Shown here piece by piece: positions 1 through 64,000 of a stretch of 64,000 bases of DNA; positions within the stretch are counted from its first letter, which is position 1, and the number at the start of each line of letters is the position of its first letter. Under the pieces are notes generated by a model. That model did no database searches. It was given only the letters and a program-made list of their open reading frames with translations, and had not been told where the DNA came from. The stretch is from Enterobacteriaceae endosymbiont of Donacia cinerea (GTDB lineage: Bacteria > Pseudomonadota > Gammaproteobacteria > Enterobacterales > Enterobacteriaceae): contig NZ_CP046204.1 in NCBI RefSeq assembly GCF_012569925.1, forward strand, positions 354,817 through 418,816, in the 5' to 3' direction. Both the position numbers and the translations under genes were made by a program.

Positions 1-7
1 ACATAGT

Positions 8-1578
<1,571 letters not shown>

Positions 1579-1680
1579 TAACATAAAACTTTAATAAAAT
1601 AAATTTACAAATTATATTAAAATAAACTTATAAATTTACAAATCTAATAATACTCTCTCAAAGAGTGTCCTTAAAAGTCT

Positions 1681-1700
1681 TTTATCAATTTTTAAAGAAC
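1681..1700 (-). promoter_or_regulatory. rRNA leader boxA-like antitermination site
   Basis: The minus-strand leader contains GTTCTTTAAAAATTGAT, closely resembling the E. coli rrn boxA region (GCTCTTTAACAATTTAT), in the expected place between promoter and 16S. boxA recruits NusB/S10 antitermination factors. A short inverted repeat (ACTCT/AGAGT near 1652-1666) follows and may be a processing stem. Assignment is by similarity only. Confidence 0.5.
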
Positions 1701-1717
1701 TATAAAACATTATTATT

Positions 1718-1745
1718 ATCTTACAGTTTCATAATAAATAGTCAA
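1718..1745 (-). promoter_or_regulatory. Sigma-70 promoter of the rRNA gene
   Basis: On the minus strand there is a -35 hexamer TTGACT (1740-1745), a 16-bp spacer and a -10 hexamer TAAGAT (1718-1723), about 140 bp upstream of the mature 16S 5' end and just past the murI stop. The match to consensus and the 16-bp rRNA-type spacing stand out in this AT-rich DNA. No second promoter or Fis site is evident. The start of transcription would be near 1710; this is an inference from spacing. Confidence 0.6.
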
Positions 1746-1781
1746 GTATTTTATTTTAATTTTAAATAAAATTAAAATATT

Positions 1782-2594
1782 TTATAGTTTTAAACTAGAA
1801 AAAATTGTAAAATTTTTTTTAAAAAATAAAATTTTTAGTTTTTTTATATATTTATTTTTTTTAGTGTAAAAAACAATATTTTTTTTTTTATTTAAAATTT
1901 TTGGATTATAATTTATATTTTTTTGGAATGTTAAGATAATTTTTTTTTGTGAGTCTAAAAAACATATTTTTCGAGGTAAAATAATTTTTAGTTCATTTAA
2001 AATTAATGGAAAATGTGTACAACCTAAAATTATAGTATCTGGAAATATTTTTAAGTTATACCAAGATTTAAAAATTTCTTTTATTTCATTTATACTAATT
2101 TTATATCCTAATAATTTTTTTTCTGCTAAAAAAACTAATTTTTCAGATGATATAGTTTCTATTTTATATTTTTTATTTAAAAAATTAATTTTTTTTTGTA
2201 TTTTATAATTTTTCAAAGTTGTACTTGTAGCTAAAAGACCAATTACGTTATTTTTTGTTTTTTTTATTGCTAAATTAATAACAGGAGTAACTCCAATAAT
2301 TGGAAAAGTAAAATAATTTCTTATTTTTGGTAAACTAGAAACACTAGCAGTATTACATGCAATAATGGCTAATGAAATATTGTAATGATATGATATTTTT
2401 TTTAGAATTTTAATTAAACGTTGAAAAATAAAGTTTTTCGATTTATTTCCATAAGGAAAGTATTTATTATCTAATAAATAAATAAAATTTATATTAAAAA
2501 AAATGTTTTTTATATAATTATATATTGTAATTCCACCTAGACCAGAATCAAAAATAAATATTGTGTTTTGTGATTTTAAAAATAATTTTTTCAT
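1782..2594 (-). CDS. murI: Glutamate racemase
   Basis: Cofactor-independent racemase converting L- to D-glutamate for peptidoglycan precursor synthesis in the cytoplasm. The 270-residue product (E. coli 285) begins with a FDSGLGG motif near residue 15. It keeps both catalytic cysteines: C80 in IACNTAS and C192 in LGCTHFP. It lies directly upstream of the 16S gene in the same orientation, the E. coli murI-rrsB arrangement, which supports orthology. Its C-terminus is lysine/phenylalanine-rich and poorly conserved. Together with murJ it implies some peptidoglycan synthesis is retained. Confidence 0.93.
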   Translation of the reverse strand: MKKLFLKSQNTIFIFDSGLGGITIYNYIKNIFFNINFIYLLDNKYFPYGNKSKNFIFQRLIKILKKISYHYNISLAIIACNTASVSSLPKIRNYFTFPIIGVTPVINLAIKKTKNNVIGLLATSTTLKNYKIQKKINFLNKKYKIETISSEKLVFLAEKKLLGYKISINEIKEIFKSWYNLKIFPDTIILGCTHFPLILNELKIILPRKICFLDSQKKIILTFQKNINYNPKILNKKKNIVFYTKKNKYIKKLKILFFKKNFTIFSSLKL

Positions 2595-2724
2595 AAAAAA
2601 CCTTAGTTTATTTACAATATTTACATATAAAATATATAATATTATTATATAATAAAATATATATTATGTTATATATATATATTTTTTCTTAAAATATTAA
2701 AATTAAATATTAATCAATTATATT

Positions 2725-3879
2725 ATGAATAAATCAATTTATTTAGATTATGCTTCTACAACTCCTGTTGATAAAAGAGTTTTAGAAAAAATGAATAATT
2801 ATTTAACTATAGATGGAATATTTGCTAATCCATCTTCTTCACATTATCTAGGTATAAAAGCAAAAAATGAAATTGAAAATGCTAGAATTAATATAGCAAA
2901 TATTCTTAATTGTTTAAAAGAAGAAATATTTTTTACATCTAGTGCTACTGAATCTATTAACTTAGCTATTAAAGGAATTACGTACAATTATTTATATCAT
3001 AATAAAAAAAATATTATCACAAGTATAATTGAACATAAATCTGTATTAGAAACTTGTAATTTTATACAAAAGTTAGGAATAAAAATTATATATATAAAAA
3101 ATTCAAAGACAGGGATTTTAGATTTAAATTTATTAGCAAAAAAAATTACAAAAGAAACTATTTTAGTTTCTATAATGCATATTAATAATGAAATAGGAAC
3201 AATTAATAATATTAATAAAATTGGTAATATATGTAAAAAAAAAAATGTACTTTTTCATGTAGATGCAACACAAAGTGTTGGTAAATATTCATTAAATTTA
3301 AAAAAAATTAATATTAACTTATTATCATTTTCTTCTCATAAATTTTATGGTCCAAAAGGAATTGGGGTGCTATATATAAAAAAAAATAAATTTAAAATAA
3401 TTTCAACACCTTTACTACATGGTGGCGGACAAGAAGAAGGATTAAGATCAGGAACTTTAGCTACGCATCAAATAATTGGTATGTCAAAAGCATTAAATAT
3501 TGCTAATAATGAAATGAAAAAAGAAAAAAAAAGAATAAAAATATTAAAAAACAAATTATGGGATGGAATTAAAAATATTTCAGGTATATACTTAAATGGT
3601 AATTTAAAACATAGTTCTCCCTATATAATTAATATAGGTTTTAAAAATATTTTTAATAAAATTCTCATGATAGAAATGAAAAATATTATTATCTCATCTT
3701 CTTCTGCATGTAGTTCTAATAAATATAATACATCTCATGTTTTAAAATCTTTAGGTTTAACATCAAAACTAATTCAATGTTCTATTAGAATCTCTTTTGG
3801 AAGATTTACTACTGAAGAAGAAATTAATATTTTAATCAAAAATTTACATTTTTCTATTAAAAAAATCAGAAAAAATTAA
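2725..3879 (+). CDS. iscS: Cysteine desulfurase IscS, C-terminally shortened
   Basis: PLP-dependent enzyme that takes sulfur from cysteine as a persulfide for tRNA thiolation and Fe-S cluster assembly. The product has 384 residues (E. coli 404) and keeps the PLP lysine in SSHKFYGPKG and the persulfide cysteine C329 in the SSSSACSS loop. The last ~20 residues of E. coli IscS, the tail used for IscU docking, are missing. No iscU, iscA, hscBA or fdx adjoins it, while a full suf operon lies 2 kb away. The likely remaining role is sulfur donation for tRNA modification; this is inference. It stands alone, divergent from murI and convergent with pykF. Confidence 0.93.
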   Translation: MNKSIYLDYASTTPVDKRVLEKMNNYLTIDGIFANPSSSHYLGIKAKNEIENARINIANILNCLKEEIFFTSSATESINLAIKGITYNYLYHNKKNIITSIIEHKSVLETCNFIQKLGIKIIYIKNSKTGILDLNLLAKKITKETILVSIMHINNEIGTINNINKIGNICKKKNVLFHVDATQSVGKYSLNLKKININLLSFSSHKFYGPKGIGVLYIKKNKFKIISTPLLHGGGQEEGLRSGTLATHQIIGMSKALNIANNEMKKEKKRIKILKNKLWDGIKNISGIYLNGNLKHSSPYIINIGFKNIFNKILMIEMKNIIISSSSACSSNKYNTSHVLKSLGLTSKLIQCSIRISFGRFTTEEEINILIKNLHFSIKKIRKN

Positions 3880-3935
3880 ATATTTTAGTAATTTTATTAA
3901 ATAAATTAAAAATTTTGTTTATTTAAAGAATAATA

Positions 3936-5345
3936 TTATATAATATGTACAGAAGTTGTATTAGTTGTACCACTAGGTACTAAAGCCCCAGAAACCATTA
4001 CAATAACATCTCCTTTTTTAGCATAGCGACTAGATAAAGCTACTTTTTTACCTATAATATAAAAATCATCTGTTGATGATATTTTATCTACTAATTTGGT
4101 TATTATGCCTTTACTTAAAATTAATTGTTTTACAGTTTTTTTATTTGTAGTTAAAGCTAAAATTATTGCTTTAGGAAAATATTTTCTTATTGATTTTGCT
4201 GATTTTCCTAATTGAGTTGCTACAATTATTAAAGGAGCTTTTAATTTTTCTGCTATTTCAACTGCACTACGACATACAGCATCAGTAATACTCATATCTG
4301 TATTATCATAAAAATTAATTCTATTAGTCATCGTAATATCAGTTCTTTTACAAATTGTAGACATAATAGATACAGCTTCTAATGGATATTTACCTTTCGC
4401 ACTTTCTCCAGATAGCATAACTGCATCTGTCCCATCTAAAATTGCATTAGCTACATCTCCAGCTTCTGCTCTAGTTGGTCTAGGATTTTTAATCATAGAA
4501 TCTAACATTTGTGTTGCAGTTATTACTATTTTACCAAAATAATTACATTTTTTAATAATCATTTTTTGTGCAAAAATAACATTTTCTACAGGAATTTCTA
4601 CTCCTAAATCTCCTCTAGCAACCATTATCCCATCAGCTATTTCTAATATTTCATTAAAATTATTTAATCCTTCTTGATTTTCAATTTTTGCTATGATTTG
4701 GATATCATTTCCATTATGTATTTTTAAAAAATTTTTTATTTCAATAATATCTTGTTTTTTACGTATAAAAGATGCGGCAATATAATCTATTTTATTTTTA
4801 CATGCAAAAATTAAGTCACATTTATCTTTTTCAGATAAAGAAGGTAATTTTATTGATACCCCAGGTAAATTAATACTTTTATTTTCTGATAATTTTCCAT
4901 TATTTAATATTTTACATATTATTTTATTATTAATTATTTTTAATACTTTCATAGAAATTAAACCGTCATCTATTAGAATTTTATTTCCTTTTTTTAAATC
5001 ATGTATCAGATTAGAATAGGTAATAGCAACACATTTATTATTACCAATAACTGATTGATCAGTAGTTAAAATAAATTTTTCTCCAGCATTTAAATGTATA
5101 TCTTCTCCTTTATTTAATTTCATAGTACGTATTTCAGGACCTTTCGTATCTAATAAAATTGCTGCATTTTTACCTGTTTTTTTTATAATTCTTTTTAAAG
5201 TATCAATACGTTTTTGGTGATCATTATGATTGCCATGTGAAAGATTTAATCTAGCAACATTCATACCTAAATTTAATAAATTAGATAAAATATATTCAGA
5301 TTCAGAACTAGGACCTATAGTACATACTATTTTTGTTTTTTTCAT
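3936..5345 (-). CDS. pykF: Pyruvate kinase I
   Basis: Last step of glycolysis: phosphoenolpyruvate plus ADP to pyruvate plus ATP. The 469-residue product aligns end to end with E. coli PykF (470), from the start [12 protein letters not shown] to the C-terminal PSGTTNT. It includes the [10 protein letters not shown] and [10 protein letters not shown] active-site segments and [21 protein letters not shown]. It is among the best conserved proteins here, suggesting glycolytic ATP is important. It follows sufE by 28 bp at the end of the suf operon, as suf and pykF are neighbours in E. coli, and may share its transcript. PykF rather than PykA is chosen on similarity and synteny. Confidence 0.96.
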
Positions 5346-5373
5346 AAAATTTATATTTCCTAAATTATTTTAT

Positions 5374-5847
5374 TTAATAAATATTAAAATTTGTTTTTTT
5401 TTTATTATTTTTATTAATTTTTAATTTATAAATTATTTTTTTTAGTTTATTTATAATAGTTTTTATTATAATATTAATACCTTGTATTCTAGAATTAGTT
5501 AAATATTTATTAAAAGATAATTTTTTAAAACATGATTGAATATCAAAAGAAATGATTTCATTATAAGTTTTTTTATTATAAAAAATAAAAATTATTGTTA
5601 ATAATCCTTTAATTATAGAAGAATCACTATCACCTTTAAATTTAACATAATCATTTGTAGTAATTTGAATTGAAATCCATACTCTACTTTGACATCCTGG
5701 AATAAAATTTTCTAAAGAATATTCTTTTTTTGATAAAACAGGTATTTGATTACCTAATTCAATTATATATAAATATTTTTCTTCCCAATTATGACAACTT
5801 ATTAAATTATTTTTAATTTTATTTATACTAGGTAAAATATATGACAT
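5374..5847 (-). CDS. sufE: Sulfur acceptor protein SufE
   Basis: Accepts persulfide sulfur from SufS and passes it to the SufBC2D scaffold. The acceptor cysteine is C52 in the family motif ENFIPGCQSRVWI. The 157-residue product is longer than E. coli SufE (138), the excess being an asparagine/lysine-rich tail. It starts 2 bp after sufS ends, so the genes are probably translationally coupled. It is the last suf gene before pykF. Confidence 0.93.
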   Translation of the reverse strand: MSYILPSINKIKNNLISCHNWEEKYLYIIELGNQIPVLSKKEYSLENFIPGCQSRVWISIQITTNDYVKFKGDSDSSIIKGLLTIIFIFYNKKTYNEIISFDIQSCFKKLSFNKYLTNSRIQGINIIIKTIINKLKKIIYKLKINKNNKKKTNFNIY

Positions 5848-5849
5848 AA

Positions 5850-7082
5850 TTATTTTTTTAATAATTTATTTATATAAATTAATTTATCTATAAAAAAATC
5901 AATATCATCTTTATTATTATAGATAGAAAAAGATATTCTACACATTGATGAAACTTTAAAATATTTCATAATTGGTATAGAACAATGATGACCAGTACGA
6001 ATAGCTATTCCATATTGATCTAAAAAACTACCAATATCGTAAGAATGATATTTTCCTAAATTAAATGAAATAATACCTATTCTATTTTTACTAAAATATT
6101 TTTCTCCATATATTATAATATTTGATATAGTATTAAGTTTTTCTAAAGCATATTTAGTTAAAAATTCATTATGTTTTATAATATTCTTTATATTAAAAGA
6201 CATAAACCATGATATTGCAACACCTAAACCTATAATTCCAGATATATTAGGAGAACCAGCTTCAAATTTCCAAGGAATCTTTTCCCAAATAAAATTATCT
6301 TTATATATATCAGCAATCATACCGCCTCCTCCTTGCCATGGAGGCATTGATTTTAATATTTTTTTTATTCCATATAAAACACCTATACCGGTAGGACCAA
6401 AAATTTTATGACCAGAAAAAACAAAAAAATCACAATTTAAATCTTGGACATCAATTTTTTTATTTGCAATTGCTTGAGCACCATCTATTAAGGTTAGAAT
6501 ATGTTTTTTTTTAGCTAATTTTATTATATTTTTAATGGGATTAATGGTTCCTAATACATTTGAAATATATGTAATTGATATTAAACATGTATTTTTATCA
6601 ATTAAATTATTAATTTTATTTAATTTTAAATTTCCATGTTTATTTAAGGGTATAATTCGTATATTAAAACCTATTTTTTGAGATAATATTTTCCAAGGAA
6701 TAATATTTGAATGATGTTCCATTCCAGAAATGATAATATTATTATGTGGTAATATATTATTTATGCCCCAAGTATTTGCAATTAAATTAATACTTTCTGT
6801 TGTACTTTTAGTAAAAATTATTTCTTCAGTATATTTCGCGTTAATAAATTTTGCTATTTTATTACGTATCGCCTCCATTTTATTTGTTGTATTTATACTT
6901 AAATTATATATACCTCTATTTACCGAAGAATATTCATTTTTATAAAAATAATTTAATGCAGAAATTACTTTTTTAGGTTTATGTACTGTAGCTGCATTAT
7001 CCAAATAAACAAAATTATTTCCATTAATTTTATTAAATAAAATTGGGAATTGTTTTCTAATATTTTTTATATTAAAACTCAT
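5850..7082 (-). CDS. sufS: Cysteine desulfurase SufS
   Basis: Group II PLP-dependent cysteine desulfurase supplying sulfur to SufE. The 410-residue product (E. coli 406) keeps YLDNAAT at the N-terminus, the HHSN motif (GMEHHSNIIPW), the PLP-lysine segment FSGHKIFGPTGIG and the catalytic C367 in IRTGHHCSIP. Its start overlaps the sufD end by 11 bp. It is distinguished from iscS at 2725 by the RTGHHC active-site loop and by the suf operon context. Confidence 0.95.
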   Translation of the reverse strand: MSFNIKNIRKQFPILFNKINGNNFVYLDNAATVHKPKKVISALNYFYKNEYSSVNRGIYNLSINTTNKMEAIRNKIAKFINAKYTEEIIFTKSTTESINLIANTWGINNILPHNNIIISGMEHHSNIIPWKILSQKIGFNIRIIPLNKHGNLKLNKINNLIDKNTCLISITYISNVLGTINPIKNIIKLAKKKHILTLIDGAQAIANKKIDVQDLNCDFFVFSGHKIFGPTGIGVLYGIKKILKSMPPWQGGGGMIADIYKDNFIWEKIPWKFEAGSPNISGIIGLGVAISWFMSFNIKNIIKHNEFLTKYALEKLNTISNIIIYGEKYFSKNRIGIISFNLGKYHSYDIGSFLDQYGIAIRTGHHCSIPIMKYFKVSSMCRISFSIYNNKDDIDFFIDKLIYINKLLKK

Positions 7083-8361
7083 GAAAAAAATTCTCTACTG
7101 ACAAATAGCATGATATTTTTTTTAAAAAAAAATTTCTTAAATTATCATTATTAATTTCTTTTAAAGAATCTAGTATAAATGACATATATAAAATATTATA
7201 TGCTTTTTGAAAATTTACTCCTCTCATTCTAAAAAAGAAAATTTGATTATAATCTATCTTTCCTGTAAAAACACTATGTGTACATTTTACATTATTATTT
7301 AAAATATCTAATCCCGGTTGTATATTTATCGTTGATAATTTACTTAATAATAAACTACTATAATTTATTTGTCCATCTGTTTTTATAGCAAATTTATTAA
7401 TTTTTAATAAACTAATTAAATTGATAATAGAATTATCTAAAGCAATTGCCTTATGTTTTTGAATACTACAACAATTTTTACCATCATGTTCTACATAATT
7501 ATTTAAATTTATTAAATTATTATTTTTAGCAAATGATAAACTTTTATATTTTAATTTTGATTTTTGACCTATAAAATGAAATCTATTATTTTGTTCTATA
7601 TATTTAGAAGACATTAATAAATCATATTTTTTAAAGGAAACATTATTATACAAATAATATTCATTATTAATAGTACAATAATTTTTATTATTATTTTCAT
7701 TTGTAATAAAATTATAATATTCTAATTTAGTATTATTATTTAAAATTAAAGTATTAAAAATATTATTTAAATATAATTGATTTATATTTATATGATGTTC
7801 GATTAAAATAATAGGATTAATACTATCTATATGTATATAATTTCTATAATTAGACATAAAATTTTTTTTATTTTTATTATCTTTATTAAAATATACTAAA
7901 TAAAGAGGTTTAGTATTAAAAGATTTTTTACAATTTATAGATACAATTTCTTTTGTTAAAGATTCAGATAAATATGAATAAATATTATGTTTAAAAAAAT
8001 ATTTCTTAAAATTAATATTATTATGTTTTCTAATATTTATTAAATAATATGCATTATTTATATTACTAATATTTTTATCTATTTTACCATTAATAAAAAA
8101 TAATATAACAGCATCTATTTTAAATAAGAAATTTTGTAATTCATCTATATTTATAGATAATTTTTGATTATTTACTATAATATTATTATTAATATACTCA
8201 AAAAAAATTTTTTTGTTATTATATTGTTTTTTTTTTAATAAATTTTTTAATTTATACCAATAATTTTCTGATTTTTTAGAAAAATGATATTTTTTATGTA
8301 ATTTATAAATATTTTTTAGTTGTTTGTAAATTTTATTTTCCATCAAGGCATCCATATCCAT
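7072..8361 (-). CDS. sufD: Fe-S assembly scaffold protein SufD
   Basis: SufB paralogue that forms the SufBC2D scaffold for Fe-S cluster assembly. The 429-residue product (E. coli 423) is strongly diverged in the N-terminal half, which is asparagine/lysine/isoleucine-rich. The C-terminal beta-helix region is recognisable, with CTHSVFTGKIDYNQIFFFRMRGV and the His of KCTH. Starts at 8361 and at the in-frame ATG at 8343 are possible. The first overlaps sufC by 29 bp and the second by 11 bp, so the second may be the true start. Identification rests on C-terminal similarity and its place between sufC and sufS. Confidence 0.9.
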   Translation of the reverse strand: MDMDALMENKIYKQLKNIYKLHKKYHFSKKSENYWYKLKNLLKKKQYNNKKIFFEYINNNIIVNNQKLSINIDELQNFLFKIDAVILFFINGKIDKNISNINNAYYLINIRKHNNINFKKYFFKHNIYSYLSESLTKEIVSINCKKSFNTKPLYLVYFNKDNKNKKNFMSNYRNYIHIDSINPIILIEHHININQLYLNNIFNTLILNNNTKLEYYNFITNENNNKNYCTINNEYYLYNNVSFKKYDLLMSSKYIEQNNRFHFIGQKSKLKYKSLSFAKNNNLINLNNYVEHDGKNCCSIQKHKAIALDNSIINLISLLKINKFAIKTDGQINYSSLLLSKLSTINIQPGLDILNNNVKCTHSVFTGKIDYNQIFFFRMRGVNFQKAYNILYMSFILDSLKEINNDNLRNFFLKKISCYLSVENFFHEF

Positions 8362-9076
8362 ATTTTTCTAAATAAGAAATAAGATTAAAATCTCCTGATT
8401 TTATAATTTTTTTATTGTATAATATATGGATAAAATTAGGTTTTATATAATCAAGAATACGACGATAATGTGTAATAATTAAAAATGATCTATTTGAATT
8501 TTTCATAATATTAATTATTTTACATACTAATTTTAATGCATCAATATCTAATCCAGAATCAATTTCATCTAAAATACATAAATCTGGTTCTAATACAAAC
8601 ATTTGAAATATATCATTAATTTTTTTTTCACCTCCTGAAAAACCAACATTTACAAAACGTTGTAAAAAATCTTTTGATTTTTCAAAAATTTTTAATTTTT
8701 CATTTATAATATTATTATAAGTAAATCTATCTAATTTCTTTTTTTCTTTATATTTTTTTATTGCTTTTAGAGAGTTATATAAAAATATATTATTACTAAC
8801 TCCTGGTATTTCGATTAAATACTGAAAAGACACAAAAATTCCTTTTCTAGCTCTAATTTCTGGTTTCATTAATAATAAATTTTCATTTTTATAAAATATT
8901 TCTCCTTTAGAAATAATATACTCTTTTTTACCAGATAATACATATGATAAAGTACTTTTTCCTGACCCATTAGGTCCCATAATCGCATGGATTTCTCCAG
9001 GATTTATATTTAAATTAAATTTATTGAGAATAATTTTATCATTTATATGAACATGTAAATTTTTAATTTTTAACAT
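8333..9076 (-). CDS. sufC: Fe-S assembly ATPase SufC
   Basis: ABC-type ATPase of the SufBC2D scaffold; cytoplasmic, not a transporter. The 247-residue product (E. coli 248) has Walker A GPNGSGKSTL near residue 34, the ABC signature GFSGGEKK, Walker B LCILDEIDSGLD and the switch His in IITHYRRI. It sits 34 bp after sufB and overlaps sufD. Confidence 0.96.
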   Translation of the reverse strand: MLKIKNLHVHINDKIILNKFNLNINPGEIHAIMGPNGSGKSTLSYVLSGKKEYIISKGEIFYKNENLLLMKPEIRARKGIFVSFQYLIEIPGVSNNIFLYNSLKAIKKYKEKKKLDRFTYNNIINEKLKIFEKSKDFLQRFVNVGFSGGEKKINDIFQMFVLEPDLCILDEIDSGLDIDALKLVCKIINIMKNSNRSFLIITHYRRILDYIKPNFIHILYNKKIIKSGDFNLISYLEKYGYGCLDGK

Positions 9077-9110
9077 AATTTTCTTTTAATTTATTATTAA
9101 ATATATTATT

Positions 9111-10553
9111 TTATCCTATACTTTCTTCTAAATGAATAGATAATAATTTTTGTGCTTCAACTGCAAATTCTAAAGGAAATTTAACAAAAACTTCTCTACA
9201 AAATCCATTAATAATTAAAGAAATAGCATTTTCAATATCTAATCCTCTTTGTAAACAAAAGAATATTTGATCTTCTTCGATTTGAGAAGTAGTAGCTTCA
9301 TGTTCAACTTGTGCTGTATTATTTAATATTTTTAAAACAGGATACGTATGTGTACTACATTTAGAACCAACTAAAATTGAATCACATTGTGTAAAATTAC
9401 GAGAATTTTTTGCAAATTTATTAATAGAAACTAATCCACGATAAGTATTTTTACTATTTTCAGTAGAAATACTTTTAGATATAATTTTTGATTTTGTATT
9501 TTTCCCTATATGAATCATTTTAGTACCAGTATCAGCTTGTTGATTACCATTTGTTAAAGAAACAGAAAAAAATTCTCCTGAAGAATTATCTCCTTCTAAA
9601 ATAACACTAGGATATTTCCAAGTAATTGCAGCTCCTGTTTCTGACTGTGTCCAAGACATTTTACTATTTTCTCCTTTACATATTGCTCTTTTAGTTACAA
9701 AATTTAAAATTCCTCCTTTATTCTTTAAATTTCCTGAAAACCAATTTTGCACTGTTGAATAATTCACTTGAGCATTTTTATGTAAAATTACTTCAACTAC
9801 AGCTGCATGTAATTGAGAATTATTTCTAATTGGAGCTGAACAACCTTCTATATAATTAAGATAACTATTTTCATCAGCAATTAAAATTGTACGTTCAAAT
9901 TGTCCAATATTTTTTTCATTAATTCTAAAATAAGTAGATAAATCTATAGGACAACGTATATTTTTAGGAATATAAATAAATGTACCATCAGAAGCTACGG
10001 CGGCATTTAATGACGCAAAATAATTATCATTAGCCGGAACTACTGAACCTAGATATTTTTTTACTAGTTCAGGATAATTTATTATAGCTTCATTTAACGA
10101 ACAAAAAATAATGCCTTTATTTAATAACTTTTTTTGATTTGTTGTAATAACTGAAACAGAATCAAAAATAGCATCTACAGCTATATGTGGATTATTATTA
10201 ATAGGAATATTTAATTTATTAAATGTTTTCTTTACTTCAGATGTTAAATATTTATTTTTAATATGATTATTAAATTTTAAATTATTTAATGGAGCTGAAT
10301 AATAAATATAATTTTGATAATTTAATTTTTTATAAAAACCATTTAACCAGTGAGGTTCTTTTTTATTTATCCATGAATAATATCCTTGTAATCTAAAATT
10401 AAGCATCCATTTTGGTTCATTACGAATTTTAGATATTTTGTATATTATATCTAAATTAATACCAGGAATAAATTTTTCATTTTTTAATTTAGTAAAAAAT
10501 CCTTCTTTATATACTTTTTTTTGTTCTTTTAAGTATTTTAAATGATTATTCAT
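9111..10553 (-). CDS. sufB: Fe-S assembly scaffold protein SufB
   Basis: Core scaffold on which the nascent Fe-S cluster is built. The 480-residue product (E. coli 495) keeps the C-terminal cysteine in GSKCSTHTYPV and the glutamate in EHEATTSQIEEDQ that correspond to the E. coli cluster-assembly residues. The beta-helix core is well conserved. It starts 4 bp after sufA ends, so the two are translationally coupled. Conservation is clearly higher than in SufD. Confidence 0.96.
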   Translation of the reverse strand: MNNHLKYLKEQKKVYKEGFFTKLKNEKFIPGINLDIIYKISKIRNEPKWMLNFRLQGYYSWINKKEPHWLNGFYKKLNYQNYIYYSAPLNNLKFNNHIKNKYLTSEVKKTFNKLNIPINNNPHIAVDAIFDSVSVITTNQKKLLNKGIIFCSLNEAIINYPELVKKYLGSVVPANDNYFASLNAAVASDGTFIYIPKNIRCPIDLSTYFRINEKNIGQFERTILIADENSYLNYIEGCSAPIRNNSQLHAAVVEVILHKNAQVNYSTVQNWFSGNLKNKGGILNFVTKRAICKGENSKMSWTQSETGAAITWKYPSVILEGDNSSGEFFSVSLTNGNQQADTGTKMIHIGKNTKSKIISKSISTENSKNTYRGLVSINKFAKNSRNFTQCDSILVGSKCSTHTYPVLKILNNTAQVEHEATTSQIEEDQIFFCLQRGLDIENAISLIINGFCREVFVKFPLEFAVEAQKLLSIHLEESIG

Positions 10554-10557
10554 ATTA

Positions 10558-10944
10558 TTAATTCTTTTTTAAATTAATATTAAAACTTTTTTTACATCCA
10601 CAAAATTTTTTAATTTTATTATTATAAAATTCAAATGATTCATTAAACTTATTTTTTATAAAATCAATAATAGTTCCATCAATAAAAATAATATCTTTAT
10701 TATCTATAATAATAGATGTATTTTCTTTTCTAAATAAAATTTCATTATTAAATTTTATTTTTACTAATAAAATTTTATATTTAAAACCAAAACAACCAGA
10801 TTTTTTTAAAAATAATTTTATCCTTTTATCATTATATTTTTGAATTATTTTATTTATTTGTAAAAATGCATTTTTTGTTAAATATAAACCTTTGTAATTA
10901 TTTTTATGACATTTTAAATGTATTAATTTATGTTTTATTATCAT
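10558..10944 (-). CDS. sufA: A-type Fe-S carrier protein SufA
   Basis: A-type carrier that delivers assembled clusters to target proteins. The 128-residue product keeps the three ligand cysteines C51 (KSGCFGFKY) and C115/C117 (FCGCKKSF). It is first in the sufABCDSE order, so SufA is preferred over the paralogues ErpA and IscA. The ribosome binding site is weak (AGGTTATT about 6 bases upstream of the ATG). The 200 bp upstream (10945-11145) is nearly pure A/T and should hold the suf promoter. No IscR, Fur or OxyR site could be recognised there. Confidence 0.9.
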   Translation of the reverse strand: MIIKHKLIHLKCHKNNYKGLYLTKNAFLQINKIIQKYNDKRIKLFLKKSGCFGFKYKILLVKIKFNNEILFRKENTSIIIDNKDIIFIDGTIIDFIKNKFNESFEFYNNKIKKFCGCKKSFNINLKKN

Positions 10945-11145
10945 ATTATAATAACCTAAAAATATATTTTTTAATATATTCTCATAAATAAAAAAAGTAA
11001 AAATAATTTCATATATAAAAATTTTTATGAAACAAATTATAAATATTTAAAATAATATTTTAAATATTTTTTATAAAATTATATTTATTCGCTAATATTA
11101 AAATAATGTATAATATAAACTTTGATTTTTTATTAAAATAAAAAA

Positions 11146-12693
11146 TTAATTTTCTATATTTTTTAAAGAAAAATCTCTTAAACGAAATCCTAATAAAAAT
11201 AATATAAATATATATAATATAAAGATTATAGAACAAATACTTAATAAATAAAATATACGTATTTTAAAAGAAGATAAAATTAACCATTTTTCAGAAATAA
11301 TATTTGATATAAATAATAAAATTATACTTAAAATAATTGTTACAATAATAATACGGAATAAAAAATGTGACCAACCATATTCTGGTTTATAAATTTTTTT
11401 TTTAATTAATTTATTAAATAGTAAAATAACATTTAAACATGCTGCAAAACATATAGATATAGGAAATCCGATATGATGTAAAAAAAAAATAAAAAAAGGA
11501 CTAAGAAATTGAGTAATAATTAAAACAATTATATTAATTTTAACAGGTGTTTTTACATCTTGTCTTGCATAAAATCCGATTGCTAATACTTTAGCAATTA
11601 TTAAAAATATTAATCCTACTGAATAAATAATAATATTTATTTCAGTCATTAATACATCAAAATATGTAAAAGCTCCATATTGGAATAAAGAAATTAATAA
11701 TGGTCTGGATAAAAAAATTAAAATTAAAGAACTGGGTATTATTAATAAAAAACATAAACGTAAACCAATATCCATTAATTGATTATATTCTTTTTCTTTA
11801 TTTTGAGTAAAAGAATCAGTTAGAGCTGGTAATAATACTATTGTTAAGGCTATTCCAAACATACTTACAGGTAACTCCATTAAACGATCAGCATAATAAA
11901 TCCAAGTAATAGATCCTGTGATTAAAAAAGATGAAAAAGCAGAATTAATTAATAAGGATATTTGCGTAGCCGCTACTCCAATAATAGCTGTACCCATTTT
12001 TTTAAAAACTCTCGATACTCCTTTATCAAAATTTTTAAAATGAGGAAGAATTAACATATTTATTTTTTTTAAATAAATTAATTGATAAAAAATTTGTGAT
12101 AAACCACCAATTAAAACAGCCCATGCTAAAATTAAAATTGAAGGTTCTAACATATTAGGAAATATAATAATTAATAAAATCATACTTATATTTAATAAAA
12201 TAGGAGTTACTGCCGGAACAAAAAAATTTTTCCAAATATTTAAAATTGAACTAGCTAATGAAGATAATGATATTAATAATATATAAGGAAAAGTCATTTT
12301 TAATATTTTTGCCGTAAGTTTTAATTTATAATCTGTATTAACAAATCCAGGAGCGATTATAGAAATAATTAAGGAAGAAAAAAATATTCCTATTATTACT
12401 ATTATAGAAAGTATAATAATTAATATACCTAATGTAGAAGCAATAAAATTTTTTGTATCTTTTACACTTCTTTTATTTTTATATTCTGCTAGTATCGGAG
12501 TAAAAGCTTGAGAAAAAGCTCCTTCTGCAAATATACGGCGTAATAAATTAGGTAATTTAAAAGCTATAAAAAAAGAATCACTATAAACTCCTGCTCCAAA
12601 AACTTTTGCTATAAGACTATCCCTAATAAAACCTAATAATCTAGAAAACAACGTTATTATACTCACCGTCGTTAATGACTTTAATAAATTCAT
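11146..12693 (-). CDS. murJ: Lipid II flippase MurJ
   Basis: Polytopic inner-membrane flippase of the MOP/MVF family that moves lipid II to the periplasmic side for peptidoglycan synthesis. The 515-residue product matches E. coli MurJ (511) in length. It carries the N-terminal SRLLGFIRDSLIAKVFGAG motif with essential arginines and about 14 hydrophobic segments. The start is followed by MNLLKSLTTVS, as in the family. It is transcribed towards sufA but separated by 200 bp, so it is probably a separate unit. It is consistent with murI being present. Confidence 0.95.
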   Translation of the reverse strand: MNLLKSLTTVSIITLFSRLLGFIRDSLIAKVFGAGVYSDSFFIAFKLPNLLRRIFAEGAFSQAFTPILAEYKNKRSVKDTKNFIASTLGILIIILSIIVIIGIFFSSLIISIIAPGFVNTDYKLKLTAKILKMTFPYILLISLSSLASSILNIWKNFFVPAVTPILLNISMILLIIIFPNMLEPSILILAWAVLIGGLSQIFYQLIYLKKINMLILPHFKNFDKGVSRVFKKMGTAIIGVAATQISLLINSAFSSFLITGSITWIYYADRLMELPVSMFGIALTIVLLPALTDSFTQNKEKEYNQLMDIGLRLCFLLIIPSSLILIFLSRPLLISLFQYGAFTYFDVLMTEINIIIYSVGLIFLIIAKVLAIGFYARQDVKTPVKINIIVLIITQFLSPFFIFFLHHIGFPISICFAACLNVILLFNKLIKKKIYKPEYGWSHFLFRIIIVTIILSIILLFISNIISEKWLILSSFKIRIFYLLSICSIIFILYIFILFLLGFRLRDFSLKNIEN

Positions 12694-12870
12694 ATAATTC
12701 CTAAAAATAATAGTTTATTATATAAATAAATTATTTTAGTAAAAAATTCAATAATAATAAATTATTTCTTTAATAAAAAGATATATTAAAAATATGATTT
12801 TTTTAATAGAATATTTAAATAAATATTTATTTTTTATAAAATTTTTCAATTTTTTGTAGGTAAAAATATT

Positions 12871-13464
12871 ATGAATATAAAAGAAATATCTAGGGCAAAA
12901 CTTCCAACAATATGGGGGGAATTTATTATAATAGGTTTTAAGGAGATAAATACAGGTAAACATCATATTGCATTAATATATGGATTAGAAAAAATATATA
13001 AAAATTCAATTATTTTAACAAGAATACATTCAGAATGTTTAACAGGAGATGTTTTTTCTAGTTTACGTTGCGATTGTGGTTTTCAATTACAATTATCTTT
13101 AGAAAAAATTTCTCAGGAAAATTGTGGAATATTAATTTATCATAGACAAGAAGGTAGAAATATTGGACTTTTAAATAAAATTAAAGCATATAATTTACAA
13201 GATCAAGGATTAGATACTGTAGAAGCAAATTATAAATTAGGGTTTCATGCAGATGAAAGAAATTTTATTTCCTGTATAAATATATTAAAAATATTAGGTA
13301 TTTTAAATATTAAATTATTAACAAATAATCCATATAAAATAGATTTTTTAAGAAAACAAGGTATAAATGTAATAGATAGAATTCCCTTAATTATAAAGTA
13401 TAATTTTTATAATTATAAATATTTAAATACTAAAAATATAAAATTAGGACATATATTAAAATAA
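12871..13464 (+). CDS. ribA: GTP cyclohydrolase II
   Basis: First committed step of riboflavin synthesis: GTP to diaminopyrimidine ribonucleotide, formate and pyrophosphate. The 197-residue product (E. coli 196) keeps the zinc cysteines in SECLTGD and LRCDCGFQ and the catalytic block [15 protein letters not shown]. It aligns to the end ([11 protein letters not shown]). A riboflavin-pathway gene in such a small genome suggests the vitamin is made for self or host; the other rib genes are not in the window. Its 3' end overlaps the convergent sbcB by 9 bp. Confidence 0.96.
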
Positions 13465-14886
13465 TTTTTTATATAAATATTTTGTATATTTTAATAAATT
13501 TTTTAAGACTAAAATTTTTTTTTTACAAAGTTGATTTTTTAAAAGTTTTTTAACTTCTAAAATATAATTATCTAAAAAATTTTTATTAAAAATATTTTTT
13601 TGATATATATTCCATTTTTTTTGTTCTCTTTTATTTAAAATAAATGGAAAATTTCTTGCTTTATATTTTAATAATAAAACATTAGCTCTTTTATCTTTAA
13701 AAGATATTTTATTTAAATTTATATTAATAAATTTTTTATCATGTATTTGTGTAAATTTTAATATATCTATTTTTGAAAAAAAATTTTTATATAATTGTTC
13801 ATCTACATTATAAATATTTGTTTTATCATATATTTGATTAAAATCAATTATAATAAATTTAATAATTTTTTTAATTTTTAAAAAAAATTTTTTAAGTTTT
13901 ATAAAATTATTAAGATAAAATACAATATTAAAATTTAATCTTTGAATATCAATTTTTTTTAAAATATTAATTGGTACTAATAATGGAGATTTACTAAAAT
14001 TAATAAATTTGATATATGAAAAAATATTTTCCTTATTTAATTGGTTACTATTTTTTAAAATTTCCAAAAAATTATTTATGTTTTTTATTAAATTAAACAC
14101 AATTAGTATATTTTTATTTTTTGGATGCCAAAATAAAGGTGTAATACAATTTATATTATTATTTTTATTTTTATAAAAATTACTGATATGGATTAAAATT
14201 TGAATTTTTGAAAAATTTATAATTTTTATTAATTCTTTTTTATTTCTATATTTAAAAAAATATTTATATAATAATGGTTGTTTTTTTTTAATTAATTTAG
14301 TAATAGATATTGTTGTATATACATCAGATAGTGCATCATGTGCTGCATTATTACGATATGTTATTATCTTATTCAAGACAGCTATTTTTTGAAGATTAAA
14401 TATTGGTATATTATTAATTTTTGGCCATAAAATACCATTTGGTCTTAATACATAACATGCTCTAACTAAATTTAATATATCCCAACGACTATTATTATTT
14501 TTCCAAAACCAACTATAAGCATCATAAAAATTACGATAAAATAGAAATTTACTAAATTCATCATCAAAATTAATGTTATTATATCCTAAAATACAAGTAT
14601 TAGGATATAAAAATATTTTATTAATATAATTTGCAAATTTATTTTCTTTAAATCCTTTTAAATTTACCATATAAGGACTTATATTATGAATAATAATAGA
14701 TTTAGGATCAGGTAAATAGTCATTAGGTAATTGACAATAAAGTACTATAGGAGATTCTATTATATTTAAATTAATATCAGTACGTATACAAGCAAATTGT
14801 GCAATTCTATCTTTTTTCGGATTTAATCCAAAAGTTTCGTAATCATAAAATAAAAAATTAAATTTTAATTTTTTTTTCTTTAACAT
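13456..14886 (-). CDS. sbcB: Exodeoxyribonuclease I
   Basis: 3'-5' single-strand DNA exonuclease of the DnaQ/DEDD family, acting in recombination and mismatch repair. The 476-residue product has the E. coli length (475). DEDD residues are visible: D and E in YDYETFG near residue 20, an Asp in NINFDDEF near 109, and [11 protein letters not shown] near 185 containing the motif III His and Asp. The C-terminal half (SH3-like and helical domains) is much more diverged and lysine-rich, but length is kept. Convergent with ribA. Confidence 0.93.
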
Positions 14887-14942
14887 AGTATATAATACTA
14901 ATATATTATTAATATTTTGACAATATTTATTATATAAATTAT

Positions 14943-15027
14943 GGTGAGATGGCCGAGTGGTTTAAGGCGCATGCCTGGAAAGTATGTATATGGAAACATA
15001 TCAGGGGTTCAAATCCCCTTCTCACCG
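14943..15027 (+). tRNA. tRNA-Ser (anticodon GGA)
   Basis: Class II tRNA with a 7-bp acceptor stem (GGTGAGA/TCTCACC), D-arm GGCCGAGTGGTTTAAGGC, anticodon loop CTGGAAA with anticodon GGA, a long variable arm (ATGTATATGGAAACATAT) and T-arm AGGGGTTCAAATCCCCT. The discriminator base is G at 15027. The following bases are GGA, so the 3' CCA is not encoded and must be added. It reads UCC/UCU serine codons. It stands between sbcB (divergent) and the dedA gene. Confidence 0.97.
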
Positions 15028-15090
15028 GGATATTGTATTTTTAATAAATATAAAATATTAAATATTTATTTTATAAATGTGATATAAAAT

Positions 15091-15654
15091 ATGTTTAATA
15101 TAAATATAATGAAAATAATAAATCAATATGGTTATCTAATTATATTATTAGGATCATTGATTGAATGGGAAACATTTATTATTATTGCCGGGATGCTAGC
15201 TCACAAAAAAATATTATTTTTGCATAAAATTATTATTATTACTATTACGGGGTCTGTAATAAGTAATCAAATACTTTTTTTTATAGGTAAAAAATATAGT
15301 AAAAATTTTTTATTTTTTTTTAAAAATTATAATTTAAAAATTCAGAAATATCGTAATTTAATTATAAATTATCCTTATATATTTATTATTATTACAAGAT
15401 TTATTTATGGTTTTAGATTAATAAGTCCTATTACAATAGGTATTGCTAATATTTCTAATATAAAATTTTTTTTATTAAATATTATTGGTGCTTTTATTTG
15501 GACTATTTTTTTTACTATTACTGGATATTTTTTTGGTGAAATGATATCTACTTGGATAAAAGATTTTACTAAAATTATTAAATATTTTTTGTATATTTTT
15601 TTATTATTTATAATAATTAAATTATTATTAAAAATAATAAAAAAATATACTTAA
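15091..15654 (+). CDS. yohD: DedA-family membrane protein, YohD-like
   Basis: Small DedA/VTT-domain inner-membrane protein of 187 residues (E. coli YohD 192). Family hallmarks present are the N-terminal GSLIEWETF with its membrane-embedded glutamate and the ITRFIYGFR motif with conserved arginines, plus four to five hydrophobic segments. DedA proteins act in polyprenyl- or phospholipid translocation and proton-motive-force homeostasis; the role of this particular branch is not established. It resembles YohD more than YqjA or YghB along its whole length. Retention of one DedA protein fits E. coli data that at least one family member is needed. Confidence 0.82.
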   Translation: MFNINIMKIINQYGYLIILLGSLIEWETFIIIAGMLAHKKILFLHKIIIITITGSVISNQILFFIGKKYSKNFLFFFKNYNLKIQKYRNLIINYPYIFIIITRFIYGFRLISPITIGIANISNIKFFLLNIIGAFIWTIFFTITGYFFGEMISTWIKDFTKIIKYFLYIFLLFIIIKLLLKIIKKYT

Positions 15655-15682
15655 TTTTTAAATGAAAAATCTAATTATTTAT

Positions 15683-17149
15683 TCAAATAAAATTTTTTAT
15701 ACATTTTATAATTAATTCAGGATATATACCTAATATAATTGTTATTGTTGTTAATAACAAAAATACATTTTTGATAAAAAAATAATAATTTTTATTATGT
15801 ACTTTTGAAATGTACCAATTTTTATTCTTCTTAGAAGGTACTAAATATAAAATAATAATAAAACGTAAATAATAATATAATCCTATAGAACTTCCTAATA
15901 TAATAAAAATAGTTAAATACCATACCTGAAGTTTTATACTTAATGCAATTAAGTAAAATTTAGATATAAAACCTATAGTTAAAGGAATACCAGCTAAAGA
16001 AAATAACATAATGGTTAATATTAAAGTAAGGATTGGATCATACCAAAATAATCCTCGATAATAATATAATTTATCTGTATTTTTTTCTTGATAATTTAAA
16101 CTTGTAAATAAACTAATTATTCCTAATATAACTAAATTATTTATTATATAACCAATTATATATATCCCCATCATTTCTAATGAAAAAATATGCTTTGTAT
16201 ACTTTTGATTATAAAGTAAAATTGTAAGCATATAACCAATATGTGTTATAGATGAGTATGCTAATAAACGTTTAATATTATTTTTTGTTTTAATTCCCAT
16301 AAAATTACCAAATATTATAGATAATATTGATAATAAAATTAATATTTTATATAAAAAATTTTTATTATTATTAATTTTAGAAAAATAAATTAAAAATTTT
16401 ACTAAAAATATAAAAATAGATGATTTATTAAATGTAGTTAAAAATAATGTTACAGTTGTAGGTGCTCCTTGGTAAACATCAGAAGTCCAAAAATGAAATG
16501 GAACTATTGATAATTTAAATAATAAACTAACTATAATTAAACAAAATCCAACTATAGTTAAATAATTTATTAAAAATTTATTATAAATTAAATAATGGTT
16601 TAATAAAAATGTAAAATTTAAACTTCCATTATCCAAATAAATAAAAGATATTCCAAGTATCATAAAAGATGATGCTATTATAGATAAAATTGAATATTTA
16701 ATACTAGCTTCTAAGGAATACTTTGATCTAATATCATAACTTATTAAACCAATAATAGGAATAGATATTAACTCAATACCTAAAAACATAGAAATAAAAT
16801 TATTTGAATTTATTAAAATAATACTTCCTATTGTTGATATTATTAATAATATATAAAATTCATCTTTATTATGTTTTAAAGTAGATAACCACTTATATGA
16901 TATTAAACAAGTTATAATATTATTACAAATTAATATTATTGTATAAAAAATTGAATAAGTATCATTTAAAAATAAATAATTTATTGGGAAATTACTATTT
17001 TTAGTATAAAAAGTAGATATTATTATTAATAAAAATCCAAAAATTGTAATAATTAAACTTATTAAATTTTTTCTTTTAAATGATATTTTAATTAATAAAA
17101 ATATTAATAATGTAATAATAGTAATTAAAGGTATTAATAATTTAGTCAT
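15683..17149 (-). CDS. nuoN: NADH-quinone oxidoreductase subunit N
   Basis: Antiporter-like proton-pumping subunit of complex I in the inner membrane. 488 residues (E. coli 485), about 14 hydrophobic helices. The Mrp-type core segment VPFHFWTSDVYQGAPTTVT near residue 220 carries the conserved helix-break proline and proton-channel region. Last gene of the nuo array, 41 bp after nuoM and convergent with the dedA gene. Confidence 0.96.
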   Translation of the reverse strand: MTKLLIPLITIITLLIFLLIKISFKRKNLISLIITIFGFLLIIISTFYTKNSNFPINYLFLNDTYSIFYTIILICNNIITCLISYKWLSTLKHNKDEFYILLIISTIGSIILINSNNFISMFLGIELISIPIIGLISYDIRSKYSLEASIKYSILSIIASSFMILGISFIYLDNGSLNFTFLLNHYLIYNKFLINYLTIVGFCLIIVSLLFKLSIVPFHFWTSDVYQGAPTTVTLFLTTFNKSSIFIFLVKFLIYFSKINNNKNFLYKILILLSILSIIFGNFMGIKTKNNIKRLLAYSSITHIGYMLTILLYNQKYTKHIFSLEMMGIYIIGYIINNLVILGIISLFTSLNYQEKNTDKLYYYRGLFWYDPILTLILTIMLFSLAGIPLTIGFISKFYLIALSIKLQVWYLTIFIILGSSIGLYYYLRFIIILYLVPSKKNKNWYISKVHNKNYYFFIKNVFLLLTTITIILGIYPELIIKCIKNFI

Positions 17150-17190
17150 AAAGAATTCTATTCTATTTAAAATTTAATATAAATTTTGTG

Positions 17191-18705
17191 TTAATTATTT
17201 AACATAATTCTATTATAAATACTATTTATAGGAGAATCTGATATATTTAAAATAATTTGTGGATAAAAACCTAAAATTAATAATAAAATTACAAGTATAA
17301 AAATAATAATTTTTTCTCTTAAAAACATTTTTTTCATAAGAATATTTATTTTAGTTTTAGGACCATAAAAAATTTTTTGCATCATATTTAATGAATAAAT
17401 ACTAGAAAATAATAAACTAAACGAAGCAATACTTGCACATATAGGATATTTATAGAAAGTTCCTAATAAAATTAAAAATTCTCCTATAAAATTACCTGTA
17501 CCAGGTATACCAATACTAGCAAGAGAAAAAAATAAAAATAAACCTGGTAATGTATTTATTTTACCCCAAATACCTCCCATTAATTTAATATTTCTTGTTT
17601 TTAACCTTTCATATATTTGCCCACAAAGAATAAATTGTGCTGCAGCAGAAATTCCATGTGATATCATTTGTATTATAACACCCTGATAAGCTAATTTATT
17701 ATGACTATAAATACCCATTAAAATAAATCCCATATGGGATATAGAGGTATATGCTATAATTTTTTTTATATCTGATTGTATACAAGCCATCCATGAACCA
17801 TAAAATATACCAGATATTCCCAATAATATTGCAAAAAATGAAAATTTTAAAGATGATGTAGGAAATAATGGTAGAGTAAATCTTAATAAACCATAAGAAG
17901 CTGTTTTTAATAAAATACCGGCTAAATCAACTGAACCAGCTGTTGGAGCTTGACTATGTGCATCAGGTAACCATCCATGAAATGGAATTACAGGCATTTT
18001 AACAGCAAAAGCAATAAAAAAAAATATCATTAATAAAAATTCTGTTTTTAAATTTAAATGATTATTTAATAAAATATTATAATCAAAAGTTAATATACCT
18101 GTTAATTTTTGATGTAGAAAAACGAGAGATAAAATTCCATATAACATTAATAAACCACTAGATTGTGTATAAATAAAAAATTTAGTAGCAGCTTTTATAC
18201 GGCTATGTCCTTTTTTTCCTTTATGTCCCCATAAAGAAATTAAAAAATACATAGGTATTAACATAATTTCCCAAAAAAGAAAAAATAAAAACATATCTAC
18301 AGATAAAAATACACCAATAACTCCACTTAAAATCCATAGTAAATTTAAATGGAAAAAACCATGCCATTTTTTAACTTCATTCCAAGAACATATAACTGCC
18401 ATGATACCTAATAATCCAGTAAGATTAATCATTAACAATGATAATCCATCTATTCCTAAATGAAAACTTATTCCAAATTTAGGAATCCAATTTAATACAT
18501 ATTCTGATATCCAGATAGGATATATAAATAATATTTTTTCATAAAAATGTATTTTATATATAAAATATTCTAAAATTGATAAAAGAAAAATAGAACTAAT
18601 AGAAATTAAAGATATCCAACGAGGTAATTTAAAATTTATTTTTTCACTTTGCCAACAAATTAAACCACTAATAAAAGGAACTAATATGAACCATGGTAAT
18701 AACAT
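17191..18705 (-). CDS. nuoM: NADH-quinone oxidoreductase subunit M
   Basis: Antiporter-like membrane subunit of complex I, 504 residues (E. coli 509). It has the LFWEIMLIPMYFLI segment with the conserved glutamate near residue 144, and VIPFHGWLPDAHSQAPTAGSV near residue 240 with the channel region. About 14 helices. Lies 63 bp after nuoL. Confidence 0.97.
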   Translation of the reverse strand: MLLPWFILVPFISGLICWQSEKINFKLPRWISLISISSIFLLSILEYFIYKIHFYEKILFIYPIWISEYVLNWIPKFGISFHLGIDGLSLLMINLTGLLGIMAVICSWNEVKKWHGFFHLNLLWILSGVIGVFLSVDMFLFFLFWEIMLIPMYFLISLWGHKGKKGHSRIKAATKFFIYTQSSGLLMLYGILSLVFLHQKLTGILTFDYNILLNNHLNLKTEFLLMIFFFIAFAVKMPVIPFHGWLPDAHSQAPTAGSVDLAGILLKTASYGLLRFTLPLFPTSSLKFSFFAILLGISGIFYGSWMACIQSDIKKIIAYTSISHMGFILMGIYSHNKLAYQGVIIQMISHGISAAAQFILCGQIYERLKTRNIKLMGGIWGKINTLPGLFLFFSLASIGIPGTGNFIGEFLILLGTFYKYPICASIASFSLLFSSIYSLNMMQKIFYGPKTKINILMKKMFLREKIIIFILVILLLILGFYPQIILNISDSPINSIYNRIMLNN

Positions 18706-18768
18706 AAGATTTCCTAATTATATTTTAATATTTTCTATATAAATATTAATTTTATAATAAAATTAATA

Positions 18769-20625
18769 TTAATTATTAACTAATACTATCAAATATAGTA
18801 TGATTAATATCACTCCTAAATATATTGATGAGATATACCAACGAATATATCCATTTTGACTTATTGATATAATATTTCCTATTTTATTTATTGTTTTTAT
18901 TGTGAAAAAATCTATAAATTTGGAAATAGGATCATTTTTTATAATTAATAATATTTTTTTAAAAATATCTACAAAAATTCTTTTATATATAAGATCTATA
19001 TAACAACCATTTAAAAAAAAATTATTTATATGCACAAAAATACAATAATTTTTATTATTAAAATTATTTTTTTGAAAATAGAATATATATAATATAAAAC
19101 TAATAATAGATATTATAACAGATGTAATTTCTAATATATGATTATAATTATTATTAATTAGTAATATCTTATTAGGTAATAAAATATTATTTTTTATCGG
19201 TAATAATTTTATTCCTATATAACTAGAAAATATACTTAATATTATTAATGGAAAATTATGTGTAAATTTATTTTTACCTTTATTAATAGGTAAAATATTA
19301 TTTTTACCATAAAATATGATAGAAATCATACGTATAGTATATAGAGCAGTAAAAATACTTCCAATTATACTAATAATAAATAAAATTATTTGTTTATTTA
19401 TTAAAATTTCATATAATATTTTTTCTTTAGTAAAACTACTCATTGTTATAAAAGGAAAAGATATTAAAGATATAGAACCTAGTAAAAAACAATAATATAC
19501 GAAAGAAAGATATTTTTTTATCCCCCCTAATTTAAATATATTTTGTTCATTATTACATGAAGTAATAATTGATGCAGCACATAAAAAAAGTAATGCTTTA
19601 AAAAAAGCATGTGATATTACATGAAATAAAACAGCATGAAATGAATGAATTCCTAATGCTAAAAACATGTATCCAATTTGACTCATAGTAGAATAAGCTA
19701 GAATACGTTTTAGATTATTTTGTATTAATGCAGACCAGCCAGATAATAATAATGTTATTGCTCCAATAATACTAGTTATAAAAAGGATATTATTATTCAT
19801 TAAAAATAATAAATCATTACGTAATATTAAATAAATTCCAGCTGTAACCATGGTAGCTGCATGTATAAGTGAAGATACAGGAGTTGGGCCAACCATAGCA
19901 TCTATTAACCATGTATTTAATGGAAATTGAGCTGATTTTCCTAATGCTCCTATAATTAACATTATAGTAATTATTTTTAAATAATATGATTTATAATAAA
20001 TATAAGAAGATGTTACTAAATAAGATATTTCTGAAAAATTTAAAGTATTAAATACCTTAAATATTAAAAAAATACCAATAATTAAAAAAATATCACTAAA
20101 ACGAGTAATTAAAAAAGCTTTTATAGCAGATAATCCATTTAATGATTTTTTATAAAAAAATCCTATTAATAAATAAGAACAAACTCCTACACCTTCCCAT
20201 CCAAAAAACATTAAAATAAAATTATTAGCTAATATTAACAATATCATATTTGCAATAAATAAATTAGTATATGCAAAAAATCTAGAATATCCTTCTTTAT
20301 TTTCCATATACCAAATTGAAAAAATATGTATAAAAAAACCTATCCAGGTAGTAAGTATTAACATAATTAATGATAATTTATCTAAATATAAAGAAAAATC
20401 AATATACAAATTATCAATACTTAATATCTTCCATAAAGATTGTTTATATAATAAAATATTATTTTTAGTAAAAATATATCCTATAATTAATGTAAGAAAT
20501 GCACTTATTCCTATAAAACTAACTCCAATTATTGAAATTTGATTTTTATTAAAATAATTTGAAAATAATGATAGTATTAAAAAACTAATTAATGGCATTA
20601 AAATAATCAAAAAAATAAATTTCAT
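18769..20625 (-). CDS. nuoL: NADH-quinone oxidoreductase subunit L
   Basis: Largest antiporter-like subunit of complex I, with the long lateral amphipathic helix along the membrane arm. 618 residues (E. coli 613). It shows FFGWEGVGVCSYLLIGF with the conserved glutamate and GKSAQFPLNTWLIDAMVGPTPVSSLIHAATMV with the channel lysine. Its start overlaps the nuoK stop as ATGA, implying coupled translation. The C-terminal lateral-helix part is asparagine/isoleucine-rich but of normal length. Confidence 0.97.
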   Translation of the reverse strand: MKFIFLIILMPLISFLILSLFSNYFNKNQISIIGVSFIGISAFLTLIIGYIFTKNNILLYKQSLWKILSIDNLYIDFSLYLDKLSLIMLILTTWIGFFIHIFSIWYMENKEGYSRFFAYTNLFIANMILLILANNFILMFFGWEGVGVCSYLLIGFFYKKSLNGLSAIKAFLITRFSDIFLIIGIFLIFKVFNTLNFSEISYLVTSSYIYYKSYYLKIITIMLIIGALGKSAQFPLNTWLIDAMVGPTPVSSLIHAATMVTAGIYLILRNDLLFLMNNNILFITSIIGAITLLLSGWSALIQNNLKRILAYSTMSQIGYMFLALGIHSFHAVLFHVISHAFFKALLFLCAASIITSCNNEQNIFKLGGIKKYLSFVYYCFLLGSISLISFPFITMSSFTKEKILYEILINKQIILFIISIIGSIFTALYTIRMISIIFYGKNNILPINKGKNKFTHNFPLIILSIFSSYIGIKLLPIKNNILLPNKILLINNNYNHILEITSVIISIISFILYIFYFQKNNFNNKNYCIFVHINNFFLNGCYIDLIYKRIFVDIFKKILLIIKNDPISKFIDFFTIKTINKIGNIISISQNGYIRWYISSIYLGVILIILYLIVLVNN

Positions 20626-20924
20626 CCATTCATCTCACTAATTGAATCAACATTAATATTATTTTTATAATAATATAATTTTATTAACAAAATTAAACTT
20701 ATACATGTTTCTATTGCTGATATACTAATTGATATAATGTACATAATTTCCCCCTCCGTTTGTTTCCAATAATTACCAGAAATTATACATGAAAATGCTG
20801 CAGCATTTATCATGATTTCAGTACAAATTAAAATATATAACATATTATTTCGGATTATTATTCCTGTTAGTCCAATTACAAATATTATTATTATGAGTAT
20901 TAAAACATGATATAAGGGTATCAT
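20622..20924 (-). CDS. nuoK: NADH-quinone oxidoreductase subunit K
   Basis: Three-helix membrane subunit of complex I, 100 residues as in E. coli. It contains the conserved intramembrane glutamates in ICTEIMINAA (near residue 36) and in ISAIETCISL (near 72). The stop overlaps the nuoL start by four bases. Confidence 0.96.
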   Translation of the reverse strand: MIPLYHVLILIIIIFVIGLTGIIIRNNMLYILICTEIMINAAAFSCIISGNYWKQTEGEIMYIISISISAIETCISLILLIKLYYYKNNINVDSISEMNG

Positions 20925-20969
20925 TTTTATATTCTTCTTTTATTTTATAAAATTTAACATTATTTTCTA

Positions 20970-21467
20970 TCATTTTTTTATTGTTCCTATATGTAAAACA
21001 ATAATTATACCAGATAGTAAAAGTATTGATATTAATTCAATAATTATTTTATACTGTGTAAATAAATTTACTCCTATATCCATTATATTAATAAAATTCA
21101 TAATAATATATTTTTTATTATATAAATTTTTTAAAATATAAAATATAAATATTAAAAATAATAAAGTAAGAAATAATATAATAATTAAAAATAATATTTT
21201 TTTAAACAAAAATTTTTTTTCTTCTAATTCAATATTTTTATAATTTAATAACATTAAAACAAATATAAATAAAATAACTATAGCTCCTGCATAAATAATA
21301 ATTTCTAATGAACCTGCAAAATAATCTCCTAAAACAAAAAATATACATGACATGGAAATTAATGAAATTAAAAAATATAATAATGTATAAATAGGATTAA
21401 TACTAATAATAATTAAAAATGTAAAAATTACAGATATACATCCTAATATATAAAATATTATTTCCAT
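20970..21467 (-). CDS. nuoJ: NADH-quinone oxidoreductase subunit J
   Basis: Membrane subunit of complex I, 165 residues (E. coli 184), so shortened at the C-terminus. Contains the conserved FAGSLEIIIYAGAIVILFIFVLML segment with the pi-bulge helix. Lies 45 bp before nuoK and 21 bp after nuoI. Confidence 0.93.
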   Translation of the reverse strand: MEIIFYILGCISVIFTFLIIISINPIYTLLYFLISLISMSCIFFVLGDYFAGSLEIIIYAGAIVILFIFVLMLLNYKNIELEEKKFLFKKILFLIIILFLTLLFLIFIFYILKNLYNKKYIIMNFINIMDIGVNLFTQYKIIIELISILLLSGIIIVLHIGTIKK

Positions 21468-21488
21468 ATGAAATACCTTTAATTTAAA

Positions 21489-22031
21489 TTATGGTAATAT
21501 GTTTTTTATATCTACTTCAATATTTGAATATTTATCCTTTTTATTAGGATTATCTTGTACATCAATTCCTGAAATATCATAAAAATTATATTTTAAATAT
21601 TTTCCTTGATTATTTATTAATAAATCCTTTTTTTCATAAATTAAATCCTTTCTATTAAATTCACATAATTCAAAATCTGGAGTTAATTGTATTGCTCCTG
21701 TAGGACAGGATTCTTCACAAAATCCACAAAAAATACATCTAGAAATATTAATTCTAAAAAATTTTGGATAAGATCTACCATTTTTATTTATTCCTTTTTT
21801 TAAAGTTATACAACCTACTGGGCATGAAACTGCACAAAGATTACAAGCAACACAACGTTCATTATTATTAGTATCAGATGTTAATATAATTCTTCCTCTA
21901 TATCTTGGTGGTAAATAAATTTTTTCTTCTGGATACATTATAGTTTCTCTTTTATGAAAAAGATTCATCCATACTAAAAAAATACTTCTTATTTGACTAA
22001 TAAAAGCAATAAAAAAATTTTTTATTTTCAT
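21489..22031 (-). CDS. nuoI: NADH-quinone oxidoreductase subunit I
   Basis: Peripheral-arm subunit carrying the two tetranuclear clusters N6a and N6b. 180 residues as in E. coli. Both ferredoxin-like cysteine motifs are intact: CVACNLCAVSCPVGC near residue 60 and CIFCGFCEESCPTGA near residue 99. Confidence 0.97.
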   Translation of the reverse strand: MKIKNFFIAFISQIRSIFLVWMNLFHKRETIMYPEEKIYLPPRYRGRIILTSDTNNNERCVACNLCAVSCPVGCITLKKGINKNGRSYPKFFRINISRCIFCGFCEESCPTGAIQLTPDFELCEFNRKDLIYEKKDLLINNQGKYLKYNFYDISGIDVQDNPNKKDKYSNIEVDIKNILP

Positions 22032-22049
22032 GATTGTTTTTAATTATAA

Positions 22050-23024
22050 TTATTGTAATACTACAAAAAATGCAGTAATAATAAGATTAATTAATGTTAA
22101 TGGTAAACATATGAACCAACCAAAATACATTACGTGATCATAACGAGGTCTAGGTAATGACGCTCTTATTAAAAAAAATAATATTATAAATATAATAGTT
22201 TTCCCCATATACCATATGATAGGAGATAAAAATGGTCCTAACCATCCTCCAAAAAATAAAGTAACAATTAAAGAAGATAATACTATTATATTAATATATT
22301 CTCCTACAAAAAAAAGACCAAATTTCATCCCAGAATATTCAATATGATACCCATCAATTAATTCCTGTTCTGCTTCTGGTTGATCAAAAGGATGTCTATG
22401 GCATAATGCAATAGAAGCTATAAAAAATGATATAAAACCAAAAAATTGAGGAATTATATTCCAATAATGATTATATTGATAATAAACTATATCAAAAAGG
22501 TTAAAAGAACCTGTTTGACATATAATACCCATTAATGATAAACCTAAGAAAATTTCGTAACTTATTATTTGAGCAACCCCTCTAATTGATCCTAATATAG
22601 CATATTTATTATTACTGGATAATCCCGCAAATAAAATAGAATAAATTGAAAGGCTAGCCATCATAAAAAAAAAAAGTATTCCAATATTTAAATTAGATAT
22701 CATTAATTGAGGAGTAATTGGTAATATAGCAAATACAGATAATAATGAATTAAAAGCTATAATTGGAGCAATATTAAATAATATTTTATTTGAAAAATTT
22801 GGTGTCCAGTCTTCTTTAAAAAGAATTTTTATCATATCGGCTAATATTTGTAAACATCCATATAATCCAATCCTATTAGGACCATAACGATTTTGAAAAA
22901 AAGCTAATATACGTCTTTCAGCAAAACTTAAGAAAGCACCACTTATTATTAATAATAATAATATTATTATTATTTTTAATAAGTAAATTATTTTTATAGA
23001 ATTTAATAAAGAAAATAATATCAT
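22050..23024 (-). CDS. nuoH: NADH-quinone oxidoreductase subunit H
   Basis: Eight-helix membrane subunit forming the quinone-binding junction. 324 residues (E. coli 325). Contains the [18 protein letters not shown] loop, the [20 protein letters not shown] quinone-cavity loop with its glutamates, and [11 protein letters not shown] near the C-terminus. Start overlaps the nuoG stop by four bases (ATGA). Confidence 0.98.
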
Positions 23025-25744
23025 TTTAATACCTTTATTTTTTCAATAGTTTTTCCTAAAAAAGATAATGGAATTTTTTTTGCTCCTAATGGGATACTAA
23101 CTAATCCTTGATGTAAAAATTCTGAAATACGTGCTTTTAATATAAAAATATTATTTAAACAATGTAATTCAATTAAATTATTATCTAAAATTTCTAATTT
23201 TTTAGCATCTTTTTTATTTAAAAAAATATAATGATTAGGAAAATATTTTTGTATTAAAAAAGATTTTTGTATTAAACTATTACTATTGAATAAAGTATAA
23301 TGTGAAATAATTATTAATTTATTAGATGAAATAAATTTATAATTATAATTATTTTTTTTTATTTTTATTATATGGTTTTTTTTTTCAAAAATTTTAAATC
23401 CTGTGGATCCATATTTTAATGAAACTCCTATTTCTTTCTGAAATTTATGTAATGATTGAGAAGAATTCCAACCGGGAGACCATAAAAATGGTATATGTTT
23501 ACAATTAATATTTGAATCATAATTTCCTTCCATAGAAAAATTAAAAATAGTATCTATATCTTCTGGTTGCTGTGGTTCATGTATATCAATATTAGATAAT
23601 ATTGATGTTCTTCCACTATATCTAGCAGGAGATCTTGCAAATTTTCTATTATATACTTTATAAGTAGAAGAAGGTGATGCTAAATTAATACCATTTAATA
23701 TTGGAATATATTTTTCACATTTTTTAATAATATCATCTAAAGTAATTTTTTTATTTATATTTTTTAATTTTGCATAAATTTTATATATCCATTTCCAACT
23801 AGATTTTCTATTATTTTTTTTATTATAAAAAGAAGGTTTATATACTTGAAAAAATCGTTGTGCTCTACATTCATTATTAATAACAGTACCATTACTTTCT
23901 ATAAAGTTTGATGTAGGTAATATTATATTAGCTTTTTTCATAGTTTTAGTAAAAATATGATCTAAAACAATTATATTTGGAATTTTTGAAAAAAAATTAT
24001 TTAATTTATTTTTTTCTTCATAAAAATATAAATCATTTTCCATAATAATAATTGTATCTACATCTAAATTATTAGACTGATTATTTATAAATAGATCTTC
24101 TAAAGATTTACCTTTAATTAAACTAACTCCCATACTATTTACTTTATTTAACACATAAAATAAACCTACATTTTTTTTTTTTTCATGTAATGCTTTTGCT
24201 ATAGCATAAGATGCAGAAATTATTTTTATAGAATTAGATCCAGTTCCAGAAATAATTAGAGGTTTTTGAGCATTTAATAATATTTCTTTTATTTTTAAAA
24301 TTTTGTTTTTTAATTTTTTATTATGCAAAGAAATATTAAAATTATTATTTTTAATATAATTAGCTAATATAAAACCAAATTTAGATTGATTTAGGGTAGG
24401 TGCATAATAATTCCATAGAGAAATATCATCTAATGATGTTTTATCATTATTTATTATAAATAGTGGATTAATAGATTGATTTCTTAAATTTAAAATAGCA
24501 TCAAAATTCCAATAAGAAATATTTTTATGTATTTTAATATTTAATTTATTTTTTACAGCTTGTCTTACAGCTAAAGCTGCCCTGGGACTAGTATTAGTTA
24601 AATCTTCTCCTAATATTAAAATAGCATCATAATTTTCTATTTCAGATAATGTAGGAAAATATATATTTTTATTTTGTAATATTTTAATAATATAATCAAT
24701 TTGTTCTTTTTCATTTTTTAAAATACCCGAATAAAAATTATGTTTTCCAACTAATTTTTTTAAAATAAAATTACTTTCTATACTGGCTCTAGGAGAGCCA
24801 ATACCAATTATTTTTTTCGATTTTAATATTAAATCAGTAATTTTTTTAATAACACTTTCATCATTTAAAATTAATTTTTCATTATTTTTATAATATATTA
24901 TATTAATGGGATTTTTTTTTAAAAAAAAATATCCATAACCAAAATATCCTCTATCACAAAGAAAATAACGGTTTATTTCTTCATGAAATCTATTTTGTAT
25001 ACTAGATAATTGTCCATAACGTTCTCCTACAGAAATATTACATCCTAATGAACAATGTTGACAAATACTAGGAGCGTATTGAAGATCCCATTTTCTTGCA
25101 TAATTTATATTATATGTTTTATCAGTAAAAACTCCAGTTGGACATATTTCAATTAAATTACCAGAAAAAGGATTTTCTAATTTACCATCTAAATATCTAC
25201 CAAAATAAATATTGTCTTTTGAACCAAAAACATTAAAATCTTTTCCATCTGCATAATTTTTATAAAATCTTACACAACGATAACATGTAATACAACGATT
25301 CATTGTATGTGATATAAATGGACCTAAATATTGATTATTATATTTTCTTTTAATAAAATTATATCTACGTATATTATGTCCTGTCATAACAGTCATATCT
25401 TGTAAATGACAATTACCTCCTTCATCACAAATAGGGCAGTCATGTGGATGATTTAACATTAATAATTCAATATTTTTTTTACGAAAATTAACTGAATCTT
25501 TATCATTAATTGATATATATGAGTTTTTTATAGGAGAAGACATGCAGGACATAATTATTTGTCCATTTTTTTTTTTAACATTATTATATTGTTTTACTGC
25601 ACATTGACGACATGCCCCTATACTACCTAAAATTGGATGCCAACAAAAATATGGTAAATTAAAACCTAAAGAAAGGCATATTTTTAGCAAATTATCTTTT
25701 TCATTAACTTTATATATTTGATCTTCTATGTTAATATTAATCAT
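23021..25744 (-). CDS. nuoG: NADH-quinone oxidoreductase subunit G
   Basis: Large peripheral-arm subunit with several Fe-S clusters, 907 residues (E. coli 908). The N-terminal 2Fe-2S ligands (PYFCWHP, GACRQCA, MSCMS), the [14 protein letters not shown] motif, the 4Fe-4S motif [12 protein letters not shown] and the extra N7 motif CQHCSLGCN...C are all present. The molybdopterin-oxidoreductase-like body follows. An 85-bp gap separates it from nuoF and holds only small AT hairpins. Confidence 0.97.
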
Positions 25745-25829
25745 AAAATAAATTCCATAATACTATTTTAGTATATATCAATATTCTAATTTAGAAATAT
25801 GATAAATAAAAATTTTTATATAAAATTTT

Positions 25830-27110
25830 CTATTTAATAATTCCATATTCAAACTCATGTAAGAAATATTTTAATGCACTATTTAAAGGTTCCATTGCAC
25901 TTGGTGCATGTGCACAAAAAGAACCTCCATTGGTTAATTGTTGACTTATTTCTTTAAGAAGAGAAATATCTTTTTTAAAACCTCTTTTTTTTTCTAAACT
26001 ATCTAATATTTTAACAATCCAAGGTAATCCTTCTCGACAAGGAGTACAAAAACCACAAGATTCTCTTGCAAAAAAAACTTCTAAATTTTTAATTAAAGAT
26101 AAAATATTAATACTATTATCTATAGCTAGAGATATACCTGTTCCTAATCTACTACCTGCTTTATTAATATTTATAAAATCCATTGGTAAATCTAAATGAT
26201 CTTTTGTTAATAAACTAGTACCTGCTCCACCTGGTTGCCATGCTTTAAATATAAAACCTTTTTTCATTCCTCCTGCATATTTTTCTAAAATTTCTCTAGC
26301 AGGTGTCCCAAAAGGTAATTCCCATAATCCAGGATTTTTTACATTTCCAGAAAAACCTAGCATTTTTGTACCACTGTCATACTTACTTTTAGATATGTTT
26401 TTATACCAATTAGGGCCATATTTTATTATACCAGGTACATTAAATATAGTTTCAACATTATTGATACATGTTGGTTTACCCCACAAACCAACTAAAGCTG
26501 GATATGGAGGTTTAAAACGTGGATTTGCACGTTTACCTTCTAAAGAATTAATTAATGCTGTTTCTTCTCCACATATATATCTTCCTGCTCCTATATGGAG
26601 ATATAAATCAAAATTAAAACTACTTTTTAATATATTTTTACCTAAAAAATTAAAATTATAAGCTTCTTTTATCGCTATATTTAAGATATTTCGACAATTT
26701 ATATATTCACCTCTTAAAAAGATATATCCTTTGTTAGCTTGAATCGCAAAAGCACTAATTATTATACCTTCTATTAATTGATGAGGAATATGTTCTATTA
26801 AAAAACGATCTTTATAGGTTCCAGGTTCCATTTCATCAGCATTACATAAAAAATAACGAATTTCTTTATTATTTTTTTTAGGAGGAATTAAACTCCATTT
26901 TAATCCAGTATAAAATCCTCCTCCTCCTCTTCCTTTTAATTTTGATTTTTTAATAATATGAATTATATTTTGAGGAGTATTTTTTAATAAACTATTTTTT
27001 AAACTTTGATAACCATCTTGTTTTATATATTTTTTTAAAAATATTGTTTTATTTTTATTAATACGCCATGTTAGAGGGTGTGTTTCTGGATTGGGATTGA
27101 TGATTTTCAT
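25830..27110 (-). CDS. nuoF: NADH-quinone oxidoreductase subunit F
   Basis: NADH- and FMN-binding subunit with cluster N3. 426 residues (E. coli 445). Shows the GRGGGGFYTGLKW nucleotide-binding loop near residue 61, the FMN/NADH region with AGRYICGEETALINSLEG, and cluster ligands in ESCGFCTPCREG and GSFCAHA. Its start lies inside the nuoE 3' end (53-bp overlap). Confidence 0.97.
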   Translation of the reverse strand: MKIINPNPETHPLTWRINKNKTIFLKKYIKQDGYQSLKNSLLKNTPQNIIHIIKKSKLKGRGGGGFYTGLKWSLIPPKKNNKEIRYFLCNADEMEPGTYKDRFLIEHIPHQLIEGIIISAFAIQANKGYIFLRGEYINCRNILNIAIKEAYNFNFLGKNILKSSFNFDLYLHIGAGRYICGEETALINSLEGKRANPRFKPPYPALVGLWGKPTCINNVETIFNVPGIIKYGPNWYKNISKSKYDSGTKMLGFSGNVKNPGLWELPFGTPAREILEKYAGGMKKGFIFKAWQPGGAGTSLLTKDHLDLPMDFININKAGSRLGTGISLAIDNSINILSLIKNLEVFFARESCGFCTPCREGLPWIVKILDSLEKKRGFKKDISLLKEISQQLTNGGSFCAHAPSAMEPLNSALKYFLHEFEYGIIK

Positions 27111-27603
27111 TAATATAATTATCCAATATTTGATTTATATAATTAATAGATAATGAAGTATAAATTTTTTCATTAATCATTATAACAGGACTATTTTCAC
27201 AATGTCCTAAACAACATATAGGTATTAGAGTAAATAATTTATCAGAAGTTGTTTGTCCTGATTTAATTTTTAATTTATTTTCAATATATTTTAATATTTT
27301 TTCATATTTTGTTATATAACAAACAATACTATCACAATATTTAATAACGTATTTACCTACTGGTGATCTGAAAATTTGACTATAAAATGTAGCTATACTA
27401 TCAATTTCAGAAGAATTAATATTTAAAATATTAGAGATAATAATAATAATATCATCAGATATCCATCCATATTTTTTTTGAAAAAATATTAATATTTCAA
27501 TAATAGCAGCATTATTATATTCATAATGATTTTTAATTTTATCAATTATTTTAAATTCTTCTTTATTTAAAGAAATACTTGTTTTGTTAATTATTTTTTT
27601 CAT
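27058..27603 (-). CDS. nuoE: NADH-quinone oxidoreductase subunit E
   Basis: Thioredoxin-like 2Fe-2S (N1a) subunit, 181 residues (E. coli 166). The four cluster cysteines are in YCDSIVC and CCLGHC. The product runs ~17 residues into nuoF as an asparagine/serine-rich tail, so the long overlap probably arose by loss of the original stop. Confidence 0.95.
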   Translation of the reverse strand: MKKIINKTSISLNKEEFKIIDKIKNHYEYNNAAIIEILIFFQKKYGWISDDIIIIISNILNINSSEIDSIATFYSQIFRSPVGKYVIKYCDSIVCYITKYEKILKYIENKLKIKSGQTTSDKLFTLIPICCLGHCENSPVIMINEKIYTSLSINYINQILDNYINENHQSQSRNTPSNMAY

Positions 27604-27614
27604 AAAATTATATA

Positions 27615-29438
27615 TTAACGGTCTACATCAGACATAACAAAGTCAATACTTCCTAAGTATGTAATTAAATCTGATATGAGACTTCCTTGAATTACAGATG
27701 GTATTTGTTGTAAATGAGGGAAACTAGGTGTTCTAATTCTAGTTCGATAACTCATGGTACTACCATCACTAATTAAATAATAACTATTAATTCCTTTGGT
27801 AGCTTCAATCATTTGGAATGATTCATCAGCAGGTATTAATGGTCCCCAAGATACTTGAATGAAATGATGGATTAAAGTTTCTATATGGTTTAACATCCTC
27901 TCTCTAGGAGGAGGTGTTGTTAAAGGATGATCAACTTTATATTGCCCTTCAGGCATATAATTGAGACATTGTTTAATAATACGTAAACTTTGCCAAATTT
28001 CTTCAAATTTTAATAAAATTCTAGAATAACAGTCACTAATATTATGACCTATAGGAATATCGAAATCAAAATTTTCATATCCAGAATAAGGTCGCCATTT
28101 ACGAACATCAAGATTTAATCCGGTAGCTCTTAAACCAGTACCAGTAATCCCCCAAGATATTGCTTCTTTTTGATTATAAAATGCTATATTTTTAGATCTA
28201 GATATTAAAATACTATTTTGTAATGCTACTTTTTTATATATATTTAACCTTTTAGGTAACCAATTTAATAATTTTTTTACTAAAATATCCCATCCATTAG
28301 GTAGATCTTGTGCTAAACCTCCAATTCTAAACCATGCAGGATGCATTCTAGCTCCTGTAATAGCTTCAATTATATCATATATTTTTTGTCTATCTGTAAA
28401 AACTAAAAATATAGGAGTCATTATACCTAAATCTTGCATAAAAGTAGATAAACATAATAAATGACTATTAATACGAAATAGTTCAGATAACATTACTCTA
28501 ATAACTTTAATTCTATCTGTTATAATAATATTAGCTAATTTTTCAATTGCAAGAATATAAGGCATTTCGTTTATACAACCACCTAAATATTCAATACGAT
28601 CTGTATATGGAATATATGTATGCCATGTTTGTCTTTCTGCTATTTTTTCCGCCCCTCTATGATGATAACCTATATCAGGTATACACTGTATAATTTCTTC
28701 TCCAGATAATTGTAATATTATTCTAAAAGCACCATGTACTGAAGGATGATTTGGTCCTAAATTTAGATACATATAATCATTTAATTTATTTTTTATAGGT
28801 AAATTATAATCTTCTGGATTAAATTTAGTAGATTTAATATCTTTTTTATATTTTTTTTTTGTTAATAAATAAGGAATAGATTCAGTAGCTCGAGAAGGGA
28901 AATCTTTACGTAAAGGATAACCATTATCCCAATTTTTGGGTAATAAAATATGTGATAAAGAAGGATGATTAATAAAATTGATTCCAAACATTTCCCAAAT
29001 TTCTCTTTCATACCAATTAGCATTTTTAAAAAAATTTGTAATGGTATTAATATTTAAAAATTTTTCTTTCAGAGGAATTTTTATAATAATATCAGAATTT
29101 CTATTAATAGATATTAAATGATAAAATAATGAAAAATCCATTTTTTTCATTAAGTTAAATTTATTAAAATGTAATCTTTCATCAATACCATGCATATCAT
29201 ATAACATATTATATGGATTTTTTATTTCTAAAAAAAATTTTATAAATTTTATTATATCATTTGATCTAATCCAAATAATCAACGGAATTTTATTATTAAG
29301 ATTATTTTGTATAATAAAATCTTTAAAGTTAAATTTTTTATTTAACTCATTTATAATAGGTTCTGTATTTTTCTGAGAAAAAGATTTATTATGTATATCT
29401 CCTATTTTTTTAATTACATTATCAAAAACATTATTCAT
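27615..29438 (-). CDS. nuoC: NADH-quinone oxidoreductase fused subunit C/D
   Basis: Fused NuoCD protein, 607 residues, as in enterobacteria (E. coli ~600). Residues ~1-190 are the NuoC domain ([25 protein letters not shown]...PLRKDFP). From ~220 follows the NuoD domain with [16 protein letters not shown], the quinone-site residues, and the C-terminal DFVMSDVDR typical of the family. The fusion supports an enterobacterial affinity. Lies 30 bp after nuoB. Confidence 0.97.
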
Positions 29439-29468
29439 AAATAGGCCTTATTATAAATATTTTTAATA

Positions 29469-30134
29469 CTATATATTTTTTATTGATTTAAATTTAATAT
29501 TTTTGTTATTTAAATGCTTATTTAATGATTTTGTAAATTTAGCTTTATATACTCCTTGATCTCCTATAATCCAAGATAAAGGACGTCTTTCATAATTTAT
29601 AGCTTTTTGTAATAATAATAATGCTTGTATGTATGCTTCTGGTCTAGGAGGACATCCTGGAATATAAATATCTACAGGTAAAAATTTATCTACTCCTTGT
29701 ACTACAGAATATATATCATACATTCCTCCAGAATTAGCACAAGCTCCCATTGAAATTACCCATTTAGGTTCTAGCATTTGATCATACAATCTTTGTATAA
29801 TAGGAGCCATTTTTAAAAAACATGTCCCCGCTATTACCATAAAATCAGCTTGTCTTGGAGATGCTCTTAATACTTCTGAACCAAAACGTGAAATATCATT
29901 AATAGATGTAAATGATGTCGTCATTTCAACATAACAACAAGATAATCCGAAATTATAAGGCCATAAAGAATTTTTTCTACCCCAATTAATAATTTTATTT
30001 GTAATTTTTTTTAAATTACCCAAAAAAATATTCTTACTAATTTGATCATTTAAAGGATCAATATTAATATTTTTTTTATTTTCTAAAGGATAACTTTTTT
30101 TATCATTTTTAATTTTATTTAGAATATATTTCAT
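29469..30134 (-). CDS. nuoB: NADH-quinone oxidoreductase subunit B
   Basis: Subunit holding cluster N2, the electron donor to quinone. 221 residues (E. coli 220). N2 ligands are present: adjacent C66-C67 in GLSCCYVEM, the cysteine of AGTCFLKM and that of PGCPPRPE. Very well conserved. 24 bp after nuoA. Confidence 0.98.
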
Positions 30135-30158
30135 TTTATTATGTATATTTTTATATAA

Positions 30159-30545
30159 TTAAATATTTTTATATTTCCAATTTAAAGCTTTCATTTTAAA
30201 TAAATAAAATAAAGTAACTAAAATAGTAAAAATAAATAGAATACCTTCAGTGAAACCTTCTAATTTTACTATTTTAATAGTAACAGACCATAAATATAAA
30301 TATAAAGATTCAATATCAAATATGATAAAAAATATTGCTATTAAATAATAATTAATATGCATTTTAATTTTAGTATTACCATAAGCATAAACTCCAGATT
30401 CAAATGGTATTTGTTTATCTAAACCGTATGATTTTCCTCCTAAAAATGAAGAAATAAATATCATTAAACAACTAATAATTATAGCAAAAAATTGAAATAT
30501 TATAAAATATTGAGGATTATATGTTAATTTATTTATTATCATCAT
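30159..30545 (-). CDS. nuoA: NADH-quinone oxidoreductase subunit A
   Basis: Three-helix membrane subunit, 128 residues (E. coli 147). Contains the conserved YGLDKQIPFESGV loop and FIIFDIESLYLY with acidic residues. First nuo gene, only 25 bp after the thrC stop, with a good ribosome binding site (AGAGGGAATTAATG). No room for the E. coli nuo promoter region remains, so it probably depends on the thr transcript. Confidence 0.96.
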   Translation of the reverse strand: MMIINKLTYNPQYFIIFQFFAIIISCLMIFISSFLGGKSYGLDKQIPFESGVYAYGNTKIKMHINYYLIAIFFIIFDIESLYLYLWSVTIKIVKLEGFTEGILFIFTILVTLFYLFKMKALNWKYKNI

Positions 30546-30570
30546 TAATTCCCTCTTTTTAAAAATGTAT

Positions 30571-31875
30571 TTATATTACGTAATTATGTATTAAAAATTT
30601 TTTTAAATAGGAAAAATTATTAGATAATTTATAAGATAAATTTTTTTTTTCTATACAGTTAGTTAAAATATTAGGTAATAATATTTTTTTATGTAATGTA
30701 TTATAAATATAATTTTGAAATTTAGCTGGGTGTGCGGTACCAAGAAACACATTAAATGTATCTCTTTTTAAAATTTGTTTTTTTAATGCACAAAAACTTA
30801 CAGCTGAGTGTGGTTCTAAAATATATTTATATTTATTATAAAAATTTATTATTGTATTAGTTGTTTGTTTATCTGTAATCGAATAAGATTCTAATTTTTT
30901 TAAATTCCAGTTATTTTTTTTAAAAATTTCTATAATTCTAGGCCAATTATTAGGGATACTAACATCCATTGCATTAGATAATGTTGGTATTGTTTTTTTA
31001 GGATTCCAGTTTCCTTTTTTTAAAAATCTGGGTATTGTATCATTTATATTAGTTGCAGCAATAAACTTATGTATAGGTAACCCCATTGTTTTAGCTATTA
31101 ATCCAGCGGTTAAATTACCAAAATTTCCACTAGGAACTGAAAATACTATTTTATTTTTTCTTTGATTTAAAGGAATTTGTGAAAAAGCTTCAAAATAATA
31201 ACATATTTGTGCTATTAGTCTACTAATATTAATTGAATTTGCAGAATTTAAATATAATAACTTTTTAAGTTCTTTATCATTAAAAACTTGTTTTATAAGT
31301 TTTTGACAATCATCAAAATTACCTGTAATTGCAATTGTTTTTATATTTTTTCCTAATGTACAAAATAATTTTTCTTGTAAAATAGAAATCTTTTTATAAG
31401 GATATAATATAATAACTTCAATATTTTTCATTTTATAAAAAGCATGAGCAACAGCAGCACCAGTATCACCAGAAGTAGCGGTTAAAATAACAATTTTTTT
31501 TTTTTTATTAAAAAAATTTAACATTTGTGCCATAAAACGAACACCAAAATCTTTAAATGCTAAAGTAGGTCCGTGAAATAATTCTAAACAAGCAAGATTT
31601 TTATCAATTAAATTTAATAATATTGGAAAGTTAAATGCTTTAGTTATTTGTATTTTTAATTCATCTAATAAGATTTCTTTTTTATTTAAAAATAATGAAA
31701 TTATATAATTACTTTTATCTACAAAGTTAAGTTTTAATATATTTTTAATTGTTTTATTATTTAGTTTTGGTATATTTATAGGAAAAAATAAACCTTGTTT
31801 TTGTCCTAATCCTTTTTTTAAAGCTTGACTAAAATTTTTTTTTTCTTCACTATAATTAATATTATAAAATTTCAT
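30571..31875 (-). CDS. thrC: Threonine synthase
   Basis: PLP enzyme converting O-phosphohomoserine to threonine. 434 residues (E. coli 428). The PLP lysine is in HGPTLAFKDFGVRF near residue 110, followed by the TATSGDTGAAVAHAF phosphate-binding loop. Its start overlaps the thrB stop (ATGA). Completes a full thrABC operon, giving a complete homoserine-to-threonine branch. Confidence 0.97.
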   Translation of the reverse strand: MKFYNINYSEEKKNFSQALKKGLGQKQGLFFPINIPKLNNKTIKNILKLNFVDKSNYIISLFLNKKEILLDELKIQITKAFNFPILLNLIDKNLACLELFHGPTLAFKDFGVRFMAQMLNFFNKKKKIVILTATSGDTGAAVAHAFYKMKNIEVIILYPYKKISILQEKLFCTLGKNIKTIAITGNFDDCQKLIKQVFNDKELKKLLYLNSANSINISRLIAQICYYFEAFSQIPLNQRKNKIVFSVPSGNFGNLTAGLIAKTMGLPIHKFIAATNINDTIPRFLKKGNWNPKKTIPTLSNAMDVSIPNNWPRIIEIFKKNNWNLKKLESYSITDKQTTNTIINFYNKYKYILEPHSAVSFCALKKQILKRDTFNVFLGTAHPAKFQNYIYNTLHKKILLPNILTNCIEKKNLSYKLSNNFSYLKKFLIHNYVI

Positions 31876-32813
31876 TTTTGCTCCACAATTTGAGTACCTA
31901 TATTATTAATTTTACATATATAAACAAATCCTGTATTATTTTTTAAATAATTTTTTTTAAACCAATTAACCATATCATATGCAATATTTAAATTATTAAA
32001 AATACTAAAAACTGTAGGTCCTGATCCAGATATTCCGTAACTTAGAGCACCTAATTTTTTTGCTTCATAAGAAATTTTTTCAAAATTAGGTATGAAAGAT
32101 TTTCTATATGGTTCAGCAATAAAGTCTTTCATTAATTTTGATGCTAATAATTCCTGTTTTGTATAACTAGCATTAATAAAGCCAGCTAAATATTGACTTT
32201 GTTTAATAAAAATTTCTTTTTCATATAATTTTGGTAAAACTTTTCTAGAATAAAAAGTAGATAATTTAATTCCAGGATATGCTATTACCCAGAACCAATT
32301 TTTGAAAATTGGGATATTTTGAATAATTAAATTATTTTTATTAATAATTAATATTAATTTCATCCCACCTAATAAACAAGGAACAATATTATCATAATGT
32401 ATATTACCGGATAAAAATCCTTCTAATTCTCCCATTAATTTTAATAAATCAATATTATTTAATGGATTATTACAAAATAAATTTATTGCTTTTAAACAAG
32501 CAACAATTGAACATGCACTGGAACCTAATCCTGATGCCACCGGGATATTTTTTTCTAAAATTATTTTTACAGGAATTTTTTCTCCAATTTTTTTACAAAA
32601 TTTTGTCCAACAATGAAAAATAATATTTTCACAATTATTTTTTGGTAAATCATTTAAAAAAAGACCCTTATTAATCAAAATAAATTTCTTGGATGAAGAA
32701 ATTGTTATAAAATCTCCTAGTAAACCTTTATCAATTCTAGATAATGCAATTCCTAAAGTATCAAAACCTACATTAATATTTCCAATAGAAGCAGGAGAAT
32801 AAATTTTAATCAT
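31872..32813 (-). CDS. thrB: Homoserine kinase
   Basis: GHMP-family kinase phosphorylating homoserine for threonine synthesis. 313 residues (E. coli 310). Starts MIKIYSPASIGNINVGFDTLG and has the ATP-binding loop PVASGLGSSACSIVA near residue 92 and the GISGSGPTVFS motif near the C-terminus. Sits 25 bp after thrA. Confidence 0.97.
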   Translation of the reverse strand: MIKIYSPASIGNINVGFDTLGIALSRIDKGLLGDFITISSSKKFILINKGLFLNDLPKNNCENIIFHCWTKFCKKIGEKIPVKIILEKNIPVASGLGSSACSIVACLKAINLFCNNPLNNIDLLKLMGELEGFLSGNIHYDNIVPCLLGGMKLILIINKNNLIIQNIPIFKNWFWVIAYPGIKLSTFYSRKVLPKLYEKEIFIKQSQYLAGFINASYTKQELLASKLMKDFIAEPYRKSFIPNFEKISYEAKKLGALSYGISGSGPTVFSIFNNLNIAYDMVNWFKKNYLKNNTGFVYICKINNIGTQIVEQK

Positions 32814-32838
32814 AAATAATAATTTCCTTGTAATTTAA

Positions 32839-35292
32839 TTAAATTAAACGTAATAAATCATTTAATACTCCTGCTGCAGTAACATTATTTCCTGCACCGT
32901 ATCCTCTTAATATTAATGGATATGGTTGATAATAATTAGTATAAAAAGCAAAAGAATTTTCTCCATTTTTTATTTTAAAAAAAGGATGATTATTATCAAT
33001 TTGTATAATTTTTACTTTACACACACCTTTTGAATTTATACTACCTATATAACGTAATACTTTATTATTTTTTTTTGCTTCTTGAATTTTTTTTGTGTAA
33101 ATCACATCTAATTCTGATAAAGACTCCAAAAATTCTTTAAGAGAATCTTTTTTATTAAATTTATTTGGTATAATAGATTCAATAATAATATCATTTAATT
33201 CTATATTTAATCCAATTTCTCTAGCTAATATAAGTAATTTTCTAGCTACATCTATTCCAGTAAGATCTGATCTTGGATCTGGTTCAGTAAAACCCATTTT
33301 TTTAGCCATAATTATTGATTTTGATAAAGTAACGCCTTCTTCTAACTTACCAAAAATAAATGAAAGTGAACCTGATAAAATTCCAATAAAATTATTAAGT
33401 TTATCACCTGTTTTTATTATGTTTTGTAATGTATTAATTACTGGTAATCCAGCACCAACATTAGTTTCATAATAAAAGTTTAAATGTAATTTATTTGCTA
33501 TTGAACGTATTTCTTTATAATATTTTATTGTAGATGAATTTGCTTTTTTATTAGTAGCAATTATATTAAAACCATCATATAAAAAATCTATATATTTATC
33601 TGCAATTGTTTGTGAAGAAGTACAATCAATAATTACGGGTTTAATAAATTTATATTTTTTACATTCATGTAATAATTTTTCTATTGTATAATGATTATTA
33701 ATATCATTATTAATTTTTTTTTTCCAATTTTTAACATTAATACCATTTATATTAAATAAACAATTTTTTGTATTAATAATACTACAAATTTTTAAATTAA
33801 TATTTTTATTTTTAAAATAATATTTATTTTGATCAATTTGTTTTAATAAAGTACTACCAATACCTCCAGTACCTATTATAAAAATTTCTAAAATTTTTTC
33901 TTTATGAAATAATATTTTATGTGCTATTTTTATAATATTTTTTGCATATTTTTCTTTTATAACAACAGTAATATAATTTTGAAAAATATTTTGTGATATA
34001 GTAAATATCTTTATATTTGTTATTTTAAAAATATTTAAAAATTTAGAAATTAAATTTGTAGAATAATTAATATTATTATTAACTAATGTAATTAACGATA
34101 AATTTTGAATTATTTTAATTGATTTAATTAAATTATATTTAAATTCTAAATAAAATTCTTCTTTTAATAAAATATTTAAATTATTTAAATCTTTATCTAA
34201 AATTAAAATATTAATATTACAATCTTCTGAAGATTGGGTAATAAAATAAATAGATATTTTTAATTTAAAAATAAAAAATAATATTCGTGATATAATATTT
34301 TTTATTTGTTTATTCTTATCACCACTAATATTTAACATAGATATATTTTTTAATTCAGTAATTCCTTTTATTTTAGGTAAGATATTTTTTTTTTTATCAA
34401 AACTACTAATTAAAGTTCCAGTAGATTTTATATTCATTATATTTTTAATAACACAAGGTATATTATTTTGTAACATTGGTGCTAGAGTTTTATAATGAAT
34501 TACTTTCGCTCCAAAATATGCTAATTTTATAGCTTCTTTATAGGTAATAAATTTTAATAAATGAGTATTTGATATTAAATTAGGATCTGCTGTATATATA
34601 CCATTAACATCAGTCCAAATTTCACAATATTTAGCTTTTAAACAAACAGCTAATACTGCTGCAGAATAATCAGAACCATTTCTACCTAATAATACTGTTT
34701 CTTTTTTTTCATTAACTGCAGAAAATCCCGGCATTAATATTACGTTAATGTTTAATAAATTAATATTTTTAATGTTTTTAAAAGTTAAATCAATATCTAC
34801 TGTTGATTCTAAATAAGTTCCATATGCTGATAAATATTTTTTAGGAGAAATTATAAATATTTTATATTTTTTTATTTTTAATAAACTTTCTAACAAAAGA
34901 ATAGAAAATTTTTCACCTTGTGATAAAATTTTTGCTTTAATGATATTAGGACAATAATTAAGTAAATTAATACCATATAATAATTTTTCTATTTTATTAA
35001 TAATTTTATTTATATTATTATTTATAGTATAAATATCTAAATTTTTTATATTTTTTTTTAAATTATTAGTTAAATTTATAAAAAATTCTTGGATATAAAT
35101 TATATCTTTTTTATAATTTTTTTTTTTTATAGATTTTTCTATCATTTTTTCTAAAATATTTGTAATATTTGCAGGAGCGGATAAAACAACTGCTATTTTT
35201 TCATTCTTTAAATACATATTAATTATATTAATTATTAATAAAAATCTTTCTGCATTTTTTAAAGATGTTCCACCAAATTTCAATACTCTCAT
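32839..35292 (-). CDS. thrA: Bifunctional aspartokinase I / homoserine dehydrogenase I, regulatory domain eroded
   Basis: Catalyses the first and third steps from aspartate to homoserine. 817 residues (E. coli 820). The aspartokinase domain begins MRVLKFGGTS and keeps LLGRNGSDYSAAVLA near 201 and WTDVNGIYTADP near 226. The homoserine dehydrogenase domain starts with the NAD(P) loop GTGGIGSTLL near 474 and keeps GAGLPVINTLQN and GILSGSLSFIFGKLEEG. Between them, the two ACT modules that bind threonine in E. coli have lost their glycine loops: SGPGM becomes SGDKN (323-327), VGDGM becomes VNNNI (404-408), and QGSSERS becomes QNIFQNY (434-440). The catalytic domains look functional; relaxed feedback inhibition is inferred. 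The ribosome binding site is good (AGGTAGG). Confidence 0.96.
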   Translation of the reverse strand: MRVLKFGGTSLKNAERFLLIINIINMYLKNEKIAVVLSAPANITNILEKMIEKSIKKKNYKKDIIYIQEFFINLTNNLKKNIKNLDIYTINNNINKIINKIEKLLYGINLLNYCPNIIKAKILSQGEKFSILLLESLLKIKKYKIFIISPKKYLSAYGTYLESTVDIDLTFKNIKNINLLNINVILMPGFSAVNEKKETVLLGRNGSDYSAAVLAVCLKAKYCEIWTDVNGIYTADPNLISNTHLLKFITYKEAIKLAYFGAKVIHYKTLAPMLQNNIPCVIKNIMNIKSTGTLISSFDKKKNILPKIKGITELKNISMLNISGDKNKQIKNIISRILFFIFKLKISIYFITQSSEDCNINILILDKDLNNLNILLKEEFYLEFKYNLIKSIKIIQNLSLITLVNNNINYSTNLISKFLNIFKITNIKIFTISQNIFQNYITVVIKEKYAKNIIKIAHKILFHKEKILEIFIIGTGGIGSTLLKQIDQNKYYFKNKNINLKICSIINTKNCLFNINGINVKNWKKKINNDINNHYTIEKLLHECKKYKFIKPVIIDCTSSQTIADKYIDFLYDGFNIIATNKKANSSTIKYYKEIRSIANKLHLNFYYETNVGAGLPVINTLQNIIKTGDKLNNFIGILSGSLSFIFGKLEEGVTLSKSIIMAKKMGFTEPDPRSDLTGIDVARKLLILAREIGLNIELNDIIIESIIPNKFNKKDSLKEFLESLSELDVIYTKKIQEAKKNNKVLRYIGSINSKGVCKVKIIQIDNNHPFFKIKNGENSFAFYTNYYQPYPLILRGYGAGNNVTAAGVLNDLLRLI

Positions 35293-35623
35293 ATTGTTAA
35301 ACCTACCTAAAATTTTAAAATATAAAAATATGAATAAATATATTTATAATTTTTATGAAATAAATATATAACAATGATTTTATTATTTAAATTGAAATAT
35401 TTAATTTATTTATATTATTAAATAAATGAAGTTTTTTTATTTTAAATAAAATTTTTTAAAAAAAAGATTATAAATAGTTTAAAATAAAAAATAATTTTGT
35501 TTATATAAAATTACTATTTTTTATAAATTTTAAATTTATTTATATACATTATAACATGAATAATACATTATTAATTAAATAATTTAATAGTTTATATAAA
35601 TATTTTTATAAAACTAAATTATC
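35293..35623 (-). promoter_or_regulatory. Upstream region of thrABC with an extended -10 promoter candidate
   Basis: A 331-bp non-coding stretch between parC and thrA. On the minus strand, bases 35548-35556 read TGTTATAAT, a perfect extended -10 element, about 255 bp before the thrA start; no good -35 is visible. The leader that would follow contains no ATG before the thrA start and no run of threonine/isoleucine codons, so the E. coli thrL attenuator appears lost. I see no gene or RNA in the rest. Confidence 0.4.
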
Positions 35624-37867
35624 TTATTTTAAGAAAACATCTTTAATATTTTTAACATTTTTATATAAAAAACCTTTTCCTCCTTTAACTGAAAAAAATT
35701 TTTTTAATTCTTGATATTTTAATTCAAATTTTTTATTATTTGTTTTTATACAAATTATAGAATTTTTATTAATAAGAAATATCCATTTTAATTTATCTTT
35801 TTTTTGAATAAAATCTTTATTATTAATAAAAATTAATCTATTTCCTTTACCTCTAGAAAGTTTAGAAACTTCATCAATAGAAAATAATAAAAATTTATTT
35901 AAAAAAGATATAGCTAATATTTTAAAATTTTTATTTTTAATAACTAATGGTGGTAATAATTCAGCATTATCTGATAAATTAATAGATAATTTTCCATTTC
36001 TATTACAAGCGATTAAATCATTAAATTTACATATAAAGCCATAACCAGAACTAGAAGAAAGAATAATTTCTTTATTATTAGATTCTATTAATAAACTTTT
36101 AATTATAGATCCTTGTGGAATATTTAATTTTCCATTTAAAGGTTCTCCTTGACTACGAGCGGCAGGTAAAGAAAAAGAATCTATGCTATAACTACGTCCT
36201 TTTGAATCTAAAACAACTATAGTTTGATTTTTTTTACCTTTTACTGAAATAAAAAAAGAATCTCCTGATTTATAATTTAAACTTAAAGGATCTATAGTAT
36301 GACCTTTAGCACATCTAATCCAACCCATTTTAGATAAAATAATCGTAATAGGTTCACTTAAAATTAATTCAGATTCATTTAATAATTTTGCTTCTTTTCT
36401 TTTTTTAATAATTGAACGACGAGAATTTCCATAATTATTAGCAGATAATAAGATTTCTTTTTTTAAAAGTAAATCCATTTTTTTTTTTGAAAATAATATT
36501 TTTTCAATTTTTTTATGTTCTATTTCTAATTTTTTTTTTTCATTTATTAAATTATTTTCTTCTATAAATGAAACAGAACGTAATTTAAAATTAAGTAATG
36601 TTTCTATTTGTATATTAGTAAGATTAAATTTTTTTTTAATAATAGAGTGAGGATTTGGATTTAAACGAATAATTTTTATAAAATTTTCTAGATTAGAATA
36701 AATTATTAATAATCCTGTAATTATATGTAATCTTTTATTTATTTTTTTTAAATAAAAATTTAAACGTTTTTTTACTATTTTTCTTCTAAATAAAATCCAT
36801 TCTGATAATATTTCTATTAAATTTTTTACAGCAGGTTTATTATCTAAACCTATCATATTTAAATTAATACGATAACTTTTTTCTAAATCAGTCATAAAAA
36901 ATAAATGATACATAATTTGTTCAATTTTTAAATAATTAAAATTATTACGAATTATAATAACTATTCTAGTAGGATTTTCATAATCAGATTCATCTCTTAT
37001 TTCTTCAATCATCGGTAGTTTTTTATTTCTCATTTGTGTTGTAATTTGTTCAATAATACGTATTCCAGAAATTTGATATGGTAATGCTGTAATAATTACA
37101 GTATTATCTTTTATTTGCCATACTGCTCTTAATTTGATAGAACCTCTACCTTTTTCATATATTTTATAAATTTCATCTTTAGGTGTTATAATTTCACTTC
37201 CAGTCGGAAAATCTGGACCTTGAATAATATTTAAAATTTCATTTAATTTAATTTTAGGGTGATCAATTAATTTTATTATAGCATTAGATATTTCTTTAAT
37301 ATTATGAGGAGGAATATCTGTTGCCATACCTACTGCTATTCCTGTTGATCCATTTAAAATTATATTTGGTAAACATGCTGGTAATATTTTAGGTTCTAAT
37401 AATGTTCCATCAAAATTAGGTATAAATTTTACAGTACCTTTTTCTACTTCATTTAATAATATATCAGAATATTTTGCTAAACGAGATTCTGTATATCTCA
37501 TTGCAGCAAATGATTTAGGATCATCTTGAGAACCCCAATTTCCCTGACCTTCTATTAAAGGATATCTATAAGAAAAATGTTGTGCCATTAAAACCATTGC
37601 TTCATAACAAGCTGCATCTCCATGAGGGTGATATTTTCCAATAACATCACCAATTGTTCTAGCTGATTTTTTAAATTTACATGATGATTTTAATCCTAAT
37701 TCAAACATGGCATATATAATTCTTCTTTGTACTGGTTTTAAGCCATCACCAATATGGGGTAAGGCTCTATCAGAAATTACATAAATAGAATAGTTTAAAT
37801 AAGCGTGTTCTGCAAATTTATCCAATAATATTGTTTCTATTATATTTTTTTTTATTAACTTATTCAT
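35624..37867 (-). CDS. parC: DNA topoisomerase IV subunit A
   Basis: Type II topoisomerase subunit that decatenates daughter chromosomes. 747 residues (E. coli ParC 752). The N-terminal [20 protein letters not shown] is the family signature, and the active-site tyrosine lies in [15 protein letters not shown] near residue 120. The C-terminal beta-pinwheel is recognisable but lacks a GyrA-box, supporting ParC rather than GyrA. ParE is not in this window. Stands alone, divergent from aroF. Confidence 0.94.
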
Positions 37868-37980
37868 TTATTATTTCCTAAGTGAAATTTTATATAAAAT
37901 ATACATTTTTATTATAAAGAAACTTTGTAATATTTTAACTATCAAATAATAAAATTTATATTTAAATTTTAATTATTAAA

Positions 37981-38010
37981 TTGAATTTTAAAGAATAAAT
38001 ATGTTATTTT
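37981..38010 (+). promoter_or_regulatory. Candidate promoter of aroF-tyrA
   Basis: TTGAAT (37981-37986) is followed after an 18-bp spacer by TATTTT (38005-38010), preceded by TG one base away, giving an extended -10. It lies 34 bp before the aroF start in the divergent parC/aroF gap (37868-38043). No TyrR box (TGTAAA-N6-TTTACA) is visible, consistent with loss of TyrR control. Weak evidence because the background is A/T-rich. Confidence 0.3.
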
Positions 38011-38043
38011 TATGCAATAATATTTTGTTTTGGATATTTTAAT

Positions 38044-39102
38044 ATGCAAAAAATTTATTTTAAGAATAAAAAAAATTTAGTAACTCCAAAAGAATTAAAA
38101 GACAAATTACCAATTTCTCATGAAATTAAAAAAAGTATATTAACTTCACGTTCAATTATATCAAATATTATTACTGGTAAAAACCATAGATTATTAATTA
38201 TTTGTGGACCTTGTTCTATTCATAATATTGATGAAGCAATAGAATATAGTAAATACTTAAAAAAAATGTTTTCTAAAATTCATCATAATATATATCTTGT
38301 TATGAGAGTATATTTTGAAAAACCTAGAACAATTTTAGGATGGAAAGGATTAATAAACGATCCATATATGGATTACTCTTTTAATATAAATAAAGGATTA
38401 TATTTAGCACGTAAATTACTAATAAAATTAGTTAAAAATAATATCCCATTAGCTACAGAAATTTTAGATCCTAATACATTAAAATATCTTGATGATCTTT
38501 TAAGTTGGATAGCTATTGGAGCACGTACAGTTGAATCGCAAATACATAGAGAAATAGCTTCTTCAGTTAAAATACCTGTAGGTTTTAAAAATAATATAAA
38601 TGGTAATATTCTTTCTGCTATAAATGCCATTCAAGCTTCTTCTACAGCACATCATTTTATGAGTACAGATAAAAATGGTAAAATTTGTATTATTAATACT
38701 AAAGGAAATAGAAATTGTCATCTTATTTTAAGAGGAGGACAAAAACCTAATTATTATAAATCTGATATAATAGAATGTGAAAAATCTTTATTAAAAGTAA
38801 AATTGAAACCTAAAATAATGATAGATTGTAGTCATGGTAATTCTAATAAAGATTTTAAAAAACAAAAATTAGTTATTGATTCGATAATTTCTCAAATTAA
38901 AGAAGGAAATAATTCTATTATGGGGATAATGATAGAGAGTTATATAAATGAAGGAAATCAAATTTTAAATATTAATAATTATAAAAAATTAAAATATGGC
39001 ATATCAATTACAGATGGATGTATAAATTTACAAACAACAAAAAATATTTTATATAAAATAAATAATGAATTAAATTCAATACTTAAATTACGTTCAATAT
39101 AA
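38044..39102 (+). CDS. aroF: DAHP synthase, AroF type, with feedback-resistant-like substitutions
   Basis: Condenses phosphoenolpyruvate and erythrose-4-phosphate, the first step of the shikimate pathway. 352 residues, the length of E. coli AroF/G/H. The active-site blocks CGPCSIH, RVYFEKPRT, GWKGLINDP, GARTVESQ, PVGFKN and MIDCSHGNSNKD are intact. AroF is preferred because tyrA follows 33 bp downstream, as in the E. coli aroF-tyrA operon. At residue 146 there is Leu in DPNTLKYL, where E. coli AroF has Pro148 and AroG Pro150; Leu at this site is a classical feedback-resistance change. The serine equivalent to AroG Ser180 is Lys (ASSVKIPVG). Loss of tyrosine inhibition is therefore likely, by inference. 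Confidence 0.94.
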   Translation: MQKIYFKNKKNLVTPKELKDKLPISHEIKKSILTSRSIISNIITGKNHRLLIICGPCSIHNIDEAIEYSKYLKKMFSKIHHNIYLVMRVYFEKPRTILGWKGLINDPYMDYSFNINKGLYLARKLLIKLVKNNIPLATEILDPNTLKYLDDLLSWIAIGARTVESQIHREIASSVKIPVGFKNNINGNILSAINAIQASSTAHHFMSTDKNGKICIINTKGNRNCHLILRGGQKPNYYKSDIIECEKSLLKVKLKPKIMIDCSHGNSNKDFKKQKLVIDSIISQIKEGNNSIMGIMIESYINEGNQILNINNYKKLKYGISITDGCINLQTTKNILYKINNELNSILKLRSI

Positions 39103-39135
39103 AAAAATATTAATAAAATATAATTATAAAAAAAT

Positions 39136-40206
39136 ATGTTAAATAAATTAAGTTTATTACGTAATAAAATTGATCTTTTAGATATAAAATTATTAGAGAT
39201 TTTATCTAAAAGATTAGAGTTAGTAAAAAAAATAGGATTAATAAAAAATCAATACGGACTACCAATTTATGTACCAGAAAGAGAAAAATATATAATTGAT
39301 TTAAAAAAAAAAGAAGCAAAAAAAAAGGGTATATCTCCTAATTTTATTGAAGATATATTCCATCGTGTAATTAAAGAATCATACTATTATGAAAAAATAA
39401 AAAAATTTAAAAAAATAAAACCTGATTTTACAGAAATATTAATTATTAGTCATGATAAAAAAATAAGCTATTTATTTAAAAATATGTTAACTATAACTGG
39501 ATATAATATAAAATATATAAAAGAGAAAAATCTAAATATTAATAATATAAATTATTTATTTAAAAACATAGGAATGCTTATTTTAGATATATCTAAAAAT
39601 TTTTTTGAAAAATTTATTAAAAAATTATTTCTTTTACCTAAAAATTGTATTTTAATTGACTTATCTCCTATAAAAGAAATATCTATAAAAAAAATATTAA
39701 AAATATATAAAGGACCTGTTCTAGGTTTATATTATTTTTTTGATTACCAAAAAAATTTTTTATTTAAAGAATCTATAATATACTGTGATGGTCGTAAAAA
39801 AAAATACTATTATTGGTTCTTAAAACAAATAGAAATTTGGGGATTAAAAATTGAATATATGAGTGTAATAGAACATGATCAATATGTTTTTTTTATAGAA
39901 TCACTAAAATATTTTTTTACATTAATATATAGTACTTTTTTAATAAAAAAGAAAATATCATTTAATAAAGTTTTAACTTTATTTAAGCCTATATCTTATT
40001 TAAATATATTTATTTTAAAAAATTTTTTTTTAGAAAATCCACAATTATATATAAATTTAATTACAGATTCAAAAAACAATATTGAAAATATTAAAAAACA
40101 TTTAGACTATATTAACAATCTTTCTTTTGTAATTGATAAAAAAAAAAAAATAAAAATAATTAATATTTTTAATAAAATTAAAAATTTATTAATATTTAAT
40201 AAATAA
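39136..40206 (+). CDS. tyrA: T-protein: chorismate mutase intact, prephenate dehydrogenase degenerate
   Basis: In E. coli this bifunctional enzyme converts chorismate to prephenate and then to 4-hydroxyphenylpyruvate. 356 residues (E. coli 373). The chorismate mutase domain (1-90) keeps R9, R26, K37 and the motif GLPIYVPERE. In the dehydrogenase part the NAD-binding GGGGQMG is replaced by SHDKKIS (105-111). The catalytic histidine of GLHPMFGPD is tyrosine (Y199 in GLYYFFDYQ), and the prephenate-binding arginines of PIYR...VGR are replaced by Tyr288 and Asn296. The fold still aligns to the end. Probable present role: chorismate mutase only. A 13-A run near 40138-40150 is in frame. Confidence 0.9.
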   Translation: MLNKLSLLRNKIDLLDIKLLEILSKRLELVKKIGLIKNQYGLPIYVPEREKYIIDLKKKEAKKKGISPNFIEDIFHRVIKESYYYEKIKKFKKIKPDFTEILIISHDKKISYLFKNMLTITGYNIKYIKEKNLNINNINYLFKNIGMLILDISKNFFEKFIKKLFLLPKNCILIDLSPIKEISIKKILKIYKGPVLGLYYFFDYQKNFLFKESIIYCDGRKKKYYYWFLKQIEIWGLKIEYMSVIEHDQYVFFIESLKYFFTLIYSTFLIKKKISFNKVLTLFKPISYLNIFILKNFFLENPQLYINLITDSKNNIENIKKHLDYINNLSFVIDKKKKIKIINIFNKIKNLLIFNK

Positions 40207-40263
40207 ATTTTAATAAAAATATAAAAAATATTTTTAATTAAATATTTAGATATAAAATTTTAA

Positions 40264-40298
40264 AAACTTAATATTAACCCAACTTTAATATTAAGTTT
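40264..40298. terminator. Bidirectional hairpin between tyrA and bamD
   Basis: A perfect 14-bp inverted repeat, AAACTTAATATTAA (40264-40277) and its complement (40285-40298), with the 7-base loop CCCAACT. It sits in the 99-bp gap between the convergent 3' ends of tyrA and bamD. A short T-rich stretch follows on the plus strand. The position and symmetry suggest a terminator for both genes. Confidence 0.6.
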
Positions 40299-40305
40299 CT
40301 TCATA

Positions 40306-41025
40306 TTATTTATTAATATTTATTTTACTATATGAATCTTGTAAAATTTTTTTAATTAAATTAATCTCTATACTATTAGGATATTCTTTTAAAAAAATTA
40401 AACATCTGTTAATTGTTGATATATAATTTTTCTTTTTAAAAAGAAACTGTATAATATTTAAATCAAATATTCTTACACGTTTTTTCATAGTAATTAATCT
40501 TTTTTTAAGATCATTAGTATATATATTATTAGGATAATTTTTAATAAATATTTCCGTATCATTAATAGCTAATTGAGTATAAAAAGGATTACAATCTTTT
40601 CTATTTATTCTAAATAAAGTTTGTATTCTAGTATTAGAATCTAAAGATATTTCAGATAAAATTCTAATATAAAAAATATAACTCATAAATGCAGAATAAT
40701 TATATGATTGTATAAATTCTTCAGTTAATTCTAAAACATTTAAAAAATCTTGATTAAGATAACTTAAATATATTAAATAAACTAAAATTTTTTCAGTATA
40801 CATATTATATGGATAATTAACATATAAATTACTAAATTTAATGAAAGCTTTATCATATTTTTTACTAGTTAAAATTTTTATAGCTTCTAAATATTCTTGT
40901 TTTAGAGAAGTTTTATAGTATTTTTTTTGTGAAATATAATTATATTTACAGCTAGTTGTAAATATTAATAATATACATATTAAAATATTAATAAAAAATA
41001 ATTTATTTTTTGTAAAAATTTTCAT
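40306..41025 (-). CDS. bamD: Outer-membrane assembly lipoprotein BamD
   Basis: Essential lipoprotein of the BAM complex that folds beta-barrel proteins into the outer membrane. 239 residues (E. coli 245). The N-terminal signal segment LFFINILICILLIFTTSC ends in a lipobox cysteine (C26). TPR-like repeats follow, with the family segments YVNYPYNMYTEK, DTEIFIKNYPNNIYTNDLKKRL and LIFLKEYPNS. Divergent from rluD, as in E. coli. Presence of BamD implies the cell still has an outer membrane with porin-like proteins. Confidence 0.9.
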   Translation of the reverse strand: MKIFTKNKLFFINILICILLIFTTSCKYNYISQKKYYKTSLKQEYLEAIKILTSKKYDKAFIKFSNLYVNYPYNMYTEKILVYLIYLSYLNQDFLNVLELTEEFIQSYNYSAFMSYIFYIRILSEISLDSNTRIQTLFRINRKDCNPFYTQLAINDTEIFIKNYPNNIYTNDLKKRLITMKKRVRIFDLNIIQFLFKKKNYISTINRCLIFLKEYPNSIEINLIKKILQDSYSKININK

Positions 41026-41100
41026 TTTGATTTTTTAAAAAAAGAAATATATTATATTAATATATACTAATTTAATTTTTAAATTATAAATATTAAATAT

Positions 41101-42053
41101 ATGCAATATATAAATTTAACTTTTAAAGTTTGTTTAAAATATGATAAAAAAAGATTAGATTTATTTCTTACTAAAAAAATTTTACAATTTTCAAGATCAC
41201 AAATAAAGAAAACTATTATTAATAATAATGTAAGAATAAATGATGTTGTTATTAACTTACCTAAAAAAAAATTTTTTTTAAAGATATAATTAAAATTAAT
41301 ATATTTATTACAGATAATAATATATGGAAAGCACAAAATTTATATTTAAATATAGTTTATGATGATAAATATATTTTAGTTATAAATAAAACTACTAATT
41401 TTGTTGTACATCCTGCTAATAAAAATAAAAATAATACTGTTTTTAACTCTTTATTATATAATTATCCCTTTTTAAGAGATGTACCTAGAGCAGGAATTAT
41501 ACATAGATTAGATAAAAATACAACAGGATTAATGATTATAGCAAAAAATATGAATTCATATTTTTTTTTAAAAAAAGAATTAAAAAATCATAATATTATT
41601 AGAGAATATGAAGCTATTGTAAATGGAGTAATTAAAACTAATGGAATAATAAATTATCCAATAAAACGTATATATAAAAAACATAATATTTGTATGCAAA
41701 TTAATTTATTAGGTAAAAAATCAATAACAAAATATTTTATAAAAAATATATTTAAAAATCATACTCATTTAAGAGTCAGATTAAAAACAGGGAGAACACA
41801 TCAAATTAGAGTACATTTATCACATATTAATCATAGTATTGTTGGTGATCCAGTTTATAAAAAATTTAAAAATTTTTCTTTAATCAATAATTTTTATAAA
41901 AAAAAAATTAATGAAATTATTCAAAGACAAGCTTTACATGCTTGTTATTTGAAATTTATGCATCCATTTTTCAACATAAATATTAAATTATTTTCAATAA
42001 TACCAAATGATATAAGTAATTTAATTAATTTTTTGAAAAAAAATAAAAATTAA
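41101..42053 (+). pseudogene. rluD: 23S rRNA pseudouridine synthase RluD with a frameshift
   Basis: Makes pseudouridines 1911, 1915 and 1917 in 23S rRNA helix 69. The first frame (41101-41289) encodes the S4 RNA-binding domain (RLDLFLTKKILQFSRSQIKK) and stops. From about 41277 the -1 frame continues without interruption: IIKIN, then NIVYDDKYILVINKTTNFVVHPA, then the catalytic IIHRLDKNTTGLMIIAKN, then RTHQIRVHLSH, to the stop at 42053. Joined, the product would be ~317 residues (E. coli 326). The break lies in A9T8 (41263-41279), one base short. The sequence T TTT TTA (41274-41280) there is a canonical -1 slippery heptamer. It may be expressed by slippage, be a young pseudogene, or reflect a sequence error. 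Confidence 0.85.
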
Positions 42054-42167
42054 AATATTAAACATAATAAAAAATATATTTATTTAAAAAATAATTTTAT
42101 TAAAATAAATAATTAGTTTATAATATTAATATCGAATTGTATCTTTTAATTAAGAGTGATAAAAAGT

Positions 42168-42857
42168 ATGATAAATACAAGAAAATATATGTTATTTTTT
42201 AGCATGTTATTTTTATTATTAATTACATCTAATAATTGTTTAGCATCTAATAAATTAGATAATTTATCTTTATATGATAAATTAACAAAGGAAGAACAAC
42301 AATTATTTACTAAAGAATTTGGTAAAAAACCAGTAATAGTTGAATTTTTTTCATTTTTATGTCCTCATTGTTATGAATTTTATACAGGTATTAATCCAAA
42401 ATTTTTAAAAAATAAAATATCTAAAAATGTAAAAATTATAAGAATTCACTACAGTAAAATGGGTCAAGAAGAAGGTAAAGGTTTATCTACTATATTAGGA
42501 TATGCTTGGGTTGTTGCTAAAATGTTAAATGTAGAAGATAAAGTAATTGGTCCTATTTTTGATGGTATTCATAAAACTGAATCTATTCATGATTATAATT
42601 CCATAAAAAGAATCTTTGTTAGAAAAGCTGGAGTTACAGGTAATATGTTTGATGCTGCATGGAATAGTAATATAGCAAAAATGTTATTTGAAAAAGAATA
42701 TGATATAATTGAAAAACTTAATATACATTTAGTTCCAGATATATATGTTAATAATAAATTTATAGTAAATATTTCTGGATTATATAATAGTACTAGTAAT
42801 CTAAATAATTTTTATCAAAATTATATTAATTTAATAAAAAGACTTTTAAAAAGATAA
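42168..42857 (+). CDS. dsbA: Thiol:disulfide interchange protein DsbA
   Basis: Periplasmic oxidase that introduces disulfide bonds. From the ATG at 42168 the product has 229 residues (E. coli 208) with a hydrophobic signal sequence (YMLFFSMLFLLLITSNNCLA). The active site CPHC is at residues 65-68 (FFSFLCPHCYEFY), with the cis-proline loop HLVPDIYVN near 177. A GTG four codons upstream (42156) is possible, but AAGAG before the ATG favours 42168. Followed by polA 42 bp later; E. coli also has dsbA near polA. Its partner DsbB is not in the window. Confidence 0.94.
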   Translation: MINTRKYMLFFSMLFLLLITSNNCLASNKLDNLSLYDKLTKEEQQLFTKEFGKKPVIVEFFSFLCPHCYEFYTGINPKFLKNKISKNVKIIRIHYSKMGQEEGKGLSTILGYAWVVAKMLNVEDKVIGPIFDGIHKTESIHDYNSIKRIFVRKAGVTGNMFDAAWNSNIAKMLFEKEYDIIEKLNIHLVPDIYVNNKFIVNISGLYNSTSNLNNFYQNYINLIKRLLKR

Positions 42858-42899
42858 TATTTTTAAAAAAAAGATATATATTTTAGTATATTTATAAAT

Positions 42900-43760
42900 A
42901 TGAAAAAAAAAATAATTTTAATTGATGGATCATTTTGTTTATATCGTGCTTATTATGCTTTACCTAAATTAATTAATACTAAAGGGGATCCTACTGGTGC
43001 AATATATGGTTTTATTAAAATTTTTAACAAGATCATAAAAATGAACATAAATAGTTATTTTTTAATTATATTTGATACTAAAGGAATATCTTTTAGAAAA
43101 AAAATTTTTAGTGAATATAAATCAAAAAGAACTAATATGCCTGATAATTTAATTTTACAAATTAAACCTTTATTAAAAATTATACAGGCAATGGGATATA
43201 ATTTTATATCTATAAAAAATATAGAAGCAGATGATATAATTGGTACTTTATCATTAAAAGCAGAACAAAAGAATTATTTAGTTTTTATTTTTAGCTTAGA
43301 TAAAGATATAACACAATTAGTTAATAAAAATATAAAAATAATTAATCCTATTAATTATTCTATTTCTGGACCGAAAGAGATATATAAAAAATATGGAGTA
43401 TACCCAAAATTTATTAGTGATTTACTAGCATTAAGTGGTGATTCCATTGATAATATTCCTGGAGTTCCAGGAATAGGAAATAAAATAAGTCAAAAATTAA
43501 TAAACAAATTAGGAAATTTAAAAAATATATATAAAAATATAAATATTATTAATAACAATAATTTTAGAGGGGGTTGTAATATAAAAAAAAAACTTATAAA
43601 ATATAAAAAATTAGTTTTTTTGTACCATAAATTAACAAAAATAAAAACTAATATTACTCTAGATATAGATTATTTTAATTTTTTACAGTTTAAAATAAAA
43701 CCCCAAATAAATTATTTGAAATATTTATTTCAAAAATACGAATTTAATAAATTTAATTAA
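42900..43760 (+). CDS. polA: DNA polymerase I reduced to its 5'-3' exonuclease domain
   Basis: 5' flap nuclease that removes RNA primers during Okazaki fragment maturation. 286 residues, matching only the first ~290 of E. coli Pol I (928). Metal-binding acidic residues are in LIDGSFCLYRAYYA, IFDTKG, IEADDIIGTLS, SLDKDITQLV and SGDSIDNIPGVPGIG (helix-three-turn-helix). The proofreading and polymerase (Klenow) parts are absent: the stop is 40 bp before the convergent engB end, so ~1.9 kb has been lost cleanly. Buchnera has the same reduced form. Gap filling must be done by another polymerase, probably Pol III. Confidence 0.93.
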   Translation: MKKKIILIDGSFCLYRAYYALPKLINTKGDPTGAIYGFIKIFNKIIKMNINSYFLIIFDTKGISFRKKIFSEYKSKRTNMPDNLILQIKPLLKIIQAMGYNFISIKNIEADDIIGTLSLKAEQKNYLVFIFSLDKDITQLVNKNIKIINPINYSISGPKEIYKKYGVYPKFISDLLALSGDSIDNIPGVPGIGNKISQKLINKLGNLKNIYKNINIINNNNFRGGCNIKKKLIKYKKLVFLYHKLTKIKTNITLDIDYFNFLQFKIKPQINYLKYLFQKYEFNKFN

Positions 43761-43799
43761 AATATGTATAAGTTTATTTTATATATTACATATTTTATA

Positions 43800-44404
43800 T
43801 TATAAACAATAATTAATATAATTCTTTATTTTCTTTATATTTTTTTTTTTAATTGAAGAAAATGTAATTAATTTAATTTTATTAAAAAATGAACTATTAA
43901 TTTTTTTTTTTAAAATTTTTATTATTTGGTTTGTATTATTTTTATATTTTTTTTAGATATTTTATCAGTTTTATTTAATATTAATAAAATTGGTTTTTTA
44001 TAAAAAGATATTTTTTTTAAAATTATTAAATCTATTTCTTTTAATAAATTACGGATATCAATTAAAAGAATAATTCCTTTTAATGAATTTTTGTGTTCTA
44101 AATATTTTTGTAAAATATTATAATATTTAAATTTATATTTTTTAATAAATTTATTATATCCATATCCTGGAAAATCTAAAAAACGAATTTTTTTTTTACT
44201 ATTTTTAAATACATTTATAAATAATGTAGATCCTGGAATTTTACTTACATAAGCTATTTTTTTATTGAGTAAAATATTTATAATAGTAGATTTACCTACA
44301 TTAGAATAACCAATAAATGCAATATCATGGCTATTAAAAATATTAGTTAAAGTATTAATATTTATAGTACTATAACTGTAATTAATATTATTAAAATTAT
44401 TCAT
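43800..44404 (-). pseudogene. engB: Ribosome-biogenesis GTPase EngB (YihA) with a frameshift
   Basis: GTPase needed for 50S assembly; essential in E. coli. The first 160 codons carry G1 GYSNVGKSTI, G3 LDFPGYGYNK and G4 LNKTDK, then stop at 43922. The -1 frame continues (minus strand, to the TAA at 43800-43802) with IIKILKKKIN, then LITFSSIKKKNIKKIKNYI, which matches the G5 and C-terminal region of E. coli EngB (VETFSSLKKQGVDKLRQKL). One extra base in the A8 run near 43948-43955 restores a ~201-residue protein (E. coli 210). The neighbours polA and typA match the E. coli order. It could be rescued by slippage, be recently broken, or be a sequence error. Confidence 0.85.
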
Positions 44405-44524
44405 TATTTTTTATATAATTAAAAATATTGAAATATAGAATGTGAATGTTTCATTAAATAAAATTTCATTATATATTAATAAAAAATTTAAACAATTTAA
44501 ATAGTATTTTATTAGGATTTATTT

Positions 44525-46348
44525 ATGAAAAAAATACGTAATATAGCTATTGTTGCACATATAGATCATGGAAAAACTACACTAATAGATAAATTATTAC
44601 AAGAGTCTGATAACTTTCAAAATGTTTTTAAAGACAATAATATAGATAGAATAATGGATAGTAATGAATTAGAAAAAGAAAAAGGAATAACTATTTTTTC
44701 AAAAAATACATCTATTTTTTGGAAAAATTATAAAATTAATATAATTGATACCCCTGGACATGCAGATTTTGGTGCAGAAGTAGAACGTATTTTATCAATG
44801 GTAGACTCTGTATTATTATTAGTTGATGCAGTTGAAGGTCCTATGCCTCAAACAAGATTTGTTGCATTAAAATCTTTTACATATAATTTAAAACCTATTG
44901 TAGTAATTAATAAAATAGATAGAAATTTTATTAGGCCTGATTGGGTTGTAAATCAAATATTTGATTTATTTGTTAATTTAAATGCTTCTGATGAACAATT
45001 AGATTTTCCTATAGTATATACTTCTGCACTTAAAGGAACTTCTGGATATGAAGTAAATAAAATGCAAAAAAATATGGATATATTATTTAAAACTATTATT
45101 AAATATGTTCCTTCTCCAAGAGGAAATATTAATAAACCATTTCAAATGCAAATATCTCAAATAGAATATAATAAATATATAGGTAATATTTGTATTGGTT
45201 TAATAAATAACGGAAAAATTAAAAAAAATCAATATGTTAATATTATAAAAAAAAATAAAAAAGTTAAAAAAGTTAAAATTTTATATATTATATTTAATAT
45301 AGGACTAAAACCTGTATATACAGATAATGCTCAATCGGGTGATATTGTAGGTATTGCTGGTTCAGGATTTGAAGATGTGAATATTTCTAATACAATTTGT
45401 GATATTAATTATAATATATCTTTACCTTCTTTAAGAATAGAAAAACCTAAAATAGGTATGTTATTTCATGTAAATAATTCTCCATTTTCTGGAATAGAAG
45501 GTAAACATATAACATCTAATAAAATATTTAATAGAATCAATAGAGAATGTCTACATGATGTTGCATTAAAAATAACTAAAACAAAAAATAACAATATTTT
45601 TTATGTATCTGGTAGAGGAGAATTACATTTAATTATTTTAATAGAAAATATGAGAAAAGAAGGATTTGAATTATCTGTATCTAAACCTCAAATTATATCT
45701 AAAATAATTAATGGTAAAAAACAAGAACCATTTGAAGTATTAGTTTTAGATTTTAAAAAAGATAAAAAAGGTAATATAATTCAATTAATTAGTAAAAGAA
45801 AAGCGATTATAAATAATATTATTTTAGATGATTATAATAATAGAATAAAAATTGAAGCAATTATTTCAAGTAGAGGATTAATTGGTTTTAGAAATGAATT
45901 CATAAATATAACTTCAGGTACTGGTGTAATGAATTCTTTTTTTAGTCATTATGGTATTAATAAATATCATATAATTGGAGAAAGAAATAATGGTGTTTTA
46001 ATTTCAAATAAAGAAGGTTATGCAGTTTCTTTTGCTTTATATAATTTACAATCTAGGGGTAAATTATTTATTAATCCTGGAGAAAAAATATATGAAGGAC
46101 AGATAATAGGATTACATAATAAATCAAATGATCTTACTGTAAATTGTTTAATTAATAAAAAATTAACTAACATGAGAGCATCAGGTAGTGATAATCCTAT
46201 CAATTTAATTCCTATAAAAAAAATATCATTAGAAGAAGCAATAGATTTTATAAATAACGATGAATTAGTAGAAATTACACCAAAATCAATTCGTATTCGA
46301 AAAAAATATTTAACAAAATCCCAGCGTAAATTAATAAAAAAGATATAA
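44525..46348 (+). CDS. typA: Ribosome-associated translational GTPase TypA/BipA
   Basis: EF-G-like GTPase involved in ribosome assembly and stress adaptation. 607 residues as in E. coli. G1 [11 protein letters not shown] at residue 10, G2 [11 protein letters not shown]3 DTPGHADFG and G4 NKIDR are all present; the C-terminal BipA-specific domain has [13 protein letters not shown] and MRASGSD. Divergent from engB; in E. coli the two lie near each other flanking glnA, which is gone here. Good conservation suggests it is functional. Confidence 0.97.
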
Positions 46349-46396
46349 AAATTTACACAGTAATTCTTTATATATACCAAATATAATAATAATTAT

Positions 46397-46758
46397 TGGA
46401 GCTGGGGGGATTCGAACCCCCGTCCAAAATTACTACACTTTCAGAACTACATGTTTAGTTTTATCTTATAAAAATTTCTTAATATAAACTGATAAAACCA
46501 AGTTTTATATTATATAGTCTAATAATTACTTTAGTATATAATTTTAAGACCAATTATATACGATCTCTTTTTTTTATGACCTATTTACTTTTTATCAAAG
46601 AGAAAAATAATAAGAAACAGGGCTTCCTGCAGTTTTTTATGCTGCTAAAGCATATTTTTCATTATTTGCAACTATATTGTACGGTTTTTTTACAAGGCCT
46701 ACCGTTCCTTGACATGCTCTTAAAGTTTTATAACTTTGTCAAATCCATAATCAGCCCC
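46397..46758 (-). ncRNA. ssrA: Transfer-messenger RNA (tmRNA)
   Basis: Rescues stalled ribosomes and tags incomplete proteins for proteolysis. Minus strand: the 5' end GGGGCTGATTATGG begins at 46758, and the 3' tRNA-like part ends in GGGGGTTCGAATCC...AGCTCCA with encoded CCA at 46397. The tag reading frame (46669 to 46637) reads GCA AAT AAT GAA AAA TAT GCT TTA GCA GCA TAA, giving ANNEKYALAA (E. coli ANDENYALAA). The LAA protease signal is intact. smpB lies 8 bp upstream, the usual smpB-ssrA pairing. Confidence 0.96.
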
Positions 46759-46766
46759 ATAAATTT

Positions 46767-47224
46767 TTAAGTATTTTTTTTCAAAAAACGTAATTTATTA
46801 ATATTCCATTCTTTATTTTTTATAATATTTCTTTTATCGTATTTTTTTTTACCTTTAACAACTGCAATTTTTAATTTACACCAAGATTTTTTCCAAAAAA
46901 GACCAATAACTACTGCGGTAAATCTGTTTAAATATATATAATTTCTTAATAGTTCTATTTCTTTTTTTTTTAATAATAATTGTTTTTTCCTGTTGTTATC
47001 ATATTGTATATGATTACAAATTGTTTTAATAGGATTAATACCTAGATTAAATACATATATTTTATTATTTAAAAAACTTATATAACTATTAATAATATTA
47101 ACTCTATTTAATCTTAAAGATTTTACTTCCCAGCCTTGTAAAATAAGACCTGCATTTATCTTTTCTTGAATAAAAAAATTATAATAAATTTTTTTATTAA
47201 AAATAATATATTTTTTTTTTCCAT
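46767..47224 (-). pseudogene. smpB: SsrA-binding protein SmpB, frameshifted at a poly-A tract behind the start codon
   Basis: Partner protein of tmRNA in ribosome rescue. After ATG GAA (47224) comes a run of ten A (47211-47220 in plus coordinates, as T). In the ATG frame translation ends after about 22 codons. In the -1 frame an uninterrupted SmpB follows to the TAA at 46767: FNKKIYYNFFIQEKINAG, LILQGWEVKSLR, then LFWKKSWCKLKIAV and KGKKKYDKRNIIK. With one more A the product would be ~152 residues (E. coli 160). No ATG, GTG or TTG exists in the coding frame upstream; only AUA/AUU codons do. The body is well conserved, so selection seems to act on it. Confidence 0.87.
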
Positions 47225-47452
47225 TATAAAAATATTTTATTATTAAACATATTTAATTATAATATTTATATTTAATAATATCAATATATTATATATATTT
47301 TTTTAAAATTTCAATTTTTATTAAATAAATAAAATATTTGATTATTATTAATCAATTTTTTAATATTTATTATTATAAAAAATAATATATATTATTATTT
47401 ATAATAAGTGTTTATTTTTAAATTTTATATAAAATTTATATAAGGATAGTAT

Positions 47453-48145
47453 ATGAAAAATAATAAATCATCAAATAATATTAAAAAAAATAATATAGAA
47501 AAAAAAGAGGAAAGTAAAAAACTAAATTTTATCAATATAGATAATAATATAAAAAAACAAAATTATAAACATGAAAATGAAAATGAAAATAAAAATGAAA
47601 ATGAAAATACTAAAGAATATAATATTGAATATTTTAAAAAACAAAATGATAGTTATAAACTTGAAATCATTGAACTTAAAAATAAATTAATAAAATATGA
47701 AAATAATATATGGGATATAAAACTACGTTCTCAATCTGAAATTGAAAATGTAAGACGTAGAGCTTCATTAGATATAGAAAATGCTTATAAATTTTCATTA
47801 GAAAAATTTATTAAAGAATTATTACCTGTAATAGATAATTTAGAAAGAGCTATAAATTTAAAGACAAAACAGAAAAATAATATTGATCAATCTATAATTG
47901 AAGGTATTAAATTAACTTTAAAATCATTATTAGTATTAATTAAAAAATTTGGTATTAGTATTATAAATAAAATTAATATACCTTTTGATCCCACTAAACA
48001 TCAAGCAATGTCTATTATAGAATCAGATACAATTAAAGAAAATTATATTTTAGAAATTTTACAAAAAGGATATTTTCTTAATATGAGATTATTAAGACCA
48101 GCAATGGTAATTGTATCAAAAAATAAAAAAATTAATAATAATTAA
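47453..48145 (+). CDS. grpE: Nucleotide exchange factor GrpE
   Basis: Releases ADP from DnaK in the Hsp70 chaperone cycle. 230 residues (E. coli 197). The first ~60 residues are a low-complexity Asn/Glu/Lys tail. The coiled-coil region (YKLEIIELKNKL...RSQSEIENVRRRA) and the beta-wing domain (DPTKHQAMSIIES, then LQKGYFLNMRLLRPAMVIVSK) follow. The ribosome binding site AAGGATAG lies just before the ATG. No sigma-32 promoter could be recognised in the AT-rich gap before it. smpB/ssrA stand upstream in divergent orientation; E. coli has recN, bamE and ratAB between, all lost here. Confidence 0.93.
   Translation: MKNNKSSNNIKKNNIEKKEESKKLNFINIDNNIKKQNYKHENENENKNENENTKEYNIEYFKKQNDSYKLEIIELKNKLIKYENNIWDIKLRSQSEIENVRRRASLDIENAYKFSLEKFIKELLPVIDNLERAINLKTKQKNNIDQSIIEGIKLTLKSLLVLIKKFGISIINKINIPFDPTKHQAMSIIESDTIKENYILEILQKGYFLNMRLLRPAMVIVSKNKKINNN
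47573..47608 (+). repeat. Hexanucleotide repeat (GAAAAT) in grpE
   Basis: Six tandem copies of a 6-bp unit, five GAAAAT and one AAAAAT, encoding (Glu/Lys-Asn) pairs in the disordered N-terminal tail of GrpE. The unit is a multiple of three, so expansion or contraction does not shift the frame. Confidence 0.85.
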
Positions 48146-48162
48146 TATTTAGTTTTGTTAAT

Positions 48163-48203
48163 ATGTTCATTAATTATAAATAGTTAATGAACATTTTATT
48201 TTT
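48163..48203 (+). terminator. Terminator after grpE
   Basis: Perfect 11-bp inverted repeat ATGTTCATTAA (48163-48173) / TTAATGAACAT (48184-48194), with a 10-base loop, followed by TTTATTTTT. Lies 18 bp after the grpE stop and before rpmB. Confidence 0.65.
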
Positions 48204-48234
48204 ATAAAATATTACAAAAAATAGGATATTATAA

Positions 48235-48453
48235 ATGTCTAAAATTTGTCAAATAACAGGAAAAAAAACAATAAAAGGTAATAATCGTTCTCATGCAATG
48301 AATGCAACTAAAAGGAAATTTTTACCAAATATTCATTTTCATAAGTTTTGGTTAAAAAAAGAAAAAAAATTTATAACTATAAAAGTATCTGCAAAAGGTA
48401 TGAGATTAATCAATAAAAAAGGTATTGAAAATATTTATTTATATAAAAAATAA
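48235..48453 (+). CDS. rpmB: 50S ribosomal protein L28
   Basis: Large-subunit ribosomal protein, 72 residues (E. coli 78). Starts [11 protein letters not shown] and contains the family stretch [16 protein letters not shown]; basic throughout. The final residues are shortened. 11 bp before rpmG, as in the E. coli rpmBG operon. Confidence 0.97.
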
Positions 48454-48464
48454 AGGTTATTTTT

Positions 48465-48626
48465 ATGGCAAAAAAAAAACGTATTATAATTAAATTAATT
48501 TCATCAGCTCAAACTGGTCATTTTTATACTATTACTAAAAATAAAAAAAATACACAAAAATTAGAAATAAAAAAATTTGATCCTTATATAAGGAAACATG
48601 TATTGTATAAAGAAAAAAAAATTTAA
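48465..48626 (+). CDS. rpmG: 50S ribosomal protein L33
   Basis: Small ribosomal protein of 53 residues (E. coli 55), beginning [20 protein letters not shown] and continuing [20 protein letters not shown] and [13 protein letters not shown]. It matches E. coli L33 along its whole length. As in E. coli it lacks the zinc cysteines of the alternative form. A ten-A run just after the start codon is in frame here, in contrast to smpB. The ribosome binding site AAAGG is inside the rpmB stop region. Confidence 0.96.
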
Positions 48627-48661
48627 TAAAACTTAATCTTTTAAGATGAATAATTCATAAT

Positions 48662-48714
48662 ATATTAATCAATAATATGTTTAATAATTAACAATTATTG
48701 ATTAATATTTTTTT
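48662..48714. terminator. Bidirectional hairpin between rpmG and rpmE
   Basis: Perfect 15-bp inverted repeat ATATTAATCAATAAT (48662-48676) and its complement (48694-48708), with a 17-base loop, followed by T7 on the plus strand. Lies between the convergent 3' ends of rpmG and rpmE. Only two of the 15 pairs' bases are not A or T, so this is a nearly pure A/T terminator. Confidence 0.65.
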
Positions 48715-48722
48715 AAAAAATT

Positions 48723-48944
48723 TTATTCAAATATTTTAGAATTTTTAAATCTTTTTTTAAAATTTTCAACACGTCCTTTAGTATCAGTTATTTTTTGTTT
48801 TCCTGTATAAAAAGGATGACATATATAACAAACATCTAAATTTAATTCTTTATTATTTTTTAAAGTTGATCTAGTATGAATAGTATTACCACAAGAACAT
48901 TTTGCAATAATTTTATTATATTCAGGATGAATATTTTTTTTCAT
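48723..48944 (-). CDS. rpmE: 50S ribosomal protein L31
   Basis: 73 residues (E. coli 70). Zinc-type L31 with the cysteines in CSCGN and [14 protein letters not shown]. Starts [12 protein letters not shown] as in the family. Divergent from priA, the E. coli arrangement, and convergent with rpmG. Confidence 0.97.
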
Positions 48945-49052
48945 AAATTACCAATAATGTATTTTTTATAAAAAATCTTTATTTATATATTTTATAAATA
49001 TATTGTATTATTACAAGAAAATTTTTATAAAAAAGAATAAAAATTTTAAATT

Positions 49053-51119
49053 ATGAATATTGTTAAAGTTGTATTTAATAATTCTGTTATATATAATAAA
49101 TTTGATTATTTATTACCTAAAAATACATCAATTTATATTGGATGTAGAGTTATAGTTCCTATAAAAAAAAAAAATTATATAGGTATAGTAATAGAAATTA
49201 ATAATTTTTCTAAACTATCTATAAAAAAATTAAAATTTTTATATAAAATTTTAGATAAAAAACCACTTTTTAATTCTTCTATTTTAGATTTTGCAAAACA
49301 AATTTCTAAATATTATAAATATCCTATTGGATTTATATTATTTCAAATACTACCAATATTTTTTAGGAAAAAAAATAAATATAAAATAAATTTAAAAAAT
49401 AATCTACAAGTAGATAAAATAAATATTTTAAGTAATAATAAATTAATAAAATTATATAATTTTAAAAAAATAAAAAATTTTTTGTTAAATAAAAAAAAAA
49501 ATAATAATTTTTATCAAGAAAATATAGATAAAATATTACAATTTTTAGAAAAAAAAAATTTTCAAAAAAAATTTTATGTTTGGGTAACACAAGATAATAT
49601 TATTTTTCTTGAAAAAATAAATATCTATTTAAATATTATAGAAAAAATTATATTTCAAAAAAAACAGGTATTAATAATAGTACCACAAAAATATCATTTT
49701 TTTTATTTGTATCAATATTTTATATCTAAATTAAATGTTTCAGTATGTTTACTATATTCAAATTTTAAAAATAAAAAAACATTACCAATTTGGGAAAATA
49801 TAAAAAATGGTAAAATATTAATTATTATTGGTACAAAATTTACTATTTTTACACAATTTTTAAAATTAGGACTAATTTTTTTAATAGAAGAACATAATTT
49901 TATATATAAAAAAACAAATATATATAAATATAATATAAGAGATATTGCTATTTTAAGAGCAAAAATTGAAAATATTCCTATTATATTAAGTTCAAAAACA
50001 TTAAGTTTAGAAACATTATATAATATAAATATAGGAAAATTTAAATTTTTATTACAAAATAATAAAAAAATATTATATACAAATTTTTTTAAATTTTTAA
50101 TTTTAGATATAAATAAACAAGTTTCAAAATTACAGTTATTTCATAAAAATTTAATAACAAAAATACAATTATCTATCAAAAATAATGAACAAGTTATTAT
50201 TTATTATAAATATCAAGGATATTCTAATCTTATTTTATGTAATTTTTGTAAAAAACCCTTAAAATGTAAAAATTGTAATAAAAATTATATTTTTTTCAAA
50301 AAATTATGGAAATTATACTGTATATTTTGTAAAAAAAATATAAATATGTTAAATTTTTGTCCTTTATGTAAAAAAAATTTTTTTATACCAATAGGTATTG
50401 GACAAGAGCAACTAATTGAATTTTTAAAAAAATTATTTCCAAATATTTTAATTTTAAATATTAATAATAAAAATTTTTTAAAAAAAATTTTATTAATTAA
50501 AAACAATAAACCATTAATAATAATTTCTTCTCAAATTTTATATAAAAAATATTTTTCTTTTTTAGTTAATACTTTAATTATTATTTTAAATATAGACAAT
50601 ATTTTTTTTTCTAAAAATTTTAGAACAACAGAATATTTTTCTCAATATATTTTTAATATATTAAATAATCATTTAGATACAAGTGTAAGAAAAAAAAAAA
50701 TTATTCTTCAAACAAATTATCCATATAATAAAATTATTATAAAAATATTTAAAAAATATAATACATATTATAATATTGCAAACCTTCTTTTAGAAGAAAG
50801 AAAAATAATGCTATTACCACCTTTTACAAATCATATTATTCTAATTTTAGAATCTTATGATAAAAAAATTTTATTAAATTTTTTAGAAACATTAAAAAAA
50901 AAAATAATATATAAATGTGTAAATGAAAAAAATTTTTTTATTATTGGTCCTTTATCATTATTACAAAATAAAAGAAAAGGATTATTTAGAAAACAAATTA
51001 TTCTACAACATACTTTAAAAAGTAAATTACAATTTATTATAAATTATATTATTTCTATTAATAAAAAAATTATAAATTTTAACAAAGTTAAATTAACAAT
51101 TAACATTGATCCAATATAA
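49053..51119 (+). CDS. priA: Primosomal protein PriA lacking helicase motifs
   Basis: In E. coli PriA recognises forked DNA, unwinds the lagging strand and loads the primosome for replication restart. 688 residues (E. coli 732) in one open frame, next to rpmE as in E. coli. The N-terminal 3'-end-binding domain and the eight zinc cysteines (CNFCKKPLKCKNC and CIFC...CPLC, residues ~396-445) are kept, as is the C-terminal LLPPFTNHIIL region. The helicase motifs are gone. GVTGSGKTEVY is WVTQDNIIFLEKINIY near residue 178, DEEH is IEEH, the GTQMLAKGHHF motif is SSQILYKKYFSF, and QVAGRAGR is absent near residue 545. ATPase activity is very unlikely. A structural primosome-assembly role is inferred; decay towards a pseudogene is the alternative. 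Confidence 0.9.
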   Translation: MNIVKVVFNNSVIYNKFDYLLPKNTSIYIGCRVIVPIKKKNYIGIVIEINNFSKLSIKKLKFLYKILDKKPLFNSSILDFAKQISKYYKYPIGFILFQILPIFFRKKNKYKINLKNNLQVDKINILSNNKLIKLYNFKKIKNFLLNKKKNNNFYQENIDKILQFLEKKNFQKKFYVWVTQDNIIFLEKINIYLNIIEKIIFQKKQVLIIVPQKYHFFYLYQYFISKLNVSVCLLYSNFKNKKTLPIWENIKNGKILIIIGTKFTIFTQFLKLGLIFLIEEHNFIYKKTNIYKYNIRDIAILRAKIENIPIILSSKTLSLETLYNINIGKFKFLLQNNKKILYTNFFKFLILDINKQVSKLQLFHKNLITKIQLSIKNNEQVIIYYKYQGYSNLILCNFCKKPLKCKNCNKNYIFFKKLWKLYCIFCKKNINMLNFCPLCKKNFFIPIGIGQEQLIEFLKKLFPNILILNINNKNFLKKILLIKNNKPLIIISSQILYKKYFSFLVNTLIIILNIDNIFFSKNFRTTEYFSQYIFNILNNHLDTSVRKKKIILQTNYPYNKIIIKIFKKYNTYYNIANLLLEERKIMLLPPFTNHIILILESYDKKILLNFLETLKKKIIYKCVNEKNFFIIGPLSLLQNKRKGLFRKQIILQHTLKSKLQFIINYIISINKKIINFNKVKLTINIDPI

Positions 51120-51157
51120 TTATAAAAATAAAATAACTTAATATTCTATTATTAAAT

Positions 51158-53059
51158 ATGGTAAATAATCTTATGTATAATTTTAATAAATTTGATGTAA
51201 TAGTTATAGGTGGAGGACATGCCGGTACAGAAGCTGCTATAGCTAGTGCTAAAATGAAAAAAAAAACTCTTTTAATTACAAATAATATAGATACAATAGG
51301 TCAAATGTCTTGTAATCCAGCTATAGGTGGTATTGGAAAAAGTCATTTAGTAAAAGAAATAGATGCCTTAAATGGAATAATGGCTACTGCAATCGATTAT
51401 TCTGGAATTAATTTTAAAATACTTAATATTAGTAAAGGTCCTGCTGTTAGATCAACAAGAGCACAAGCAGATAGAGAATTGTATAAATCTCAAATTAAAT
51501 TACTGTTAAGTAAAGAAAAAAATTTATTTATTTTTCAACAAGAAGTAAAAAAAATTATAATTAAAAATTATAAAATTATAGGTATTATTACTAAAAATAA
51601 TGATATTATTAATACAAAAATTGTAATCTTAACTACTGGTACTTTTTTAAATGGTCAAATTTATATTGGATTAAATAATAAATATTATGGAGGAAGAATT
51701 AATGATCCTTCATCTACAGAATTAGCTGATTTTTTAAATGAATTACCTTTAAAAAAAGGAAGATTAAAAACAGGTACTCCTCCAAGAATTGATAAAAGAA
51801 GTATTGATTTTTCTAAATTAGAAATACAATATAGTGATAATCCATTACCTTATTTTTCTTTTATTGGTAACTCTAAACAACATCCTAAACAAATACCTTG
51901 TTATATTACATATACTAATAAAAATACACATAAAATAATAATAGATAATATTATTAAAAGTCCAGTATATAGTGGTTTAATTAAAAGTAAAGGTCCTAGA
52001 TATTGTCCTTCTATTGAAGATAAAATTATTAGATTTCCAGATAAAGATAAACATCAAATTTTTTTAGAACCGGAAGGGTTATTAAGTTATGAAATTTATC
52101 CTAATGGTATTTCAACAAGTCTCCCATTTGATATGCAATTTTTAATTATACAATCTATTAAAGGTTTAGAAAACGCATATATTACAAGACCAGGATATGC
52201 TGTAGAATATGATTTTTTTGATCCTAGAGGATTAAAACCTACAATGGAAAGTAAATTTGTAAAAGGATTATTTTTTGCAGGTCAAATTAATGGTACTACT
52301 GGTTATGAAGAAGCTGCATCACAGGGATTAATAGCTGGATTAAATGCGTCTCTTTTAATTGATAATAAAAAAAGTTGGTATCCATTAAGAAATCAAGCAT
52401 ATATTGGAGTATTATTAGATGATTTATGTACTTTAGGTACAAAAGAACCATATCGTATGTTTACTTCTAGAGCAGAATATAGATTAATATTACGTGAAAA
52501 TAATGCAGATATTAGATTAACAGAAATAGGTCGTAAACTAGGTTTAGTTGATGATATACGTTGGAAAAAATTTAATGAAAAATTAGAAAGTATTGAAAAA
52601 GAATATCAAAAAATTAAAAATTTTTGTATTAATTTAAATGATAAGAAAAATATTAAAAAAATAAATCTTTTATTACAAAATCCAATAAAAAAAAATATAA
52701 ATGGTTTAAACTTATTAAAACGTTCTGATATTAATTATTTAGATTTAATTAAATTAAAATTGTTTAATTTAAAAAAAAAAAATATAGAAATTATCGAATA
52801 TATTGAAACTGAATTAAAATATCAAGGATATATAAAAAGACAAAAAGAATTTATAAAAAAATTTCAAAAAAATGAAGAAAAATTAATACCAATAAATATT
52901 AAATACTGTAATATTAAAAGTTTATCACATGAAGCTAAAGATAAATTTGATTTATATAAACCGTTTACTATTGGACAAGCTTCTAGAATACCTGGGATAA
53001 CACCAGCAGATATTTCAATACTCTTAATTTATTTATTAAAAAATAAAAAAATGTATTAA
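51158..53059 (+). CDS. mnmG: tRNA uridine-5-carboxymethylaminomethyl modification enzyme MnmG (GidA)
   Basis: FAD-dependent enzyme that with MnmE modifies U34 of certain tRNAs. 633 residues (E. coli 629). The FAD loop [13 protein letters not shown] follows a short N-terminus. Other motifs present are [24 protein letters not shown], the FAD-binding [12 protein letters not shown] and [17 protein letters not shown]. An in-frame ATG at 51173 ([15 protein letters not shown]) fits the family N-terminus better than 51158 and may be the true start. With IscS supplying sulfur for 2-thiolation, wobble modification seems retained. Confidence 0.95.
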
Positions 53060-53536
53060 TTTAATATATTTATTTTCAATATTTATTGAATATTTAAAAT
53101 TTTTTTATAAAAAAACTAAAATTAAATATTTTTTATTTATAAAAAATTTATATAGAATTTTAATAAAAATATTTTTCTTACTTAATAATTAATTACAAAA
53201 AATATAATAAAAAAGTTTATTAAAATTATTTATAAATATTAAAATTTTTAAAAAAATAAATTTAATAAAAAATATGTTCTATTACTAATATTAATAGTCT
53301 AGTCTATCTAATAATATATATTATTATAATTATTACTTATTTTATTAAAATAAAAAAATAATATTCATTATACTTAAAACTTATAATTTAACTAATTTTA
53401 TTATTTTTGAATAAATATTCTAAAGATAGAAATCTTGTTTTTTTTTATTTTTTAAATAAAAAAGTAATTAAATATTTTTATAAAATTAATTCATTTAAAT
53501 TTATTTAAATTTTATTTATATTAAAAGGTATTATAT
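53060..53536. other. Non-coding gap between mnmG and nrdA
   Basis: The longest gene-free stretch in the window, about 477 bp of nearly pure A/T. In E. coli mnmG is followed by rsmG and the atp operon; no rsmG-like frame is recognisable here. I see no tRNA, no NrdR box and no long inverted repeat. A TATAAT at 53382-53387 without a clear -35 could belong to nrdA. A ribosome binding site AAAGGT precedes nrdA. Confidence 0.5.
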
Positions 53537-55819
53537 ATGAAACAAAATTTATTTGTTATAAAAAGAAATAGATGTAAAGAATTAGTAAATATAGATAAAA
53601 TAAATATTTTACTATCTTATGCATCACAAAATTTACAAAAAATATCTTTATCGCAAATAAAAAAACAATTATTTCTACAAATATATAACAAAATTAGTAC
53701 AGTAAATATTCATAATATTTTAATTAAAATAACAGCAGATCTTATTTCAGAAACAAATCCTGATTATCAATATATGGCTGCTAGGTTAGCTATTTCATAT
53801 TTAAGAAAAGAAGCATATGGAAAATTTATTCCTCCAAAATTATATGATCATGTAAAAAATATGGTATATTTAAAAAAATATGATAAATTCCTTCTAAAAG
53901 AATATACAAAAAAAGATTTTGATGTAATGGAAAAATTTCTTGATCATAATCGTGATATGAATTTTTCATATGCGGCAGTTAAACAATTAGAAGGAAAATA
54001 TTTAGTTAAAAATAGAATAACAGGAAAAATTTATGAAAGTGCACAATTCTTATATATATTAATTGCAGCATGTTTATTTGCTAAATATCCATCTAATAAA
54101 AGAATAAATTATATTAAATTTTTTTATGAAGCTATTTCTAAATTTAAAATTTCTTTACCAACACCAATTATGTCTGGTGTACGAACTCTTACAAAACAAT
54201 TTAGTTCGTGTATTTTAATTGAATGTGGAGATAATATTAATTCAATTAATGCTACTACTAGTAGTATAGTAAAATATGTTTCTCAAAAAGCAGGTATAGG
54301 TATTAATGCAGGAAGAATTCGTGCTGTAGGAAGTCCTATTAGAAATGGTGAAGCATTACATACTGGGTGTATCCCTTTTTATAAACATTTTCAAACAGCA
54401 ATTAAATCTTGTTCTCAAGGAGGTGTAAGAGGAGGAGCAGGTACGTTATTTTATCCTTTATGGCACTTAGAGATTACTAATTTATTAGTTTTAAAAAATA
54501 ATAGAGGAATTGAAAATAATAGAGTAAGACATCTTGATTATGGAGTACAAATTAATAAATTATTATATCAAAGATTAATTAATGGAGAAAAAATTACTTT
54601 ATTTAGTCCTTCAGATGTTCCTGATTTATATACATATTTTTTTTCAAACCAAAAAAAATTTAATAAACTTTATGAAAAATATGAAAAAAATATTAAAATT
54701 AGAAAAAAAAAAATTAGTGCTATAAATTTATTTTCATTAATGATGCAAGAACGTACTTCTACAGGAAGAATATATATTCAAAATGTTGATCATTGTAATA
54801 CTCATTCTGCATTTAATCCTAAAATAGCTCCAATAAAACAATCAAATCTTTGTTTAGAAATTACTCTTCCAACAAAAACTTTAAATAAAGTTGATGATCC
54901 TAATGGTGAAATAGGATTATGTACTTTAGCTGCTTTTAATTTAGGACAAATTAAAAACCTAAAAGAAATAAAAAATTTATCAAATTTAATTGTACGAGCA
55001 TTAAATTGCCTATTAGATTATCAAAAATATTTAATTCCTGCTGCAAAAAATTCTGCTTTAGGTCGTAGACCATTAGGTATTGGAGTAATTAATTTTGCAT
55101 ATTATTTAGCAAAAAATAATGTACGTTATTCTGATAATAGTGCAAATAATTTAACACATAGAACATTTGAAACTATACAATATTATTTATTAAAAGCATC
55201 TAATAAATTAGCTAAAAGTGAAGGACCTTGTCCTTTATTTAAAGATACAAATTATTCAAAAGGTATACTACCTATTGATACTTATAAAAAATTTATTGAT
55301 AATATCCATACAGAAAATTTACATTGTAATTGGGAAAAATTACGAAAAAATATAAAAAAATATGGATTACGTAATTCTACTTTATCAGCTTTAATGCCAT
55401 CTGAAACTTCTTCTCAAATCTCAAATGCTACTAATGGTATTGAGCCCCCTAGAGGTTTTATTAGTATAAAAACATCTAAAAATGGTCTTTTAAAACAAGT
55501 AGTTCCTGAATTTTTAAAATTAAAAAAAAAATATGAATTGTTATGGGATATTCCGAATAATAATGGTTATTTAAATTTAATAGGTATCATGCAAAAATTT
55601 ATTGATCAATCTATTTCTTCAAATATAAATTACGATCCTAATCGTTTTAATCAAAACAAAATACCAATGCAACAATTATTAAAAGATTTATTAATTTCAT
55701 ATAGATTAGGTATTAAGACCTTATATTATCAAAACACTAGAGATGGGGCAAAAGATAATCAAAATGAAAATTTTTTAGAAGAAAATAATGTATGTTTTAA
55801 TGGAACTTGTATAATTTAA
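53537..55819 (+). CDS. nrdA: Ribonucleoside-diphosphate reductase class Ia, alpha subunit
   Basis: Reduces ribonucleotides to deoxyribonucleotides. 760 residues (E. coli 761). An N-terminal ATP-cone is present (VIKRNRCKELVNIDKINILL). The active-site cysteine region SNLCLEITLPT is present, as are the LSALMPSETSSQISNATNG loop and the C-terminal redox pair CFNGTC. 36 bp upstream of nrdB. The ferredoxin gene yfaE, which follows nrdB in E. coli, is missing. Confidence 0.97.
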   Translation: MKQNLFVIKRNRCKELVNIDKINILLSYASQNLQKISLSQIKKQLFLQIYNKISTVNIHNILIKITADLISETNPDYQYMAARLAISYLRKEAYGKFIPPKLYDHVKNMVYLKKYDKFLLKEYTKKDFDVMEKFLDHNRDMNFSYAAVKQLEGKYLVKNRITGKIYESAQFLYILIAACLFAKYPSNKRINYIKFFYEAISKFKISLPTPIMSGVRTLTKQFSSCILIECGDNINSINATTSSIVKYVSQKAGIGINAGRIRAVGSPIRNGEALHTGCIPFYKHFQTAIKSCSQGGVRGGAGTLFYPLWHLEITNLLVLKNNRGIENNRVRHLDYGVQINKLLYQRLINGEKITLFSPSDVPDLYTYFFSNQKKFNKLYEKYEKNIKIRKKKISAINLFSLMMQERTSTGRIYIQNVDHCNTHSAFNPKIAPIKQSNLCLEITLPTKTLNKVDDPNGEIGLCTLAAFNLGQIKNLKEIKNLSNLIVRALNCLLDYQKYLIPAAKNSALGRRPLGIGVINFAYYLAKNNVRYSDNSANNLTHRTFETIQYYLLKASNKLAKSEGPCPLFKDTNYSKGILPIDTYKKFIDNIHTENLHCNWEKLRKNIKKYGLRNSTLSALMPSETSSQISNATNGIEPPRGFISIKTSKNGLLKQVVPEFLKLKKKYELLWDIPNNNGYLNLIGIMQKFIDQSISSNINYDPNRFNQNKIPMQQLLKDLLISYRLGIKTLYYQNTRDGAKDNQNENFLEENNVCFNGTCII

Positions 55820-55855
55820 TTTTAAATAATTTTTAATTATAATTTGGATAATTAA

Positions 55856-56986
55856 ATGAGTTATACTACTTTTTCAAAAAAAAAAAATAATCAATTAAAA
55901 GAACCTATGTTTTTTGGACAATCTGTAAATGTTTCCCGTTATGATCAACAAAAACATTGTATTTTTGAAAATTTAATAGAAAAACAATTAAGTTTTTTTT
56001 GGAGACCTGAAGAAGTAGATATATCATATGATCGAATTCATTATCAAAATTTACCAAAAAATGAAAAACACATATTTATTAGTAATCTAAAATATCAAAC
56101 TTTATTAGATTCTATTCAAGGTAGAAGTCCTAATATAGCATTACTTCCTCTTGTTTCTATCCCAGAATTAGAAACATGGATAGAAACATGGTCCTTTTTT
56201 GAAACAATACATTCTAGATCATATACACATATAATTAGAAATATTGTAAATGATCCATCAATAATTTTTGATGATATTGTGACTAATCATAATATTATTC
56301 TTCGTACAAATGATATTATTAAATATTATGATGAACTTATTAAAATTACTAATTATTGGCATTTATTTGGTGAAGGTACTTTTTTAATAAATAAAAAAAA
56401 ATTTACTATTAATTTATATAATTTAAAAAAAAAATTATATTTATGCTTAATGAGTGTTAATATTTTAGAAGCTATCAGATTTTATGTAAGTTTTGCATGT
56501 TCTTTTGCTTTTGCAGAAAGAGAATTAATGGAAGGTAATGCTAAAATAATTAGATTTATAGCTAGAGATGAATATTTACATTTAATAGGTACTCAATATA
56601 TTATAAATATGATGCAAAAAGGAGAAGAAGATAAAGATATGGCAAAAATTGCCATTGAATGTCAAAAACAATGTTATCAATTATTTTTAAACGCATCTAT
56701 ACAAGAACAAAAATGGGCAGAATATTTATTCTGTAATGGATCAATGATAGGATTAAATAAAAATATTTTATGTAAATATATCAAATATATTACTAATATT
56801 AGAATGGAAAAAGTTGGGTTAAAAAGTCCATTTACTATTAAAAAAAATCCTATTCCATGGATTAATTCTTGGTTAATTTCAGATAATGTACAAATGGCAC
56901 CTCAAGAAGTAGAAGTTAGTTCCTATTTAATAGGACAAATTGATTCTACAGTAGATATTAAAAAATTTAAAAATTTTAAATTATAA
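55856..56986 (+). CDS. nrdB: Ribonucleoside-diphosphate reductase class Ia, beta subunit
   Basis: Provides the diiron-tyrosyl radical. 376 residues, the E. coli length. Contains [12 protein letters not shown], the radical tyrosine in [14 protein letters not shown] near residue 123, the iron-ligand glutamates of [17 protein letters not shown] and the RDEYLHL ligand segment. Ends [19 protein letters not shown]. Confidence 0.97.
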
Positions 56987-56996
56987 ATTTATTATT

Positions 56997-57043
56997 TTAT
57001 GACTGTTATCTAAATTTTAATATTATATAACAGTCATAATTTT
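56997..57043. terminator. Bidirectional hairpin between nrdB and arcD
   Basis: Perfect 13-bp inverted repeat with core ATGACTGTTAT (56999-57009) and ATAACAGTCAT (57027-57037), extended by two pairs to 56997 and 57039, then T-rich sequence. Lies between the convergent 3' ends of nrdB and the antiporter gene. One of the few clearly G/C-containing stems in the window. Confidence 0.7.
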
Positions 57044-57077
57044 AATTATTATTCTTTTTAAGAAAAAAATTAAGGAT

Positions 57078-58466
57078 TTATTTTATTAAAAAGTATAGAG
57101 AATAAAGAGATATTATTAACAAAATAAAACAAAAAATTTTTTCTATTCTATTTAAAAATAGAATATTTGGATTTTTAATTTTAGTTAAAATTAAAAATAT
57201 TAATCCAGGAGCATACAAGATTAATGATAATAATAAATTTAAAAAACCGGCTGCATATAATAACCATATAGAATAAAGACAAGAACCAAAACTTATAAAT
57301 AAATTAAATTTATTCTTTTTTAAAGATATTTTAAATAAATAAGCACCTACTAAAAAATATGGTATTAATATCATTTCAGAAGCAATAGTTAATAATTTAT
57401 TATAATCTATTTTAGTTATCCAAATCAATATTAAACATATTTGCATACTTATATTTGTAAATAATAAAGCATATGATGGTGCTCTATTTTTATTTTGTTT
57501 AGATAGTATGCTGGGAAATATATTATTTTTAGAAGCTATCCATGGAACTTCTGCTGCCATAATAGTCCAACTAAGATAAGCTCCACAAACTGATATAATT
57601 AAACTAATTGCAATAAATAAATTTCCAAAATTTCCAATTAAAATTGTCATTATTCCTGCCATTGAAGGATTTCTCATACTTGCTAAATCAATTCTATCAA
57701 GAATCCCAAAAGATAATAAAGTTACTAATAAATATATAAATAATGCAATAATAACTGATAATAAAGTTGCTTTACCTACATCATTTTTGTTTTTTGCTCT
57801 AGATGATAAAATTACAGCACCTTCTACACCAATAAATACCCATAATGTTATTAACATTGTGTTTTTAATTTGTTTCCAAATTGGAATATTTAAATTTAAT
57901 CCCATGAAATCTATTTTGAATATTTTAAAATTAAAAGCAATAAAAGATAAAAATATAAAAATAATTAAAGGAATTAATTTACATAATGTAGTTATTATAT
58001 TGATAATAGAAGCAGTTTGTGTTCCATTAAGTAATAAAAAATGAACTAACCATAATAAAATTGAGGCTCCTAATATAGATTGCCATGTATTTCCATTACT
58101 AAAAATAATATGAGTTGGAGTATCAACAAAAAAACTAATTGCAGAAAATACTATTACTAAATAAGAAATATTAGCAATAACAGCACATAACCAATATCCC
58201 CATGCAGAGTAGAAACCAATTAAATTACCAAATCCATCTTTGGCATATGCAAAAATTCCTCCTTGTAATTTAGGTTTTAATTGATTAAGTAATAATAATG
58301 TTGTAGCTAAAAAAATAATTCCAATCCCAGTAATACTCCATCCTATAATTAAAGCTAAAGGACTTGCAATTAAAGCCATATTTTGTGGTAAACTAAATAC
58401 TCCAGCTCCCAACATAGAACTAAGAACTAACGATATAAGTGATATTAAATTTAATTTTTTATTCAA
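57078..58466 (-). CDS. arcD: Basic amino acid antiporter, ArcD type (APC family)
   Basis: Inner-membrane exchanger of the APC superfamily with 12 predicted helices, 462 residues. It resembles Pseudomonas ArcD (arginine/ornithine antiporter) along its length. Shared segments include SSMLGAGVFSLPQNMA in TM1, GGIFAYAKDGFGNLIGFYSAWGYW, MLITLWVFIGVEGA and WLLYAAGFLNLLLSLILYAPG. Specificity within arginine, ornithine and lysine cannot be settled from sequence. It is the only obvious small-molecule transporter in 64 kb and could export a product or import a precursor; both are inference. It has its own 115-bp upstream gap. Confidence 0.83.
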   Translation of the reverse strand: MNKKLNLISLISLVLSSMLGAGVFSLPQNMALIASPLALIIGWSITGIGIIFLATTLLLLNQLKPKLQGGIFAYAKDGFGNLIGFYSAWGYWLCAVIANISYLVIVFSAISFFVDTPTHIIFSNGNTWQSILGASILLWLVHFLLLNGTQTASIINIITTLCKLIPLIIFIFLSFIAFNFKIFKIDFMGLNLNIPIWKQIKNTMLITLWVFIGVEGAVILSSRAKNKNDVGKATLLSVIIALFIYLLVTLLSFGILDRIDLASMRNPSMAGIMTILIGNFGNLFIAISLIISVCGAYLSWTIMAAEVPWIASKNNIFPSILSKQNKNRAPSYALLFTNISMQICLILIWITKIDYNKLLTIASEMILIPYFLVGAYLFKISLKKNKFNLFISFGSCLYSIWLLYAAGFLNLLLSLILYAPGLIFLILTKIKNPNILFLNRIEKIFCFILLIISLYSLYFLIK

Positions 58467-58581
58467 AATAATTCCCTTTTTTATATAAATTATTAATTTT
58501 ATATTGTTAATTTAAAATATTAATTTTATTAAAATCAATAATAAAATATTTATATATAAATTTTATAAAAAAATTATTTTT

Positions 58582-59331
58582 TCATACTGGATTATGTATA
58601 TTTATAAAATTAGTTTTTAACTTAAATTTATTTTTTAACCATTTCCCTAACATTATTACTCCTCCTTTTTCAGTAGCATGATGTCCAGCACTAATAAAAT
58701 GAATTCTATTTTCATAAGCAATATGAATATTCATTTCTGATACTTCTCCTGTAAGAAAAACATCTACATTAAATTTTATAACTTCTTCAAAAAATTTTTG
58801 TCCTGCTCCACTGCACCAGGCAATTTTATAGATTTTTTTTGGAGCATTTTCTCCAAAATGTAATGGTATTCTATGTAGTTTTTTTTTTATTTTAAAAAGA
58901 AAATTTTTTATATTAATTTTATTTTTTAAATATCCGTAAAAAATAAAAGGATTAATTTTTCCTATAATATTTATATTTAATAGTTTAGCTAAATAAACAT
59001 TATTTCCTATTTTTAGGTTAATATCTAAAGGAAGATGCCAACTATATAAATTAATATTATTTTTTAAAATTGTAGATATTCTTTTTTTTTTAAATCCTCT
59101 AATTATTGGAGATTCATGATACCAAAAATATCCATGATGAACTATAACAGCATCTGTTTTAAATTTTACAGCAATATCTAATAATTTTTGACAAGCACTA
59201 ACACCCATTATAATATTTTTTATATATTTTTTACCTTCTATTTGTAATCCATTAGGTATATAATCTTTTATATTAATGTTAGTATTTAATTTATTATTAA
59301 TAATAATCTCTAATTCTTTATTTTTTATCAT
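58582..59331 (-). CDS. ybgI: NIF3/YbgI family metal-binding protein
   Basis: Member of the NIF3 (GTP cyclohydrolase I type 2-like) family, 249 residues (E. coli YbgI 247). Motifs: YIPNGLQIEG near residue 24, the metal-ligand VIVHHGYFWY near 62, WHLPLD near 98, and the C-terminal SAGHHATEKGGV with the second ligand set. Toroidal hexamer with a dinuclear metal site in the family; the physiological role is uncertain. It stands alone, divergent from ffh. Confidence 0.93.
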   Translation of the reverse strand: MIKNKELEIIINNKLNTNINIKDYIPNGLQIEGKKYIKNIIMGVSACQKLLDIAVKFKTDAVIVHHGYFWYHESPIIRGFKKKRISTILKNNINLYSWHLPLDINLKIGNNVYLAKLLNINIIGKINPFIFYGYLKNKINIKNFLFKIKKKLHRIPLHFGENAPKKIYKIAWCSGAGQKFFEEVIKFNVDVFLTGEVSEMNIHIAYENRIHFISAGHHATEKGGVIMLGKWLKNKFKLKTNFINIHNPV

Positions 59332-59427
59332 ATTATTTTACTAATGTTAATTTTATTTATAAAATAAATTTATATTTTTTTTTAAATTTTAGGAAATTAA
59401 TAATTCATCTTTTAAGATAAAAGAATC

Positions 59428-59447
59428 TTTTTTTTTTTTTTTTTTTT
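59428..59447 (+). repeat. Homopolymer of twenty T upstream of ffh
   Basis: Twenty consecutive T, the longest homopolymer I found, 32 bp before the ffh start. Just upstream is a small perfect hairpin (TCTTTTA-AGA-TAAAAGA, 59409-59425), so hairpin plus T-tract has the form of an intrinsic terminator on the plus strand, although no plus-strand gene ends nearby. AGGAAATTAA occurs both before it (59391) and as the ffh ribosome binding site (59470). Confidence 0.7.
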
Positions 59448-59479
59448 AGAAAAAAATAAAATTTATGTGAGGAAATTAA

Positions 59480-60850
59480 ATGTTTGAAAATTTAAGTAAG
59501 AAATTATCTAAAATATTACTAAAAATTAGGAATTATGGACGTTTAACAGAAAAAAATATTCAAGATACTTTAAATGAAATTTATAATAATTTATTAGAAT
59601 CAGATGTTGCTTTAATAGTAATTAAAGATTTAATTAATAATATTAAAAAAGAAGTTATTGGTAAAAAAATTAATAATAATTTTACTCCAGGACAAGAATT
59701 TATTAAATTAATACATGAGAATTTAATTAAATTAATGAGTTCTTCTAATAAAAATATTAACATAGCAACTCAACCTCCAGCTGTAATATTATTTGCTGGA
59801 TTACAAGGAGTAGGAAAAACGACTAGTGTTGTAAAATTAGCATATTTTTTAAAAAAAAAATATAAAAAAAAAATTTTAGTAGTATCAACAGATATATATA
59901 GACCTGCAGCTATACAACAATTAAAAATTTTAGCACAAAGTGTAAAAATTAATTTTTTTGATATAGATTCAAATATTTCTCCAATAGAAATATCTAAAAA
60001 AGCTTTTTATTATGCTAAAATAAATTTTTATGATGTATTAATTATAGATACAGCGGGTAGGTTACATATTAATGATAAAATGATGGAAGAAATAAAAAAT
60101 ATTTCTAATTTATTATGTCCTATAGAAACTTTATTTGTTATAGATGCAATGACTGGACAAGATTCTATTAATAGTGCTAAAAAATTTGATAAATTATTAT
60201 CAATAACAGGAATTTTTTTAACAAAAACTGATAGTGATACTAGAGGAGGTGCTGTTTTATCTGTAAAATATATAATTAAAAAACCTATAAAATTTATTGG
60301 TAATGGAGAAAAGATAAATAATATTGCAATATTTTCTCCTGAAATTATTGCTTCTAAAATATTAGGTATGTCTTCTGAGTTAGCTATTATTGAAAATATT
60401 AAAAATAAAATTAATTTAAAAAAAAATAAAGAATTAATTGATAAATTAAAAAATAAAAATACATTAAGTTTACAAGATTTTGTGGAACAATTAGAACAAA
60501 TAAAGAAAATAGGTAATGAAAATATTACTTATTTATTAAAAAAAATGCAAATAAATAATATATATTCTGTACATCCTATTATGAATATTTTACATATAGA
60601 TAATTCTACTATAAATGATATTAAAACAATAATTAATTCTATGACTAATGTAGAAAGAAAAAATATAGATATAATTAATTATTCTAGGAAAAAAAGAATA
60701 TCATTAGGATCTGGAGTTTCTATTTTAAAAATAAATGCTATACTAAAACAATATTATCAAATGAGATTAGTCACTAAAAAAATGAAAAAAAATAATAGTA
60801 TTAATAAAATAATTAAATATGTAAAAAATTTTTTTAATTTTAAAAATTAG
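59480..60850 (+). CDS. ffh: Signal recognition particle protein Ffh
   Basis: GTPase that with 4.5S RNA targets nascent inner-membrane proteins to the translocon. 456 residues (E. coli 453). NG domain with G1 GLQGVGKTTSVVKLA near residue 104, DTAGRLH, and TKTDSDTRGGAVLS. The M domain has SRKKRISLGSGVSILKINAILKQYYQM for RNA binding; methionines of the signal-binding groove are largely replaced by Ile/Leu/Lys. Heads the ffh-rpsP-rimM-trmD-rplS block, 9 bp before rpsP. Confidence 0.96.
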   Translation: MFENLSKKLSKILLKIRNYGRLTEKNIQDTLNEIYNNLLESDVALIVIKDLINNIKKEVIGKKINNNFTPGQEFIKLIHENLIKLMSSSNKNINIATQPPAVILFAGLQGVGKTTSVVKLAYFLKKKYKKKILVVSTDIYRPAAIQQLKILAQSVKINFFDIDSNISPIEISKKAFYYAKINFYDVLIIDTAGRLHINDKMMEEIKNISNLLCPIETLFVIDAMTGQDSINSAKKFDKLLSITGIFLTKTDSDTRGGAVLSVKYIIKKPIKFIGNGEKINNIAIFSPEIIASKILGMSSELAIIENIKNKINLKKNKELIDKLKNKNTLSLQDFVEQLEQIKKIGNENITYLLKKMQINNIYSVHPIMNILHIDNSTINDIKTIINSMTNVERKNIDIINYSRKKRISLGSGVSILKINAILKQYYQMRLVTKKMKKNNSINKIIKYVKNFFNFKN

Positions 60851-60859
60851 GAGTAAAAT

Positions 60860-61099
60860 ATGGTTAAAATTAGATTATCTAGAAAAGGAATAAAAAAAAA
60901 ACCTTTTTATCAAATAATTGTTACTGATAGTAGAAATTCTCGAGATGGATATTTTATAGAAAAATTAGGTTATTTTAATCCGTTAAGTTTACAAAAAAAT
61001 TCTAAAAAAAAAATATTAAAATTTAATAAAGAAAGGATAAATTTTTGGTTATCTAAAGGAGCAGTTCTTTCAAAAAGAGTTAATAGTTTAATTAAATAA
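60860..61099 (+). CDS. rpsP: 30S ribosomal protein S16
   Basis: 79 residues (E. coli 82). Starts MVKIRLSRKGIKKKPFYQIIVTDSR, with the family stretch RDGYFIEKLGYFNP. Follows ffh closely with ribosome binding site TTAGGAG. Confidence 0.97.
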   Translation: MVKIRLSRKGIKKKPFYQIIVTDSRNSRDGYFIEKLGYFNPLSLQKNSKKKILKFNKERINFWLSKGAVLSKRVNSLIK

Positions 61100-61115
61100 A
61101 TTAATAAATTTATTT

Positions 61116-61643
61116 ATGAATATTTTAAAAGAAAAAATAACTTTAGGAAAATTTGGTAAAACTTATGGTATAAAAGGATGGATTAAATTATTTTCTTATA
61201 CCCAAAATAAGAAAAATATTTTTTTATACAAAAAATTATTTATACAAAAAAATATAAAAAATATTTTTTTTATAAAATTTAATCAATATATAAAAAAAAA
61301 AAAGTATTTTATTGTACAAATAAATAATTTTTATAAAACTGAAGAAATTATAAATTTTATTAATCATAAAATTTATATTTTTAAATATCAATTAGTTAAA
61401 TATAAAGATAAACAAGAATATTATTGGAATGATATAATTGGATGTCATATATTAAATATTAATAAAGTTTATTTAGGTAAAGTTATAAACATAATAGAAA
61501 CAAAAATATATGATATTATCATAATTAAATCTAATAACTTATATAAAAAAAATAAAAAAATATTAATTCCATTTATTGAACCTAATATAATTAAAAATAT
61601 TGATTTAATTAATCATATTATTAAAGTAAACTGGAGTTTATAA
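61116..61643 (+). CDS. rimM: 16S rRNA processing protein RimM
   Basis: Assists maturation of the 30S head region, binding S19. 175 residues (E. coli 182). N-terminal domain with KITLGKFGKTYGIKGWIKLFSYT; the PRC-barrel part has EYYWNDIIGCHI and LIPFIEPNIIKNID. Divergent in the middle and lysine-rich, but the length and position between rpsP and trmD are conserved. Confidence 0.94.
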   Translation: MNILKEKITLGKFGKTYGIKGWIKLFSYTQNKKNIFLYKKLFIQKNIKNIFFIKFNQYIKKKKYFIVQINNFYKTEEIINFINHKIYIFKYQLVKYKDKQEYYWNDIIGCHILNINKVYLGKVINIIETKIYDIIIIKSNNLYKKNKKILIPFIEPNIIKNIDLINHIIKVNWSL

Positions 61644-61669
61644 TTTTATAGATAAAATAAAAAATCATT

Positions 61670-62446
61670 ATGTGGATTAGTATTATCAGTTTATTTCCTG
61701 AAATGTTTAAGAAAGTTATTAAATATGGATTAATTAATAAAAGTATAAAAAAAAAATTATTAAATATTAGTTTTTGGAATCCTAGAAAGTTTATTAAAAA
61801 TAAATTTAATAAAATAGATTCTCCTATATATGGAGGAGGAGGCGGTGTTATATTAAAAGCAGAACCATTAATAAAATCTATTTATAAAGCAAAATTAGAA
61901 ATGAAAAGTAATGTTAAAATAATTTATTTATCTCCACAAGGTAAAAAAATTAATATTTCTTATACTAAAAAATTATTATCATATAAAAAAATGATATTTC
62001 TTTGTGGTAGATATAAAGGTATTGACGAACGAATTATTACTAATTTTGTAGATGAAGAAGTATCAATTGGTGATTATATTCTTAGTGGGGGAGAATTACC
62101 TGCTATGATATTAATAGATATATTAGTTAGACAAATTCCTGGTGTATTAAATACAATGTCATCAAATAATACTGATTCTTTTTTTAATAATGGATTGTTA
62201 GGATGTCCTAATTATACTCGTCCTAAAATATTAAAGAATTTAAAAGAAAATAGTGTTCCTTCTATATTATTATCAGGAAATCATAAAAAAATAAAAAAAT
62301 GGAGATTACAGCAGTCATTAGGAATGACTTGGTTAAAAAGATCAGATTTATTAAAAAAAAAAAAATTAACAAAAGAAGAAAAAATTTTATTAAATAAATT
62401 TAAAAATTCTTTTTTAAAGAAGAATAATATTACGGAGTATAATTAA
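61670..62446 (+). CDS. trmD: tRNA (guanine-37-N1)-methyltransferase
   Basis: Methylates G37 of several tRNAs using SAM, preventing frameshifting. 258 residues (E. coli 255). The SPOUT trefoil-knot motifs are intact: IYLSPQGKKI, LCGRYKGIDERI, and EEVSIGDYILSGGELPAMILID. Starts MWISIISLFPEMF. Directly abuts rplS. Confidence 0.97.
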   Translation: MWISIISLFPEMFKKVIKYGLINKSIKKKLLNISFWNPRKFIKNKFNKIDSPIYGGGGGVILKAEPLIKSIYKAKLEMKSNVKIIYLSPQGKKINISYTKKLLSYKKMIFLCGRYKGIDERIITNFVDEEVSIGDYILSGGELPAMILIDILVRQIPGVLNTMSSNNTDSFFNNGLLGCPNYTRPKILKNLKENSVPSILLSGNHKKIKKWRLQQSLGMTWLKRSDLLKKKKLTKEEKILLNKFKNSFLKKNNITEYN

Positions 62447-62803
62447 ATGAATGATATTATTAAATATTTAGAAAAAAAACAAATGAAAAATTATCAAAAA
62501 TTTACTTCATTTAGATCTGGAGATACATTAAACATAAAAATTTGGGTAGTTGAAGGATCAAAAAAAAGACTTCAAAATTTTGAAGGTATTGTTATTTCAA
62601 TAACAAAAAAAAATAGTTTTAATTGTTCTTTTACAATTAGAAAATTATCCAATGGTATTGGAATTGAGCGTACTTTTCCTTTATATTCTAAAATAATTCA
62701 TTCAATTATAGTTAAAAAAAAAGGTCATGTAAGAAAAGCAAAGTTATATTATTTACGTAAATTAACTGGCAAGGCAGCTCGAATTAAAGAAAGATTAATT
62801 TAG
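62447..62803 (+). CDS. rplS: 50S ribosomal protein L19
   Basis: 118 residues (E. coli 115). Family segments [45 protein letters not shown] and [21 protein letters not shown]. Begins on the base after the trmD stop. Ends 24 bp before a hairpin-T-tract. Confidence 0.97.
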
Positions 62804-62826
62804 ATTAAAAAATAATTTAAATAAAT

Positions 62827-62859
62827 ATTCATTTTAAAGAATGAATTATTTTTTTTTTT
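62827..62859 (+). terminator. Intrinsic terminator of the ffh-rplS operon
   Basis: Perfect 7-bp stem ATTCATT (62827-62833) / AATGAAT (62840-62846) with a 6-base loop, followed by TA and a run of 11 T. It overlaps the last codons and TGA stop of the convergent recD gene, so one sequence serves as coding and terminator. Confidence 0.65.
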
Positions 62860-64000
62860 ATATTAGAATATCTTTGAATTTTAATTTTTATTGCTTTATA
62901 AAAAATTGATTCATTACTATAAATATTTATTTTTTTTTTAGCTCTCGTGATGGCAGTATAAATTAGTTCTCTAGTTAATATAGGATATAATTTATTTGGT
63001 AAAACTAAGGAAATATTATTAAATTCTGATCCCTGAGATTTATGTGTAGTTATTGCATAAGCTATATCATATTCTGGTAAGTTTTCAATAGATATAATTT
63101 GATATTTTCCATTAGCTAATAAAAATTTAATTTTTAATTTTTTATTAATTTCATCAAAAAAAGTAATTCCAATATCTCCATTAAATAAATTTAAAAAATG
63201 GTTATTTTGAGTAATAATGATAGGTTTACCAATATACCAATGATTATTTTTTTCAATATCATAAATTAAATTTTTTTTACTAAATAATTCTTTTTCTATA
63301 ATATTATTAATTTTTTTTGTACCAAATAAACCATTTTTAATAGCACATATAATTTGAAAATTATTAAAATAATGTAAAATATTTTTGTGATTATTATTTT
63401 GTTTTTTTAAAAAAATAAAATATTTTTCATACTCATTAATAAATGAGTCAATCATGGATATATATTTCTTTTTATTAAGAATATTAATAAAATGAATATC
63501 AAAATTTTTTTTTAAGAATAATTTTTTAATTTTTTTTATATTTCCTTTTTTAATCATTATAGCTAATTTATTAATACCAGAATTTATTGAATATCTATAA
63601 TTATGTTTTAATTCAGTAATAAAATTACGAAAAAAAAATTTAGGAGTATTATAATTTTCTTTTAATTTATTATTATTAATAATATTTAACCATAAAAAAT
63701 ATTGTTTTGTAAAAAAAAATTTTTTAAAATAACATAAATCTTTTAACATACTTCCATATTCTATTGAAGGTAATTGATATTCATCTCCTAATAATATTAA
63801 ATTAGTTTTTTTAGGTAAAACGGTTAAAATAATAGACATTAAATTAAAATCAATCATTGATGCCTCATCTATTATTAATAAATCTAAATCTAATAAATTT
63901 TTATTATTATATGAACTTTGTTTAGTATAAATTTTCATTTTTAATAAATTATGTATGGTAGTTGCTTTTTTAGGAATACTTTTTTTTTCCTCTTCATTTA
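62829..64000 (-). CDS. recD: Exodeoxyribonuclease V alpha subunit RecD (5' part outside the window)
   Basis: 5'-3' helicase subunit of RecBCD. The frame stays open to the window edge; the ATG at 63938 is internal, because upstream codons still match the family (IPKKATTIHNLL against E. coli IPEDASTLHRLL). At least 390 residues are seen. Walker B IIDEASMID, the NYRYSINSGINKLA segment, LFNGDIGIT, and the motif V/VI region AYAITTHKSQGSEF and LTRELIYTAITRAKKKI are intact, in contrast to PriA. Ends in TGA inside the rplS terminator. The Walker A region lies beyond 64000. Confidence 0.93.
   Translation of the reverse strand, partial: NEEEKKSIPKKATTIHNLLKMKIYTKQSSYNNKNLLDLDLLIIDEASMIDFNLMSIILTVLPKKTNLILLGDEYQLPSIEYGSMLKDLCYFKKFFFTKQYFLWLNIINNNKLKENYNTPKFFFRNFITELKHNYRYSINSGINKLAIMIKKGNIKKIKKLFLKKNFDIHFINILNKKKYISMIDSFINEYEKYFIFLKKQNNNHKNILHYFNNFQIICAIKNGLFGTKKINNIIEKELFSKKNLIYDIEKNNHWYIGKPIIITQNNHFLNLFNGDIGITFFDEINKKLKIKFLLANGKYQIISIENLPEYDIAYAITTHKSQGSEFNNISLVLPNKLYPILTRELIYTAITRAKKKINIYSNESIFYKAIKIKIQRYSNIKKKIIHSLK

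Follow-up and report, generated by a model that had tools for sequence, protein, structure and literature searches.

The question raised by the priA locus of the Enterobacteriaceae endosymbiont of Donacia cinerea is whether a full-length PriA with ruined helicase motifs is a gene on its way out or a protein that is still selected. The locus lies in a stretch of 64,000 nucleotides that was analysed as a whole (contig NZ_CP046204.1, hereafter the window). The motor motifs of this protein are destroyed, the fold, the zinc site and both ends are kept, and all of its parts are under purifying selection throughout the genus. The product is very probably a selected pseudohelicase that has lost its motor, and the pattern suggests a helicase cut down to a scaffold. 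The gene and the domains outside its core are as follows.

49053..51119, + strand: priA, PriA pseudohelicase of 688 aa (open reading frame; TIGR00595 match over cut-off; the only PriA found in the genome)
49068..49355, + strand: 3'-DNA-binding domain (3'BD), residues 6-101, kept (PF17764; dN/dS 0.044-0.115)
49356..49577, + strand: winged-helix/linker region, residues 102-175, least constrained (dN/dS 0.110-0.263; low confidence in the AlphaFold model, pLDDT < 50, at residues 109-154)
50820..51116, + strand: C-terminal domain (CTD), residues 590-688, kept (PF18074; dN/dS 0.061-0.167)

The reading frame starts with ATG and runs through 688 codons with zero internal stops. The protein belongs to the PriA family by its TIGR00595 match (270.7 bits, curated cut-off 230.35), and both terminal PriA domains were recognised over their cut-offs, PriA_3primeBD (PF17764) with 72.9 bits (cut-off 22.7) and PriA_C (PF18074) with 38.1 bits (cut-off 26.9). 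The DEAD and Helicase_C models scored 14.3 and 15.3 bits, each under its own cut-off. For actinobacterial PriA, UniProt/HAMAP carries a caution that no helicase domains can be detected. The PriA of that group (PRK14873) is also divergent, but the window protein fits the PRK05580 models far better (420.7 bits, against 71.5 bits for the best PRK14873 model); actinobacterial PriA has been described as smaller and very divergent (Rocha 2005, PMC1193525). Solved PriA structures were matched at the sequence level, the MLLPP stretch is present and the AlphaFold model is predicted to have the PriA fold. The predicted model lies nearer to the fork-bound than to the ADP-bound PriA crystal form; a control model of a motif-intact PriA also gave its lowest rmsd to the fork-bound form (another entry leading by Z), so that no conclusion on a locked state is drawn.

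The closest named protein was PriA of the Donacia simplex symbiont (88% identity), followed by those of other named reed-beetle symbionts. The genome that contains the window measures 468 kb in two contigs and is 99.42% complete, and published reed-beetle symbionts have one chromosome and one plasmid each, with perfect synteny over 26 hosts (PMC7289800). The main text of a reed-beetle symbiont expression paper was found to make no mention of priA (PMC12508126). A search of the window's genome with the priA model found no second PriA. The second TIGR00595 match was a DEAD-box RNA helicase with GSGKT, DEAD and HRIGRTGRAG intact; DnaB of the same genome retains its P-loop (by eye), and motif loss is thus absent from these two other helicases. 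With the RNA helicase as the sole additional match to the priA model, there is a hint that the genome may also lack RecG and Mfd. Upstream of priA (48235-48945), two small open reading frames, read by eye as rpmB and rpmG, are followed by one read as rpmE on the opposite strand. As E. coli rpmE adjoins priA in opposite orientation, the neighbourhood is kept in the window.

Elsewhere in the window, rluD (41101-42053, + strand) is split over two frames: the N-terminal part begins with ATG at 41101 and stops near 41288, immediately downstream of an A/T run, whereas the open reading frame 41532-42053, in another frame, holds the C-terminal part. The split may be due to a frameshift, a slippage site or an assembly error. 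The DNA polymerase I gene (42900-43760, + strand) encodes only the 5'-3' exonuclease domain, and its 286 aa match the first 277 of the 889 positions in the full-length model. The AT-skew minimum (38040) and the cumulative GC-skew minimum (38174) fall at or beside the gap between the divergent genes parC (- strand) and that for DAHP synthase (+ strand), approximately 11 kb from priA. They possibly mark the origin side, and coding-strand bias alone could give the same minima.

The helicase motifs of the window protein were read from an alignment to E. coli PriA (from NC_000913).

49587..49634, + strand: former motif I (Walker A), residues 179-194 (P-loop glycines replaced in 24/24 genus genomes, Thr in 23/24)
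49869..49919, + strand: former motif II, residues 273-289, DEEH to IEEH (alignment)
49980..50021, + strand: motif III region, residues 310-323, GSATP to SSKTL (alignment)
50520..50570, + strand: former motif V, residues 490-506 (alignment)
50637..50687, + strand: former motif VI, residues 529-545, erased (0/5 near-invariant residues in the window)

Motif I, GVTGSGKTEVY in E. coli, reads TQDNIIFLEKINIY in the window protein, motif V (GTQMLAKGHHF) reads SSQILYKKYFSF, and VAGRAGR of motif VI is replaced by ILNNHLDT. Motif II has lost its Asp and retains Glu-Glu-His, and part of motif III remains. The P-loop GxxGxGKT, DExH and motif VI GRxGR of an active SF2 helicase are therefore not intact in this protein, and Walker A and B are both degenerate, as in the D. 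radiodurans type of PriA pseudohelicase. The loss is concentrated in the motor: of 66 near-invariant residues, defined as those shared by at least 95% of 38 motif-intact PriAs (30 from a protein search, seven relatives and E. coli), 7/22 were kept in motifs I, II, III, V and VI versus 34/44 elsewhere (Fisher p = 0.0005 for the excess loss inside motifs). Across the genus, motif I is erased in all 24 genomes; the two P-loop glycines are retained in 0/24, Thr231 in 1/24, the motif II Asp in 2/24 and the motif VI residues in 0/24 (0/120 near-invariant cells). The initial annotation had reported the same changes in motifs I, II and V, the disappearance of motif VI, the open 688-codon frame, eight zinc cysteines and the C-terminal LLPP region, all of which were reproduced. 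Its wider claim that every helicase motif was lost holds for motifs I, V and VI and the motif II Asp and goes too far for Glu-Glu-His, for the remaining part of motif III and for the P-loop lysine column, which is still K in the window.

These remnants invite the reading of a weak, non-canonical ATPase in which the lysine and the motif II Glu-Glu-His still bind nucleotide. The lysine column is K in 13/24 genus genomes, window included, and in 19/19 motif-less PriAs from outside the genus, and none of the 43 proteins (24 from the genus and these 19) has lost Glu322. The 19 consisted of 13 of the 19 motif-less loci of the small-genome survey described below and six Buchnera proteins, with L058, L060, L070, L073, L075, L078 and the intermediates left out. 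Nevertheless, the column is N, E, Q or R in the other 11/24 genus genomes, AT-rich codons favour lysine, and the counts given above for the glycines, Thr231, the motif II Asp and motif VI also weigh against nucleotide binding, which makes such an ATPase very improbable.

In contrast to the motor, the zinc site is untouched, within the following region.

50235..50378, + strand: cysteine-rich region (CRR), residues 395-442 (Cys396/399/405/408/423/426/436/439 all kept; four PriB-docking residues replaced)

All eight cysteines, which lie inside HD2, are present in the window and in 24/24 genus genomes. The PriB-docking residues of PriA are Asp438, Ser481, Thr482 and His483 (PMC10175261, section 6), and the corresponding columns in the window protein are F, K, N and F. 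Their retention in the genus was 0, 8, 1 and 1 of 24, respectively. Among motif-intact PriAs (E. coli and seven relatives), Ser481 and Thr482 were kept in 8/8, Asp438 in 2/8 and His483 in 3/8; the argument for a lost PriB dock therefore rests on Ser481 and Thr482 only, as the other two vary among motif-intact proteins. For the site that binds the SSB tail, the residues used follow Klebsiella numbering plus one: plain E. coli numbering failed, and after the shift five of six residues matched, the sixth (R465) being dropped. The site appears partly kept in the genus, with Tyr87 in 24/24, Lys371 in 24/24 and Arg698 as Arg or Lys in 23/24, and with Lys, Gln or Thr in place of Trp83 (0/24 Trp), which is weak evidence, given the assumed numbering. 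The C-terminal end of SSB in the window's genome is DFEDDIPF.

Selection on the retained parts was estimated with a codon model, fitted with a common synonymous rate and a separate dN/dS value for each domain, in six disjoint sister pairs, the closest of ten available disjoint pairs being chosen to limit saturation. The next gene downstream served as the control.

51158..53059, + strand: mnmG, N-terminal part, selection control (named by eye; dN/dS 0.024-0.059)

The values were 0.04-0.26 in every PriA domain in the six pairs and 0.05-0.11 in the former motif windows, with medians of 0.079 for the 3'BD, 0.175 for the linker, 0.075 for HD1 outside motifs, 0.077 for the former motif windows, 0.095 for the zinc region, 0.106 for HD2 outside motifs, 0.109 for the CTD and 0.038 for mnmG. 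No value came near 1, and the values are approximate because the divergence of the pairs was high (1.3-2.0 expected neutral changes per codon). As the linker, part of which has low model confidence, was also the least constrained region, the test separates strong from weak constraint. With domain medians of 0.075-0.175 against 0.038 for mnmG, PriA evolves faster than the control and is under real but weaker constraint.

This weaker constraint could be ascribed to a decaying gene whose motor went first and whose remainder persists just because genes disappear slowly from a clonal genome. Such a course would agree with the 13 of 295 family genomes that seem to lack PriA (no match at E 1e-5) and with one relative (L061) whose priA carries two in-frame TGA codons. 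It is largely refuted, and unlikely, in view of the dN/dS values in all domains and six pairs, of the eight zinc cysteines in 24/24 genomes and of reading frames that are open in 24/24 genus genomes examined (675-729 codons), in hosts that diversified over 75-100 million years (PMC7289800). Gene decay was accordingly rejected. The initial annotation had set a second intact priA, or dN/dS near 1 across the whole gene, as the outcomes that would speak for simple decay; as neither appeared, there is good support for its proposal that PriA has become a purely structural protein. Structure prediction and alignment to related symbionts, also proposed there, gave the predicted PriA fold and a motif loss common to these relatives.

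The proteins with which such a PriA could act were sought by profile searches in the 24 genus genomes (one only 83% complete), E. coli being matched as a control each time. DnaT (E up to 0.001), PriC (E up to 0.1) and DnaA (E up to 0.001) were each found in 0/24 genomes. The PriB model had matches in 23/24 genomes, none over cut-off, and the match in the window's genome was SSB. For DnaC, PF01695 had matches in 24/24 genomes, again none over cut-off; a divergent DnaC was rejected on the basis of one or two examples from several size classes, which were Lon, ClpX, AroE and an ABC ATPase (all four by eye) and adenylate kinase, while further matches of approximately 447, 622 and 580 aa differ widely in length from E. 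coli DnaC (245 aa by its coordinates). DnaB, RecA and RNase HI were each present in 24/24 genomes. R-loop-driven initiation of the rnhA-minus type is not favoured, given RNase HI in every genome. No clear priB or dnaT was thus found in the genus, as in D. radiodurans, and the genus does not show the partners and the PriB dock on the CRR of the E. coli PriA-PriB-DnaT-DnaC primosome. The loss of partners is not new on its own, as Moranella has been reported to have lost dnaC and dnaT and to keep priAB (PMC3620526), and dnaA loss has been reported in several insect symbionts (PMC4389277).

The nearest known system is the PriA of D. radiodurans, in which ATPase was not measurable and unwinding was negligible (PMC4504706; Lopper, Boone and Morrow 2015). 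This ortholog also has degenerate Walker A and B motifs, binds single-stranded DNA (~215 nM) and forks (~109 nM) and runs together with DnaB on native gels; homologs of priB and dnaT were not clearly found in its host, and a DnaB-binding role was proposed (PMC4504706). The symbiont protein differs in degree, as the D. radiodurans protein matches motifs I and II poorly, with K-to-R in GKT (PMC4504706), whereas motifs I, V and VI are erased in the symbiont. It also differs in setting, in gammaproteobacterial insect symbionts in which DnaC, PriC and DnaA were not found either. That the protein binds DNA, has no ATPase and contacts DnaB was demonstrated for D. radiodurans PriA and would apply to the symbiont PriA by analogy. 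In E. coli, the ATPase-dead K230R PriA still supports primosome assembly (PMC4504706, introduction) and the ATPase-inactive K230A protein was used for DnaB loading in vitro with PriB, DnaT and DnaC (PMC10175261). These are likewise ATPase-dead proteins, but they are laboratory point mutants acting with those partners, whereas the symbiont motor loss is natural, affects most motifs and extends over the genus, with the partners not found.

Taken together, the best reading, with a probability of roughly 60%, is an ATP-independent fork-binding scaffold that helps to recruit DnaB, the recruitment being the inferred part. In the E. coli fork complex, PriA leads the lagging strand through a pore and touches the fork with its 3'BD, WH, HD1, HD2, CRR and CTD (PMC10175261, section 6). 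The symbiont PriA would no longer hydrolyse ATP or unwind DNA and would bind fork and D-loop DNA as a passive clamp, through the 3'BD, the empty helicase lobes, the CRR and the CTD. The SSB tail may bring it in or steady it. It would then help DnaB onto the lagging strand with no need for ATP, PriB, DnaT, PriC or DnaC, probably by direct contact, as D. radiodurans PriA appears to do. As it would not unwind DNA, its use should be restricted to forks that already have a single-stranded lagging strand. With RecA present and DnaA not found, fork recognition for restart may now depend mainly on this protein. The structural loader proposed in the initial annotation therefore stands as a structural protein and needs revision as a loader in the E. 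coli sense: the suggested genome search for dnaT, priB, priC and dnaC found none over cut-off in 24 genomes, and the PriB-docking Ser481 and Thr482 are kept in 8 and 1 of them. Loading by this protein would have to proceed in the absence of PriB, DnaT, PriC and DnaC, as proposed for D. radiodurans.

The selected parts could also serve another role at forks. A fork-binding pseudohelicase might hold SSB and the 3' end and so protect or mark forks and D-loops, or it might keep another factor in place, with DnaB loading alone or through another protein. The retention of the fork-binding parts and of the predicted fold, together with the partners missed in the searches, is compatible with this possibility, to which we attach a distinctly lower likelihood. 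It is opposed by the comigration of D. radiodurans PriA with DnaB (PMC4504706), which makes a direct PriA-DnaB contact plausible and favours the scaffold that helps to recruit DnaB.

The occurrence of motor-less PriA beyond the genus was assessed in a family survey of 295 genomes, from which 30 genomes of at most 1.1 Mb with a PriA match, in 24 genera, were picked by E-value, not at random; to judge by their size, they presumably belong to insect symbionts. All motifs were intact in seven loci, three were intermediate (G203, G089 and G038), one carried two in-frame TGA (G138) and 19, in 14 genera, were without motifs I and VI. The eight zinc cysteines were present in 30/30 loci. Six Buchnera proteins and the PriA of Candidatus Erwinia haradaeae likewise miss the P-loop glycines and motif VI. 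Buchnera and other small-genome Enterobacterales thus resemble the window in having lost motifs I and VI and kept the eight zinc cysteines, a comparison that covers PriA itself, the partner genes having been surveyed in the reed-beetle symbiont genus. In P0070, one of four proteins from contigs of approximately 310 kb, Tyr replaces one cysteine. The pattern was called uncommon in the initial annotation, which does not hold among small symbiont genomes, given its presence throughout the genus and its recurrence in Buchnera and others.

In genus g48, an intermediate (G203) and a motor-less PriA (G070) occur together, which suggests that the motor was lost there independently of the reed-beetle event. 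A tree of 38 PriAs, from which six surveyed loci were left out as short from the first Met or with TGA inside (L060, L061, L070, L073, L075 and L078), placed at least two changes on well-supported branches, and three by parsimony; as long branches meet and composition is uneven, it cannot settle the number of independent losses. Locus L061 (G138, 0.8 Mb) retains part of motif I and the eight cysteines, has lost motif VI and contains its two in-frame TGA; it may show the order of motif loss. In two genomes of approximately 300 kb, the motor-less priA contains six (L075, G305) and three (L078, G124) in-frame TGA with the eight-cysteine site intact; these genes are either decaying or belong to a lineage in which TGA encodes an amino acid.

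Among the literature matches listed, mostly titles and abstract openings, no description of a motor-less PriA in an insect symbiont was found, and a table in a 2019 review (PMC6389857) has Buchnera PriA (locus tag BU120) as a primosome helicase, with ATP. PriA pseudohelicases have a precedent in D. radiodurans (PMC4504706), Deinococcus being the only source for which one was described among those matches, and the reed-beetle case is an extreme form of this kind. New are how far the motifs have eroded, the repeated occurrence of such proteins in relatives with small genomes while the zinc site stays intact, and the finding that every E. coli loading partner searched for is apparently missing from the genus. 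A more speculative extension, which we regard as doubtful, is that the motor-less PriA is the sole recognisable DnaB recruiter, working without ATP both at broken forks and at the start of chromosome replication on RecA-made D-loops, in a cell that has lost DnaA, DnaC, DnaT, PriB and PriC, with a parallel reduction in other insect symbionts.

The PriA motor is dispensable in laboratory E. coli, yet well conserved in most bacteria (PMC4504706). Natural lineages without the motor and with the scaffold kept allow one to ask which PriA function selection protects. They also provide a test case for DnaB loading when DnaA, DnaC, DnaT, PriB and PriC all seem to be missing, which matters for many reduced symbionts. 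Finally, the label of helicase on motor-less PriAs, those of Buchnera included, may mislead minimal-genome models.
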